Source: Mauremys mutica
Lineage: Eukaryota; Chordata; Testudines; Geoemydidae
Length of the DNA: 64,000 nucleotides
Assembly (NCBI RefSeq): GCF_020497125.1
Contig: NC_059081.1
Location: 63,694,768 to 63,758,767 of the forward strand
Direction: 5' to 3'
In this document: positions 1 to 64,000 of the stretch, piece by piece
Layout of the letters: each line of letters begins with the position of its first letter
Position numbering within the stretch: position 1 is the first letter of the stretch
Position numbers and translations under genes: made by a program
Notes under the pieces: model-generated
Databases searched by the model: none
What the model was told of the DNA's origin: nothing
The model's input: the letters and a program-made list of their open reading frames with translations, nothing else

Positions 1-120
1 TGAAAGTCCTCGCCTCGTCTAGTTGAGGCCCCGCCTCTTCTGGTTGAGGCCCCGCCCCCTGCTCAGGACTCCGGCGTACCGGTAAGTCCTTTAAATTACT
101 TTCACCCTGGTTAATACACA
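1..120. repeat. GC-rich repeat fragment cut by window edge
   Basis: The first 60 bases contain two near-identical copies of a roughly 20-base unit (gttgaggccccgcc...), then a C-rich stretch and a TTTAAATTACTTTCACC segment. The composition differs sharply from the AT-rich DNA that follows, and the layout resembles the end of an interspersed element continuing upstream of the window. The family is not identified. Confidence 0.35.
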
Positions 121-1480
121 TTAGCAGGATCCACATGGACAGCCTAGTGTAGGGTGGATTAACACCCCATATTGCCGCGAACTAACCCTTCCTGTTGACA
201 CGCCCCACGGGAGTTAGGCATGCAATGCCCGCTGAAATTCAGTGAGAGCTGAGCACCTAAATCTTCTTTGAAAACCCCTGACCCACCTCTGATCTTTTGC
301 ATGTCCGGTAGGCCAGATTCTCTGTTGTCCTGCACTTCATGTAGCCATGTTTATGGTGCTCAGTGAGAGCAGAATGGGCATAAAATGCTTCCTTTCAGAC
401 CCACTTTGCCGTGCTATGAATGACCGTACAAGGCCTCTGGGGATGGAGAATGAGGCCCACTGGGTGGACTGAGGTGCTAAGGAAGGCTCTGATCCTGCAG
501 CTGGATGTGGAAAAGCTCCTTTTATATTTATTTATTTATATATCTATATCTGAAATATTTTGCCCCCCCTCTTTTCAAATTTCTGACATCATTATAAGGG
601 TGGAACTAGATTGGCACAGTGCTTTTCTCTGACAGAAGTTTTTGCTGTTAAAAAGCAAAATGTCTTGTTTAATAAAAATTGATTTAGTGTTAAACAGCTT
701 TGGCTTGACTCCCAGATCAGGTAGTTCTACTTGTGGAAACCACCTGTTACGGTAGGGTTTTTTTTTTTGTTTTTACTCTTCAGAGCACGTGGTTGTCTGA
801 CAAAGAAGGATTTGCACTGTCAGGAAAATTGGGAATGGTAACTACTTTAACATAGGACATCAATTTAAAAAAATGCAGCTTATGTGTTTGACTATAAGAA
901 TATTATTTCCCTGTAGTTAAGTCTGTATTTCCATTATAAAGGCCTATAGAATCTCCAGGGATTATAGGATAATAAAATCTTGGCAGTAAAAAAAATATGT
1001 GCTGTGAGTTGGAAGTTGGCTTCAAATGTGTCAGCTGGGGATGGGATTTTTTTTTTTTAACCACATTTTAAAAAAATCAGTTTGCTTATTTTTAGGTTAT
1101 GTGAGATTTAAAAAAAGAAAAGCACAGTTGATTGTTTTCAGATTGATCTCTGTGCTGCAAAAGCTGGCATTCTGAAAGGGGAAAAGGAATTTCTGTGCTG
1201 TGCCTTGTTCAGGTAAAATCAATTGTTTACAGTGTAGAATTTTCAAAAGTGACTTAGGGCCTTAAAGGCCAGATTTTTTAAAAAGTATTTAGGCATCTAA
1301 AGATGCAGTCTTCATTGCACTGATTCCAGTGGGAGTATGGAGCCTAAGAAAGAAAGCTAATGTGCCAATATTTAATTGGTATCTGCAGGCACTACTAAAA
1401 AATACAGGCAGTGCTATGGGTAATGGTGACACCTTAGCTCTAAATATTGTATAAATTCTAAAGCTATATGTGACATCTTC
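121..1480. other. Noncoding stretch with one old hairpin-type relic
   Basis: No convincing gene or recognised transposon. Positions about 1241-1335 carry phrases such as tcaaaagtgacttagg and tatttaggcatctaaagatg, typical of the short palindromic mid-repetitive relics that recur through this window. The rest is AT-rich, with homopolymer runs. Confidence 0.5.
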
Positions 1481-2062
1481 ATGGAGGATAGGTTCATCAA
1501 TGGCTGTCAGCCAGGATGGGCAGGGATGGTGTCCCTCGCCTCTGTTTGCCAGAAGCTGGGAATGAGCGACGGGATGGATCACTTGATGCTTACCTGTTCT
1601 GTTCATTCCCCCTGGGGCACCTGGCGTTGGCCGCTGTCGGATAGGGTGACCAGACGTCCCAATTGTGAGGAGTTTGTCCCGCGTCCCGACCAGAGTATAG
1701 TCGGGACGCCATTTGTCCCGATATTTTGTTTCCTGTTCTTTGGCGACAATTCGGCAGAAAGTTCTTCAGTCGCGGACGGTCTTTGGCAGTATTTTGTTGG
1801 CAGGTGCTTCTTTCTTTGGCGGCAAGGTTTATTACTCGCCGCTGAAATACCGCCGAAGACCGTCCACAACTGAAGGGCTCTTTGATGAATTGCCGCCGAA
1901 CTCCCGGACGGGTGAGTGTAAAAAAAAAAAAAAAAAAGCCCCCCCCCGCACGGCAGTCCCAATATTTTCCTCTTAACATCTGGTCACCCTACTGTCAGAA
2001 GACAGGATACTGGGCTAGCTGGACCTTTGGTCTGACCCAGTATGACCATTCATATGTTCAGA
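1481..2062 (+). mobile_element. CR1 LINE 3' end, split by a MITE
   Basis: Positions 1481-1641 and 1992-2062 together form one CR1 3' untranslated tail. The first part has the tail phrases ggaggataggttcatcaatg, ttgccagaagctgggaatg and cactt.gatg. The second resumes with agacaggatactgggctag and ends in a TATGTTC-like terminus. The text between is a separate DNA transposon (1642-1991). The tail is 5'-truncated, with no ORF2 sequence. The orientation is plus because the terminal TATGTTC lies to the right. Confidence 0.85.
1642..1991. mobile_element. hAT-like MITE, TAGGGTGACCAGA family, long form
   Basis: A 350-bp element with terminal inverted repeats tagggtgaccaga and tctggtcaccctA. It is flanked by ctgtcgga (1634-1641) and ctgtcaga (1992-1999), an 8-bp target duplication with one mismatch inside a CR1 tail whose reading resumes exactly after it. 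The 8-bp duplication indicates the hAT superfamily. The interior differs from the two short copies at 10686 and 31302. It retains many CpGs and has a poly-A/poly-C run near 1920-1948. It encodes no transposase and so must have been moved in trans. Confidence 0.85.
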
Positions 2063-3597
2063 AGTTTTTTCCACTGGCATTTACTGTAATGCTAAAAGTA
2101 ACAAATGTATTGCACTCAGTAAAAGTGCTTTTGTATGTACATTCAGCTGGACTTGCCTTTGAGTCTAATGATACTGTAAACAGCTTAACTAGAGTAACAT
2201 TTCATCCAGATATTTCTTCAGTTGCCAAACTACAGCTGATGTTTTGCTACACATTTAGGGACATTAATTATTCATTCTTTGTGAGATGGAAATGTTTGTT
2301 TGACTACCTGTTTATTCCTTGTGCAGCTAAAAGTGAGAAATAACTAAATGTGTTCCATTTTCCCTCTGTTTTATAGTTTGTTAATGTGAGGATTGGTGGG
2401 GTTTTAAAAGGATAAAACCCTACTACATCTTTGTTGCTAATCAAAAAGCAGGAGCGATTCCATTTGACAATCAATAGTTAAAAGATTATCTCAACTGCTG
2501 TTTTCTCCCTTATTTGCTTAACGATTTTCTATTGCGACTCAAACATCAAATGTTTTATGGAAATCCCAGACAAACCACTATTCAGGGTGTTTTATGGAGC
2601 TGTTGATTGTCTTTATTTGGAGTCCTTAAATATATTCCCAATCCCCTAGGCAGGAGCTGTGTGCCTGGGCAAATAGCCAAGAGTTTAAAATCTACAAATA
2701 TGTTTACGAGCAGAAGAATAAGACCTACAAAACTGCCAGGTATGCAACCCAAAGTTGAAAGAACACTTATTTTTCAAAGAGATACTAGTTATATTTGATT
2801 CTGTGCCTTGACGCTTGGCCTTTTCTGAATGGCAGTCCATGGAGTCAGTTCTCAATCTTGCTAAGTGGCATAACTCTTACAGTAGATGAGAAAGTAATGT
2901 ATTTCCTGAGAAGGAAACTGGAACACAGTTGTTAGTCATAAATCAATAAGTTTGTTCTTTTTTAAAAGACTGGAAAACAGAGCAGCTTGTATGTCAAGTG
3001 AGAGAGAAAGTTGTTAATCCTTCTGAAGAGCCTTCTGGTGGTGAGGAAAACAACATAGATTGTAGAGAAGAAATAAAAAAAAAATCCATAATGATTTGCC
3101 CAGCTGAGAAGGCATGAAAAGGAAATAAATGAGGAGAGGTAATGGGGGCTGTCAGGACAGTCAGGAAGCTGAGACAATGGAGAAGAAAAACATTTTGGAG
3201 TTCAACAGCTAATTTAGGACAGAAGGACACCAAGGGCATTTCTGCTTGGAAATTCAGCAATGGTACTGTAAAGTGGTTTTGATGTGCCCGGGTGCAGTTT
3301 TCATTCCTGGTTTAATATTGCAGAGTTTGAAGAGATTGCTTAGCTCCAAAAACCAGAAGAAACTCTCGTGAGCCAAAACAAGAAAAAGCAAATGTTATCC
3401 GATGGAATTCCAACTGTGCAGAGATTCCGATCGATCAGCCCACTGTCTTTCAATGAGACTTACATGCCTAAGTGACTTTTGAAAATGAGACTTCTGCTCT
3501 TAAGTCACTTGGTCACTTTAAAATGTTAGTTGCAAAATTATTTGTATTACAGTAACCATTATAGGCTCCATCCAAGATTTGAGGCTCACTGAATTAG
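2063..3597. other. Noncoding, no recognised element
   Basis: AT-rich DNA without a supported exon. Positions 3421-3545 contain caatgagacttacatgcct and aagtcacttggtcactt, which look like another decayed palindromic relic. Nothing else stands out. Confidence 0.45.
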
Positions 3598-4475
3598 GCA
3601 TTGAACAAACACATAGTAAGATACGGTTGCTGTTCTAAAGAACTTAAAATCTAACCAGAGCATGGAAGGGGAAACGGGCACAGACTTGCACAAAGTCACA
3701 CAGCAGGTGTTTATATAATGCTGCTATATAAATCCATGGTGTGCCCACACCTTGAAGGCTACGTCCAGGCCTGGTCGCTCCATGTCTAAAAGGAGATAGT
3801 GGAACTAGGAAAGGTTCAAAGAAGGGCAACAAAGTTGATCAGGAGTATGGAATGGCTTCCTTATGAAGAGAGACTCAAAATATTAGGGTTCTTCAGCTAA
3901 GAAAAGAGACAACTGAGGGCAGATATGACTGGTCTATAACATCATGACTGGTGTGGTGAAAGTGAATAGGGAAGTGTTATTTACTCCTCATAACCCAAGA
4001 ACCAGGGGTCACCCAGTGAAATGAATAGGCAGCAGGTTTAAAACAAACACAAGGAAGTACTTCTTCACACAACGCACAGTCAACCTGTGAAACTTGTTGC
4101 CAGGAGATGTTGTGAAAGTCAAAACTGTAACTGTGTTCAAAAAAGAACTAGATAGGTTCATAGAGGGTAGGTCCATCAATGGCTATTAGTCAAGATTGTC
4201 AGGTTTGCAATCCTATGGTTAGGGTGACCATAAACCTCTGACCGCCAGAAGGGGAAGACCGAGATGGATCCCTCCAACTGCCCTGTTCTGTATACTCCAC
4301 TGAAGCTCTGGAACTGCTCACTGTCAGAAGATAGGATACTGGGCTAGATGGACCATTGGTCTGAGCCAGTGTGGCTGTTCTTATGTTATGAACAGGTCAG
4401 AGGCAGAGCTACGAATAGATCTGCTGACTCCTGGTCCAGTGTTATACTCACCACACTATCTCTGTGACTGATGTG
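3598..4475 (-). mobile_element. MIR/CORE-SINE broken by a CR1
   Basis: Positions 3598-3712 and 4391-4475 read as one reverse-complement MIR-like SINE. The left part has cacatagtaaga, cttaaaatctaa and gcacaaagtcacacagcagg; the right part continues with gtcagaggcagagct, tgactcctggtccagtg and a tRNA-like head. A CR1 fills the gap. Both parts are well diverged, as expected for an old amniote SINE. Confidence 0.65.
3713..4390 (+). mobile_element. CR1 LINE 3' fragment (ORF2 C-terminus and tail)
   Basis: The left part translates, with frame breaks, as the C-terminus of CR1 ORF2: the region that begins 'CVQAWS' in intact copies, through RRAT.., the 'YEERLK'-like stretch and the 'NLLPG' equivalent near 4095. 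The right part is the CR1 3' tail (atggctattag, ctgccagaagg, aggatactgggctagatgg, ending ttatgtta). It is 5'-truncated, with multiple stops and shifts. It lies inside a MIR, with short matching caggt flanks that may be the target duplication. Confidence 0.85.
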
Positions 4476-5037
4476 CTTTCCATTGCCTGATAACCCAGGA
4501 CTTGCCTGTCCAACGGCATCTTTGCTGAGAGTGTAGCTGCCTTGAAGGATCATGGAAGGTAGCCTCTGAGTTAGCCTGGTCCAGTCCATTAACGGCCTGA
4601 CTCTCTAAAGGGCAGAGCACCTAGAGTTTTTACTGACATCCCCTTTGAAAAATCAGGCAGTTAGAGACTCATAGATTAGGGAGAGAACTCTGAACCCTTC
4701 TCAAAGCAAATACGGTACCAGGTGTGATGTGTTCATATCAGCCTTTGTGGCTAACAAGGCATGATACTGTGTGCTGTCCCAGCTGCTCACCATACCATAT
4801 CATACTCTAGCTGAAGTTTAATCCTTGCAGCATGTGTTCTTCTGAAAAATCAGACTTTTCTTACCTAAGAACCTATCAGATATTTTGCTGGCAGGATCAC
4901 TCCATCTTTTTCACACTCTCTTCCCATTTTCCTCTCTCTCCCCTCCCCCTTTCTCTCTCTTCCCTGCAATGTTCATTATTTCTTTTCTCTCCCTTTTAGT
5001 CTCATCAGTTGAATCTCGCCCCTTCCTGTCATTCCCA
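4476..5037. other. Noncoding, with a long pyrimidine tract
   Basis: Unrecognised DNA. Positions about 4905-5038 are a long C/T-rich tract (cctctctcccctcccc..., tttctctctcttccc), ending in ttcccacag. It looks either like simple sequence or like the polypyrimidine tract of a splice acceptor; see the candidate exon that follows. Confidence 0.45.
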
Positions 5038-5038
5038 C

Positions 5039-5100
5039 AGGGACGTGAGCCATAGCGCGCTGCGGCAGTCGCTTGAAAAGAGAGGCCAGCCTCAGTAATA
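5039..5100 (+). CDS. Candidate 3'-terminal coding exon (uncertain)
   Basis: A strong acceptor-like signal (long pyrimidine tract then cccacag) ends at 5038. The following bases, read in the phase that starts at 5040, encode about 18 residues (DVSHSALRQSLEKRGQPQ) and then two successive TAA stops near 5094-5099. The short segment is rich in CpG (gcgcgctgcggc) compared with the AT-rich surroundings and matches no repeat I know. I do not recognise the protein. It could equally be part of a conserved noncoding element or chance. No partner exon can be identified in this window. Confidence 0.25.
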
Positions 5101-5924
5101 AATGATGCTCATTACCTTAAGTGTGTCCGACAGCAGTGAACACCCAACGAGAATGCTTAATATTCTAACATACCCTCGATTGGGCCAAAATCATTTTTTA
5201 ATTTAAATTGTTTTGTATTTTCTGTTTGTGTGAGGGGAGAGGTTTTTTCCCTTTCAAGCTTTTACATTCAGTTTTCTGGATCTTGGACGGTGTATGCTGC
5301 TTGACATCCTGAGAGGTGCTAAATGCCTGCAGGCAGGGATTTTCAGTACAAACCAGGCCAGCTTGATATTTAGATTTTAGGGGAAAAAATACTAGCAGAG
5401 AGACAGCTGTGCTTTAATCCCCTTGTCCTTGTTTTTATGGCAGCATAAGCTGGATGGGAAACCATGTGATTTTTTTCTAAGGGGAGGGTTAGTAAGACTC
5501 TAAGAAGTTATCTAGATGTCAGGGTTTTTTAATAACTAAATCGATTTAGTTGCCCAAGTGCAATCACCCAGTGTGGTTGTGTGGTGACTGCCATTTTGGC
5601 CGAAACACTGGGGATGGAAGATGAGATCCTCAGAACCAAAAGTGTGAGTCTCCATCAGCCTTTGTGGAATAGGCGGTGAGGAGTGATGTGTAACATACAC
5701 TGACCAGTGAGGTAAAGATGTATTTAAACACTTTAAATGGCATTTAAAACTGGATTAACAAAATCTGATAATTTTTACCAAATTAAACCAAATCAGTATA
5801 AATCCAGTTTACACTGGGTTAGGTGCATTTACATTGGGAGTGGGGGCTTTGTATCAGTGTAACAAAAGCAAAGTAGTTACTCTAGTACAAGTTTTCTACC
5901 ATGGACAAGCTCTGAGGATACAAA
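5101..5924. other. Noncoding, nothing recognised
   Basis: AT-rich DNA with a small palindrome (aactaaatcgatttagtt, about 5535) and no supported gene or element. The first 100 bases could be 3' untranslated sequence if the candidate exon before it is real. Confidence 0.4.
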
Positions 5925-6106
5925 AGGTGGTCTAGGGGATAGGTACCTGAGTGGGCCTCAGGAGACCTGCGTTCAATTCTTGCCAGAGACAGCCTGTGTG
6001 CAAGTCATTTAATCTACCCTGTTCCTCAGTTTTCCCATCTATAAAATGGAGATAATGCTTCCCTACCTCCCAGGGCTATTGTGAGGATAAGATCCATTAG
6101 TGATTG
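5925..6106 (+). mobile_element. MIR/CORE-SINE
   Basis: Reads through the MIR body in order: a diverged tRNA-like head with gttcaattcttgcc, then gtgcaagtcatttaat, cctcagttttcccatct, aaaatggagataat and ctcccagggctattgtgaggat. Diverged and without coding capacity. Confidence 0.8.
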
Positions 6107-6250
6107 TGAGGTACGTGGGGCCAGATTTTTAAAGGGATTTAGGCACTTAAAGATGCAGTAGGTGCCTACTAGGATTTTCAAAGCTCCTAGGCACCTAACT
6201 CCTATTGATATCAATCTGCGTCTTTTGGTGCTTAAATGCACTTACAAATT
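6107..6250. repeat. Palindromic relic repeat
   Basis: Contains ggatttaggcacttaaagatg, then taggtgcctactaggatttt, then gctcctaggcacctaactcc and attgatatcaat, closing with a partly complementary arm up to tttggccctctg. The two ends (gggccaga..., ...tttggccc) are inverted. This is a hairpin-type mid-repetitive sequence found many times in this window. Confidence 0.6.
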
Positions 6251-8311
6251 TGGCCCTCTGATATGATGGTGATTAAGTATCTAAGTACCTAGATAAAGGG
6301 TCAGAACCTAAGCTAGAGTAAATCAGCCTTAAAGTCAGTGGATCAGTAATTGACAACAGCTGGGTATCTGACCCTTCTTCTTTTAGGATCATGATGGTGC
6401 CTTCCAGTGCCAGTATAGCTCAAGTGGCATCAACGTTTCTATTCCAAACCTGTATATAGTTTTTAGAGGTGCATGACTTGGACATGGATAAAAACCCAAA
6501 CAAACCTCTTAGGTCAGTCTGAAATTTGGAGTTCACGGGTTGAAAGAAAAAGTGATTTGAAGCAAAACTTGACATGAACCCAACATCAGAACAGACTTCT
6601 CAAAGAGTACTGCAAGGCAGCTAACATTACAAGTAGTGAGTGCAAAAGAAATGGTGTGATACCGCTGCTAACTGAAAGGATGAGCAGTGGTTGTGCCAGC
6701 GATTTGATTGGGAGACCACAGATGAGGCCAGCTCAAAATAAACGTGACCAGAAGTCTGAAAAATGTGGAGTGCAAAACACACACCATCAAAATGGAGCAA
6801 TTAAAAAGGACTTTACTTACAAACACCTGTTCTAAGTGCTTTGGATAAAATGATGATTGTCGCTGTATGCAAACCTAAGAAAGACAGCTAGACAAAACCC
6901 CATGGGTTTCACATACATATCCTGCCCAAACAATGCAGTAGGCTTGATACAGTGTTCTTATAAAAGTGCTTGTTTACTGCTATCTTCTGGTGGCATGTAT
7001 GGGGACTGTATGCTGTATTTAAATGCTGTTCTCTCTCTTCATATAGTAATTCTCATTTTAGAATGGAAAGGAGAGCCAGGGTCAGATTCTCTGATGTCTG
7101 TTTTGATCCAATCCTTTCCCTTTATGTAAGAGGAAGCCTTTGGAGGTGCATCCTACTCTGCTTTCCTCTCAACCCCTCGAACTAGGAGTGTTCCTGGGAC
7201 AAAAGGTGTAGCGTGGGCATCCTTCAGCACCACCACTCCCCAGCTGTTGGAATGGCCCCTTAGGACTGTTTATAATTTATCAAAAATTAGAGCAGCCCTT
7301 AGGTTGCTCTGATTTACACTAGGAACTGGATTGGCGCACTGGCAATCCCCCTGATAGGGGAATGTAAAGATGGTTTAAAGCTGCCTTTGCCCCCCTTCCC
7401 TTGTCCTACACTGAGCCTCAAATGTTTAAGGTATCTATTTTATAATAAATGATAATTAGCCTTAATGTTATACTAATATACAATATGGTATAAATACACA
7501 TAAGGAAGAAATAGGATATACCAATATTATTTCTAGTCTCAAAAGGTATCTCAGGGACAGAAAGCAGGAAGACTGTCAACACCAGTTGATGGTGAATTCA
7601 ATATAATTGCCAAAGTGATAACACAAGGAATGAAATTCTATCCCCCCAGAGAGTGTAATATTAATAGAAAGCTACTCGTGTTTACAAAGTTTTCAGGTAG
7701 AGCCTCCATTTAAGCCCTTGATCTTATATGACAGTGAAAGTGGGAGCATTTTATAAGGCAAATCAAGATCTCAGGGGATCGGCATCAAGGGTAGTATTTC
7801 AAAAGAGAAAATAAAGATACTAACAACTCCAAGTCTACATGGTTTTGTGAACAGAAAGCATATTAAATGAAAGCTCCACTGCAATTTGAATGTGAGTTAC
7901 TCTTTGCTGCTTCACAGCTCTGGATTGTAGAGAGTATTTGCGCAGTTTGCTATGCAAAATCTAGGCTATCACTTAAAACACAGATGGAACAGAGGCATTT
8001 GTCTTTGATGGACAAATTTCGAAAGCAGTATCCTGAGAGTTTTTGCGTTCTCATTATCTAAATGTAAATTCTTCTGTCTGTGGCAATATGATCTTCTCAT
8101 TTCTGATAAATATCATATGATGGCAGTCATTGTACAGAAAACTGAGGAATGCCTGAACTGTATAAGTTAACCCGTGTGGAATTGCCTTATGTATATCTGC
8201 TTTCCTTTCGTGCTACAGTGTATGCAGTAAAGTCTACTTGTAAAGTTTTGAGCACATCTTTGCTTTTTGACTGGGTGGATCTGCATTATGGGAGACGCTC
8301 TAACCATGAAC
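6251..8311. other. Noncoding, nothing recognised
   Basis: About 2 kb of AT-rich DNA. Short open frames such as the 64-codon one at 7867-8061 have no start context, splice signals or recognisable domain, and are likely chance. Around 6300-6380 there is a further decayed hairpin relic (gtaaatcagccttaaagtcagtgg). Confidence 0.5.
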
Positions 8312-8545
8312 TAGAGCTGGTTAATTTCCGTGAATTGTTTTCACCATTTTTGTCTTTGTTTTCCTTCAAAATTCAGGATGTTGCCCATTTTTTTCCAGCT
8401 TAAAGCTCACTGAACTTTTATTGCTGATCAGAAAACGTTAAAAAAATCATGAAAACTAGTGGGGCTTTGGTCAAAATTAGAAATTTCATGAAAAATGTTG
8501 CCCTCCAAAATAGAATTTCTAAAAATAGTGACCAGTTCCGCTCTG
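8312..8545. repeat. Possible A/T-rich MITE with inverted ends
   Basis: Left end tagagctggttaatttcc is roughly complementary to the right end gtgaccagttccgctct. The interior is full of ttttca / gaaaa phrases that recur at 9810-10060 and 36650-36860. I could not read a clear target duplication, so the superfamily is open. Confidence 0.4.
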
Positions 8546-9809
8546 CAGAGTGAGGGGGAGAGAGAGACCTTTTCTGCTCACCTTTGATCCCACAATGGAT
8601 CCAGGTAAAGTTATCTGAGGTCAGGGAAATTGATACGTCTTTGAAAAAGAAAACTAGTTTGTGATACTTTCCTAACCTATAAACAATGGCTTGTATTACT
8701 TTTTGAGGCCAGTGGCATGCCCATTTAGATACCTTAGTGACGGCTCGGAGCAGGCCACCAAAGAATTCCCACCTTCATTTCCCACTTGGTTGCACTTGAT
8801 GCATATATTGTAGCACAAGGACACAGACCTTAGTGAACATGTTACTGAACCACCCCAGGAGCATCCCACAGAATGAATTATGGCTCCTTCCCTGCTCTAC
8901 CCCCCCCCCCCCGCTTGCTTCAGGGTAGTAATTATCTTCTGGCCCATAGTAATTTATTGTTAGTATTGCCTGTGTTCTGGCTCAGCTCTGTTGACTGATG
9001 CATTGGAGGCTGGTGCCAAGGCTCTGTGCCCATCCCACTCCTTTCCTGGTCCACGTCTGCCTATCAAGGTGCTTTAACCCATGCAGGGATTTAAGGTGGG
9101 GGCTTTTACTCCCCTTAGTGTCCCTGTGCAAACACACAGTCCAGGTCACAATCGAGCCCTTTGTCAGGGGGCATGTGATAGGCCTATGCTGTTGCAAAGG
9201 AGCCAAATGGCATTATTAAAAACAATGGCATAATGCAATGTAGTCCCAGTAATTGTCCTTCAGTGTCATGTACTGTCAGTGAGGCAGCAACTTGTGAAAT
9301 AGTCTGTTTCCTTCTTGCCATGACCTAACCAGAAACTGAACCACTTTATTCAATGCACTTTTTCCCAAGGGCAATTACCAACTGTGGGCATTCTGCCTAA
9401 TGTAATAAGAACAGAAGAAAATGTTGTTTACTCTCTACAGGCTGAGTAGACAGCAGTGAAGGCTTTTATTTCTTGAACAACAAATTGTATCACTATGTTT
9501 AAAATTCCCCTTTTCTTCTCAAACCGCTGTGCTCACAGAAATATCTTAATTATTTAAATTGTTCTCTCTTAACCAGTTGTTTAAACTTTACCATTCAATA
9601 TAATTTGTCTTTGGAAGTAGCACATCAAAGGTTCAGACACCTCTCCCGTCAGTTGTGAAACATAAAACTCGTGCTTACTCACTGAAATACTCTCCCTAAA
9701 AAGGCAACTTGAAAGTATCTTGGTAGCTGGGGTGTGACTACATTAGCCAATTGACTTATGGATGTGTCAGTTTGGACTTCAAAGAGGCAAAAAGCTAATG
9801 TATTCACTT
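8546..9809. other. Noncoding, nothing recognised
   Basis: Unremarkable DNA with a poly-C run near 8900. The overlapping frames of 73-74 codons at about 8982-9219 lie on opposite strands and look like chance. Confidence 0.45.
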
Positions 9810-10090
9810 TTTAAAATAACGGAACAATGTCAAAATGTTTCAAATGAACAAGTTTTTTGACAAAAGATGGCCATTTTGGTAATTTAAACTTTTAGTTTCT
9901 GTCCAGTGTTGTTTGTCAGTTTTTCTTTAAAAAAAAAAAGTTTTGGATTTCATTCTATTGTCATAAAATCCAAATTTCTACAAAATTTAGGAAAAAACAA
10001 CTTTTTTCAAACTTTTAAAAATTTCCATAGAAAGTACTTACTATTTTCCAGCCCAAAGAACTTATTAGAGCACTGCATTAGTGAGGCCAA
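9810..10090. repeat. A/T-rich relic related to the 8312 element
   Basis: Repeated phrases caaaatgtttcaaatgaac, gttttttgacaaaag and tccatagaaagta, with long A and T runs, resemble the interior of the element at 8312-8545. No ends could be fixed. Confidence 0.35.
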
Positions 10091-10677
10091 CTAGCCTTTT
10101 ACTTTTTTCTTAAAAAAAAACAAAAAACAAAAAAAAAACCCTACATAGAGCTGCTGTTCGTTCCACATTCCCACCAGCCATCAATCTGAGTCATCTCTTC
10201 CAGGTCTGTATCTACTTCTGGCAGGGCCAGTCCAGACAGGCCTGCCATGCCCGCAGACGTAGGTGGTTCCCAGGTCATGAAGCCTCCACCGATTCAAGTG
10301 TGCTATTTATTTCTCACGCTCTAGCGCTGTGTGGTGTAGTGCAGGAGCTGCTTCGTGCTCACAGAGAGCTCTATCGAAATGATTTTCACTGGTTTAGGTT
10401 CTGACAATCAGTCTAGCTCTGTTGTGGGTCAGGCCCAATACCTTGAGCTCCCTCGGGATTCGAGATATCTCCCTCGTTACACCGGCCTTGGCAGAGACAC
10501 ATTGCCAGTCCCCATGTTTAACGGGACACCTGTGGGCACTGTTCCCCCTAAATACACAAATACTAACAGCAATTCTGCACATATTTCTTATCCTCTCTCC
10601 TCTCTATCCCCCATCCACTCATCTCCCACACTTTGCATGGCAAGGCACTCACTGAAATGTGCGTCTTCCATATGTGG
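10091..10677. other. Noncoding, nothing recognised
   Basis: Starts with A-rich simple sequence (about 10110-10138). The remainder is of average composition with no supported gene or transposon. Confidence 0.45.
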
Positions 10678-10685
10678 CCTCTAAC

Positions 10686-10802
10686 GAAGGTGACCAGATG
10701 TCCCAATTTTATAGGGACAGTCCCGATATTTGGTGCTTCGTCTTATATAGGCTCCTATTACCCCCACCCCTGTCCTGATTTTTTTGTTGTCTGGTCACCC
10801 TA
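10686..10802. mobile_element. hAT-like MITE, TAGGGTGACCAGA family, short form
   Basis: A 117-bp element beginning gaaggtgaccagatgtccc (two changes from the family end) and ending ctggtcaccctA. Flanks cctctaac (10678-10685) and cctccaac (10803-10810) are an 8-bp target duplication with one mismatch. It matches, in the opposite orientation, the copy at 31302-31426. Noncoding. Confidence 0.85.
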
Positions 10803-10810
10803 CCTCCAAC

Positions 10811-11245
10811 TGAGGGACTTTGTACGTAACTGTAGATTGATTTAAACAGCCCTGAATGCTGATGTTCCACTGCAATTTTTCCAAATTTAGGGGAAAATCT
10901 TGCTCTTGGGTTTGCAGGGCAGAACTCCGTTGCACATTATGGGATAGGTCCCCCCCAATGGATGTAGTGTATAACATTCAAGAGAGATGGCCCCAGTATG
11001 CATAAGAGATCCATACTCTGTACCTGACTGCGGGATTTAGTCTTTTTCTATTGGAGGAATGATCAGTGTAGAATTCCCAAGGAATGAGATTAATACTTCA
11101 GCTTTAGATCCCATTTTGAGTAGAAATGGGCCAAAATTAGTACCATAGTGCCATTTGTTCTCTCCCTTGCCCCCAGATCTTGGTAGCTGGATAAAAATGG
11201 TCCTGGTCTGAATCACCCCTTAATTTCAGCTTGGCAAGCCAGAAA

Positions 11246-11248
<3 letters not shown>
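10811..11248. other. Noncoding, nothing recognised
   Basis: No gene or repeat that I can name. Confidence 0.4.
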
Positions 11249-11282
<34 letters not shown>

Positions 11283-11289
11283 TGTGTGT
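11249..11289. repeat. (GA)n/(GT)n microsatellite
   Basis: An uninterrupted AG dinucleotide tract of about 32 bp followed directly by TG repeats. Confidence 0.95.
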
Positions 11290-12762
11290 ACAACATGTCC
11301 AAATAATACACACAGGTAAGTTTATATATTACATACCTGTGTTTACATGTATATAGAGGTTGGATTGCTAATTTTTCACTTAAAATTCCAAATTTTGGGT
11401 TTTTTTATTTAGGCCGCATTCCAGCAAAATTAAGGACTACTCAGAGCTTAAAATTAAGCACAAGCTCAGGTGCTTTGATGGGTGTTGGCACTTTACTTAA
11501 CTGACAAGGGTTCTGTTTCTTATGCAATAGCTGATGACCTCAGTAGCTCTTAAAACTGTGAAAGGAATATAGAGATCTGCTTCATTGTAACTGAATGATG
11601 CCATTAAGTATGTAGGAGAAATTCAGAGCCCTGGACTCAGTTCTTGGCATATAAAAAGGTTTTTGGATCAGTTTAACATAAGATGTCATGGTTACTGTCA
11701 TTTAACATTGATGAGATCTTCTGTTACCTGTAACACAGTTATATCTCTGGTATTGTCAATATGACTTACCTTAAACATCTTAAAGAACCTTCTCCTTTTA
11801 AGAATACAAACAATAAAAAATCATGCACTGTCAGTATTATACAGTTTGTAAGTGACATTTAGGTGCCAAAGTGATAGATGTCTTAGAAGAAATACTTTTA
11901 AAAACATTTTTTCTTTCAGTTTAATGATGTAACTTTTTAAGGGACTGATGATCTAAGGATACGTTTTTCAAAAGCACCTAAATGATTTAGGTGCTGAAGC
12001 CCCAGTCACTTTCCCAGTGACTCAGGGTAAAATTTTGAAAAACACCTATCTACAAAACTGTTCTAATGGCGCCATTGACTCTAACTCTGCTATGTATCCT
12101 CTGGCTAACTGCCATATCAACAAAGATCTGACAAAGAAATCTTTTAGCAAAATGGATTCCCTCTATGCCGAGGCCCACATGTTTAGCAGCTCTCTTGTAA
12201 AAAAGTTCTTGTTATAGCAGATTACCACATAATTAAGGCGCTTCAGAGATTGACAGGGAAGAAATAGCTGAATGATTTAAAGTGTTACATGAACATGAAT
12301 CACTGCACTACACATTTCTGACTGATAAAGGAAAAGGTATCAATTCAGAGTTACCAGATGTTAGGAAAGTTAGAGATAATTTCAAATGTGTGTTTCATTT
12401 TTAAAAGAGAGTAATAGAAACTGCGATCATGATTTATCTCCACTTGGGGGCAAAATTGTAAATAGTTTTTGCAATTAATTTTTCATTCAGAGAAAATAGA
12501 AATTATGTTCAGGAATGAGAAGAATGTTCCCAGTTGTTTTTTGATAAGCCATTGCTTGTCCATATTACACACTGTATCCCTAATTCCTACTAGATACATG
12601 TACTATCAGGTTGAGAAGATGAGAGTACTTTTTAAGTTACCGAGTAGAGAGAGATACAACTGTGCAGGAAAAACTTGGATAAAGTGATCAGTAAAGAAAG
12701 CAGGTCACCTTTTGGTTGTGGTCCTCCAGGCATGTTTCACTGTCCCCCCATTTTTTCTCTTA
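11290..12762. other. Noncoding with hairpin relics
   Basis: AT-rich. Positions about 11400-11490 (actactcagagcttaaaatt) and 11960-12080 (ttcaaaagcacctaaatgat, ttaggtgctgaagcc) are decayed members of the palindromic relic class. No supported gene. Confidence 0.45.
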
Positions 12763-12770
12763 TCTGTGAC

Positions 12771-13037
12771 CAGGGCCGGCCCACAACAGTTTGGCACCTG
12801 AGGCGGGGAGTTCAAATGACGCTCCCATGCCCCCTCGCTTGGGCCAAAACTTTGAAAGGTCTCAATTCTGCCATCCTCCAGCACAGCACTCCACCATCTC
12901 TATGCATCTAGAGCAGAGAAGATACATATGCACTAGCAACAGATACAGTTTTCTACACTCTGGGTAGTAGCGCCCCCCACCCCAGTTTGGCACCTGAGGC
13001 GGCTGCCTCTGTTCGCCTCATGGTAAGGCCAGCCCTG
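12771..13037. mobile_element. hAT-like MITE, CAGGGCCGGC family
   Basis: A 267-bp element with ends cagggccggccc and ggccagccctG. It is flanked by tctgtgac (12763-12770) and tctgtggc (13038-13045), an 8-bp duplication with one mismatch. The phrase tttggcacctgaggcgg occurs near both ends as a direct repeat. No transposase. Confidence 0.85.
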
Positions 13038-13045
13038 TCTGTGGC

Positions 13046-14455
13046 CTATGGCCATGTAACAGCCTCCCTAGGTATGCCAGATGTATGGCTGAAGGTTTTG
13101 TGCTATGGTATGCATTTCTACATCATCTAAAACATTGTTTCCATAAATCAACTGATCTGATGTTCTGCTTGAGTGATATTATAATTGCCATGATATGTCT
13201 ATTGTTAGAGAGCCCCAACATGTATCTAGATCAGATGCACTATGGGTAATTAAATCTGATCAGTGCCTTCAGTTTCCATTACTCGATGGGTCCGGCAGAC
13301 AATCAAAGTGCTTGGTGGTGGTGAAGCCTTTTCATACTAGGGGTCTTTTCTTCTTTTGACTGGTGCTCCTTCCAGTATAGTTTCTCTCTGGACAGACTTA
13401 CCCAGTTACAATTCAGTTACTCTCACTGTCATGACGATTGCCTTTAAGTTAGGGAGCACAAAATAAGTGCTACCCATATTTATCAGCTTGATGAATCTGT
13501 GTATGTAACTATAACTGAACTTAGTTTAATAGTTATCCAGTGAGTTTTGTTTTGTTTTGTTTTTTGCCTGGCTATTTACTCTGTTGGACTCTCTTTTTGG
13601 TCAAGTACAGGATTGCCCTGCTTGGAGTAATCAGGAGTTCAGTGAAATAGCTGTTCACTGAGTGTCTACAGAATGACAGCAGAGAAAGAACTTGTCGCTA
13701 TTCAGTTTATCACATCTAGCCTGTCTAAGGGCTAGAATTGGCAGGTGTTGCTTGGGAGAGAGAGCGTGATATTGTGATCAGCTCCCAAGGAGAGGCATCC
13801 GTACATCAGAGATATTGGACTGTGCATCTTTGTAACTTGAAACTCTTGAGATCAAATGTTGCCAGTGATAACTGGAAAAAAAAAACCTATAGAAAAACAT
13901 GTCTAGTCATTTCATCCACTCTGCAACGTGCTCACCGCCCATTGTTATAACACCAGGCTTGCAAGTCTGGTAGCGATTTTGAAAGCAGTAAAGGAATGTT
14001 TGAAGAGCCAGACTACACTTGTCTATAATGCAGTTGGAAGACTGTCCAGAGTCACATGATATGGGGAAAGGTATTTGAAAACTGTAGGAGGAAGGAGGTA
14101 CTAATCTAGTACTAATGGAGATGGGAGTGGCTGGTAATTACACACTGGGAAGTTGAATTTCCATCTGAGGGAGAAGTCTGGGGTAATATTACTAGGGATG
14201 AGAAAGGAGTGGCCCAGATGGAAACAGATGCTTAGGCTCTTGGCAGCATGAGCTCATTCTGGATAGATTTGGTCAAACAAATCTGAAAATGGGAATTAAA
14301 CATATTGATGAAGGCCAGGCAGTAGGCCGTCACTCACCTGGATTTACCTGGGAGAGGAAGAAAAACTGAAAAAAATAAAAACCGTGTCAGTGCAAACAGG
14401 TAGCTCTAGAGTTTGGTGGTAGGAAGAGGCCAGAAAATCATCATTAAGAACGATA
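13046..14455. other. Noncoding, nothing recognised
   Basis: Unrecognised DNA with a (TTTTG)n run at about 13544-13567. No supported gene. Confidence 0.45.
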
Positions 14456-14841
14456 AGGCCCAGATGCTCAAAGGTATTTAGGTGCCTAACTCCCATTGAA
14501 ATCAAATGCTGTTGAGCAATGTTTCCCAAACTGGGGTCGCCGCTTGTGCAGGGAAAGCCCCTGGCAGGCTGGGCCGGTTTGTTTACCTGCCGCATCTATA
14601 GGTCCGGCCGATCACGGCTCCCACTGGCCGCGGTTCACTGCTCCGGGCCAATGGGGGCTGCTGGAAGTGGTGTGGGCCGAGGGACATACTGGACGCCGCT
14701 TCCAGCAGCTCCCATTGGCCAGTGGGGGCCGCGATCGGCCGGACCTGCGGATGGGGCACACCGGCCTGGCCCGCCATGGGCTTTCCTTACACAAGTGGCG
14801 ACCCCAGTTTGAGAAACACTGCTGTTGAGGATCTGGGCCTA
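14456..14841. repeat. Palindromic relic interrupted by a hAT element
   Basis: The left part (14456-14508) reads aaggcccagatgctcaaagg, tatttaggtgcctaactccc, attgaaatcaa. The right part after the insertion (14830-14841) is gatctgggcct, complementary to the very start of the left part. The unit was therefore a hairpin with most of its second arm deleted, and it then received the element at 14517-14821. Confidence 0.7.
14517..14821. mobile_element. Palindromic hAT-like element, CAGTGTTTC family
   Basis: A 305-bp element with ends caatgtttcccaaactgggg and the complement of ccccagtttgagaaacactG. It has a perfect 8-bp target duplication ctgttgag at 14509-14516 and 14822-14829. The two halves are inverted for roughly 130 bp (gtccggccgatc...cgatcggccggac), so it could fold into a long hairpin. 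It is GC-rich with many CpGs. The open frames it contains on both strands come from this symmetry and are not genes. Confidence 0.9.
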
Positions 14842-15066
14842 AATCCCTATCTGCATGATTATTTGCTTGTAAGCTAATTGTAAGACAGGAAGGATAGTTG
14901 ATAAAGTTGAGGGCACAGTCCCATTGCAATAACATTAAAATAAAGTTTCATGCCGCAGTCATATTGCTGAGCCCTATTTCTAGAGCAGTTCATCTTGGCT
15001 TACAAGTCAGTGCAGGTGAACAGCTGACTCAGTTACATGTATCAAAGTTTCAGCCTCAAAACTGAA
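14842..15066. other. Noncoding spacer
   Basis: Nothing recognised. Confidence 0.4.
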
Positions 15067-15251
15067 GGGGGGAGGGATAGCTCAGTGGTTTGAGCATTGG
15101 CCTGCTAAACCCACGGTTTGGGAGTTCAATCCTTGAAGAGGCCACTTAGGGAGCTGGGGCAAAAATTGGTCCTGCTAGTGAAGGCAGGGAGCTGGACTCC
15201 ATGACCTTTCAAGCTCCCTTCCAGTTCTAGGAGATAGGTATATCTCCAATT
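15067..15251 (+). mobile_element. tRNA-derived SINE (turtle Cry type)
   Basis: The head has an RNA polymerase III A box (tagctcagtgg, 15078-15088) and B box (gagttcaatcc, 15122-15132) spaced as in a tRNA. The body has ggccacttagggagctgggg and ggtcctgctagtgaaggcag. The tail has tcaagctcccttccagttc and ends gagataggtatatctcc. The same sequence recurs reversed at 34602-34789. The arrangement fits the turtle Cry-type SINE, whose tail is thought to be recognised by a CR1-type reverse transcriptase. It is a retroposon, not a functional tRNA gene: no acceptor stem is preserved. Confidence 0.85.
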
Positions 15252-16240
15252 AAAATTAATAAAAACAATGTAGAGCTAAATTTTCAGGTTTGGGTGCATA
15301 AATATAAGTATCTGTATCAATATTTAGGGTCCTAAATAGCTGTTTTTGGCACCTGACAGATGATTTGGACACCCAAATGAGAGTTTAGGTGCCTATTACA
15401 GTTGTTTAGATGCCTCAGTTTAGGTACCTCCAACTTGTAGACTTAAGTCATCAGTAGTGCTCAGATACGTAGCATTTATCTGTACTCGGTGAAGAAGATT
15501 ACAACTTTGAGTACGGACTTTGCAATGAAATAAACAATAGAACCTTCCTTCTCTTTTTGTGTCATCCCCCATGGCATTATGTTAATAATAATCTTGCTGG
15601 TGTTTTTTCACTACTGTTACTTGCTGAAACCTACAATTACAGTAGATCCCATGATAGATAAGGGGCATCAAACTTTTAATGAGATGAACAAAATATTTTC
15701 TTATTTACATGGTGTCAACATAAGCAGTACAGTGACACGCTTCACATTTGTTTGATTCAATGTGCACTGGAAGCTATAAGCAACTATGTGCAGTGTAGAC
15801 ATGATTTGGCCTTCTGAAAGAGATGTTGACCACCCAAAACCACCACTGAAGAGCAAAACCTCAGAGTTATCCAGAGTACGGGATTTTAAAATAGAAATCC
15901 ATTCTGTCAGCCTGTGTTTAAAAGTCAAATTAAGGGGCCAAATGCTCAGCTGAGGTAAATCAGCACAGCGCAGCACTGATTTACATCAGCTGAGGAACTA
16001 GATCAATATCATTTTTCGCACTCTAGAAGTGTCTGTTGTGTTTCGGTGGGACTAGGAGTATTATGATTGCGACAGTGTTGAGTAACTACATGGTAGTTCC
16101 AGAATACTTGGTTATGGATGCTTAAAATTTCCAAGTTGTTTTATTTTAAAAGTATCTTTAGCACAGCTTGATCAAGTAAAGCTCCTCCCATTTATTTAAT
16201 CAGTAATTGGAGAGGGAAAGGGTTAAAAATTGAACAATTT
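15252..16240. other. Noncoding with hairpin relics
   Basis: Positions about 15270-15430 hold several ttaggtgcct / aggtacct phrases. Positions about 15930-16005 form a near-complete hairpin (gctcagctgaggtaaatcagc ... tgatttacatcagctgagga). No supported gene. Confidence 0.5.
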
Positions 16241-16440
16241 ATAGCTTTCCAATAAACCATGTGCTCTTTGACATGGCTGCTGTTATGTAATCACTTCAAA
16301 TTGCCTCAGCCTGTGTGCGTCTTTCGTCCCTCTGCCCTCTTGGGTGAGTGCCATTTGTCCTGTCAGAAGACCTATGTCCTGAATCAATAAATCTTCTATA
16401 ATTTCTGTAATTATAGTCTAATTTTGTTAATATTGCAGTT
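16241..16440. other. Possible conserved noncoding element
   Basis: Non-repetitive DNA with developmental-enhancer-like motifs (tatgtaatcacttcaaatt, ctgtaattatagtctaatt). This is a composition impression only, with no direct evidence of function. Confidence 0.25.
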
Positions 16441-17847
16441 ACATATGCTGCTTCTAAGCCCTTTCACCCCAAACCCATTAAAAGATATACTTCCAAAGAG
16501 ATTATTCTGCATGGCCTGTACAAGAAACTGAAAGTGTTATGTACCATTGCAAGTAAAATGCTGTATTCCATAATTTGTATGCAACACTCCATTTTCCTTT
16601 GTTAGGGACCGAGACCTCAGTCTTGCAAGCTGATATGCCTCATTGAAGCCAAAGGGATTGCTAGTGTGAGTAAGGACTTTTTTCATGGGTAAAGGTTTGC
16701 AGGGTCTGGGCCGAATTTGTTTTACTCATAAAATGGATAATTGTTTCAGTGGTTAGCTTAGGACTTTAGGGTAAAATTTTCAAAAGCACCTAATATAGGT
16801 GCCTAACTCTCATTAAAATTATTCACCTTGTCTCATTAAAATACAATGGCAGTTCCATGCTGGATTCCCCAGGTGCCTTTGAAAATGTCACCTTTAAAAA
16901 GTAGGAAGAATTAACTCATAAATTTGTCATTTCCAAATACACCAAAGCAAAGTCTTCATACCTGTAACCATAAAACAGTATTTTGAATCCTGAGGAGAGA
17001 GTACTACCGGGAGAGTCCATTCAAAACCACCCATTATGTCATGGATTGATTGACACCCTTTTAACAAAAGGTGTTTCCTTCCTTGTTCTCTGTATTGTAT
17101 CTTCTTTCAAGTATTATTTCTGAATGAGGTATTTTTAAAAAATGGATTGGCAGTTGCCTGCACATTAAAAGTTTTAATATCTAGTAAATCAGCTTTCAAA
17201 TGATTTCATAACCAGATTTGAACTAGTTTGCCTTTTTGTTGTATGTGAGTGGTTATTGGCTGCGTACGCTCTGAAGGCCTAATTATGCATTCCAAACACC
17301 CCAACTTAACTCTAACCCTCCGCAAAATTTGTAATAGGCTGTTATCTGTCGCACCATTCCTTTTCATTCATGATCCTTTTAGCCACTGAACATCATGAAC
17401 AGTTTTTTTCAGATAAAAAATGGATTCTCTTATTAAAACGGTTAATTAAAAATTAAGCTTCCATTTTCTTAATGAACTCAAAGTCGTATCACCTTCCACA
17501 TAGGCTTCAGGATGGCAGCGAAATAGCTTGGGTAACCAGTCAGCACCAATGACAGGGACAGTGCCTCCTCTCTCATATTATTGTGTAAAATGTTATACAT
17601 GGATCCCTAATGCACAGACCTCTGTGGTGCCTGTATAATATATTACACACCCACAACCTACATTAAAAGAACATTTTTAAGGTTACAAAGTCAAACACTC
17701 AGAAGTTAGGAACCGCCAGAATTATAGTTGCCTGTGCAAGCTTAATTCAATCCCTGTGTGTGTATTATGAGACAGTCTTTAATTACGTGAGCACAGACTG
17801 TTTCTAACACAGGACCCTGACTTCATTCAGTGCACAGAATGGACAGT
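16441..17847. other. Noncoding, with one relic and one possible conserved stretch
   Basis: Positions about 16765-16890 are a palindromic relic (tcaaaagcacctaatatagg). Positions about 17270-17520 (gcctaattatgcattcc, cggttaattaaaaattaagc) look non-repetitive and homeobox-motif-rich. No coding evidence. Confidence 0.4.
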
Positions 17848-18161
17848 GCTCACTTAGGCCTGGTCTACACTAAGAATGGGGGTCGAACTAGGGTACGCAA
17901 ATTCAGCTACGTGAATAGCGTAGCTGAATTCGAACTACCCTAGTTCGAACTACGTACCCGTCCAGACGCCGCGGAACCGAACTCCGCGGCTCCAAGGTCG
18001 ACTCTGCTAACTCCAGCTGCCGAGGTGGAGTACCGGAGTTCGAACTAGCGCTTCCGGAGTTCGAACTATCGCGTCTAGATCAGACGCGATAGTTCGAACT
18101 CCGGAAAGTCGAACTCACCGCGTCGACCCGCGCGGTAAGTGTAGACTAGCCCTAAGTGAGC
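17848..18161. mobile_element. CpG-rich palindromic DNA transposon (MITE)
   Basis: The ends are inverted over 23 bases with two mismatches (gctcacttaggcctggtctac at the left; gtagactagccctaagtgagc at the right). The interior is highly self-complementary. Positions 18052-18076 and 18082-18106 are a perfect 25-bp hairpin with a 5-base loop (agatc). A second arm pair lies near 17897-17932 (ttcagctacg / cgtagctgaa). Many CpGs (cgcg, tcga) survive, suggesting a fairly young copy. I could not read a direct target duplication, so the superfamily is unresolved. Noncoding. Confidence 0.75.
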
Positions 18162-18289
18162 AGCTATACTATATTTTGTTTTCTCCTTTGTTGTCTGGTG
18201 TGTGCTTTATTTATTGCTTACTATTCAAACCCTGCTGTGGAGACTGAATTACTAATTTCTGCACAGGCTTTTCTATGGCACTCATATTA
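18162..18289. other. Noncoding spacer
   Basis: Nothing recognised. Confidence 0.4.
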
Positions 18290-18700
18290 TAGAATCCAAG
18301 TGCTTCACAAATATTAATGAATTTATTTTTACAACACCGCTGTGAGGTGAGTGGGTGGTATTATTCCCATTTCACAGAGAGCAATCTGAGTCAGAGAGAT
18401 TAAGGTTAAAAGTACATAATAATTTTGGGTGCCTAATTTGAGATGCCCAGGACCTGGTTTTGCAGAATTCTTAGCATTAGCTAGCACTTTATATGTTCAA
18501 GCACTGTCCCCTTTGACTTAGTGATGAGTACATCTGTAAATCAGACCGCAGGGTCTCAAGTGACTACCTGTGAAAAGTTTGGTTTAAGTGACTTGCCTAG
18601 CATCATATAGGAACTTGGTGACACAGGCAGGGATAGAAACTGGTTCTCAAGGGCACCGTTACTATTGCCTTGATCATCCTTCTTCCTGCAATCCCCTTTC
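18290..18700 (-). mobile_element. Diverged MIR/CORE-SINE with an insertion
   Basis: Reverse-complement MIR phrases: caacaccgctgtgaggtgag, tattattcccatttcacag, gagagattaaggtt at 18330-18410, then taagtgacttgcctagcatc and acaggcagggatagaaac at 18585-18650. The DNA between (about 18420-18570: tgggtgcctaatttgagatg) belongs to another hairpin-type relic. Confidence 0.6.
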
Positions 18701-20231
18701 TCGTTTACTTTATACCTTGCAACTCGGAACCACTGGTGCCTCTCCCCAGCTAAGGAGGAGGGCCTTTAGTTATGAGCGGGCTTGGGCCTGCTGTTTTCCC
18801 TGGATCTACAATAGGTAAACACCTTGCAACATCTGCAACAAATGAGGCAGGTGTCCTGCAGGCAACAGTCTCCTTCAGTACACAGACCTGATTCATCCCC
18901 AGAACAGGTCCATCCTGTGCACTGAATGAGGCCGGGGCCCTGTGGAAAAAATATTATGTGATTGTGAAATTAAAGACTATCATAATGCATACGCAGAAGG
19001 CATTTCCTAACTTTTGAGTGCTTGACTTTACAATCTTAATATGTTTTAATGTAGTTTTTGTAGCTTTTTAGTAGGTTTTATGATTTTTATATATACATAC
19101 ACACACTCCTAAATGCAGAATTTTAATATTTCAGTATTTGTGGGTGTAAATTTCATTTGTTAGGTAAAATAATATGTTTTGCTTTGTGTGTCTGGAAGCA
19201 ATTTGTTTTAAGACTAACACTTGAAGAAAGAGATTTGAGTTTTAATTTTTAATGGTCATTGGATACTTAAGTATAGATATATAAAAATGTTGAGTAGCCT
19301 TGGAAGGAATTCTATTTTTCATGTTTTTATAATTTTGAGAACTAACATTGATGTTTATATGTAATCATTTAAAAAGATATTTATTTAAATGTTCACAGTT
19401 GCGAGAAATTGGGTGGGGGAAGTTCAGACAGTAAGTGTTTAATACCGGCATTATGACACATTTTATACACAATAAGATGAGACTTGAATAAGTTGTCAAG
19501 CAGAATTTTTTGTATTTGCCTATGTACACATTTCAGTTATTATGGATTGGAAATATTTTTTTGTAGATTTGTGTGCCTACAGTGAAATCAACGCTTACTG
19601 ACATTTATGAATAAAAATCGAATCCTTCCATGCCTACCTATAAGCAAGTGTCTGCTATATTCATGCAGATACATTGAGATGATCTTCCAGATCTCTCCAC
19701 TGAGCTCAGTTCTGACCTGAAAGGAAAATGTCTCCAGGAGTATCTCACTTACAACTTCATCATGAACAGAGCATCATGCCTTAGAGTTTTCAAGCCAGGC
19801 TACCACTGAACAGGACAATCAGATATTTTGATTGCAATGCACAATTGATGATACTTTTATGCCTCCCATTTGCTAACATGTAGTGTTTTGCATTTGTTTT
19901 AAATCTATTTTTAATTATGTCGGCTGAAGGGCAAAATGCTTCCAACTTGTTAATTGTACATTGCAAATCTGCCAGGATAATTTATTTACAAAAAAATTAA
20001 TTCAAAAGATGTACGTCGTCTGTTAAGAGAAAATCATGTGCCATTAATTATTTGCTGATCACCAACAATGTGTTCTCCATTGTACAAAGCAGATATATCA
20101 AGTCAGACAGTGCTCCAAAAAGCGTATGGCCTAGTATATATTCTTTTCCTTTTATCTTTATTAGCCCAGAACAGAAAAAATCTCAAATCCAAAAACCTGT
20201 CTTGTTAGTAGGAAGCCATCCTGTTTAATGC
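18701..20231. other. AT-rich noncoding; possible conserved element near 19900-20100
   Basis: No gene or named repeat. Positions about 19900-20100 (gttaattgtacattgcaaat, gccattaattatttgctgat) are non-repetitive and resemble vertebrate conserved noncoding DNA in motif content. This is an impression only. Confidence 0.35.
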
Positions 20232-20239
20232 AATACAGT

Positions 20240-20426
20240 CAGAGCCAGCTCTACCATTTTTGCTGCCCCCAAAAAAGGCTGCTCGGACTGCTGCCCAAAC
20301 TGCTGAAGCCAAAAAAAAAAAAAAGCCGCCTGGACTGTGCCGCCCCAAGAATGGACGGAATACCGCCCCTTAGCATGTGCTGCCCCAGGCATGTGCTTCC
20401 TCCGCTAGTGCCTGGAGCCGGCCCTG
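20240..20426. mobile_element. hAT-like MITE, CAGGGCCGGCTC family
   Basis: A 187-bp element with ends cagagccagctctacc and ctggagccggccctG. Flanks are aatacagt (20232-20239) and aatacaat (20427-20434), an 8-bp duplication with one mismatch. The interior carries several gccgcccca / tgctgcccc phrases shared with copies at 32101 and 38225, plus an A14 run. Noncoding. Confidence 0.85.
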
Positions 20427-20434
20427 AATACAAT

Positions 20435-22292
20435 ATTTAAACGAATGACTGACTGAAAAAATACATTGATTGGGGCAGAAGTAGTACAGTGCTGCTTTGC
20501 CAGCTCCTAGAGATTAGGACTAAATTCTCAGCTGGTGTAAATCAGCATAACACCATGGAAGTCATGGAGCTTCACCCGGATTCAGGATTGGTAATGTTTC
20601 AGGACCTGATTTTGCAGCTCTAATCTAGGCAACAAGGTCATTCACAAGGGTCAGGAAGAGTTTTTCCTTCCAGTTATAGCACTACACAATTGGCTGGGTG
20701 CATCTCTGTGTGTGAATGGGTGCTGGGTTCACTTTCAGAGGACAAATTAACTCTTGGTTACTGCCGGAAGCTTGATATTGGACTGCACAGGCCAATGATT
20801 TATTCCAGCCACTGTTAAAAAGTCAGTATTTGCCAAGAGGTACCCCAGATTTCCTTTGTTTAGAATACATGTTAACTGTGGGAAAACTGTGTGGCTTCCA
20901 CTGGCAAATGTCCTTTTTAGTGTGCTGTATGTTCCTGTTGTATGATGCATGGTTCAAAATGCACTTAAAGTTCGGGAATGTCTAGAAAGGCAGTGTTTGT
21001 CATGGTGGTCGAGATTCCTATTCACCTATTTTGGAGAGAGACACCCCACTGGAGTCTTTTAGGCTTGTAATGTGACCAGAAGCTAACTTGAATAATTTCA
21101 TTAAGAAGAAAGCATTTCCCAGACTAATCCTTCACATTTGTGGCATTTAGAAACTTTATGGAAAGCAATGGATCTCCAGTTTGGAAACCTCTAACTGGAC
21201 CTCATTCTTTAAAATGGAGTCGTTTGGCTCTTCCTTTGTTTCTGGGTTGCTTTAGTCTAGTTTTGCTTGATATAGTTCCATAATTTGGCAGTTGCCTAAA
21301 GGAAATGGCTTAAGGTAGTTGGTAACAATTTTTTCTCAACCATTAGGCCCTTAATTGGGGCCAGGGTTACTGACCTTGAAAGGTTGTGCAGCTCTTTTGT
21401 GGATTTTTTTTTTTAATAAGTGCCTTTAGCATCATTTTGCTGAACTCTGGAGCAAAATTCCGTTTGATTCAGAGGTCACTGGGATATAGGTTATGATTGC
21501 TAGCGATCTGAGGGCCTGATGGTATAAGGCTCAAACCAAATGGATGAGAGGCAGAGTGATCCTCTCAGCAAGAAAGGCGCAGTATTATTATTTTTAAGAA
21601 TTTTGTCACAGCCATTGGGGAAATATTGAATAGGAGGAAGATCTGGACTTCCAACATGTAAGAAAGAGCTTGCCTGTTTCCTACATTAGTGCCTTTAGGG
21701 AGTGAGAAATCCCCAAAACATTTAAGGGACTTGTGCTCACTCCAGACAGAGGATTTCCTATTGTAATGCACCATTGTATCCCTGTCCGGGGTCCTTCGTT
21801 CCACAGCATGTTGCACAGGGCAGGGGGGAGAAAGGAGAAGTAAAGCCGTGTGGAAAAACGTCCCTTGCCAAGGGTCTCAGATGAATCGAGCATTTTTGAG
21901 TTCTTAAAAGGCCTGTGAGTGCTTTAGCTATAACTTAATTAAGCAAGTGAGGTAACTCTCTGCCTGAGAAGGCTGTAAAATGTAGGGCATCCCTCCTTGC
22001 AGGGCACAGGGTTGTGTACTTCTGCCAGCCAAGATGGGGAGACAAGGGGAAATTGCAGCTTGAAGGGAATGTTCTATCAGTGTTAGGGGATTTTTTTGAG
22101 AGCAGACCAATTGTAGTTCCTGTTGAGATAACAATATTGCCCTTTAATGTGAAACAAAATAAGGGTTGGATTTTCACTTCATTCCTAACTTCATTTTTGC
22201 TTAGATCACCTGTAAGGCCAGAATCAGTTTGTCTCCTTTGAGTATCCAAATAGCATCCAGCACACTCATGAGTAGCTCTCTTTCTTCTGTAG
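20435..22292. other. Noncoding, nothing recognised
   Basis: About 1.9 kb with one hairpin relic at about 20515-20580 (tcagctggtgtaaatcagca). Short open frames at 21565-21893 and 21928-22241 show no supporting signals. Confidence 0.45.
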
Positions 22293-22594
22293 AGGAGGAA
22301 GGATGGTCCAGTTAGGGCACTGCCCTGGAACCAGGGCCGGTGCAACCATTTAGGTGAGCTAGGCAGTTGCCTAGGGCGCTGGCATTTGGGGGGCGCCATT
22401 TTCTTCGGCAGCGACCGCGGCGGCTGGATCTTTGGCCGTCCCAGTTGCCTCTGGCATTTAGGCGGAGAGAGCTGGGGCAGGGGAGCGCAGGGAGGGCCGC
22501 CTGCAGCAAGTGGGGGCGGGGCGGCATGCAGGGGAACTCCACGCCCCAGCTCACCCCTGCCCCGCCTGCTCCCCGAGCACACCATGGCCGCTTC

Positions 22595-22664
22595 ACTTCT
22601 CCTGCCTCCCAGGCTTGCGGTGCCTAAGCTGATTGGCACCGCAAGCCTGGGAGGCAGGAGAAGT
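22595..22664. repeat. Perfect 30-bp inverted repeat
   Basis: The left arm 22595-22624 and right arm 22635-22664 are exactly complementary, with the 10-base loop taagctgatt. The right arm ends in ggagaagt, the very octamer duplicated by the inner hAT insertion. Confidence 0.95.
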
Positions 22665-22689
22665 CAGTGATGAGCTGCCAAAATCATAA

Positions 22690-23100
22690 CAACCAGTTCC
22701 CTCCTCACCCCAGGAGGAATCATGCCCCCCCCCGCCGAGTCCTGCCCCAACCAACCCCCCGCGTTCTTTGATGCCCCCCCCAGGGACCCCTGCCCCATCC
22801 ACGCCCCTTCCCTGTACCCTGAGTGCCCTCCGCCGCCCCATCCAACCCCTCCTCTCATTCCTGATGGACCCCCAGGACCCCTGCCCCATCCAACCACCCC
22901 TTCTCTCTGTCCCCTGACTGCCCCTGGAACCCTTGCCCCTGACTGCCTCCCACAGCCCCATCCAACCCCTGATCCTTTCTGACTGCCCCACCAGGACCCT
23001 GGCCCCCGTTCAATCCCCCTGTTCCCTGCCCTCTGACCCCCCACCCCCAAACTCCCCTACCCTCTCTCCAACACCCCCTCCCTGCCCCCTTACCGCGCTG
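22690..23100. repeat. C-rich degenerate tandem repeat
   Basis: Many variants of a unit like tgccccatccaacccctc or tgaccccc, with long C runs. It lies inside the inner hAT-like element. Noncoding. Confidence 0.7.
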
Positions 23101-23985
23101 CCTGGACGTGGCTGGGCCAGGACAGGAGTCGCGCGGCCGGAGCCGGAGGATGTGGCGGGAGCCCGGCGGCCGGAGCAAGGTGGCTGGCCGGGTGGAGCGA
23201 GGGAGGGCTGCGGCCAGAGCTGGAGCCGGGCAGCCGGGGCCGCCGCCATGCCCAGACCCGCGCTGCCGGAGCCCGGCCCCCTGGCAAAACAGCAGGGGCG
23301 GCTGGAGCCACAGGGCCAGGCCGGGCCGGAGGTGGGGGTCCGTGTCCAGAGCCGGGCATCCCGGTAGGTGGGGGCACGGCAGGGCCGGGGGGGGTGTGCG
23401 GCCGGGGGGGTCGGGAGAGGTTCGGGGGGGTCACGGCCGGGGACGGGGGAGGGGACGCGGGGCCGTGCCGCGGCCGGTGAGGGTCGGGCGGGGGGGGGGA
23501 CGGGGGGGGACGGGTGGCCGGGCAGGGTCGCGGCCGGGAACGCGGGGCCGGGAACGCAGGGGGGGGACGCGGCCGGGGAGGGTCGGGCGGGGACCCGGGG
23601 ACTGGGGTGGGGGGGCTGCGGCCGGGGACGGGGAGGGTCGGGCGGGGACCCGGGGACGGGGTGGGCCGGGTGGCCGGGCAGGGTCGCGGCCGGGAATGCG
23701 ATGCCGGGAACGCGGGGGGGGGGGGGGCGCGGGGAGGGTCGTTGCAGGGACGGGGAGGGTCGGGGACGGGCGGGGACCCGGGGACGGGGGTGGGGGCGGG
23801 GCCGGGTGGCCGGGCAGGGTCGCGGCTGGGAACGCAGAGGGGGACGCGGCCGTGGCCGGGGAGGGTCGGGTGGGGAGGGGGGGGCGCGGCTGGGTGGCCG
23901 GGGTGGTCGGGGACGCGGAGCCAGAGCCGGGCAGCCGGGGACGGGCCGCGGCACGGGACCAGCCGGGGCACACGGCCCCCCCTAG
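23101..23985. repeat. G-rich, CpG-dense minisatellite-like core
   Basis: A CpG-island-like block. From about 23365 it consists of variants of ggggacgggg, ggtcgcggccgggaacgc and gagggtcgggcggggaccc, in irregular tandem. The plus strand carries dense runs of three to nine Gs, so G-quadruplex formation is plausible. All long frames here are composition artefacts. Confidence 0.85.
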
Positions 23986-24900
23986 TTTCCTACCTCAGCG
24001 TCGTCTTCCTGGGCCAGGGAAGCCTGCTTGCTTCTCAGCCCTCCCAGGCTTCCCGCGAGAACAGCTGATTCGCGGGAAGACGTGGGGGAGGAGATGCAGG
24101 GAGGAGCGTTCATGGCAGGAGGTGGAGGCAGAGCTGAGGTGAGCTGGGCGGCAGCAGGGAGGGAGCGCTTGTTAAATTTAAATACCCTTTTAGAACCAGT
24201 TTGTCCCACGGGGAACAACCGGTTCTAAAGGGGGCTTCTAAATTTAACAACCGGTTCGCGCGATCCGGTGCGAACCGGCTGCAGCTCACCACTGGGAGAA
24301 GTGAAGCAGCCGTGGCGTGCTCGGGGTGGAGGCGGGGCAGGAGTGAGCTGCTTCATTTCTCCCACCTCCCAGGCTTGCAGTGCCAGTCAGCTTAGGCGCT
24401 GCAAGCCTGGGAGGCGGGAGAAGTGAAGCAGCCACAGCGTGCTTGGGGTGCTCGTGCGCAGAGCAGGGGTGAGCTGGAGCAGGGGAGGAGGGGTGCCTCA
24501 GGGTGGGGGCTGGGGAGCTGCCACAAGGGGGGCGCCTCAGGGTGGAGGGGGGGAGCTGCCATGGGGGGGGGGCGTCTCAGGGTGGAGGGGGGGAGCTGCT
24601 GTGGGGGGAGTACACAACCCTGTGCCCTGCAAGGAGGGAAGCCCTACATTTTACAGCCTTCTCAGGGTGGGGGCGCGGGGGGGAGGGCCAAGGTGGAAGT
24701 TTCACCTATGGCGCAAAACATCCTTGCACCGGCCCTGCCTGGCACATAGACGTCCTGTGTGACCTGGGGGAAGTCACTTATGTTCAGATCCTCAAAGGTA
24801 TTTAGGTGTCTGATTCCTATTGATTTCACTGGGGTTATGTGACTAGATCTGGGCTTTCGTCTCTCTATGCCTCAGGTAACCATCTATAAATGGGGATAAT

Positions 24901-25458
24901 GAGTAACAGTAGGGGGAAATTAGTATGGGGGAAATTAGGTTTAGATTTTGTAATCTCCCTGGTCACTCAATAACAGACCTAAAGAGGCAATTCTTCAAAA
25001 ATGGACTCCAACGTGAAACTGCAGAACTGGAATTAATTTGCAAACTGGACACCATCAAATTAGGCCTGAATAAAGACTGGGAGTGGTTGGGTTGTTACGA
25101 AACCTAAACCTAATTTCCCCCATACTAATTTCCCCCTACTGTTACTCACACCTTCTTGTCAGCTCTTTGAAATGGGCCACTCTCATTACCATTGCAAAAG
25201 TGATTTTTCCTCCCTTGGTATCCTACTATTAATTGAATTGTCTTGTTAGACTGACCTTCCACTTGGTAAAGCAACTCCCATCCTTTCATGTGCTGTGAAT
25301 TTATACCTGCTACTGTATTTTCCACTCCATGCATCTGATGAAGTGGGTTCTAGCCCACGAATGCTTATGCCCAAATAAATTTGTTAGTCTCTAAGGTGCT
25401 ACAAGAACTCCTCGTTGTTTTTGCTGGTACAGACTAACACGGCTATCACTCTGAAACC
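24901..25458 (+). mobile_element. Penelope-like element remnant with inverted ends
   Basis: Positions about 24944-25107 encode the last part of a Penelope-type protein (HSITDLKRQFFKNGLQRETA..., then LDTIKLGLNKDWEWLG, stop). The rest is the characteristic 3' tail: gatgaagtgggttctagccc, aaataaatttgttagtctct, gactaacacggctatcactc, ending gaaacc. A 43-bp perfect inverted repeat joins 24901-24943 to 25105-25147. The copy is 5'-truncated so that only the protein C-terminus remains. It is homologous to 42217-43188. Confidence 0.8.
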
Positions 25459-26054
25459 TGTCACCATGCAAGGTAGAACAGGAGTAAAAACTTGTATTTT
25501 TTCTCACTGTAGTCAGTAGTTAGCACCTTCAGTACATACAGGGAGCAGATCTATTGAGTTAGAAAGTGTCATTGTTACATACTGCATGCACTTTTCCAAG
25601 GGATACTTCATTCATTTAATTGCTTGATGGTGTATATCCTTTAAGAGGCACGGTTCCCATTGCAGTCAATAGCAAAACTGCCACTGATTTTAAGGGTGCT
25701 GGATCAGGCCTTGTGAATATCTATAAGGAATCTCAAATAATTATTTTTGATACAATCCAATAATTCAGTTTTTGCAAAAAGAAACCAAAGATACATTTCA
25801 AACATCCTTTTCATTACCCCAGAACTAAGAACAACCTGTTTCATTGCATGGTGCATTGTGGTAAACATATGAGTCAGATCCACAGCTGGCTTAAATTATG
25901 TAGCTTGCCTCCTGGACTTCACTGGAGCTATGCTGATGTCTACTAACTGGACTCCTTGCCTTTAATATTTTATCTTGTGAAAGAGAAAATAGGTTCCAGT
26001 GAGTTCTGTAAGTCTCATCATTGAAAGTTGCACATCACATTTTGGATTGTAATA
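25459..26054. other. Noncoding with hairpin relics
   Basis: Relics at about 25640-25715 (cccattgcagtcaatagcaa) and 25868-25935 (cttcactggagctatgctga). Otherwise nothing recognised. Confidence 0.45.
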
Positions 26055-26490
26055 AAACTAGTAGTTTAATAGCATCATTGGGTCCTGTTTCATAACTAGG
26101 GCTCCTAGATGTTACAGTCATATGTACTGACATTCCACTTTCCCTGGGGGTGCTTGACCCCTGCCCCACCCCAGGCCCCGCCCCCACTCCATCCCTTCCT
26201 CCAGGGCTCCTGCCCTGCCTCTTCCTGCCCCCATTCCCCCCCCAAGCGTGCCCCACCCTCGCTCCCGCTCTTAGCCCCCAGTGCCTCTTGCACGCCACTA
26301 AAGAGCTGATCTGTGATGGGCGGGAGGTGCTGGGAGGGAGGGAGTGGGGCTGATTGGTGGGGCCACCGGCAGGCCGGAGGGCTGGGGGGTGGTGGTGGTT
26401 AATCAGTGGGACCGCTGTGGATGCTCCAGTCCTGGAGTACCTACGGAGTTGGTGCCTATGGTTACAGTAATACAAATAATAAATAATATC
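26055..26490 (+). mobile_element. CORE-SINE tail split by a MITE
   Basis: Positions 26055-26118 (gggtcctgtttcataac, gggctcctagatgttacagt) continue at 26469-26490 (aatacaaataataaataat). This matches the reptilian MIR-like tail form 'ctaggtgctac.gtaatacaaataat' also seen at 31680-31720. The middle is the element at 26119-26460. Confidence 0.6.
26119..26460. mobile_element. hAT-like MITE, CATAGGCACC family
   Basis: A 342-bp GC-rich element. The left end catatgtactgacattcc is a diverged inverted match to the right end ggagttggtgcctatG. It has a perfect 8-bp target duplication gttacagt at 26111-26118 and 26461-26468. The frames of 62-146 codons over this block are C-rich and G-rich artefacts. Noncoding. 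Confidence 0.8.
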
Positions 26491-29034
26491 TGCATCTGTA
26501 AATGGATATGTATTGTATCTGTGGCCTTACTCTTAGAACAATTTAACAGAAAATTGAACCCTCTAGAAGTGGAATATTAGAAAAAGAATAAAGAAAACTA
26601 CAAATGAAAGGAGTTGATGAATAAAACATTGTCAATAGCTTTTTTCTGATGTGCTAAAATCAAACCTGTGTGTGGCACAAACTTTCTTCTGTTCACCAAA
26701 ACAATGCAGATGCAAATATGACTTGAAAATTATATAGACAAGTAATATATTTAGAGGACCTGATGCTGATCTTAATTTCACCAGTGTAAATCCAGAGTAA
26801 TGTCATTAAAATAGGGAGAGTTACAAGGGAGCACATTCCATGCAAATAAGAACAGAATGTTTATGTAGGGTGAGATTTCCAAAAGTGCTTAGCGTTGGCC
26901 TAACTCTGCTCCAATTATAGTCAGTGGGAGTTTTACCATTGACTTCAATGAAAGCAGAATTAGGGCGACACTGATCACGCTTGAGAATTTTTAAAAGAGT
27001 AATCTGGAAATCATAGAAAGTTTTAAACAAAGAGGCAGTAGAGCTTTCTTACTGACAACTTACTGTGTGAAAACTTACAGATCATGTGAATTCCTTTCCC
27101 TAAAACTGAGAGATTAATGTTTAGGAAGTAAATTTTCAGTATAGCATACAGGAAACCAAACTCTGAGCTCCTATTAACAATATAATGTTGTGCGTCTAAT
27201 CTGTTTTGCACTTCAGGGAAAATGCTCCAAATATCTGTCATGTTACTCGGTTCCTTCAACGCAGAGCTATGCTGTTACAGATTGTTCCTTATGTGCGGAC
27301 AATCCAAATTGTTTTGTAACATTCTTCACAACCTGTAAAAGTTTGAGGGACTCAGAGAGGCTAATGAAAGTATTGAGGTAGTTGAGAATATCTTTCCCCC
27401 AAACAGATATAAAGTTGTGCTCCCAAGGAAATTCTGGTTTAAAAAAGTAACAGAAGATGCATTTTTTTTTCCCACATAGAACTCTGTCTGTGTCTGGCTG
27501 TCACAATGGGCTTCAGACATGAACCTTGTGAATTAGCCTTGTGTATTTTCTGGGAAAGGGCATTTTGAGTACATTCTTTCCTCATTCCACTTTGTTGTTT
27601 GACTGAGGACAAAGCAGTCTTGGACATTTCCACGGCTAGCAAGAGGCAGATGCAGTCTCTCTGTGAAACGTGTAGTGGTCTCAGTCCAGTTGCAGCGGAT
27701 CGCATTGCTGATCGTATCTCTACATTTGTCACAAATTGGTACCTGTGTTTGTCAGTCTCTGCAGTGAGAAAAAGGGCATGGAGAATGACGAGGTATCTCC
27801 TTCAGCGCCTGACTGAGGCCCACCGATGGACCTTGTTGAGGGAATCTTGCACTGCTGTTGCTTATGCTGGATAGATGGAAGACGTCAACGACCAGAGCTG
27901 TCATTCTAACCTCTCTCTCATGTAGTTCACGCAAAAATGATAGCATTGCCCAATTTTATTTAAGGGAAGGAGGGTCAGAATTCAGTATAGGTGTGTCCTT
28001 TAAAAAACACCTCTAATTTTATTAGTCACCATGTGTGGGGGAAAAAATGCCAACACACGGAGTCGCTAATTGTTTTGCTCTGAGTCAGAGACATTGGTGT
28101 AGCCCTGTTTATTAGGAGTCGTTTCCTAAATTTGTACTGGGTGTGCACCAAAAGCCGATGAGTAAGGCCTGTGATTGTTAAAGCCCTTGAGGTGGTAAAA
28201 GAAATTAGGGCGTTTCGTTACTGTGAATGAAGAAGGTAGGCACACAGGTGCCTGTCTCTTTTTATACTGTGCTCACAACCTTTGTATATAGGAACCACCA
28301 ATATTCCGTGAATTCTATGGTCCTCACCCTCTCAGCAACATCTCAGGACTGAGGTGTCAAACTTCTTGCAGATCCAGCAATATTAGCCTGGACATTTGTC
28401 CTTGTCAATGAGTAAACATGTTGTGGACTGTGCCTTTAAGGTGCAATAAATTCAGTTATGTCTCTGTTAGCTGCCTCTGTGTCTGATAAAGCGCAAGATA
28501 CCAAACCAATGACCAGTTCCTTGTCTGAATCCTGACTGGGAGGAGCCTGAGATCCTGGCAGAGGTCAGGGACTACTGGACAGGGTTTGTTGCCCATTTCT
28601 CATCTGTCTTGCCCAGGAAAGGAAGGTTAGAGGCAAGTTGTTAACAGGCAGCATTTTTTCACTGGCAGTTACTGACTATTTTAGGGCAAGAAGCAGCATT
28701 GATAAAGAACTTCAAATCTTTAGTACAGAGCACTGCATTTTAGGGTGGGGCCAGTACAGCTGTTGAAGACAAATCTCATTTAGCGAGTCTGACAGGATTA
28801 GAGCTGATTTTCTTCTCAGACATATGGAGTTAACCAATGATAATAGGGTCCCTCCCAACTGACATATTTTAGGGAATGACTCTTCATTTGCTGGTACAGA
28901 GAGGAGGGAGGAAGCAGATCAGCAGGTTTTTCCCTCCTCTTGATTATGCCTCCTACCTTACATCCTCTCACAAGTACTGTCTGTATAGCTGACACGTGAA
29001 ACCGATCTGTTTTTCTTTTCAGTGTGTTGTCTAA
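26491..29034. other. Noncoding, nothing firmly recognised
   Basis: About 2.5 kb. Relics at 26757-26815 and 26870-26990 (tagtcagtgggagttttacc, ttgacttcaatgaaagcag). Positions 27590-27930 keep several CpGs (gcggatcgc, gacgtcaacgacc) and have overlapping 91- and 97-codon frames on opposite strands. I see no splice or domain evidence. Confidence 0.45.
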
Positions 29035-29275
29035 TGATTAAAGCAGGAGACGGAGAGCCAGGACTCCTGGGTTCTCTTTGCTGACTTGCTGTGACTTAGG
29101 CCAGTCACATGTCCTGCCTGTCACTCAGTCTGACCCTGATCCAAAGCCCATTGAAATCAATGGAAAGACTCCCATTAACTCCAGTGGTCTTTGGATCAGG
29201 CCCTATAAAATGAGGATCTAATAATCCCTACCTCACAGGAGTATTGTGCAATGTAATAACTTTAAAAAGTTGGAA
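29035..29275 (+). mobile_element. MIR/CORE-SINE with an inserted hairpin repeat
   Basis: MIR head and core at 29035-29128 (aggactcctgggttctc, gtgacttaggccagtcac) and continuation at 29206-29275 (ataaaatgaggatctaataa, cctacctcacaggagtattg). Between them, 29129-29205 is a short palindromic unit (ctgatccaaagcccattgaa ... ggtctttggatcagg). Confidence 0.7.
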
Positions 29276-29609
29276 TTCCTATTACTATTTGTCATCTTGT
29301 CTATCCTCCCCCCTTCTTTGCGTCGCAGTGAAGATTTTAATATGTTTTTGTTCAGTTGTGATGACTAAATAACAAAGACATTTTTGCCACTGGCACTCTC
29401 TGGCAGCGGTTAGTCATCTGGATAGCAGTGCAGTGGTTCAGGGCAGCTGTAAGCATTCCTGCCATGCCACCTGCTTTTCTTGGATTAAAGCTGGAAAGGA
29501 AACTTAGGCAGTGCAATGAAACACAGTGCATAAATAATGTTTAATACGTTGCTTGTATGTATAGTAGCTGCTTTCCTTCCAAGGACGGCAAAGCACTTAA
29601 TATAACGAA
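29276..29609. other. Noncoding spacer
   Basis: Nothing recognised. Confidence 0.4.
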
Positions 29610-29790
29610 TTAAGCCTCATTATATCCATGCAGGGTGGTAGGGATCACTGTGCCCATTTTACATTGTGGGGGCAAGGGAAGTAGGAAAGAGAGAGTTTAA
29701 ATGACTTCCTCTAGGTCACACAATAGGTTAGTTGTCGAGCCAGGAAGAGCACTTAGGAGTCCTTACTCCCAGTCCCTGTCATTTAAACAC
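29610..29790 (-). mobile_element. MIR/CORE-SINE
   Basis: Reverse-complement MIR in order: tgtgcccattttacattg, agagagtttaaatgac, ctctaggtcacacaatagg, gagccaggaagagcac, ctactcccagtccctg. Diverged. Confidence 0.7.
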
Positions 29791-30072
29791 TTGGCAATGT
29801 TCCTTCCTTAAAGATAGTCTGTAGAACTTCTATATGATGCGCAATAAGAACCAGCATCTGTAGGTCTTGTCGCATTGAGTTGCCGTTTGTGAATATATTG
29901 TTTTGTTTGCCCGTGGGGTTCCCTGAAGTGAGTCAGCTGTCAGTAGAGCGATCAGTCAGGTCTGCCATTTTATCCACATTTTCTTCATTTGCTGGCCTTT
30001 GGTACTTCTTACTTAGTGCTCTCATTGCTACCTTTGCTAAACCAGTACCTTGGGCTTGATCTAGCCACAGGG
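29791..30072. other. Noncoding spacer
   Basis: Nothing recognised. Confidence 0.4.
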
Positions 30073-30077
30073 AGGAC

Positions 30078-30552
30078 TGTAACAGGGTGGCCTGCCCCTT
30101 TAATGGCCAGTGGCCTGTGGCTAAGCAGCCACATTCAATCAGCCCTGCCTGTGCCACAATTAGCTGCCTCCCATCCTAAAGGGGCAGCACTAATTGGGGT
30201 CAGGTGGCAGCCTGAAACACCTGGACCTCATAAAAGGGTTGAAGGAGAAACCCCAGGAAGCAAGCTGGGTTCATGAAGTGACTGGAACTCGGTGCTGTAT
30301 CCCAGAGCAGAGAGACTGAAAGCTGGGAGCTCAGTTCATCGGATGGGCCTAAGGGAAGCCCAAGCAGGGTGGAAGAACTTGTGTGACCCTGGAAGGAGAT
30401 TGAACTCTGAAAGTGACCCAGTTGGAGGGCAGAGCTACATGAATCCCTGGGAGAGGCAGAGAACCCAGGTGAGGGGGAACTGAGGTAGGGAATGCCTGCC
30501 GACCCACGCTCGGGCAGCAGGTGATGCTACAGGGCTGCTATGCCCTGTGACA
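30078..30552. mobile_element. Probable solo LTR
   Basis: A 475-bp unit beginning TGTAACAGGG and ending CCCTGTGACA: 5'-TG...CA-3' with 10-bp inverted ends (one mismatch). Flanks aggac (30073-30077) and gggac (30553-30557) may be a 5-bp target duplication with one mismatch. A TATA-like ctcataaaaggg lies near 30229-30240, suggesting plus orientation. No internal retroviral or Gypsy coding sequence adjoins it, so it would be a solo LTR. The family is not identified. Confidence 0.6.
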
Positions 30553-30557
30553 GGGAC

Positions 30558-31293
30558 CTTCTGCACATAGGTCTTCTCTCCACCATGTGGAAGGGAGAGG
30601 CTTAGCTTACCTTCCCAGTACCATCCTTGCCCCTCTCCAGACCCCACAGAGCCTGCGCAGGGAGAGGAGGGTGGAAAGTGAGCAGGCCAAGGGGAGGAGT
30701 GGGTGGAGGCAGGGAAAATGCTCAGAGAGAGTCCCTGGAGCGGGGGTGGGAGGACGTAGCCTGGGGCGGTACTGCCTTTTTGCAGGACTTTCCTTTGGGA
30801 GATCTGAGGGGGACCAGGACCTGGGAGAGTCTCCGGTATTGTGGCACGATGGAGCCAGAATGCCAGGCTGAGAGCTGGGGGTGGAACTCTTGTGGGGTGA
30901 GGTTTCCTGGGGATGTCTGAGGCAAGGCCTGTGGTCTCTCCCAGGAGTGGAAGGGTTAGTATGGGGGGATATCTGTGAAAGGATGGGGTTTAGGGTGGGA
31001 AGGGATGATCTAGCCCTTTTTACTAGCCAGGTTTCATGCAGTGTTTACACTAAGCCGCTCATATTGCCAACAGTGAGGAAAGCAATTTGTTTGTTGCTCA
31101 AATGTTACCGTGACATTTAGTGCTTAACCCATTATTATGAATTTAACAATGATTAGACCAGCAATAAAATATAATTTTGTAAGGATTTGCCTTAAACTTT
31201 GGCTTCCAGTATCTTCAAATCTAATTCTTTCAGTCCTGTGATCCATTATCAAATCAGGCCCTAGCTAGGGAAAATGGCCACCCTACTGAGAGG
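30558..31293. other. Noncoding, nothing recognised
   Basis: A GC-moderate stretch with gggagag-rich composition to about 31000 and no recognised repeat. The frames of 94-97 codons at 30587-30920 overlap in different phases and look like chance. Confidence 0.4.
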
Positions 31294-31301
31294 GAAATAG
31301 C

Positions 31302-31426
31302 TAGGGTGACCAGATAGCAAGAGTGAAAAATTGAGACGGGGGTGGGGGGGGTAATAGGTGTCTATATAAGAAAAAGACCCACATATTGGGACTGTCCCTA
31401 TAAAATTGGGACATCTGGTCACCCTA
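31302..31426. mobile_element. hAT-like MITE, TAGGGTGACCAGA family, short form
   Basis: A 125-bp element with ends tagggtgaccagat and atctggtcacccta. Flanks gaaatagc (31294-31301) and gaaatagg (31427-31434) are an 8-bp duplication with one mismatch. The interior (taataggtgtctatataaga, gggactgtccctataaaatt) is the reverse complement of the copy at 10686-10802. Confidence 0.9.
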
Positions 31427-31499
31427 GAAATAGGTCTGGACATTGCACAGAGAAAATGAAACACTGACCAGTATTTCTAAATAGTGCCTGAAAAATGAC

Positions 31500-31726
31500 T
31501 TCGGAGAGGCAGTGTGTTCCAGTGGATAGGGTACTGGATGGCTCCTCTAGAGACCTGCAGGTCACTTCACCTATGTTTCCTCTCTCACCCTTTGCTTAAT
31601 AGAGCCCTTCTTGGCAGGGTCTATCACTATTTGTCTGTACAGTGCCTAGCACAATGGGGCCTGATCTCTGTTTGACGCTAGAGGCTGCTGTAATACAGTT
31701 GTTAATTTACTTAGTTGACTCATATT
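31500..31726 (+). mobile_element. MIR/CORE-SINE with reptilian tail
   Basis: Head gaggcagtgtgttccagtgg and atagggtactgg; diverged core with gcaggtcacttcacc; tail tgtctgtacagtgcctagca, caatggggcctgatctctg and gctgtaatacagttgttaa. Complete in outline but diverged. Confidence 0.7.
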
Positions 31727-32092
31727 TTAATTGCTGGCATTTTTCTTTCTTAAATATAGAGTCACAAATGTCTTATTCAGTGAAAGCATAAATAAGGGGT
31801 AAGATTCTCTCTCAACAGGGGTCCTGTCAACCCACCCAAAAGACAGTTTGGCCCAGGTCCTCAGCTTTGGGTGAGGAGTGCACACAGCGATTCAGAAGGG
31901 AGGAAAGATGTGCAAAGGTGGCTTGAAACCACCCCTGCTCCCCCAATCCTGGATCTGCAGTTCCCTGGCATAAGTCAGTGCAGCAGAAGGCAGAGCTGCT
32001 CTGACTTGACTGGCTGCCAACAGTCCAAGTGGGTGAAGCCCAGAAAAGCCCTGGCCACCCCCTCTACATTGGCAAGCAGGAAGGGTGGTATC
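31727..32092. other. Noncoding, nothing recognised
   Basis: No supported gene or repeat. Confidence 0.4.
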
Positions 32093-32100
32093 CTCGGAGC

Positions 32101-32277
32101 CAGAGGCGGCTCCAGGCCCCAGCACGCCAAGCTCGTGCTTGGGGCGGCATGCCGCGGCGGGCGCTCTGCCGGTCGCCGGGAGGGTGGTAGGCAGCTCCGG
32201 TGGCCCTCCCGCAGGCGTGCCTGGTCCCGCGGCGTGCCGCCGTGCTTGGGGCGGCGAAATGGCTAGAGCCGCCCCTG
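32101..32277. mobile_element. hAT-like MITE, CAGGGGCGGCTC family
   Basis: A 177-bp element with ends cagaggcggctccagg and ctagagccgcccctG. It has a perfect 8-bp target duplication ctcggagc at 32093-32100 and 32278-32285. The interior is dense in CpG (cggcatgccgcggcgggcgc) with cgtgcttggggcggc near both ends. The overlapping frames of 80-131 codons are composition artefacts. Confidence 0.9.
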
Positions 32278-32285
32278 CTCGGAGC

Positions 32286-32516
32286 TACAACACAGGCTTC
32301 ACACCACAGCTGGGTCACCCTATGCTCATATGTTCCTCCCATTATAGCTGCCTATGCCCCTTCTAGAGGTGCTTTACTTTGCACCAGAATAAAGCAGCTG
32401 CCTCACAAGGCCTCTGAATCTCTTTATAACCTTCAACTGGACTAAATGACTGTTTAACATCAAAGAGCCTTTTCCTTTAGTAGCTGTAACTGACTGAGGT
32501 ATTTGTTTTGTTTCAG
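32286..32516. other. Noncoding spacer
   Basis: Nothing recognised until a good splice-acceptor-like signal at its end (tttgttttgtttcag). Confidence 0.4.
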
Positions 32517-32575
32517 ACTCTGGAAATCTGATCTAAGCTATCCTGTGACTGACAACTTTACAGCTACACCAAGAG
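32517..32575 (+). other. Candidate internal exon (uncertain)
   Basis: A 59-base segment bounded by a strong acceptor-like sequence (gttttgtttcag) and a donor-like aagag|gtgggt. One phase is open across it (starting at 32518, LWKSDLSYPVTDNFTATPR), while the other two contain stops. No protein family is recognised. It could be an exon of a long noncoding RNA, a rare coding exon or chance. Confidence 0.2.
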
Positions 32576-33605
32576 GTGGGTTTTCAGTTTGTGCTGATCT
32601 AAGATTCCCTTACTCCAGAGCTTGAACAACACTATACATCCCTGATTTTACTATGTCTGGTCAACTAGCCAATTCCTATGGACTCCCAAACAAAATGAAG
32701 ATTGTTTCTCATCGAGTTCTGTGTGTGTGTGCTCACGTGTATTTTGGTGGTTTTTTAAATGAAATAATGAGCACATTTACTCAGCCTTACAGTGGATGGG
32801 TTTCTGAAACAGAGGAAACTCTAATGAAAACAAAAATGCACAGTGAATTTGCCAACTTCTTTGTACAGATGTTTCTGTTTTTAGTAGAAATTGTCTTACA
32901 GACAGTGTCAGTTAACATATCCAAGAGCCAGGCCTACTGAGCACAAGTACTGTAAACTGAATCGACAACAGAGCATTTTTCGATTCTCAAATATCACATT
33001 TTGGCGAAGCAGCTGCCAAGAACATTTACCGCAAAATGAACTGATAGACAGTCTATCAGTTACAACATGGAATTCATTGTCTGAGGTTTCTTTTCTCTCT
33101 TTTGCCCATCGGTTTTATTGGGGATGTTTATAGAATACACTAATGCATCCCAACCGCAGATGCAACCAGAAATGTTAGTCTGTGGAACTTAATGGAGCAT
33201 CCTATCATTATCTACTAAGAAAAAGGGTGTAGACAGTTCTTCATTGGGGGAGGGGCTGGAGTTAAAAAAAATAATAAAACAGCTGCTGAATGTTGTTTTT
33301 ACACTATCTAATTATTGTAGCAGGGACAATCCCCTGATAACTCCCAGTTTGCTCTTTTCAGTCTATGAGAGGTACCACCCTCTGATGGTCTCGATTGTTT
33401 GAAGTCTCTCTCTTTTTCCCAGGGTGTCAGCTGGCTGTTGTAGCCAAGGCCAGGCCAAAGGTCTCTCCTGCAGCAGGGTCTAGCTCTTTCTTCCCTGGTT
33501 GGGATATGGCTCAGCAAACAGTGTCTCCTCTCCTTGGGAAGGGGAATTTTCTGTACCTGGGTGAGGTTCACTGGCTGTGCTTCTCCCATTATTTCTGCAG
33601 CCAAG
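32576..33605. other. Noncoding, nothing recognised
   Basis: About 1 kb without a recognised element. The 95-codon frame at 32653-32940 has no domain or splice support. Confidence 0.4.
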
Positions 33606-33643
33606 CTCTCTCTCTCTCTCTCTCTCTCTTTTTCTCTCTCTCT
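33606..33643. repeat. (CT)n microsatellite
   Basis: A CT dinucleotide tract with one TTTT interruption. The RERERE-type frame on the other strand is its artefact. Confidence 0.95.
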
Positions 33644-34185
33644 AGGGAGACCTGGATAGGTCCAGCCAGCTGCCACTCCTGTGGAGCTGACTCCCAGAGC
33701 CTCTTGATTGGCTTGTCTCTTTGTGGGTAAAAAAGCTCATGGAACTTGTGTGACTTGGGAGGCCAGGCACCAGGGAGCCCCCAGGATTCTTTGCTGTCCT
33801 TTTGCATCAGTCCCATCATGCCTGGCAGTCAAAGAGCCTCCCGCTGCCATCTTATTTGTAGTCATTGCCTTGTCAGCATCTCTGGGTGAGAAAGGAACCC
33901 AGGTGGTGAAATAAGCAAAACATCAAAGCAGTTGTTTTCCAGTGTAATCAGCTGTGGGGTGTTTCCTTTCTTCAGTTTGCTACATTCTAGACTGTCCTAT
34001 AAAGAACACAGTGACTATAGAAAACCAAGAGGCCAGCTAAATGCTCCAGTTTGCCCAAAGATTGTGTGTTTTTAATTCTGAAATCCTATGCCATTCTTAC
34101 TAAGCGAGGAGTGACTGAGTGAAGTACAAACAACATGTCTGTGTTTTCCAGGTGATAAAATGAAATCTTTTAATGCGTTAGGAAA
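33644..34185. other. Noncoding, nothing recognised
   Basis: No gene or repeat that I can name. Confidence 0.4.
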
Positions 34186-34187
34186 TA

Positions 34188-34407
34188 CAGTAGAACCTTA
34201 TTTATCCAAACCTCCATTATCCGGCCCTCTCTATTAACCTAACCGGGCAGCAGGGCTTGGGCTGTCAGTCCTGGGTGACGGGGCTGACGGTTGGAGCCCG
34301 GCCTCCTGGGGCTGACTGCCAGAGCCCTGCTAATTCTCCTGATCATCCGAATTTTTGATTCTGATCTTTCCCTCGTCCCAATTAGATTGGACACATGGAT
34401 TCCACTG
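34188..34407. mobile_element. Possible Tigger/pogo-like MITE
   Basis: Left end cagtagaaccttatttatcc, with tccattatccgg and gatcatccgaatttttgatt inside. The right end gacacatggattccactg is a diverged inverted match. The left flank is TA (34186-34187); the right flank is aa, so the expected TA duplication is only partly preserved. CAGTAGAACC with 'ATCCG' phrases is typical of Tigger-type mariner relatives. Confidence 0.5.
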
Positions 34408-34601
34408 AATTGGGGGGGATGGACAGATAAAATTCCCCCCAAGCCATAGTTGTCCATGCCCATGTATAAGTTCAGACTGCTATTGGGCCTGATTCTGATG
34501 CCACTAAGTCAATGGCAAAACTCTGCATGACTTCAATAGGAGAGTAAGCAGGCATCATTTTTTTCTTTGTTAGCAGCTCTTTGTTTAGAAAAGAAAAAGA
34601 A
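34408..34601. other. Noncoding with a hairpin relic
   Basis: Positions about 34490-34550 (gggcctgattctgatgccac, gacttcaataggagag) belong to the palindromic relic class. Confidence 0.45.
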
Positions 34602-34789
34602 AATAATTGGAGATATACCAATCTCCTAGAGCTGGAAGGGAGCTTGAAAGGTCATTGAGTCCAGCCCCCTGCCTTCACTAGCAGGACCAATTTTTGCCCC
34701 AGCTCCCTAAGTGGCCGCTTCAAGGATTGAACTCACAACCCTGGGTTTAGCAGGCCAATGCTCAAACCACTGAGCTATCCCTCCTGCCC
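34602..34789 (-). mobile_element. tRNA-derived SINE (turtle Cry type)
   Basis: The reverse complement of the SINE at 15067-15251. The A box is at 34767-34777 and the B box at 34724-34734 on the minus strand, followed by the same body and a tail ending in tatatctcc next to aattatt. The two copies are easily alignable throughout, so the family is fairly young. Retroposed, not a tRNA gene. Confidence 0.85.
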
Positions 34790-36229
34790 ATGTTTACTTG
34801 AACATGTGCAGTTAAAACAAGTACTGAACATTAGTCATTGCATGGCAAAGGGGCATTTATCTGTCTTTGTGGATGTGTACTGTGGGCCAGGCGCTCAGAA
34901 GCTGTAAGTCAGTCTAACGCCAACGATTTTAATTTTAAAAGTGCACCATTGAAGCCAGTCGGAGTTCTGCCTTTTACTTTGTGTGAGCAGGTTTGAGCAC
35001 TGAGGTCCAGATTTTTAAGGGTACTTAGGCGTTGCTATCCTGAATGCAGCAACAGCTAAATACTCTTAGAAATCTGTGCCTAAATCCTATGTACTGAATG
35101 TGCTGTCTGCTATTAATAAAACCTAATCACAAATAACAATAGATTTTAGTTGACCTATCTGATCAATCTATTCACACATTTTGCCATACTATAACTTATA
35201 TTACAGTAAGACCTAGAAGTCACATGGGGTGGGGTGGGCGGAGTATGAGATAATCCTTAGCCCAAAGATCACACATTGGCCTGCTAAGCCTGGCTTCCTT
35301 AGGAAACAGTGTGTTTGAAATTGGTTTTGCAGACTTTTAATTTGACCTCTGTAGAACTTAATAGAAAGAAATGAAAACACGTGAACATTTCCAGAAACCC
35401 TTCTGCTTACTCTGAGCCAGATTTTCCAGAAGTGCTTGGCTCCCCCAGGTGGGGCAAGATTTTCAAAAGTGCTCAGGTCACATTTAAGCATTTAAATGAA
35501 GAGCCAAGATTTTCCAAATTTAGAGGAATGTGTGCAGAACATTTCTGAGTACCTGGGTGTGGATTATCTTCTTTAGCCCCTTCCGTTCCATTTAATGTCT
35601 TCACATGTCCATGCACCTACGCACATGGGGCTATGACTTTTGAAGGTGCATTTGCTAACTTGAATGATGCAGTAAAGATATGGAAATGGCTTATGACCAG
35701 TGTACATGGAACCACACAGATGCTGCTTCACTGAAGTTAGTACAGGTTGATGAGATGTTAAGTGACCTTCTGAGGATGGACTGTGCTTCCCAAAAATGAT
35801 TTCAGAAGAATGTTAATTCCGTTCTTTAACATCTGCTGTTAAAGGACTCACACAGTCCATTTAGCTTACAGGATAGATTGTGCTTGATCTGATGATATCC
35901 AGAAACAGCTGACCATGTGGAGAAGTTTTATTCTCTTCTATGCACAGAGGGAAGAGAAATTATCTCTTAATTAAATGGAGTAATCAATTATCTGAATTTT
36001 ATTTTAGTAAACCAGACAGTACAGCAATTTCCATCTATTTGCCAAGGGCAGACACAGCGCCAGACCAAATGAAGATTTTTCAGTTGAAATTTTATTAGTT
36101 GCCCAACTTTTCTCTCTCACCAATATTATCTTCTTTCTCCTCTCCTCCCCGACCCCACAAATCCAGGCCATGTTCAGATCCAGCTGTTTCCATCTCCACA
36201 ATACATATAAAACTTCACCTGTCCCCTTC
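34790..36229. other. Noncoding with hairpin relics
   Basis: Relics at about 35005-35090 (ccagatttttaagggtactt, aggcgttgc) and 35405-35510 (gccagattttccagaagtgc, gcaagattttcaaaagtgct). No supported gene. Confidence 0.45.
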
Positions 36230-36650
36230 TGTCTTGACTGATGAATCATCTCTCCCTGCCCTGATTGCCTCCCACCTGCATTACTGCAGCCTCCCTGATA
36301 CCCATATTGCGCCTTCCTGCCAATCTAAAATCCAGCTACAAAAATTATCTCCTTTTTCTGTTATTCTGTCCCTGTCTCACCACTTTGTGGATACCTACGC
36401 TGGCTCCCTCTTGCCCAGCCCATTGAGGTTAAATTTCTTGTCTGGCCTTCAAGGTGCTACACAAATTCTCTCTCATCTGTGTATCCAAACTCATATCACT
36501 GCATTTTCCTCACCCCTCCACTCCACCCGCAATGTCGATTTCAATGCTGCAGCTTCCATGCCTTTTTCCATGCAGCCCCTTTGCATGGAACATCCTCTCC
36601 ACCCAGTTCACCAAGCCATCCAGGTCCCTCCTAAAGACTCCCTGTAAGGT
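36230..36650 (+). mobile_element. Possible LINE (L2-like) ORF2 C-terminal remnant
   Basis: One open frame runs 36099-36647. Its second half reads like the C-terminal region of an L2/CR1-group reverse transcriptase (LIASHLHYCSLPD..., then a leucine-rich stretch). The DNA phrases cacctgcattactgcagcct and tggctccctcttgcccagcc fit. The likeness is weak and it is badly eroded, so it is called as a relic and not a gene. Confidence 0.35.
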
Positions 36651-37949
36651 TGATTGAAAATTTTCAGTAGGGAAAATGTTTGGTTTGTCTATGAGAACCT
36701 GAAACATTTTCATGAAAACTCAACTTTTTCTGTTAAAACTTCCGTGTAATTAAAACGCCAGATAACTGAAAACTTGTAAAGTCAGTTTTAAGCTTAACAT
36801 TTTTTTTTATTGGTTTGGTGTTTTTCTTAGAAAATTGTCATTGAAAAAACTTCTTTGTATCAACATTTCTCAGTGAGGAGAGGGAGAATAAGCATTTCCT
36901 GACCATCTCTGACTCCTTTAGAACTTCCACAAGGCATAAGCCAAAAATAACGATAAGATTTTTTTTTTAAAAACACAAAAGGCATTTAAGTCAGTGAAAG
37001 GCCTATCGATGGTCAATGGGGGGCTGGGTACTTAAATCCCATTTGTTCCTTCCTCTAAAAATGCTACACAACCTCTGTTCTCAGGGCATCCCATCTTTTC
37101 TGCTTCTATCTTTGAGATTTCAGGCTCTTCAGGTCAGGGACTGTGACTGTTTTATCTGGCTCCCAGACTATTGGCAGAGCTTAGCAAATTCTAGTTAATT
37201 TGTTCTGTCTTCTAGACTGCCGAGCTGTCATCCCACTGCAGAATAGTAGTTCACCACTGTCACTTTTCTCAGATAATATAGTACCAACAAAATTCATCCC
37301 TGGTGTAATTTAATTGGTTTAAACAGAAGTAATACACCTTCTCTTACTGTTTTGTTTTTAATGGTGATGTCTGTATTTTCGATGTCAATACGCAGCAATA
37401 ATTTAAAACAGTGGTTTTCTTACAAACAGTGGTTCAGATTGTGCTCTGTCTGATCCTTTGTCTTTCAATGAAATGGGTATTCTGTTTGTTTCTGTGTTTG
37501 TTTTAAATTATAAGGATCCAGGAATTAACAGTTTAGTTATTTTTAGAGGCATTTGTTCACATATAAGTGTGAGGTCTTCCGAGATGTCTCTGATAGGTTC
37601 TCTTTAATGCCTTAGAGAAATTAAAGGCTTTCTCGAAATACACATGGCATATGAGAAACAGAAAGGAAAAATATACACACTCGGTAAATGAGAGCCAGGG
37701 AGAAATATAAACACATTCTCACACACATACTTTGGCTATAGTGTCATCAAAAGTGACCCACACAATATGCCACAAGGTTCCATGTGCTGATTAATCATTA
37801 CAGATATTTCTTTTATCTGTAATGATGAGGGCAATTATATCAAAAATAATATTCACACATAAGAGGCATTGTAGTGGGGAGTACCACTTACGAGTTAGTG
37901 AGCACAAAGCACAAAGGCAAGGTAGTGCTAGGTGAAGGGGAGGATAGGA
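36651..37949. other. Noncoding; A/T-rich relic and SINE-tail scraps
   Basis: Positions 36651-36860 share gaaaattttcagtaggg / cattttcatgaaaactc phrases with 8312-8545 and 9810-10060. Positions about 37110-37200 resemble a CORE-SINE tail (ctcttcaggtcagggactgt). Otherwise nothing. Confidence 0.4.
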
Positions 37950-38582
37950 AGGATGTCCCAGTAGTTAGAATGCTAGCCTAGGACTTGGCAGACCTGGATT
38001 AAAGTCCTTGTTCTGCAACAGGCTTCCTGTGTGACCTTGGACAAGTCAGGAGGGTTTAGGCTCCTAAATGTGTTTTGAAAATGAGATTTAGGTGCCTAAA
38101 TCAGTTAGCCATTGCAATGTTGAGCACAGCAATGCCTGAGTAGCTTTAAATGTTTGGGCAGTAGTCTCTGGTCCCCGTCTATAAAATCGCCAAATAGCGC
38201 TTCCTCACCTCACAGGGAGGTTACCAGGGGCGGCTCTAGGTATTTTGCCGCCCCAAGCACAGCAGGCAGGCTGCCTTTGGCAGCTTGCCTGCAGGAGGTC
38301 CCCAGTCCCGCGAATTCGGCGGCAGCCTGTGGGAGGTCCGCCGAAGCCGCAGGACCAGCGGACCCTCCGCAGGCATGCCACCAAAGGCAACCTGCCTGCC
38401 CCCCTGGCGGCGACCGGCAGAGCGCCCCCCGTGGCTTGCCGCCCCAGGCACGCGCTTGGCGTGCTGGTGCCTGGAGCCGCCCCAGAGGTTACAATACGCT
38501 AACAATTGTGAGATACTCAACTACTGTGATAATAGGGGGCCTGATAAGTGCCTTAGATGGAAATGTATTGTATCTGTAATGC
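37950..38582 (+). mobile_element. MIR/CORE-SINE broken by two insertions
   Basis: Head and core 37950-38045 (gtcccagtagttagaatgct, gcctaggacttggcagacct, gtgtgaccttggacaagtca). A palindromic relic follows (38046-38150, ggctcctaaatgtgttttga). The core resumes at about 38161-38224 (tctataaaatcgccaaatag, ctcacctcacaggg). After the MITE, the tail runs 38493-38582 (gcctgataagtgccttagat). Confidence 0.7.
38225..38484. mobile_element. hAT-like MITE, CAGGGGCGGCTC family
   Basis: A 260-bp element with ends caggggcggctctagg and ctggagccgccccA. It has a perfect 8-bp target duplication gaggttac at 38217-38224 and 38485-38492. The interior is GC-rich with gccgccccaag / cttgccgccccaggc phrases shared with 20240 and 32101. 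Overlapping frames of 61-141 codons on both strands are not genes. Confidence 0.9.
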
Positions 38583-38639
38583 CTAGGTTTGCATAAGCAC
38601 AAACAGGGGAATCTCAAGTAGGAAGTAGAGAGGTTAGTG

Positions 38640-39174
38640 TACCCCTATAGTTGGCACTGTGCAACTGCTGCTGGGTTACTGTGTCCAGTTCTGGTGTCAA
38701 TAATTGAAGCAGGCTGTTGGTAAATTGGAGAGGGCTCAGAGAAGAGCCACGAGTGATTAAAGGATTAGAAAACATGCTTTATAGTCGTAGATTCAAGGAG
38801 CTCAGTCTATTTAGCTTAACAAAGAGAAGGTTAAGGGGTGACTTGACTACTGTCTATAAATACCTACATAGGGAACAAATATTTAGTAATGGGCCCTTTA
38901 ATATAGCAGAGAAAGGTGGAACACGATCCAATGGCTGGAAGATGAAGCTAGACACATTCGGACTGGAAATAAGGCACACATTTCTAACAGTGAGGGTAAC
39001 TAATCATTGGAACAATTTACCAAGGGTCGCGATGGCTGGCAATTTTTAAATCAAGATTGGATGTTGTACTAAAATATCTGCTGTAGGAATTATTTTGGAA
39101 GTTCTATGGTCCATGTTATACAGGAGGTCAGACTAGATGATCATAGTGATCCTTTCCGGCCTTGGAATCGATGA
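38640..39174 (+). mobile_element. CR1 LINE 3' fragment
   Basis: The ORF2 C-terminus is recognisable with breaks: about 38690-38830 gives the 'EPRVIKGLENMLYSRRFKEL' region and 'LFSLTKRRLRGDL', then 'HTFLTVRVTNHWNNLP'. The 3' untranslated tail follows (gttatacaggaggtcagact, agatgatcatagtgatcct). It is 5'-truncated; one frame remains open for 110 codons (38717-39049). A different CR1 subfamily from 58191-59429, judging by the tail. Confidence 0.85.
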
Positions 39175-40005
39175 AGTTGCTGAACCCTGATCAAGAGAGC
39201 ACACGCAACTAGCTGCCTGTGACATTAAGCGCTATTTGTGTTTGCCTGTTTTTCTGAGCCTGGCAGGTTTTCAGTCCATTCCGAGGAAGTGAGCAGGTAC
39301 CAAGTGGTAGTGGGTGGAGTCAGTGAGACAGAGTTCTTGCATTTAGAACGGCAAATCTGAAGCAGACACTTTAATGTTGCCTACCATCCCAACAAAACAT
39401 TGCAAGGATATGCAGCATGCTGATTTACTGCGTGTGTGTGGCACTCTCATTAACTGTGAGCAGCAGTGAAGCTGTTAGCAGGTCAGTAGTGGTGAAGGGT
39501 TATAAAGGTGCACGCAATGGATGGGATCTGTTATGGGTACAGAATCACATGGTTAACAGACCTTATCTGTGGGCTGGACTGTGCCTTAAAGATGTGTGTG
39601 TGTGGATCCCAACTGTTACCATGTGGGAGGATAGGTCACATGCCTCTGTGGCCCCTGCCCTATTTCATTCTTAGGGGCCAGTGGAAGGCTCTCTCCTGTG
39701 TTTGGATCTGCATTAAGGAGGGTACAGGCATTGGGTGGGGGGTGGGGTGGTGATGTCATTGAACAAGAGAGGACTACTTATGTGAATAATGGTTGCAATA
39801 TTAGGTCCCATGGGCCAGATGCCCAATTGGTGGAAACTGACATAATGCCACTGAAGTCAATGCAGCTACACTGATTTACACCTGCTTTGGGCCTGGCCTG
39901 CTGTCTGTTCCTTTTAGCGAAGTCTGGACATTCAGACTGTTTTTGCTGATGCCACGGGCAAGTAGACATGCTGAAGCCCGGGAGTAGGGAGTTTTGTTTT
40001 TAATG
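39175..40005. other. Noncoding, one hairpin relic
   Basis: Relic at about 39805-39895 (gggccagatgcccaattgg ... ttgggcctggcc, with gatttacacctgc). Otherwise nothing recognised. Confidence 0.45.
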
Positions 40006-40013
40006 TTCTAAAC

Positions 40014-40192
40014 CAAGGGTAATCAATTATTTTTTGTCAAGATCCAAATTTCTTGATCAAGGTATAGTAAAGGTCCAGACTCCAGAGAAAATAATAATAA
40101 TAATAAAAAAATGATAATAATGAGTCAATGAAAATATTTTGAGGTCCATTCAAAAGTGTCCGGCGGTCCAGGTCTGCATATTGACTACCCCG
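40014..40192. mobile_element. hAT-like MITE, CAGGGGTAGTCAA family
   Basis: A 179-bp element with ends caagggtaatcaattattt and the complement of atattgactaccccG. Flanks ttctaaac (40006-40013) and ctctaaac (40193-40200) are an 8-bp duplication with one mismatch. It includes an (AAT)n run at about 40088-40105. Noncoding. Confidence 0.8.
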
Positions 40193-40200
40193 CTCTAAAC

Positions 40201-40834
40201 TACATATTGTCTAAACAGGCGGAGCCGGGAAAGAAGCATCCTGAGAGTCACAGCAAAGGCTGAAATGAGCGTCAGACCGAGCATCAGATTGCTAGATGTG
40301 GAACTCAGAGGCAGGGCCAGAAAAATGTTATTGAGAGAGCGCCTGGGAAGCTCTCCATATTGAGGCCAGGCCAACAGCTCCTTACTGCTGGCTACTTAAC
40401 AAAGTATGTGTTCTAAATTTTTTTGATGACAAACTCAATTGCCGGCGATGTCTTCAAGCAGAAACAGTAAGCGAAAGGGACAGGTGGTACAAGACCTTGA
40501 AAAGGAAACAACATATTGTAAGAGTGAAACCGTCTGCTGCTAGTTAAGGCTCAGTGTAAAAACTAAGCTTTGATGGGGTTTGTTGAGTGTGGTGAATAAT
40601 TTACTGGAGAGGTCATTAGGGCCTTATACTGCTGCTACTTTCCCCTTATTTTACTAGCTCATTAGGGATGGAAAATGACATGTGAGGGATGCCACATACC
40701 ATTCCAGCAGTCTGGCAGGCAGAAGGATAACATTTAAAGGCAATTTGGCCCTGATCCTGCACTAGAGTAGTCATTGACTCAAATGGGAATAGGACCAAGC
40801 CCTTTCTTTTTAATATAATAAACCCCCCTATAAT
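40201..40834. other. Noncoding, nothing recognised
   Basis: One hairpin scrap at about 40748-40805 (ggccctgatcctgcactaga). Otherwise unrecognised. Confidence 0.4.
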
Positions 40835-41040
40835 AGATCTCTCTTTACCAGTAGATCTCAAAGCATTTTAGAAAGATGATCAGTATCATTATCCTTGTTT
40901 TACAGATGGGGAAACGGAGGCAAAGAGAGGTGATGTGACTTGCCCAAGGTCACCCATCCAGCCAGTGGCAGAGACAAGAATAGAATCTTGGTCTCCTCAT
41001 TTCCTGTCCGATGCTCCACTAGGCCACACTGCCCCCTTAA
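40835..41040 (-). mobile_element. MIR/CORE-SINE
   Basis: Reverse-complement MIR: tatcattatccttgttttac, agatggggaaacggaggcaa, gtgacttgcccaaggtcacc, agtggcagagacaagaatag, gctccactaggccacactgc. Nearly full length and one of the better preserved copies in the window. Confidence 0.85.
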
Positions 41041-42039
41041 ATAAAGTGTAATGAGATAATATTAAGGAAGAGACATCATAAGTTTAAGGTGAATGTGAAA
41101 TGTTTAGATTGAGTCAGTGGGGAGAGAACATTTCAATATCGGGTGGTAGCTCACAGTTGGAAGCTTTTCTGTGACTTATAACCAAATCAGACTCATTTAC
41201 TTCTACTAAAGAGACTATAGGTCTGACCTTCGTGTTTTCATGCAGACAAAAGTCTTTTAAAAGATCAACCCCAATGGCCAAGCTGTACATAAAGAGCAAT
41301 TTCTTGCTCCCTTTGAAGTCAATGGGAGTTTTTCTGTTGACTTCAGTAGACGTAGGAGTGGGCTCTAAGTTATTTACTAGGGTAGAATATGGAGGTTTTT
41401 TGTGTCAGCTGCCTACATTGAAGGTGTATAGAGGGAATGTCAGATTTTTCCATACTGCAAGTCTGTTAAGTGTCACAAGATGAAAACATGTCACAGCCAA
41501 AAAAGGGAAAATGTGATGACAATCAAAGGGACAGTTGGCTATTTTTATTTTTCTTACTGTCAGCTGTTAACTGCTGCAGGCGTAAACATGCATCACCACA
41601 AAGAGGTGTTATAGTGTCTCCTAAGGGTAGCCTCTCACTTTGGTGTATGGGTAATTACACATGTTAATGGGAATGGCACACCAAATTCCTGTGTTCTAAA
41701 CTGAGAGATATACTGCTGAGTATCCGCTCCAGCCAGCTCCCATTAAAGCAATGCACAAAGCTAGCATTTTAAGCTGAAATTCTACTTTTTCTGTTAACAT
41801 TTAGTTAAAAATCTCTTTACTCGTCAATGTGCTAGCCTTTTTGATACCATTAGAATAACCAGATGACAAAGTTAAAAGAACTAAACATGTATGTATTGGA
41901 GAACATGCAAATAATCACTCTACTGTAATGGCTGTTGTGTATTTGTTTGCATCCTTGTAGCAGAGACATGGAGCACGCGTCACTTGCTGGAGGATTCTCT
42001 GCACCTTGAGGTCTTCAAACCACAATTTGAGGACTTCAA
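41041..42039. other. Noncoding, one hairpin relic
   Basis: Relic at about 41298-41370 (ctttgaagtcaatgggag ... gttgacttcagtag). No supported gene. Confidence 0.45.
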
Positions 42040-42163
42040 TAACTCAGACATAGGTTAGGGGTTTGTTATAGAAGTGGATGGGTGAGATTCTGTGGCCTGC
42101 ATTGTGCAGGAGGTCAGACTAGATGACCATAATTGTCCCTTCTGACCTTAAAGTCTATGAGTC
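42040..42163 (+). mobile_element. CR1 LINE 3' tail
   Basis: Only the 3' untranslated end: gtgggcctgcattgtg-like text, then caggaggtcagactagatga and cttctgaccttaaagtctat. It is strongly 5'-truncated, in the same tail type as 38640-39174. Confidence 0.8.
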
Positions 42164-42216
42164 TGACATCTGTTTAGTTGTGAAAATCATCAGGTTTGAA
42201 ATACCTAGACTGCTGA

Positions 42217-43188
42217 AAGAAGAACAGGAGTACTTGTGGCACCTTAAAGACTAACAAATTTATTTTAGCATGAGCTTTCGTGAGCTGCAGCTCACTTCTT
42301 CAGATGCATAGAATGGAACACACAGACAGGGGATATTTATACATACAGAGAACATGAAAAGGTGGAAGTATGCATACCAACAGGCAGCGTCTAATCAATT
42401 GAGATGAGCTATCGTCAGCAGGAGGAAAAAAAACTTTTTGAAGTGATAATTAAGATGGCCCATAGAAGGTGTGAGGAGAACTTAACATAGGGAAATAGAT
42501 TCAATTGGTGTAATGACCCAACCATTCCTGGTACACCTGCACATCTACCATCTACCAACGTGATATATGCCATCATGTGCCAGCAATGCTCCTCTGCCAT
42601 GTACATTGGCCAAACCGGACAGTCTCTACGCAAAAGAATAAATGGACACAAATCTGACATCAGGAATCATAACATTCAAAAACCAGTGGGAGAACACTTC
42701 AACCTCTCTAACCACTCAGTGACAGACTTGAAGGTGGCAATTTTGCAACAAAAAAACTTCAAAAACAGACTCCAAAGAGAAACTGCTGAACTTGAATTAA
42801 TATGCAAACTAGATACTATTAACTGTGGCCTAAACAAAGACTGGGAATGGTTGGGTCACTACACCAATTGAATCTATTTCCCTATGTTAAGTTCTCCTCA
42901 CACCTTCTATGGGCCATCTTAATTATCACTTCAAAAAGTTTTTTTTCCTCCTGCTGATGATAGCTCATCTCAATTGATTAGTCTCTGCCTGTTGTTATGC
43001 ATACTTCCACCTTTTCATGTTCTCTGTATGTATAAATATCCCCTGTCTGTGTGTTCCATTCTATGCATCCGAAGAAGTGAGCTGCAGCTCACGAAAGCTC
43101 ATGCTAAAATAAATTTGTTAGTCTTTAAGGTGCCACAAGTACTCCTGTTCTTTTTGCGGATACAGACTAACACGGCTGCTACTCTGAA
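42217..43188 (+). mobile_element. Penelope-like element with inverted pLTR arms
   Basis: A 972-bp copy flanked by a perfect 14-bp target duplication acctagactgctga (42203-42216 and 43189-43202). Left arm 42217-42531 is the reverse complement of right arm about 42842-43160 with few differences. The arms enclose the 3' part of the protein gene and the tail ends in gctgctactctgaaac. Penelope-like elements often show truncated, inverted pseudo-LTR arrangements of this type. The copy is 5'-truncated, lacking the reverse transcriptase domain. Confidence 0.85.
42551..42871 (+). pseudogene. Penelope-like GIY-YIG endonuclease C-terminus
   Basis: An open frame of about 105 codons ending at a TGA (42869-42871). 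It starts with YAIMCQQCSSAMYIGQTGQS and continues LRKRINGHKSDIRN. This is the first half of a GIY-YIG nuclease: the two hallmark strands (Y.I and YIG), the conserved arginine in LRKR, and a cysteine pair (CQQC) typical of Penelope-type GIY-YIG domains. The stretch LQRETAELELICKLDTINCG and DWEWLGHY closes the protein. In intact elements this domain follows a telomerase-related reverse transcriptase, absent here, so it is a 5'-truncated remnant. The catalytic region is uninterrupted, so the insertion is probably not very old. A related, shorter remnant is at 24944-25107. Confidence 0.85.
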
Positions 43189-43251
43189 ACCTAGACTGCT
43201 GAGGACAGCAGATTCAAATTCTGACATGAGCAAATCAGCCTTTTATTTCTA

Positions 43252-43492
43252 GAGAGGGCAGGATGGTCCAGTGGTTAGTTTTAACCGAGATCTTGGGAGA
43301 CTAGAGTTGAAGTCCCTGCTCTGCCACAGACTTCCTGTGTGACCGTGGGCAAGTCATTTCGTCTCTCTGTTCTTCAGTATTGCCTCAGTAAAATGGGGAT
43401 AATCCCGTTCTCCAGGGGCAAAGGGAGGATAAAGGCTTTTAAGATTGTGAAGTGCTCAGATGCTATGGTAATGGGACCTATAGGTACCTCAG
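43252..43492 (+). mobile_element. MIR/CORE-SINE
   Basis: Full MIR order: gcaggatggtccagtggtta, ctagagttgaagtccctgct, gtgtgaccgtgggcaagtca, ctctctgttcttcag, taaaatggggataatcccg, aggcttttaagattgtgaag. Confidence 0.85.
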
Positions 43493-44191
43493 ACTTTCTG
43501 CAGTGGCTCCATTGAGTTCGGTGCAAATTTCTATAAAGAAGGCTTTGGGGCAAGACCTTGGAAACGCACCCTATCTGCTCTGCCTGGATAATAAAGACCC
43601 TGTTGCTTTTGTTGGTTTAAAAAAAAATAGAGGCTTGCCCTGATGCCCTTGGCAAAATAGTTCCTGCCTAGCCTGCTATTATACAAAGTGCTGCATTCCA
43701 GTTATACACCTTGCTACCACTCCCCAGCTCAGAGGTGGGTGCATTTCAGGGGTGAAGTAATTCAGGGGTGTGTATCATTTATAAAGTGCTTTGGGATGAC
43801 AGACACCGCATGCATAAAAAGATGTTGCCGTGTTTGGGTCTGTTGCTTTAAGCTGAGATTTTTCAAAAGGGTTAAGGGAGTCAGGTGCCCAATTTCTGTT
43901 GAAAGTCAATGAGAGTTGGGTACCTGCCTGAAACTTCAACAGATCCGGAGAGACCTCAGAGACAAGCAATCAGTTGATGTGTTTGCTGTTAGCTCAGTTG
44001 TGGGACTTGGAACACACTATTTGAATGTTCAGTTCAAAAAGTTTTGTTGCGTCATAGTAGTGCATTCAAAATATGAAGCCTCAGAAATAGTTATTCCCTT
44101 AGTTAATAAAGTTTCGCAGGTGCTTTTGTGTAATCTCCCTTTAGGAAAAGATTCTAGAAGTGGTGGGGCTTACGACTGTCAGCATTGGTTG
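43493..44191. other. Noncoding, one hairpin relic
   Basis: Relic at about 43853-43930 (caggtgcccaatttctgttg ... gagttgggtacctgcct), an obvious inverted pair. No supported gene. Confidence 0.5.
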
Positions 44192-44199
44192 GTTTAGGT

Positions 44200-44509
44200 C
44201 AGGGGTCGGCAACCTTTCAGAAGTGCTGTGCCGAGTCTTCATTTATTCACTCTAATTTAAGGTTCCGCGTGCCCGTAATACATTTTACCATTTTAGAAGG
44301 TCTCTTTCTATAAGTCTATAATATATAACTAAACTATTGTTGTATGTAAAGTAAATAAGGTTTTAAAATGTTTAAGAAGCTTCATTTAAAATTAAATTAA
44401 AATGCAGAGCCCTCCGGATCAGTGGCCAGGACCCAGGCAGTGTGAGTGCCACTGAAAATTCAGCTTGCGTGCCGCCTTCGGCATGCGTGCCATAGGTTGC
44501 CTACCCCTG
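44200..44509. mobile_element. hAT-like MITE, CAGGGGTCGGCAACC family
   Basis: A 310-bp element with perfect inverted ends for most of 15 bases (caggggtcggcaacc / ggttgcctacccctG, two mismatches). Flanks gtttaggt (44192-44199) and ggttaggt (44510-44517) are an 8-bp duplication with one mismatch. AT-rich middle, with tgccgccttcggcatgcgtg near the right end. No coding capacity. Confidence 0.9.
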
Positions 44510-44517
44510 GGTTAGGT

Positions 44518-46079
44518 GTCTCTCCACTTAGCATGCTGTCTTCCAGATCCCATTCTGAGGCTCCTCTTTCTCTCCATTCATTGTAGAGGGAGCCTTGGTT
44601 TGTAACTCTGGGTTTTTGGAGTCCAGTAGTTTTCCAGGTGCTTAAGTCCCATAATCCTCAAAGATATTTTGGGCTCCTGACCCTGGTTGTCAGTGAGGCG
44701 GATCGAACTGAGGACCTTGGAAGCTTAGTGCATGCACCTCTACTGCATGAACTAAAGGTCAATTGCCTGTTAGTGAAGGCTGTAGAGCAGACTCATTAAT
44801 TGCCTTCTTTCTCTCTAAGTGGTCTCAGTGCCACTAGATGGGACAGAACACCCCATCTAGGAGGTGTGTGGGTTACATTTGCACCAACCAACTTGAAGCA
44901 GTGGAGCCAGATCCTCATCTGGCAACAACTGGCCCTGTTCCACCGAAGTCCCAGCTGAGAGAATCTGTCCCCTGATCTTCAGAAATACAGGAAGTACAAG
45001 GCAACACTGGTAACATAGCAACAGAAATGCCTCAACACAATTTTTATCATTCCTGGTATTGTAAGTTAGTTACAACAACAATCCTACAGTGGAGGGCCTG
45101 TTTTCTTTTCAGCAAGACTCCCTGCGGCATTCTTGTAAAGAAAAGTCAAATTGTCTGGAAGTGTGATACCTGCTAACGTTAGAGTAATGGCTATGAGTAC
45201 TGCTAAGAGGCTATAATTAAAATACAAAGTAGGTAGTGAAGAAAATGTTACTTTTATTTAGCTTTAGGTGGAACTGTCCTCCTTACTGGAAAGTATTTTC
45301 CGTTAGATTCTCATGTTTGGTTTGTTGTTGCATGTGAAATAGACTTTATCTTAACTGTTTAAAAATTTTAGGGCAAAACGTACAGAGCCAACTGCCTAAA
45401 TGTGGGCACGTAAATCACAGTAGCCTGGTTATCAAATGTGCTACACCAAAAGCTCTCACTGCCTTTAATGATTGTTGTGAGTGGTCAGCACTTCAGAAAA
45501 TCAGGGTGCTATTACTTAGATGCCTTAGGCACCCCTGTTTAAAAAAAAAAGATGGCTTTAATCTTTGCATAGTTACATTGAAGATCATCGTATGTTGAAT
45601 TAAGACCAAAGGATGAAAAAATAATTACTTTTGTTCAGTTCAAGAATTTATTTAACCTGCATCAAAATACAATGATTTTAGATTCCAAACTGCATGGAAT
45701 GAATTCCCATTTGGTATGTTTCTTTAAGCAACAGTACACTCTTGAATTAAGACATGTAATTAAAATACTGTGCATTGACTTACGTATAACCACCCTGCAC
45801 ACAAATGTTTGATTATTTTAGTCATACTTTCCCCCCAATAAAACTGTTAAATACAAGGGGCAAACTGCTAGGAGTAAATTGACAACATTGTACTGAAAAT
45901 ATTTGTAGAAGCAGCATGGAAATTAAATAGACACTAACTTAAAAACTTCAAAAATGAAAACTTGTAAGTAAATTTCTTTTAAAACATTGTGGTATTTTCC
46001 CCCTTCCACCTCCCGTTTGTTTGTAAAACACTACCAAATATGTGTAAACTCCATCACCTCACAAGCACCACCTCCTCTC
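44518..46079. other. Noncoding, one hairpin relic
   Basis: Relic at about 45385-45540 (gcacttcagaaaatcagggt, ttagatgccttaggcacc). The AT-rich part 45560-46020 shows nothing recognisable. Confidence 0.45.
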
Positions 46080-46290
46080 CCTTCTTTCCGGCAGCCCCTG
46101 CCCCTGAAGAGCGTATCATCTAAATAGCCGAGACAAATGCTTGAGAGAGAGGGAGATTTATACCCATTTTACAGATGTGGAACAAACAGATCAGGTGCCT
46201 TGCCCCAGGAATCAGTGGCAAAATTGAGAGTTGAACCAGCATCTGAGTCTTAGTCCAGTGTCTTAACCACAAGACTGTCCTTCCGTGCTA
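46080..46290 (-). mobile_element. MIR/CORE-SINE
   Basis: Reverse-complement MIR: gagggagatttatacccatt, ttacagatgtggaacaa, gtgccttgccccaggaatca, agagttgaaccagcatctga, gtccagtgtcttaaccacaa. Confidence 0.7.
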
Positions 46291-46984
46291 GAAAGCAGAT
46301 TACAGCTGCTGTAAAGATGCATTATGCTGAAGAGCTCTGTGCCTTAGTTCTAAAACATCTACTTAAACCCAGTAGTTAATTGGCCTGATAATCTTTTCTT
46401 TAAGGAGGACCCGTAACCCGTTCTCTCTTTTGAGTTTGCAGTTATTTGCTGGAGCAAATAAGGTCGTGTTGTTGGTGGGGGAGGGAGGTTGGATGAAATT
46501 AGTTAAATGTCGACATTACCTCATTTACAATAGTTGGTTCATGTGGAAACAGCTTTTAGCAACAATAGCGTTGAGCACATGGGGCTGTATAACCTGGGAA
46601 CATCCAGCACAGCAGTCTCTTTGCAAAATACATTTCCTCTGCACCTTTTTTTAAAAAGGGAGTGGAATGGCGAGGGTGTGGGGGGCAGATTCGCAGCTGC
46701 CCCTTCAAAGAGGCACAACTCGTGGAGCAGTCACTACAGTGGTCCTCATTTTAAGTTAGAGCTGCCCCATGGGCTACTCTGCCTTATGACGGCCTCCTTG
46801 TGGCTGCCTCTGGGATGCACCAGACTCTCCCTCCATGCCACAGCCTTCGAAGGGCACAGTTTAGGCTCCTGAGCTGGGGGAGTTCTCCCTCCGCGTATTG
46901 TGCTTCCTTTACAGCCCGGAGACTCCGGTAGGGCAGGAGCCAAAGTTGGAAGTTCACACTGACTATTTTAAAAGGAGTCCTTTG
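46291..46984. other. Noncoding, nothing recognised
   Basis: No supported gene. The 112-codon frame at 46534-46872 lacks domain or splice support. Confidence 0.4.
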
Positions 46985-47112
46985 TCCTTTGTGTTATTCA
47001 TAATTATACGTGCGCTGCTGTTGGCATACGAGTGCTTTACAAACACATCAGAAGACAAAGTCCCTGTCCTGAGGAACGTACAGTCTGATCCAAACAGATA
47101 AGTACAAATGAT
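46985..47112 (-). mobile_element. MIR-like SINE tail
   Basis: gagtgctttacaaacacatc, agaagacaaagtccctgtcc and tgaggaacgtacagtctgat match the reversed MIR tail type of 3598-3712 (gctgtacaaacacatagtaaga...cccaaagagcttacaatct). Confidence 0.55.
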
Positions 47113-48834
47113 TAAAGGATCAGGAAGATCTATCCTCCATGGCTTCCTTCCACCTTCCACAGGATTAAACCCCTTGGGTGGAACTCGGTCCCCGTTGATG
47201 TCAGTGGGAGCTTTCCTGTTGTATTTCAGTGGGGCCAAGATTTCACCCCTTCTTCTCTCTTTCAGGGTGCTGCACAGCTCCACTTTGGGCTGCAGTCTCT
47301 TCTTAGGCCTATCCCCTTTTGTTGGACGCACACACTTTCAGTGCTAAAATAGGGCATTAAATGTTAGTTCTTTCTCGGCTGACTTGACTTCACAGATACC
47401 ATTAACGAGCTGGCATTTAGCTGTGCGACTCCCATGGATGTTACTGCAGCAGAGTCTCGCTGTGTTATACTTTGATCCTAATGCAGGGCCATTGATTCCA
47501 GTGCAACAATTTCCTCTCCACCCCTCCCACAAAGTGGAGTGTGTATTTGCACAGTGAAGAGTCAGCCACAAGGGACTGGGAGAGAAGCCATTGAATAGGA
47601 GCAGTCTGTATGATGTGTGGCAACTGTACGTTCCATGGGACCAAATCCTCCACTGGTGTAAATCAGCGTCGCCCTACTGAGATCAGAAGAGCACCTGATG
47701 AGGATCTAGCCTGTATATTTTGCCTTGTATAAAGTGTCTGACATTCTCACACAAATGAACCAAATGAATTAAACCCCGACGCAGTATTCTTACATATGTG
47801 ATTGGATCAAGTGCAAAACCAGGCAGATGTCTCGAAGACCTACCATATTTACCTTATATGCAACATCTTTGCACATAGATTGTAACATCTTTCCAGATTT
47901 TCGTGTTGTTGGCCTAGTATTTCTTGAAGGGCAGAGGAGCTAGTGCTCATTCAATAACTGCTGGCTGTAATTACACAGCAGAAAAATTCCTCCACGGTGC
48001 TCCTCCACCTTGGGATTTATTAGCTGTCTCATCTGCTAAAAGAACAAGATGCAACATAGTTCCTGATGTTCACATGCCAGCGAATGTGAGACAGAATCAA
48101 GTAAGTCTAGTAAAAGTCATGGGGGCCGGGGAGTGGGAAGATTTTTTTTTCCCCCTAGGCTGAGTATGGTTCCTTGTACATTTTCCAGGACCTCGATCTT
48201 TCCTAAAAAATAAATAAATAAAATAAATACCATTTTTTTTCAGGTGCACTAAAAAGGAGAGTAACCATTTATTGTTTAATTTCTAGATACTGTATTGTAG
48301 TAACAATGGAACCAGAGTGTGGGTCTGTTTTTTTGGGGTTTTTTTACTGCACTTTAATTCATTTAAAAAATAAAATGAAGTGTGCATTTAGGAAAACTTT
48401 AACCTTATTTTCCCTGTGTTCTCCCTAACTCCAAGAATAAGGATAAGTGAAATCAGGTGGAGGGGGGAAAGAGCTCTGTTGCATGTCAAATGAAACAACT
48501 CTGCATATTCTTGTCAATTAAAGTGAAATACAAAAATGAAGACGAGAGGGCATGTAAAGTATATGTAAATGAGTGTTGCCCAAGGACAACCGTGATTTCC
48601 TGTAGCCTCCCTCCATCCTCCACTTCCACTGAAGTCAACATGAATAAAGTTATCACACAGGCAAATGTATAACTGTTTATTCAATGACACCATCATCGCC
48701 TCAGTGATCCGTTTCTTCCTTCAATCATTTAGCTCTCCTGCAAATTTTGAATGGGGGTTCAGATCACACTTGCTATCAAGTTCTTCCCCTTCCTAATATT
48801 AATGGATGTGCCTAAATTTAAGGAGCCAGTTCTC
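47113..48834. other. Noncoding with hairpin relics
   Basis: Relics at about 47177-47250 (gttgatgtcagtgggagct) and 47640-47690 (ccactggtgtaaatcagcgt). An AAATAAATAAATAA simple run at about 48205-48228. No supported gene. Confidence 0.45.
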
Positions 48835-50800
48835 TTGCGTCTCTAGATTTTCCCTGTAGATCACTTTTTCCAAACCTTTTATCATTTTTATTGTTCTCTG
48901 GCCTTTCTTTGGTTTATCGACATCTTTCCTACAGTATGGCACCCAGAATTGGACACAGTACTCCAGCAGAGGCCGCACCAGTACCGAGTAGAGCAGAATG
49001 ATTACCTCCTATTTCTTACATACAACACTCCTGTTAATACACCTGCCTTTTTTGCAATTACATCATGTTGCTGACTCATTCAATTTCTGATCCACTCTAA
49101 CCCCTAGATCCTCATCGGCCGTATTACCAGTTAGCCAGGTATTCCCCATTTTGTGATTGTGCATTTGGGTTTTGTCCCTTCCTACGTGTAGTACGTTGCA
49201 CTTGTCTTAATTGAGTTTCATCTGGTTGAATTCAGACCAATTCTCTAATTTGTCAAGGTCATCTTGAATTCTAATCCTGCCCTGGAGGGTACTTGGAACT
49301 TCTCTCAGCTTGGTGTCATCTGTAGATGATATAAGCATATTCTCCACTCCATTATGCAAGCCATTAACTACTGAAAATATTGACTAGTACCGAACCCAGG
49401 ACTGACTCCTGTGGGACTCCACATTTGACAGTGATTCATTGATTACTAGTCTTTGAGTATGGTTTTTCAACCCGTTGTGCACTCACTTTATAGTAATTTC
49501 AACTAAACCATATCTCCCTACTTTGTTTATGAGAATGTCATGTGAGACTGTGTCAAAAGCCTTACTAAAATCACAATGTATCCCATCTACGCCTTCTCCT
49601 TTAGGTTGGTTCGGCATGATTTGTTCTTGCCGGTTATTCCTGATAACCATAGTCTGCCCTAGGTGCTTACAAATTGATTGTTTAATAATCTGTTTCAGGT
49701 ATCTTTCCAGGTATCAAAGTTAGGGTGACTGATTTATAATTCCCTGGGTCCTTTGTTCCCCTTTTTAGAAATAGGTATTATGTTTGTCATTGTCCAGTCC
49801 TCCAGGACATCACCCGTCCTCCATGAGTTCTCAAAGATCATTGCTAACAGTTCTGAGATTGCTCCAGCTTGTTCCTTAGGTACCCTGGCATGAATTTCAT
49901 CAGGTCCTGCTGACTTGAATACATTTAAGTTATCTAAATATTCCTTAGTCTGTTTTTTCCATAGATTGGCTTGCGTTCCTTCCCCCTTGTTATTAGTATT
50001 AATTACTTGTTATATATCTGGTCACTACTAATTTTTTCAGTGAAGATTGAAGCAAAATTGGCATTAAGCACTTTAGCCTTTTGGACGTCATCAGTTATTA
50101 GCTCTCCTTCCCTGCTAAGCAGAGAATCTACACTTTCTGTCATCTTTCTCTTGCTCCTAATGTATTTAAAGAACCTCTTCTTACTGCCTTTTATGGTTCT
50201 TGCTGGGAGTTTCTTATTTTGTCCCTACATCTTGTGCTGTTCTTTTGTACTCCTCTTTAACAATTTGTCCATTTGAAGGATTCTTTTTAGATTTTCAGGG
50301 CATTAAAGTGCTCCTGATGGCATACTGGCTTCTTACTGTTCTGCCTATCTTTCTTTTGCATCAGAATAGTTTGCTGTTGTGTCTTTGATATTTTATCCTT
50401 GAGAAATTGCCAGCTCTCCAGAACTCCTTTTTTCCTTTAAATTTTCTTCCCATGGGTCCTTACCAACCAATTCTGAGTTTATTAAAGACTGCTTTATAAA
50501 ACAAATCCATTATCCTTATTATGCTGCTCTCACTCCATCCTTTCCTTAGAATCATGAAATTATCATTTCATGATCACTTTCACCCAAATTGCCTTCCACC
50601 TCCAGATACACAATCAATTCCTTCCTGCTGGTCAGAATCAAGTCTAAAATGTCTGTCCCTCAGGTTCCTCTGTTCACTTTCTGAAACAAAAAGTTGTCCC
50701 CAGTACATTCCAAGAACTTATTATACGTCTTGTGGTTTTTATATTATTTTTCCAACAGATGTCTGGGTAGTTAGTCCTCCATTACAAACCCGACACTGAA
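48835..50800 (-). mobile_element. CR1 LINE, long reversed fragment of ORF2
   Basis: Nearly 2 kb colinear, on the minus strand, with CR1 ORF2. Phrases shared with the intact CR1 at 58191-59429 include ggacacagtactcca (about 48953), ttgctgactcatt (about 49069), ttggtgtcatctg (about 49310), gactcctgtgggactccac (about 49405) and gtgtcaaaagccttactaaa (about 49550). It then extends upstream through RT N-terminal and linker sequence to the ccaacagatgtctgggtag phrase at 50753-50771. Both termini of the LINE are missing and frames are broken. Plus-strand frames here (e.g. 49971-50276) are antisense shadows. Confidence 0.85.
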
Positions 50801-52046
50801 ATACACTACTTCACATAAACAAGCAATGACGGTACTCCTAGAGTCCACAATGTCCTCATCCCAGAACACACTTTGGCCTTTTCTATTTTGCCCTTTTTGT
50901 ATTTTCTCCACAACAGCCTTAGAGGCACCAGGGCTAACTGGGAACAAATCACACGAGCATCCATATTGTCAAGTCCAGAAAATGATCCAATAATGGGTAT
51001 ACGGTAACAAAGTGAGCATGAGGGAATCCCCTTTATCCTGAGACCAAGGTGAAAGTATTGTTGGGATGAACAGAGCTAAAGCCTCCTCTCAATTGCACAC
51101 GTGCACCATGTTGTTTTCTTCTGCATCTCTCTCCCTGCCCCCCATCAGCTTCATGGAGATTACCCGAAAAAATGATACAGCATGGGTCTGTACATCTTCT
51201 ATCTGGAGGGCCCCGAGGACTTCTGTCATTGGTGGGGGGGAGTCCTTGGTAGCATGGGTCCAATGGGGCAGCATTGCAAGGAGGGCAGGGGCAGAGCGAG
51301 TGCAGGGCCGTTATTATTCTTTGCCCAGTTTGAGGATGGACCTCCCAGCCTGTTTCCTGGGGGCGGGGAGGGAGATGAACTCCATTAAATTATCCTCACC
51401 CAAGTTCTCCCCTGTGGGTTTCACTGCAGATGGGGCAGTCCAGGCCATACAAATGATCTACCCATTGCTGCTACAGAGTTGATTTGGAATAACACCATGG
51501 CCTGGCGGTGGCGCGGATGGAATATTGAACGTATGGGTTCCTATAAGTAAATACACTACGGTATATCAGGGTGGACAAAGTAAGTATTGCCATATGTCGC
51601 CGCCTTGGCCATTCATGTTTCTCTTTCTTGGTAGCTTCCTACCTGGTTAAGAGAAGTAAGAGAGTTTCTTTAGTTAGCAGAGAAGATACTTGTGTTGTCT
51701 GTTGAAGACCCCCCCCCCACCAGCAAGGACTTAACCATCTCCTTTAAGGTCAGTATTTGTTTGAGAAATTGCATTCACTGGCCATCGGAAGACTTATGCC
51801 AAGTCTTTTTCAACTGAGAACTCCTTGGGTTTATTCAAATGCTAATAAAATGCCATCTGCTACTCTAGCTGGGTCATGTAACTAAATCACGTGACCTCAC
51901 CTATTATAACTATAAGCTTTCTGAGAGCTCATTCACTTTGTTATACCCTGAGCGAGCATCTGCCAGTTATAAACTGATCAGGACTATTAGACATGTAGGG
52001 TTGTGGCGTTTTTTTTCCAGAATCCCAATAGGACACACTTTTGCGA
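50801..52046. other. Noncoding, nothing recognised
   Basis: The first 150 bases may be more of the eroded CR1. The 138-codon frame at 51066-51482 has an opposing 76-codon frame and no support. Poly-C at about 51711. Confidence 0.4.
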
Positions 52047-52072
52047 GTGTGTGTGTGTGTGTGTGTGTGTGT
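52047..52072. repeat. (GT)n microsatellite
   Basis: A perfect GT dinucleotide tract of 13 units. Confidence 0.95.
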
Positions 52073-52470
52073 ATAGTGACAGAATATGCATAAATGCTGA
52101 GAAGAAAGTTGTAGTCTTCTGAGAGTGAATTGCTTTTACATTGATATACATTTATTGAACTGATTTGTTTGTCGGAGGGCAGTGGAAGCATAGGGAGATT
52201 TGCATAGGGGGTACATCTACAGAAAGACATTCACAAAGGAGAGATTGCAACTTGCCTGCTTTTTTGCACCCATAATTAACCAAATCTGAGTATTTATATC
52301 TCTAATTACCGTACTGTGGGCATGAAACAACTGCTTAGAGGCACAATTAGTCATCTTTGTGGCCTTATTTCATTTTGTGGGTGCGAAACTTGTTCCTGCG
52401 GAAAGGGAGGCTGGGTCTCAGCTGGGCTAAAATTATAACCCAAAAATGTATGTGCATAATAAATGACTAG
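52073..52470. other. Noncoding spacer
   Basis: Nothing recognised. Confidence 0.4.
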
Positions 52471-52641
52471 CCTAAAATTTCCAAAATGATCAGTGGTTTT
52501 GAGTGCTCAGTCTGAAACTTCTCTACAGGGCTTGAGCATCAAAGTGCTGAGCACCCAGCCTGAGAAAGTGAGGGGTTTCAAATTGGGCAATCAAAATTTG
52601 AGGCATCCAAAATCACTCGTCACTTTGGAAAATGCTGGCCA
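52471..52641. repeat. Palindromic relic repeat, large form
   Basis: The left arm (cctaaaatttccaaaatgat, cagtggttttgagtgctc) is the inverted counterpart of the right arm (gaggcatccaaaatcactcg, tcactttggaaaatgctggc), with tgctgagcacccagcctgag at the centre. It would fold into a hairpin of about 170 bases. A fragment of the same unit lies at 18420-18500. Confidence 0.65.
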
Positions 52642-53585
52642 AATATCTTAAATCTGTTTGTTTCCTTTAATACAGTTGCATTTACAGTAGATGCTCACCA
52701 AAGGCAGAGAAAATAAGAATTTTAATGGAATACAAAACAAACCCAATATTTTAAAAATGATTGTTTTGCAGAAAACTGCCTGCATATTAGCTTTCCCCTC
52801 CCATCTTTCTGTCTTTTTTGAGGTGTCGAATGACGGTTCATATTTGCTGCGCCTTGGTACGCAAGGGCTCTTATTGATCATTTGATGTTTCTAAGATTTC
52901 GTGCTGGTTGCAGCAGTGCTTACCGGGTCCCTTCTTAGAGAAAGGTTTGTTTGTACATTTGATCAGCACTTTAACAAGCATTGGGTTCGATGGGCTGCTT
53001 TGGAGGCTGTGTGCATTGATCATTATACATGCGCTTGTCATTCGCTTCTAGAAATAATGGCCGTATCTCTTCAGGTTCTCTCTACTTCTCCTTGAAGTAA
53101 AGCTCCACAGAGCAGCTTGTGAGGCAGGATCTGGGGATGTTTTACACTACCACTAATCCAGAGGGGAGTGTGCCTTGACAGGCCAGCCGGGCCTGTGTGT
53201 CTGCACTTCCACAGTAAGGTTAAAAGATGATTAATGTGCCATTTAGCTTTAATACCATAGAGCAGTTTCCCTCTAGATTAGGCAGCAGTACTGGCATATA
53301 GTCATTGGCTGAGCAGTTAGGGTTCAGATACAGATTCAGCTTAGGTTTGGGTTTGTAGGTGCAGAAACCCTACAGAAACCCTCAGGCTGTTGCCATGAGA
53401 GTTGTAGCCTCACAATGGGAGAAATCTCACAAGATAGACGTATTCATGAGATGTCATCAGCATCCAATCAAGGATCAGAAAATAGGCCCAGGGGGCAGAT
53501 TCAGACCCAGCACCTTATATTGGACTCTCCACATCCTTTCAAATTAGGTGTTCGGATTTTGAGGGTCTAGTTTAGCCCATCTTTA
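52642..53585. other. Noncoding, nothing recognised
   Basis: No supported gene or repeat. Confidence 0.4.
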
Positions 53586-54062
53586 GTAGGGTTGCCACCT
53601 GTCTGGGTTTTACCCAGACAGTCCAATTTTGGGCTTCTGTGGCTGGGTGCCATTTAGGGTTGCCAGGTGTCTGATTTTCAACTAGAAAGTCTGGTGGAAA
53701 AGGGGGCCCTGGCGGTGTCTGGTCAGATGTGTTGACCAGACACCAAAAGCCCAGTTACTATGGGATGGGGGGAGGCACTGGGCCATTAACTCATGCCAGC
53801 CCTTGCTCATCCAGGGCTGCCTCCTACCTGCAGGCAGGCTTCTTGTCAGGCTGCAGCAGCTCCTGTCCCAGCCCTGGAGCAGAGAGAGCCCAGCTGGGGA
53901 GGGAGAGGGAGGAGGAGAGGATCCAGTGAGTGACTGGGGGGGGTGAGGGAAGAGGAGTGAGTGCTGGAAGCAGGGTCTTGTAGGAAGACCGGGAGCAGGG
54001 GGTAGGGCCTCACCTGGAAAGGAAAGGGAGGGGTCTTGTTACCAGCCATTAGAAAGGTGACA
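53586..54062. repeat. AGGGTTGCCA-family repeat, two adjacent pieces
   Basis: Two starts of the same type, tagggttgccacctgtctgg (about 53588) and tagggttgccaggtgtctga (about 53653), stand side by side. They are followed by a G/A-rich middle and a right end near cattagaaaggtgac (about 54048-54062) that may be the degraded inverted end. Target duplication not readable. Confidence 0.45.
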
Positions 54063-55439
54063 GCTGTAATCTCTAGTTCTCCACAGTGGGTGTGAGTTAC
54101 CTAATTAAACAGTATAAAATGAATCTTTGTTATTCATAATGTGGGCTGTAAAAAGTCAGTATTTGCATCTGTGGAGTTGATACATTCTCCAATAGTGATT
54201 TGATTGCCATTGAAGCATACTGTTGTTGATTACATTGAGACCTGTTCCCCTGAGTCATATGAGATGGGACAATTGTATATTTACTTCTTTGATTTGAAGC
54301 TATTTTTGACACTCCTTTTTAAGCCCCAAACGCCTGGATAGCTTTTTGATCTCCTCTAGATTGAAAAGTTCCTTCTGCATGACCCCCTTCTCCAGCTGGG
54401 AAGTCAGGATGCATAGCAGCCTTTTCTATGATTGCCCCCAGACAAACTATTGCAGAATCAGCAGGAGATGCCTATTATGTGTGCTGGTTCATCACCTCAC
54501 ATATCCTATCCCATCTCACAGAGACCAAGCACATAATCTTTACAAGGCCCCGGATCTCTGCAGACAGTGGATGCCGGTCTAAACCTGCTCTCACATATGG
54601 CAGTTCTCCTAAGACATCCTAAAATATGCTTTCAGACTTCAGGAACTTTGCACAAGGAGACTTGTTGGGGTCATCAGAGGAAAGGCATCGCAGCATATGA
54701 TCTTTCTCCTCTTCTCATTGTATAACTGTGTTTTTGCTGTAGACTCCTTTTGGAAGAAATCAGTGAATTGTAGCAAAGCCGCTGATGCATAAAAATCCTT
54801 CTTCTGGAAGCCTACAGAAGTCTCAGTAGCAAAGAATTCAGTGCTGCCTTGGAAATGGGGTGGAATGGACAAAGAAGAAAAGAAATGAGAGAGAAGATCA
54901 ACAGTGATGCGGAGATGGGAAATAATTTATTGAGGAAGGAACAGCAAAGACAAGGAAAATACTGCTAAATCAGAGCAGTGCACACAAATGTTCCACATGC
55001 ACCCGAAGCACGGACTGTGAACATTAATCATTATCAGGTTAGAGCGGGGGGCGGGGTAGTAAAAATTGTAGCGAGGGAGAGAAAACTGAAGAAAAATAAT
55101 CATGAGGCCAGTATATAGACTGGGGTAAATGAGCCATGCTACAGGACAATGGCCATCTAAGATATCCCCTCTGGAATCATGATTCCAGAGGTAATATCTC
55201 TCTTTGAAGAGCTTGATGAGGAGACCTTTACTGTCAGTGACTTTCTGTACCTTGCATATTATTTGAATTAATGGGGATATGAGCATGCCCATTGTGAAAC
55301 CTTTTAAGGACGTCAAATCTCATACTTCCACAACGTGAGCTGCCACTCTAACGATTTGTACGTGACACTGTTAAAAAAGCACAATTAAATGCTATACTGG
55401 GACCCTTAATTTTTATATATTTCATATTATAGTACATCG
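54063..55439. other. Noncoding, nothing recognised
   Basis: About 1.4 kb with no named repeat. The 129-codon minus-strand frame at 54927-55316 has no domain or splice support. Confidence 0.4.
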
Positions 55440-55629
55440 ATAAATATTAGCTGATGATGTGCCACAAGAATCAGTTCTGGGTCCAGTTCTGTTCAATATC
55501 TTCATCAGTGATTTAGGTAATGGCATAGAGAGTATGCTTATAAAGTGTGCGGCCGATACCAAGCTGGGAGGGGTTGCAAGTGCTTTGAAGGATCGGATTA
55601 AAATTCAAAATGATCTGGACAAACGGGAG
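55440..55629 (+). mobile_element. CR1 ORF2 fragment, interrupted by the LTR element
   Basis: Translates as CR1 reverse transcriptase around the catalytic box: [20 protein letters not shown], then KCAADTKLGGVASALKDR and NDLDKRE. The usual second catalytic motif (F/Y-ADD) reads C-A-A-D here, so a catalytic aspartate is lost. The fragment stops exactly where the LTR begins at 55630. Its remainder should lie beyond the right end of the window. It is the oldest layer of the 3' nest. Confidence 0.85.
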
Positions 55630-55799
55630 TGTAGACGTTCCGGTGTGGGGCTCGGCCCTCTCAGGTGCGGCTGGGAGCCAGGCCGCCTCACTGTGTGAGG
55701 CTTAGAGCGCAGTTAAGTCTCCCAAAGTCCAAACCCTCGGTCCAGGCAGACAGTAAATAGTAGTCCCCAGGCTCAGGCAGGGTTGAGAAAACCCAACAG

Positions 55800-56480
55800 G
55801 AGTCAAGGCCCCAGCCCTAGGTCAGGGCGGGGCAACAAACAGTAGTTTGTGGGCTCAGACCCTCAGGCAGGGGCTGAGCAAAACCCACGGCAGTTCAAGG
55901 GCTCAGACCCTCAGGCAGGGGCTGAGCAAAACAAGCAAGCAGTCTTTTAAGCCCTAGCCCTAGGTCAGGGCGGGGCAACAAAACTGCAGTTCAAGGGCTC
56001 AGTCCCTCAGGCAGGGGCTGAGCAAACCCACAGCACTTCAGGGGCTCAGACCCTCAGGCAGGGGCTGAGCAAACAGTCTCTTTTGCCCAAGCCCTAGATC
56101 AGGGCGGGGCAACAGCAATAGTTCACAGTCTCAGACCCTTAGACAGAGGCTGAGCAACAAAGTCAGTAAAGCCATAGGCCTCAGTCAGGGCGGGGCAACA
56201 AACAGCAGTTCTGGGCTCACACCCTCAGGCAGGGCCGAGCAAACAAACTGTAGTCCAAGGGCTCAGGTCCTTGGGCAGGAGCTGAGCAAAACAACCAGTT
56301 AGTGAAGCCCAGCCCTAGGTCAGGGCGGGGCAACAAACAGCAATTCACAGGCTCAGGCCCTCAGGCAGGAGCTGAGCAAACAAAACAGTTCAAGGGCTCA
56401 GGCCCTCAGGCAGGGGCTGAGCAAAAACAAACAGTTCAAGGGCTCAGGTCCTCAGTCAGGAGCTGAGCAAACAGCAGGTA
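55800..56480. repeat. Tandem repeats inside the 3' LTR
   Basis: About ten variants of a roughly 40-50-base unit centred on gctcagaccctcaggcaggg / gctgagcaaa, interspersed with a second unit gccctaggtcagggcggggc. The other LTR has about seven copies, explaining most of the length difference. Confidence 0.9.
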
Positions 56481-56946
56481 AGTCCAGACTTCTGGGTCTG
56501 AGCGCTGGTGTGAGGGGGAGACTGCCACCCGTGAGTGGGGTGGCAGGGGGGACACAGGCCCACCCACTCCACTGTGTCCCAGCCTGGGGCCCTAACAGCG
56601 GCAGTTAGTCTGCTGCTGTGTCAGTGGGGTCCTGACCGCAACACACCGACATCGGCTCGAAATCTGTGGTAGCCAGACTGGGGTCAGCTACCCCCGGGCT
56701 ACTTCCATTCTCCCCCTCCATTGGTACCTGTTCATCTGTAGCGTCCTCCGCCGGGTCCCACACCATGGGCTCCTTGGGGTGCTGAGCACTGGATCGGTCG
56801 GGTGGCTCCTCCGGACTCTGGGCTAGGGGACGCTCGGGCAGCTCCTCGGGGTACCGGGCTCGGGGAAGGCTCGGTCCAGCAGGAGCTCGGGCAGCAGCGT
56901 CTGTCCTCTCTGGCGGTCGAGCAGCAACTGAGCGCTGGGGCCGGGC

Positions 56947-56953
56947 CTTTATA
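56947..56953 (-). promoter_or_regulatory. TATA box in the 3' LTR
   Basis: On the minus strand reads TATAAAG, preceded by GC-rich ggcgggacaggaag and followed by ggcccggcccc. The same motif is at the equivalent site of the other LTR. Its place in the LTR fits a U3/R promoter. Confidence 0.6.
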
Positions 56954-57070
56954 CTTCCTGTCCCGCCCCTTGACTTCCGGGGGGTGGGGACAGGCGGTGG
57001 TGGCTCCGCCCACTCTGGCAGCTGCTCTGGCTCGGCCCTCTCAGGTGCGGCTGGGAGCCAGGCCGCCTCA

Positions 57071-58190
57071 CTACACGGCCCCCCCGTCAAGGCTGGCTCC
57101 CGTGCAGCGGGGCCAGCCCATTCCATACCCACCCCCCAGACGGGAGAGGAAGTCCGCATTTGCATGGTCCTTCCTGGCCCTATGACGGACAGTGAATGCA
57201 TAGGGCTGCAGGGCCAAGTACCACCGCTGCAGCCGCATGTTATGGTCCTTCATGCGGGCCAACCACTGGAGGGCGGAGTGGTCGGTGACCAAGGTGAAGG
57301 GGACTCCCAGGATGTAGTACCGCAGAGCTTCACAGGCCCACTTCCTGGCGAGGGCTTCTTTTTCGACCACCGCATAATTTGTCTCTTGGGGGAACAGCTT
57401 CTGGCTGATGTAAAGAACCGGATGCTCTTCCCCGTCTACCTCTTGGGAGAGGATGGCCCCGAGTCCCACCTCCGAAGCATCTGTCTGCAGGACAAATGGC
57501 CGGGTGAAATCGGGGCTATACACGACCGGCTCCCTGCAGAGGCTGGTTTTCAGTGTCTGGAAGGCCTTGTCACACTTGCGGGTCCATTTCACCTGTCGCG
57601 GGCTGTCCTTTGTCAGGAGCCCCGTTAAGGGGGTGGCAATTGCCGCGAATTGGGGAATAAACCGTCTGTAATATCCTGCCAGCCCCAGAAACTGGCGCAC
57701 CTGGCGTTTTGTGGCCGGCAGGGGGCAGGTTGCGATGGCCTGAACCTTGCCGACAAGAGGTTTTACCTGCCCATGCCCGATAGTATACCCCAGGTACGTG
57801 GTCTCTTGCCAGCCGATGCGACATTTCTTAGAGTTGGCTGTTAACCCAGCCTTCCGCAGAGACCTCAGGACAGCTGCGACCCTTTCTAGGTGGTTCTCCC
57901 ACCGGGGACTGTAAATGACCACGTCATCCAGATAGGCGGCCGCGTAGTCCTGATGTGGCTGGAGGAGGCGGTCCATCAGGCGCTGAAAGGTAGCCGGGGC
58001 CCCATGGAGGCCGAAGGGCATCCGGGTAAATTGGTACAGGCCCGTGGGTGTGGCGAACGCAGTCTTCTCCCTGGAGGTTGGTTCCAGGGGGATCTGCCAG
58101 TACCCTTTGCTTAGATCAAGGGTGGTGATATAGCGGGCCTCCCCTAACCGGGCCAATAGCTCATCGATCCGAGGCATGGGGTACGCGTCA
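57071..58190 (-). pseudogene. pol: Pol: RT catalytic half and RNase H (Gmr1-type)
   Basis: An open frame of 368 codons from the first Met at 58177, continuous with upstream Gypsy RT codons up to the CR1 insertion. RT palm motifs are intact: TTLDLSKGYWQ (catalytic D, residue 21) and YLDDVVIYS (residues 82-90). The connection has FLGLAGYYRRFIPQFA. RNase H follows: VLQTDASEVGLGAIL (D231), EKEAL (E270/E272), LVTDHSALQW (D297) and HANADFLSR (D340), so the catalytic acidic residues are all present. The stop codon TAG (57071-57073) lies inside the LTR, formed by the LTR's own first bases TGTAG. This half has no stops or shifts. It is called a pseudogene because the CR1 separates it from the RT N-terminus and upstream pol has stops. 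Confidence 0.9.
57076..57090 (-). promoter_or_regulatory. Polypurine tract of the LTR element
   Basis: Immediately inside the 3' LTR the minus strand reads ccttgacgggggggccg then TGTAG. A G-run next to the LTR boundary is the expected plus-strand DNA primer. Confidence 0.7.
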
Positions 58191-59429
58191 TAGAATCATA
58201 GAATCTCAGGGTTGGAAGGGACCTCAGGAGGTCATCTAGTCCAACCCCCTGCTCAAAGCAGGACCAAACCCAACTAAATCATCCCAGCCAGGGCTTTGTC
58301 AAGCCTGACCTTAAAAACCTCTAAGGAAGGAGATTCCACCACCTCCCTAGGTAACCCATTCCAGTTCTTCACCACCCTACTAGTGAAAAAGTTTTTCCTA
58401 ATGTCCAACCTAAACCTCCCCCTCTGCAACTTGAGACCATTACTCCTTGTTCTGTCATCTTCTACTACTGAGAACAGTCTAGATCCATCCTCTTTGGAAC
58501 CCCCTTTCGGGTAGTTGAAAGCAGCTATCAAATCCTCCCTCATTCTTCTCTTCTGCAGACTAAACAATCCCAGTTCCTTCAGCCTCTCCTCATAAGTCAT
58601 GTGCTCCAGCCCCCTAATCATTTTTGTTGCCCTCCGCTGGACTCTCTCCAATTTATCCACATCCTTCTTGTAGTGTGGGGCCCAAAACTGGACACAGTAC
58701 TCCAAATGAGGCCTCACCAGTGCTGAATAGAGGGGAATGATCACATCCCTCGATCTGCTGGAAATGCCCCTACTTATACAACCCAAAATGCCATTAGCCT
58801 TCTTGGCAACAAGGGCACACTGTTGACTCATATTCAGCTTTTCGTCCACCGTAACCCCTAGGTCCTTTTCTGAAGAACTGCTGCCCAGCCATTCGGTCCC
58901 TAGTCTGTAGCAGTGCATGGGATTCTTCCATCCTAACTGCAGGACTCTGCACTTGTCCTTGTTGAACCTCATCATATTTCTTTTGGCCCAATCCTCTAAT
59001 TTGTCTAGGTCCCTCTGTAGCCTATCCCTACCCTCCAGTGTATCAACCACTCCTCCCAGTTTAGTGTCATCTGCAAACTTGCTAAGGGTGCAGTCCACAC
59101 TATCCTCCAGATAGTTAATGAAGATATTGAATAAAACCGGCCCCAGCACCGACCCTTGGGGCACTCCACTTGATACCGGCTGCCAACTAGACATGGAACC
59201 ATTGATCACTACCCATTGAGCCCGACCATCTAGCCAGTTTTCTATCCACCTTATCGTCCATTCATCCAGCCCATACTTCTTTAACTTGCTGGCAAGAATA
59301 CTGTGGGAGACTGTATCAAAAGCTTTGCTAAAGTCCAGAAATAGCACATCCACTGCTTTCCCCTCATCCACAGAACCGGTTATCTCATCATAGAAGGCAA
59401 TTAGGTTAGTCAGGCATGACTTGCCCTTG
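58191..59429 (-). mobile_element. Young CR1 LINE inserted in the Gypsy RT
   Basis: A 5'-truncated CR1 of 1239 bp. Its 3' end lies at 58191 and has repeats of the form catagaat (ATTCTATG type on its own strand), preceded by the tail ggttggactagatgacctcc and the 3' untranslated region. The 6-bp target duplication gcgtca lies at 58185-58190 and 59430-59435. Insert plus duplication is 1245 bp, a multiple of three. The coding part is open from insertion to its natural stop TAG (58274-58276), with no damage, which suggests a recent insertion. Confidence 0.95.
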
Positions 59430-60094
59430 GCGTCAAACTTGGAGATAGCATTAACGCGCCTGAAGTCGATACAGAACCGTTGTGAGCCGTCGGGCTTCGG
59501 CACCAGCACTACAGGGCTGCGCCACTCACTTTGCAATGGTTCAATCACCCCCAGATCCAGCATAGCTCGTACCTCCTCCTCAATGACCCGCCTCCTGTGA
59601 TACGGCAAGGGCCTGGTCGCGCCCCGGATCACCACCCCAGGCTCCGTCTGGATCCTATGGTATACCAGGGAGGTGTATCCCGGTTGGCCCGTAAAGGTGC
59701 GGGAAAAGGCTCGCAGGAGGCACCGGGTCTGCTTGAGTTGGTCGTCTGTTGGGGTCTCCCCAAGCTGGGGTTCCCCGGGGTCCTCGGTATGGGCGACCTG
59801 GGGTCCTAATTCTGGTTCTGGCGGGTAGGGGTTAATCAGGAGCCCTTTGCGTTCCCGCCAGGGCTTGAGGAGATTGACGTGGTACCGCTGGATCTTCTTT
59901 TTTCGGTCCTGCTGATTAATTTCATAGGTAACCGGGCCCACCTTCCGGACCACCTCATATGGCCCTTGCCACCGGGCCAGAATCTTGAATTCACTGAAGG
60001 GCAGGAGGAGTAACACCCGGTCTCCGGGTTGAAAGTCCCGAGTCTGGGCGTCCCGGTTATAAGTCTGGGCCTGCGTGTTTTGGGCGGCTTTCAA
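58274..60094 (-). pseudogene. Chimeric frame: Gypsy IN tail + RT start fused to CR1 RT
   Basis: A single open frame of 606 codons. Residues 1-90 are the integrase C-terminal part with a GPY/F-type motif (RWQGPYEVV, 41-49). Residues about 137-222 are the start of Gypsy RT ([20 protein letters not shown]). At residue 222 the sequence passes without a break into CR1 ORF2 (223-606). CR1 RT motifs are intact: FLDFSKAFD (252-260), [17 protein letters not shown] (310-326) and FADDTKLGG (340-348), then the C-terminal domain to the CR1 stop. The Met is internal to the element's pol, since the frame runs on upstream to the TAG at 60131. It is a product of transposition, not a known gene; expression is unknown. 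Confidence 0.85.
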
Positions 60095-60994
60095 ATTCTC
60101 CCGCGCCAGAGCCCCCGCCTGCTTAAGGCGCTACTGGAGCTGGAGTACATACTTTAAGAGGCCCTGGGCTGGTGATGGGGCTTGCTCCCAGGTTTCCCTC
60201 ATGAGGTCCAACAGGCCCCGGGGTCGCCGGCCGTACAGCAACTCAAAGGGTGAGAACTTGGTTGATGACTGGGGGACTTCTCGTACTGCCAGGACCAGGG
60301 GTGGAAGTAGCTGGTCCCATCGGCGAAGGTCCTCCTGGGGGAACCTATGCAGCATCTCTTTCAGCGTCCGGTTGAATCTTTCAACCAGCCCATCGGTCTG
60401 GGGATGGTAGACGGACGTTCGGAGTTGCTTTATCCCCAGGAGTTCGCACACCTGCTGGAGCAGCCTTGAAGTAAAGTTGGTCCCCTGATCCGTGAGGATC
60501 TCCCGGGGCAGGCCGACGCGGACGAAGACCTTCATCAGCTCAGCTGCGATGGTGCGGGCTGTGATGTTCCGGAGAGGGATTGCTTCGGGGAACCTGGTAG
60601 CATAGTCCATTATGACTAAGATGTATTGGAACCCCGCATTGCTCTTGGGGAGAGGCCCCACCAGGTCCATGGCCACGCGCTCAAAGGGGGTCTCAATTAA
60701 AGGCATCGGGACCAGCGGTGCCTTGGGGGTCCATGCGGGGGTGGCCAACTGGCATTCCGGGCAAGACTGGCAATAATTCTTTATCTCCTGGTGTACCCCT
60801 GGCCAGAAGAAGCGCCCCAGTATTCGAGCCAGCATCTTCTCGTGACCTAGGTGTCCAGCTGCTGGGACATTGTCGGCCAACTTCATGACCGCCCGGCGGT
60901 GGCACCGGGGCACGAGGAGTTGAGTCCTGGTATCCCCCGTGTGGGGGTCCCTCTCGACCCGATACAGGCGCTCCTGCTGCAGCTCGAAGTGTGG
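59690..60994 (-). pseudogene. pol: Pol: integrase (Gmr1-type), one internal stop
   Basis: A 260-codon open frame (first Met 60913, TAG at 60131-60133) is in the same frame as coding on both sides. Zinc-binding HHCC: H21, H24 or nearby in AGHLGHEKM, and CQSCPEC (C48/C51/C54). Catalytic triad: D83 in MDLVGPLP, D142 in LTDQGTNFTS, E178 in GLVERFNRT, with the usual 35-residue D-to-E spacing. After the TAG the frame continues 12 codons later with the C-terminal GPY/F module up to about 59810. Upstream, 27 codons (FELQQERLYRVERDP...) join it to the protease frame after the TGA at 60995-60997. It lies before RT in the element, unlike most Ty3/Gypsy elements. Confidence 0.9.
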
Positions 60995-61470
60995 TCACTG
61001 CGCCGCTCGATGTGGGTTGAGGATAGTTCCATCTACGGTGGCCAGCTGGTCGTATGCCCCTTTGAGTGTGGGGTCGGCCCGTTGATCCCGGCAAAAGTCC
61101 GTGGGCACCGAGGGATCCTCCCCCACTCCTGGGGGGGCATTTTCAGGTCTTCCTGTCGGGTTGGCAGGGTCGGGACCTTCTCCCCCGTCTTCCTCGGACT
61201 CTGTTGCCTCCCCTTCCAGGGCAGGCGTGACCTCGGCGTGGCGGCGTAGGACTGCTGGAAACTCGGGCCAGTCCCGACCCAGGATCACCGGGTATACCAG
61301 CCACGGAGCGAGTCCCACTACCATCTGCCGGGTGACCCCATCAATTGTCAATTGGGCCCTTGCGCTTGGGTAGGGCTGTATGTCCCCGTGTCTGCATTGT
61401 AGCTGAATCGCTCCCAGGCGGGCGCCCTTCAATAACTGTCGGGCGCCCTTCAATAACCACAGGCACGGTG
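60995..61470 (-). pseudogene. Pol: protease remnant lacking its active site
   Basis: The N-terminal strand is visible in the gag frame ([12 protein letters not shown]) and the C-terminal part in a different frame ([12 protein letters not shown]..., then LVYPVILGRDWPEF, the hydrophobic-LG-D-W motif that ends retropepsins of this kind). The D-S/T-G catalytic motif that should lie between them is not present in any frame. Instead, at about 61432-61467 the bases encoding VIEGRP are tandemly duplicated with a shift of frame, so a deletion with local duplication has removed the active site. The frame then runs through an acidic linker (EGEATESEEDGGEGPDP) to a TGA at 60995-60997. Confidence 0.75.
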
Positions 61471-62670
61471 ATCTTGGCCGCTTGCGGACGCCGGGCACAG
61501 CCTTCCCCGGAGTAAACCTGGCCAAAGGTACACTCCAGTCCTGGGCAGTCCCGCAGTAAATGGCCACGCTCCCCGCAGGAGAAACAGGACCCCAGGTCTG
61601 CCCGTCCCGTCCGTGACCGGGTACCAGGGTTACCTCCTGGAGGGCCCCGGTAGTCCCCTCTTGGCGCGGGGGTTGGAGTCCGAGTGGGTCTCCCGGAGGA
61701 CGCTGCGGCCTGGGTCCGGGCCTCCGCTCCACGGGAGGAAACTCGTACATCCGTCGGGGTGGGCGCCTCCTTCTTCTCGGGGTTAGGGCGCTCCGTCCGG
61801 GGTGGGGCGGTCCGGCCAGCCGAACTCAGCGGGGCTTCAGCCGCGAGGAAGTCCTCCATTAATGTAACGGCTGCGGCCACTGTTGCTGGCCTATGGCGGA
61901 GGACCCAGGCTCTTCCTCGCGGCGGGAGTACATGGGCGAACTGCTCCAGTACTACCTGCTCTATTAGCTCCTCTAACGTCCGGCGTTCGGGCTGCAACCA
62001 CCGCTTGCAGCTCTCCCGGAGCTCTTGGGCCACCATCCGAGGCCGGGCCCCTGGGGAATAAGTCAGGCTTCTAAAGCGCTGTCGGTATGTCTCCGGACTC
62101 ACATCCAGGGCGTCCAGAATGGCGGCTTTCACCTGCTGTAATCCTGGGCTGCCTCGACAGACAGGCCTCGATAGACCATCTGCGCAGTCCCAGTTAAGTA
62201 CGGGGCCAGGATGGTAGCCCGTTGGTCCTGGGCCCAGCACGCGACAACGGCCACCCGCTCGAACGTGACAAGAAATGCTTCTGGGTCGTCACCGGGTCCC
62301 ATCTTCGTCAGCCGAATTGGGGGGCTGGGCCGCGAAGCCCCTGCTGGGCCTTCCGGCTGGGGTTCCCCAGGTCGAGCCAGCGCCGCTGCGAGCTGCTGGA
62401 CACATTGCCTCTGGAAGTCCTGGTGCTGGGTAACCAGGTCTTGAAATAGCTGCCGTTGTTGGGACCCTAGCTGCTTGTTGGGACCACGAGCTGCTGCTGC
62501 TGTTGGAGGTGGGCGGCCTGCTGCTCCTGTTGCTGTCGCAACTGGGCCGCCTGCTGTCGCTCCTGGCTCTCCGTTACCAGGGCCAGGAGCTGGGACAGAT
62601 CCATCTCTCGGGAGGGCGGTCTCTCTCCCGCGGCCCCCTTCTCACCAGCGTCAAGAGCTCGCGCCCACAT
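61341..62670 (-). pseudogene. gag: Gag with SCAN-like capsid and CCHC zinc knuckle
   Basis: Three frame pieces make one Gag. (1) 62670-62467: acidic/Gln-rich N-terminus; a Met at 62604 begins MDLSQLLALVTESQERQQA; the piece ends in a Q-rich run and a TAG. (2) About 62465 to the TGA at 62129-62131: ...[16 protein letters not shown]... and [13 protein letters not shown], typical Ty3/Gypsy capsid motifs. (3) 62240-61341: a SCAN-like domain at residues 48-135 ([38 protein letters not shown]), then basic and Pro-rich sequence and a zinc knuckle [14 protein letters not shown] (C219, C222, H227, C232). Frame changes lie at about 62470-62490 and at about 62130-62140. Confidence 0.85.
61836..62099 (-). 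other. SCAN-like domain coding segment
   Basis: Eighty-eight residues with the order and spacing of a SCAN domain: an aromatic-Arg-Gln-Arg-Phe-Arg start, a Cys-X-Arg-Trp-Leu-X-Pro-Glu middle, an hydrophobic-Leu-Glu-Gln-Phe helix and a Trp-Val / ED end. SCAN domains of vertebrate zinc-finger proteins are held to derive from the capsid of Gmr1-like Gypsy elements; this segment is the element-side counterpart. Confidence 0.8.
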
Positions 62671-62679
62671 CCTGGGCGA

Positions 62680-62702
62680 GACTCCTCAGAGAAGGCACCA
62701 CG
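62680..62702 (-). promoter_or_regulatory. Primer-binding site of the LTR element
   Basis: Two bases inside the 5' LTR, the minus strand reads TGGTGCCTTCTCTGAGGA. TGG(T) next to the LTR is the usual start of a tRNA 3'-end complement. TGGTGCC fits the 3' ends of several tRNAs (Phe, His, Met types), but the remaining bases do not let me choose. Confidence 0.55.
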
Positions 62703-62889
62703 TGTAGACGTTCCGGTGTGGGGCTCGGCCCTCTCAGGTGCGGCTGGGAGCCAGGCCGCCTCACTCTGTGAGGCTTAGAGCGCAGTTAAGTCTCCCAAAG
62801 TCCAAGCCCTCGGTCCGGGCGGACAGTAAATAGTAGTCCCCGGGCTCAGGCAGGGCTGAGAAAACCCAACAGGAGTCAAGGCCCCAGCC

Positions 62890-63405
62890 CTAGGTCAGGG
62901 CGGGGCAACAAACAGTAGTTTGTGGGCTCAGACCCTCAGGCAGGGGCTGAGCAAAACAAGCAAGCAGTCTTTTAAGCCCTAGCCCTAGGTCAGGGCGGGG
63001 CAACAAAACTGCAGTTCAAGGGCTCAGTCCCTCAGGCAGGGGCTGAGCAAACCCACAGCACTTCAGGGGCTCAGACCCTCAGGCAGGGGCTGAGCAAACA
63101 GTCTCTTTTGCCCAAGCCCTAGATCAGGGAGGGGCAACAGCAATAGTTCACAGGCTCAGACAGGGGTTGAGCAACAAAGTCAGTAAAGCCCAAGCCCTCA
63201 GTCAGGGCGGGGCAACAGACAGCAGTTCTGGGCTCAGACCCTTAGGCAGGGGCTGAGCAACCCAAACAGTAATTTAAGCCCGAGCCCTGAGTCAGGGCGG
63301 GGCAACAAACAGCAGTTCACAGGCTCAGGCCCTCAGGCAGGGGCTGAGCAAAAACAAACAGTTCAGGGGCTCAGGTCCTCAGCCAGGAGCTGAGCAAACA
63401 GCAGG
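62890..63405. repeat. Tandem repeats inside the 5' LTR
   Basis: About seven variants of the gctcagaccctcaggcaggg / gctgagcaaa unit plus the gccctaggtcagggcggggc unit; otherwise as in the 3' LTR. Confidence 0.9.
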
Positions 63406-63880
63406 TAAGTCCAGACTTCTGGGTCTGAGCGCTGGTGTGAGGGGGAGACTGCCACCCATGAGTGGGGTGGCAGGGGGGACACAGGCCCACCCACTCCACT
63501 GTGTCCCAGCCCGGGGCCCTAACAGCGGCAGTTAGTCTGCTGCTGTGTCGGTGGGGTCCTGACCGCAACACACCGACATCGGCTCGAAATTTGTGGTAGC
63601 CATTCTCCCCCTCCATTGGTACCTGTTCATCTGTAGCGTCCTCCGCCGGGTCCCACACCATGGGCTCCTCGGGGTGCTGAGCACTGGATCGGTCGGGCGG
63701 CTCCTCCGGACTCTGGGCTAGGGGACGCTCGGGCAGCTCCTCGGGGTACCGGGCTCGGGGAAGGCTCGGCCAGTCCTCCTCAGGGTACCGGGCTCGGGGA
63801 AGGCTCGGTCCAGCAGGAGCTTGGGCAGCAGCGTCTGTCCTCTCCGGCGGTCAGGCAGCAACTGAGCGCTGGGGCCGGGC

Positions 63881-63887
63881 CTTTATA
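63881..63887 (-). promoter_or_regulatory. TATA box in the 5' LTR
   Basis: Minus-strand TATAAAG in the same context as at 56947-56953. This copy would drive the element's genomic RNA. Confidence 0.6.
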
Positions 63888-64000
63888 CTTCCTGTCCCGC
63901 CCCTTGACTTCCGGGGGGCGGGGACAGGCGGTGGTGGCTCCGCCCACTCTGGCGGCTGCTCTGGCTCGGCCCTCTCAGGTGCGGCTGGGAGCCAGGCTGC

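Follow-up and report, generated by a model that had tools for sequence, protein, structure and literature searches.

A SCAN domain within the putative capsid of a Gmr1-like retroelement of the turtle Mauremys mutica

The window, by which we mean the whole stretch of 64,000 nucleotides of the Mauremys mutica genome that was analysed, carries towards its end an element bounded by long terminal repeats (LTRs) and read on the minus strand. Between the LTRs lie gag (glutamine-rich region, capsid N-lobe, SCAN and CCHC), a damaged protease, integrase (IN), reverse transcriptase (RT) and RNase H, in this order. In the direction of reading, the features are:

62703..64000, minus strand: 5′ LTR, ending in CA, its start beyond the window end (LTR comparison)
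62129..62641, minus strand: N-terminal gag frame with the glutamine-rich region and the N-lobe (open reading frame, ORF; ends after a frameshift near 62135)
62135..62302, minus strand: capsid N-lobe, in another frame than SCAN (tblastn with P0002; shared capsid (CA) start at 62302; fold of the relative P0023)
61341..62288, minus strand: frame with SCAN and CCHC (ORF)
61839..62096, minus strand: SCAN domain, the C-terminal half of CA (residues 65-150 of ORF 61341-62288; Pfam PF02023; structure model, pLDDT 91.2)
61545..61586, minus strand: CCHC zinc knuckle, nucleocapsid (Pfam PF00098, 25.4 bits)
61010..61434, minus strand: protease region, frame-shifted (tblastn pieces of P0002 and P0001; three-frame reading)
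60134..60994, minus strand: integrase H2C2 and rve core (Pfam PF17921, 61.1 bits; PF00665, 53.8 bits); an in-frame stop (60131-60133) comes next
59861..59965, minus strand: integrase C-terminal domain (Pfam PF22938, 48.1 bits, residues 56-90)
58189..59425, minus strand: LINE, which we take to be CR1-like, within the element's RT (chimeric ORF 58274-60130; junction reads; 3′ end (ATTCTATG)2; the upstream boundary was judged by eye)
57071..58188, minus strand: remaining RT and RNase H (Pfam RVT_1, 108.8 bits; RT_RNaseH, 122.9 bits)
55630..57075, minus strand: 3′ LTR of 1,446 bp, TG...CA (LTR comparison)

A Pfam search of the minus-strand ORF matched positions 1-86 of the 90 of the SCAN profile (PF02023) with 96.5 bits (E 8.4e-28); as the gathering cut-off is 27 bits, the match is far beyond chance. 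A preliminary description made from the letters alone had placed a SCAN domain at 61836..62099 without naming a strand; the Pfam ends fall within three bases of these on each side, the strand is minus, and the plus-strand translation of the same interval is interrupted by stops. The SCAN pattern reported there as visible, its letters together with ED, is found in the minus-strand translation. A profile search of the M. mutica genome gave identical ends (61839-62096) with 99.6 bits, and in a phmmer search of PDB sequences with the window SCAN the top matches were all SCAN domains, with E values of 2.6e-19 for ZNF24, 5.4e-16 for PEG3, 3.6e-14 for MZF1 (ZNF42), 5.7e-14 for ZNF174 and 3.6e-9 for ZSCAN10. 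A structure model of the segment (pLDDT 91.2) has the five-helix SCAN fold, with the caveat that AlphaFold training may have included SCAN structures. The profile score and the predicted fold were the two points on which the preliminary description had proposed to have its reading judged; the former is well over the cut-off and the latter is that of SCAN.

The preliminary description also set the domain between a Gypsy capsid part and a CCHC knuckle. The order stands, with the N-lobe before SCAN and CCHC after it; as a correction, in the window copy the N-lobe and SCAN are out of frame because of the frameshift near 62135. The N-lobe itself is recognizable, since residues 2-58 of the turtle gag protein P0002 match 62305-62135 at 86% identity (tblastn). 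With IN (60994-59861) ahead of RT/RNase H (58188-57071) on the minus strand, the pol order is PR-IN-RT-RH, the order given for Gmr1 of cod (PMC2582038), and the integrase order of the Gmr1 lineage is described as Ty1/Copia-like (PMC2774666). The window also has the Gmr1-like traits of TG...CA LTR ends (the start of the 5′ LTR being outside the window) and a gag with CA and CCHC. Judged by pol order, LTR ends and gag layout, the element is most probably a Gmr1-like member of Ty3/Gypsy, in agreement with the earlier placement of SCAN inside a Gmr1-like Gypsy Gag, and the genome, which the preliminary description had called turtle-like, does appear to be that of a turtle; the window RT piece matches three SCAN-bearing proteins of turtle and fish at 41-60%. 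It is not a SCAN-zinc-finger host gene, as CCHC, IN, RT and LTRs stand in place of downstream C2H2 fingers.

The window copy is dead: the N-lobe and SCAN are separated by a frameshift, the protease is frame-shifted, the integrase runs into the stop at 60131-60133 and a LINE lies in the RT. The LLDSG stretch of relatives is absent from all three frames read across the protease region (61010..61434). ORF 58274-60130 (618 residues) joins the integrase end and the RT start in frame with the RT of the CR1-like LINE, and gene finders could annotate this fused frame as a single protein. Rfam gave no match to the window at gathering thresholds, PLSDB, a collection ill suited to such DNA, gave none either, and blastn of window positions 1-55500 found no further copies of the LTR or of the CR1.

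The two LTRs, aligned over 1,258 bases, lie at a K2P distance of 0.033 (27 transitions and 13 transversions, 7 indel blocks counted apart), or of 0.022 when CpG columns are removed. If slow turtle substitution rates of 0.5-1e-9 per site per year are assumed, the insertion would be about 16-33 million years old (0.033) or about 11-22 million (0.022), tens of millions at most. Both LTRs contain arrays of repeats of about 45 bp, with 15.4 copies listed in one of them; the arrays differ between the LTRs by indel blocks. Within the complete LTR (55630-57075), a stretch of 39 bp is found close to either end.

A census of similar gag copies and of host SCAN genes, as the preliminary description had suggested, found both element gag copies and host-type SCAN exons in the same genome. 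The best 150 of 3,522 first-look candidates were scored, so that all counts are lower bounds. Among these 150, the scores fell into 14 matches at 115-140 bits and 136 at 86-100.5 bits, the window (99.6 bits) being among the latter. At least 35 of the 136 lower-scoring copies have a stop-free open frame of 1,400 codons or more, and at least 17 have a stop within the SCAN match, again among the best 150 of 3,522. As gag and pol together are given as 1,506-1,634 residues in fish Gmr elements (PMC11117352), such turtle frames fit a whole gag-pol. C2H2 fingers were present within the fetched stretch at 5 of the 14 high-scoring loci and a CCHC pattern at none, whereas three lower-scoring loci of similar fetched length all had CCHC and none had C2H2 fingers; for the other nine high-scoring loci, the host label is based on score and tree. 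The window copy is a dead insertion from a family of which many members in this genome retain long frames free of stops. The high-scoring host-type exons are clustered (C17:17.36-17.45 Mb, C4:148.6-155.7 Mb and C15:27.0 Mb), and an element-type copy (L023) adjoins the C17 cluster. One further match (C10:81124422-81124679) stands out from all other rows because its listed open frame runs to 12,895 residues and contains two TGA, perhaps a masked or repeated stretch.

For the relation between element and host SCANs, relatives gathered by three protein searches served to make CA profiles; the third search also returned turtle proteins that combine N-lobe and SCAN with C2H2 fingers (e.g., P0133, P0134 and P0139), and the ratite entries P0145 and P0149. 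The main trees comprise 70 of 245 sequences (65 database proteins, 4 PDB chains and the window), picked by lineage and source with ZSCAN10 left out; they have 59 capsid rows and 72 SCAN rows, since each of two lizard proteins contributes a pair of domains. A larger row set, from which P0001 (a two-piece match) and every row shorter than 140 capsid or 80 SCAN letters were removed, has 66 capsid and 116 SCAN rows and includes ZSCAN10. Element and host labels, in the main trees and in the in-genome tree, were taken from names, Pfam domains and scores. In the SCAN tree the 35 host rows, which represent 33 proteins (11 from turtles and 4 human), all fell into one clade (88.5/99), which was joined by a Xenopus element, P0101 (95.5/99); this grouping involves a single element sequence, with CCHC and retroviral-protease matches. 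The turtle elements, including the window, grouped with sturgeon, Menidia and two unnamed elements (97.1/99), the turtle elements alone receiving only 48.5/86, and cichlid and carp elements fell outside both main groups. The capsid tree recovered the two main groupings at 99.5/100 and 99.6/100, the turtle elements together with P0058 at 91.8/98 and the hosts without Xenopus at only 77.9/59. In a FastTree analysis within M. mutica, in which L022 and L025 (SCAN short or broken) were left out, 13 host and 23 element SCANs separated (0.905 for hosts, 0.949 for turtle elements); hosts with Xenopus received 0.822, and turtle with fish elements only 0.547.

These trees bear on whether the SCAN of gag could itself be of host origin, the element having recaptured a SCAN exon from a zinc-finger gene. 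The closeness of the window domain to the host SCAN model (96.5 bits) would fit such a history, as would the distance of SCAN from other capsids, since metaviral capsid models, in the account of PMC11011659, found no known human SCAN protein. However, a grouping of turtle elements with turtle hosts is rejected by the AU test (7e-7, CA), as is the window within the host clade (p 0.0013, SCAN); the layout of N-lobe and SCAN recurs in fish elements placed outside the host clade; and element-host SCAN identity within M. mutica is 0.33-0.50 (mean 0.42; 13 host, 23 element), at no point above 0.50. Recapture is contradicted by the AU tests, the fish layout and the identities, and we regard it as scarcely credible.

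A second possibility is that the turtle element lineage was the donor of the host SCAN, in which case such copies could date the capture. Host-type exons and elements do occur in the same genome, and a placement of turtle elements beside all hosts is not rejected by the SH test (0.124 for CA, 0.121 for SCAN), but the AU test rejects this placement for both (0.014 and 0.029), and the best trees pair the hosts with the Xenopus element and the turtle elements with those of sturgeon and Menidia. Moreover, with an LTR divergence of 0.033 (0.022 without CpG), the insertion is much younger than the capture of SCAN by hosts. A donor role is very unlikely, as hosts do not join turtle elements before other Gmr1 elements, and the earlier suggestion that this copy would be useful for dating the capture finds no support: the window lies outside the host clade and its insertion is far younger. 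From the trees and AU tests, element and host SCANs are most simply explained as cousins related by way of the Gmr1 capsid, and the host SCANs would go back to an ancient capture for which a different branch of this element group was the source. Our overall reading, to which we give a probability of roughly 0.92, is that the window SCAN is the C-terminal domain of a Gmr1-like capsid in a dead copy of a many-copy family, and that the hosts acquired theirs by an ancient capture elsewhere in the group.

Three database proteins raise the question of whether turtles have made fresh SCAN-zinc-finger genes from elements. P0058 and P0061 of Chelydra and P0069 of Chrysemys all have C2H2 fingers and a SCAN match over the cut-off and yet lie within the turtle elements; grouping with hosts is rejected for P0058 on CA (AU 6e-6) and, on SCAN, for all three (0.00019) and for P0069 alone (0.00088). 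On the other side, the Chelydra fingers have an orthologue in M. mutica (96% identity, C17:19704961-19705227) that runs open into an acidic N-terminal part of its own, and a capsid-profile scan of C17 from 19696000 to about 19706700, with 8.0 kb upstream included, found no match. All three proteins are named 'Uncharacterized protein', and P0069 has finger-like debris ahead of SCAN. Fresh capture is therefore improbable in our judgement; the Chelydra fusion may be Chelydra-specific, or its exon may lie more than about 9 kb away, or, likeliest, the gene model is chimeric. Other unusual architectures were seen in the protein set. P0080 of Chrysemys is a predicted protein in which a SCAN-gag stretch is joined to a Myb/SANT-like domain, either a real fusion or a chimeric model, and P0086 (Podarcis) and P0087 (Zootoca) are zinc-finger proteins with two full N-lobe and SCAN units in tandem. 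The turtle entries P0002, P0003, P0022, P0038 and P0052, among whose names are zinc finger protein 446-like, SCAND2P, SCAN domain-containing protein 1-like and Mediator subunit 15-like, are placed by the trees with the gag proteins of elements. Caution is in order with turtle entries that bear SCAN names, many of which have the look of gag fragments from elements.

In a working copy, as capsid homology suggests, SCAN would serve to dimerise or multimerise Gag as the particle assembles, with the N-lobe ahead of it and the RNA-binding CCHC knuckle after it. The monomer model of the window SCAN aligns along the entire SCAN chain. Of the SCAN part, the best structure rows for Ty3, Arc and RSV span no more than 47-51 residues, and the swapped HIV dimer (2ont) spans 73. 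For the C-terminal domain of the element capsid, the prediction is the extended form of SCAN, and its hinge is equally long in turtle elements and in host SCANs. Rather than having been invented by hosts, the domain-swapped SCAN dimer might be the ancestral joining mode of Gmr1 capsids; swapped dimers would then hold the particles together, unlike those of Ty3, Arc and retroviruses, and host SCAN-zinc-finger proteins of the same turtle could still co-assemble with this capsid. We put this forward tentatively, as a model that is rather less probable than its opposite. Between elements and hosts, dimer-interface columns were not significantly more conserved than others (p 0.054), nor were they when the comparison was restricted to hydrophobic columns (p 0.12).

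That SCAN originated from a Gmr1-like capsid is already known (Emerson and Thomas 2011, as cited in PMC4592553 and PMC3406341), as are copies of SCAN on the element side, frog Gmr elements carrying SCAN (pfam02023) being described in PMC4131045. Our title searches of the literature, in which Emerson and Thomas 2011 was met through citing papers, returned none on turtle SCAN elements. Our results agree with the published origin; new are a turtle lineage separate from the host branch, a census in the same genome and a test of one apparent fusion. One genome holds both an element family with a SCAN capsid and many long frames, and host-type exons of the older capture, so that a proposed action of SCAN proteins on retroelement capsids could be put to the test with partners that occur together in nature. 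One review describes chicken and frog as having no KRAB-zinc-finger genes with SCAN; ostrich and rhea entries with N-lobe and SCAN, P0145 (named MZF1) and P0149 (with fingers), place SCAN in some birds alongside the absence given for chicken.

Compared with known Gmr1-like elements with SCAN in Gag, the turtle element is alike in its SCAN, in having IN before RT and in its many copies; it stands apart from the single frog Gmr element in both the CA and the SCAN trees, and the 1,446-bp LTR with internal repeats of about 45 bp is its own feature. With the SCAN/ESCAN of vertebrate zinc-finger genes it shares the profile and the predicted five-helix fold, and reptile ESCAN genes have the N-lobe as well; host SCANs, however, form a separate clade, and the window SCAN lies in gag beside CCHC and pol rather than beside C2H2 fingers. 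The capsid domains of Ty3, Arc, RSV and HIV differ from the window SCAN, which they cover structurally in part.
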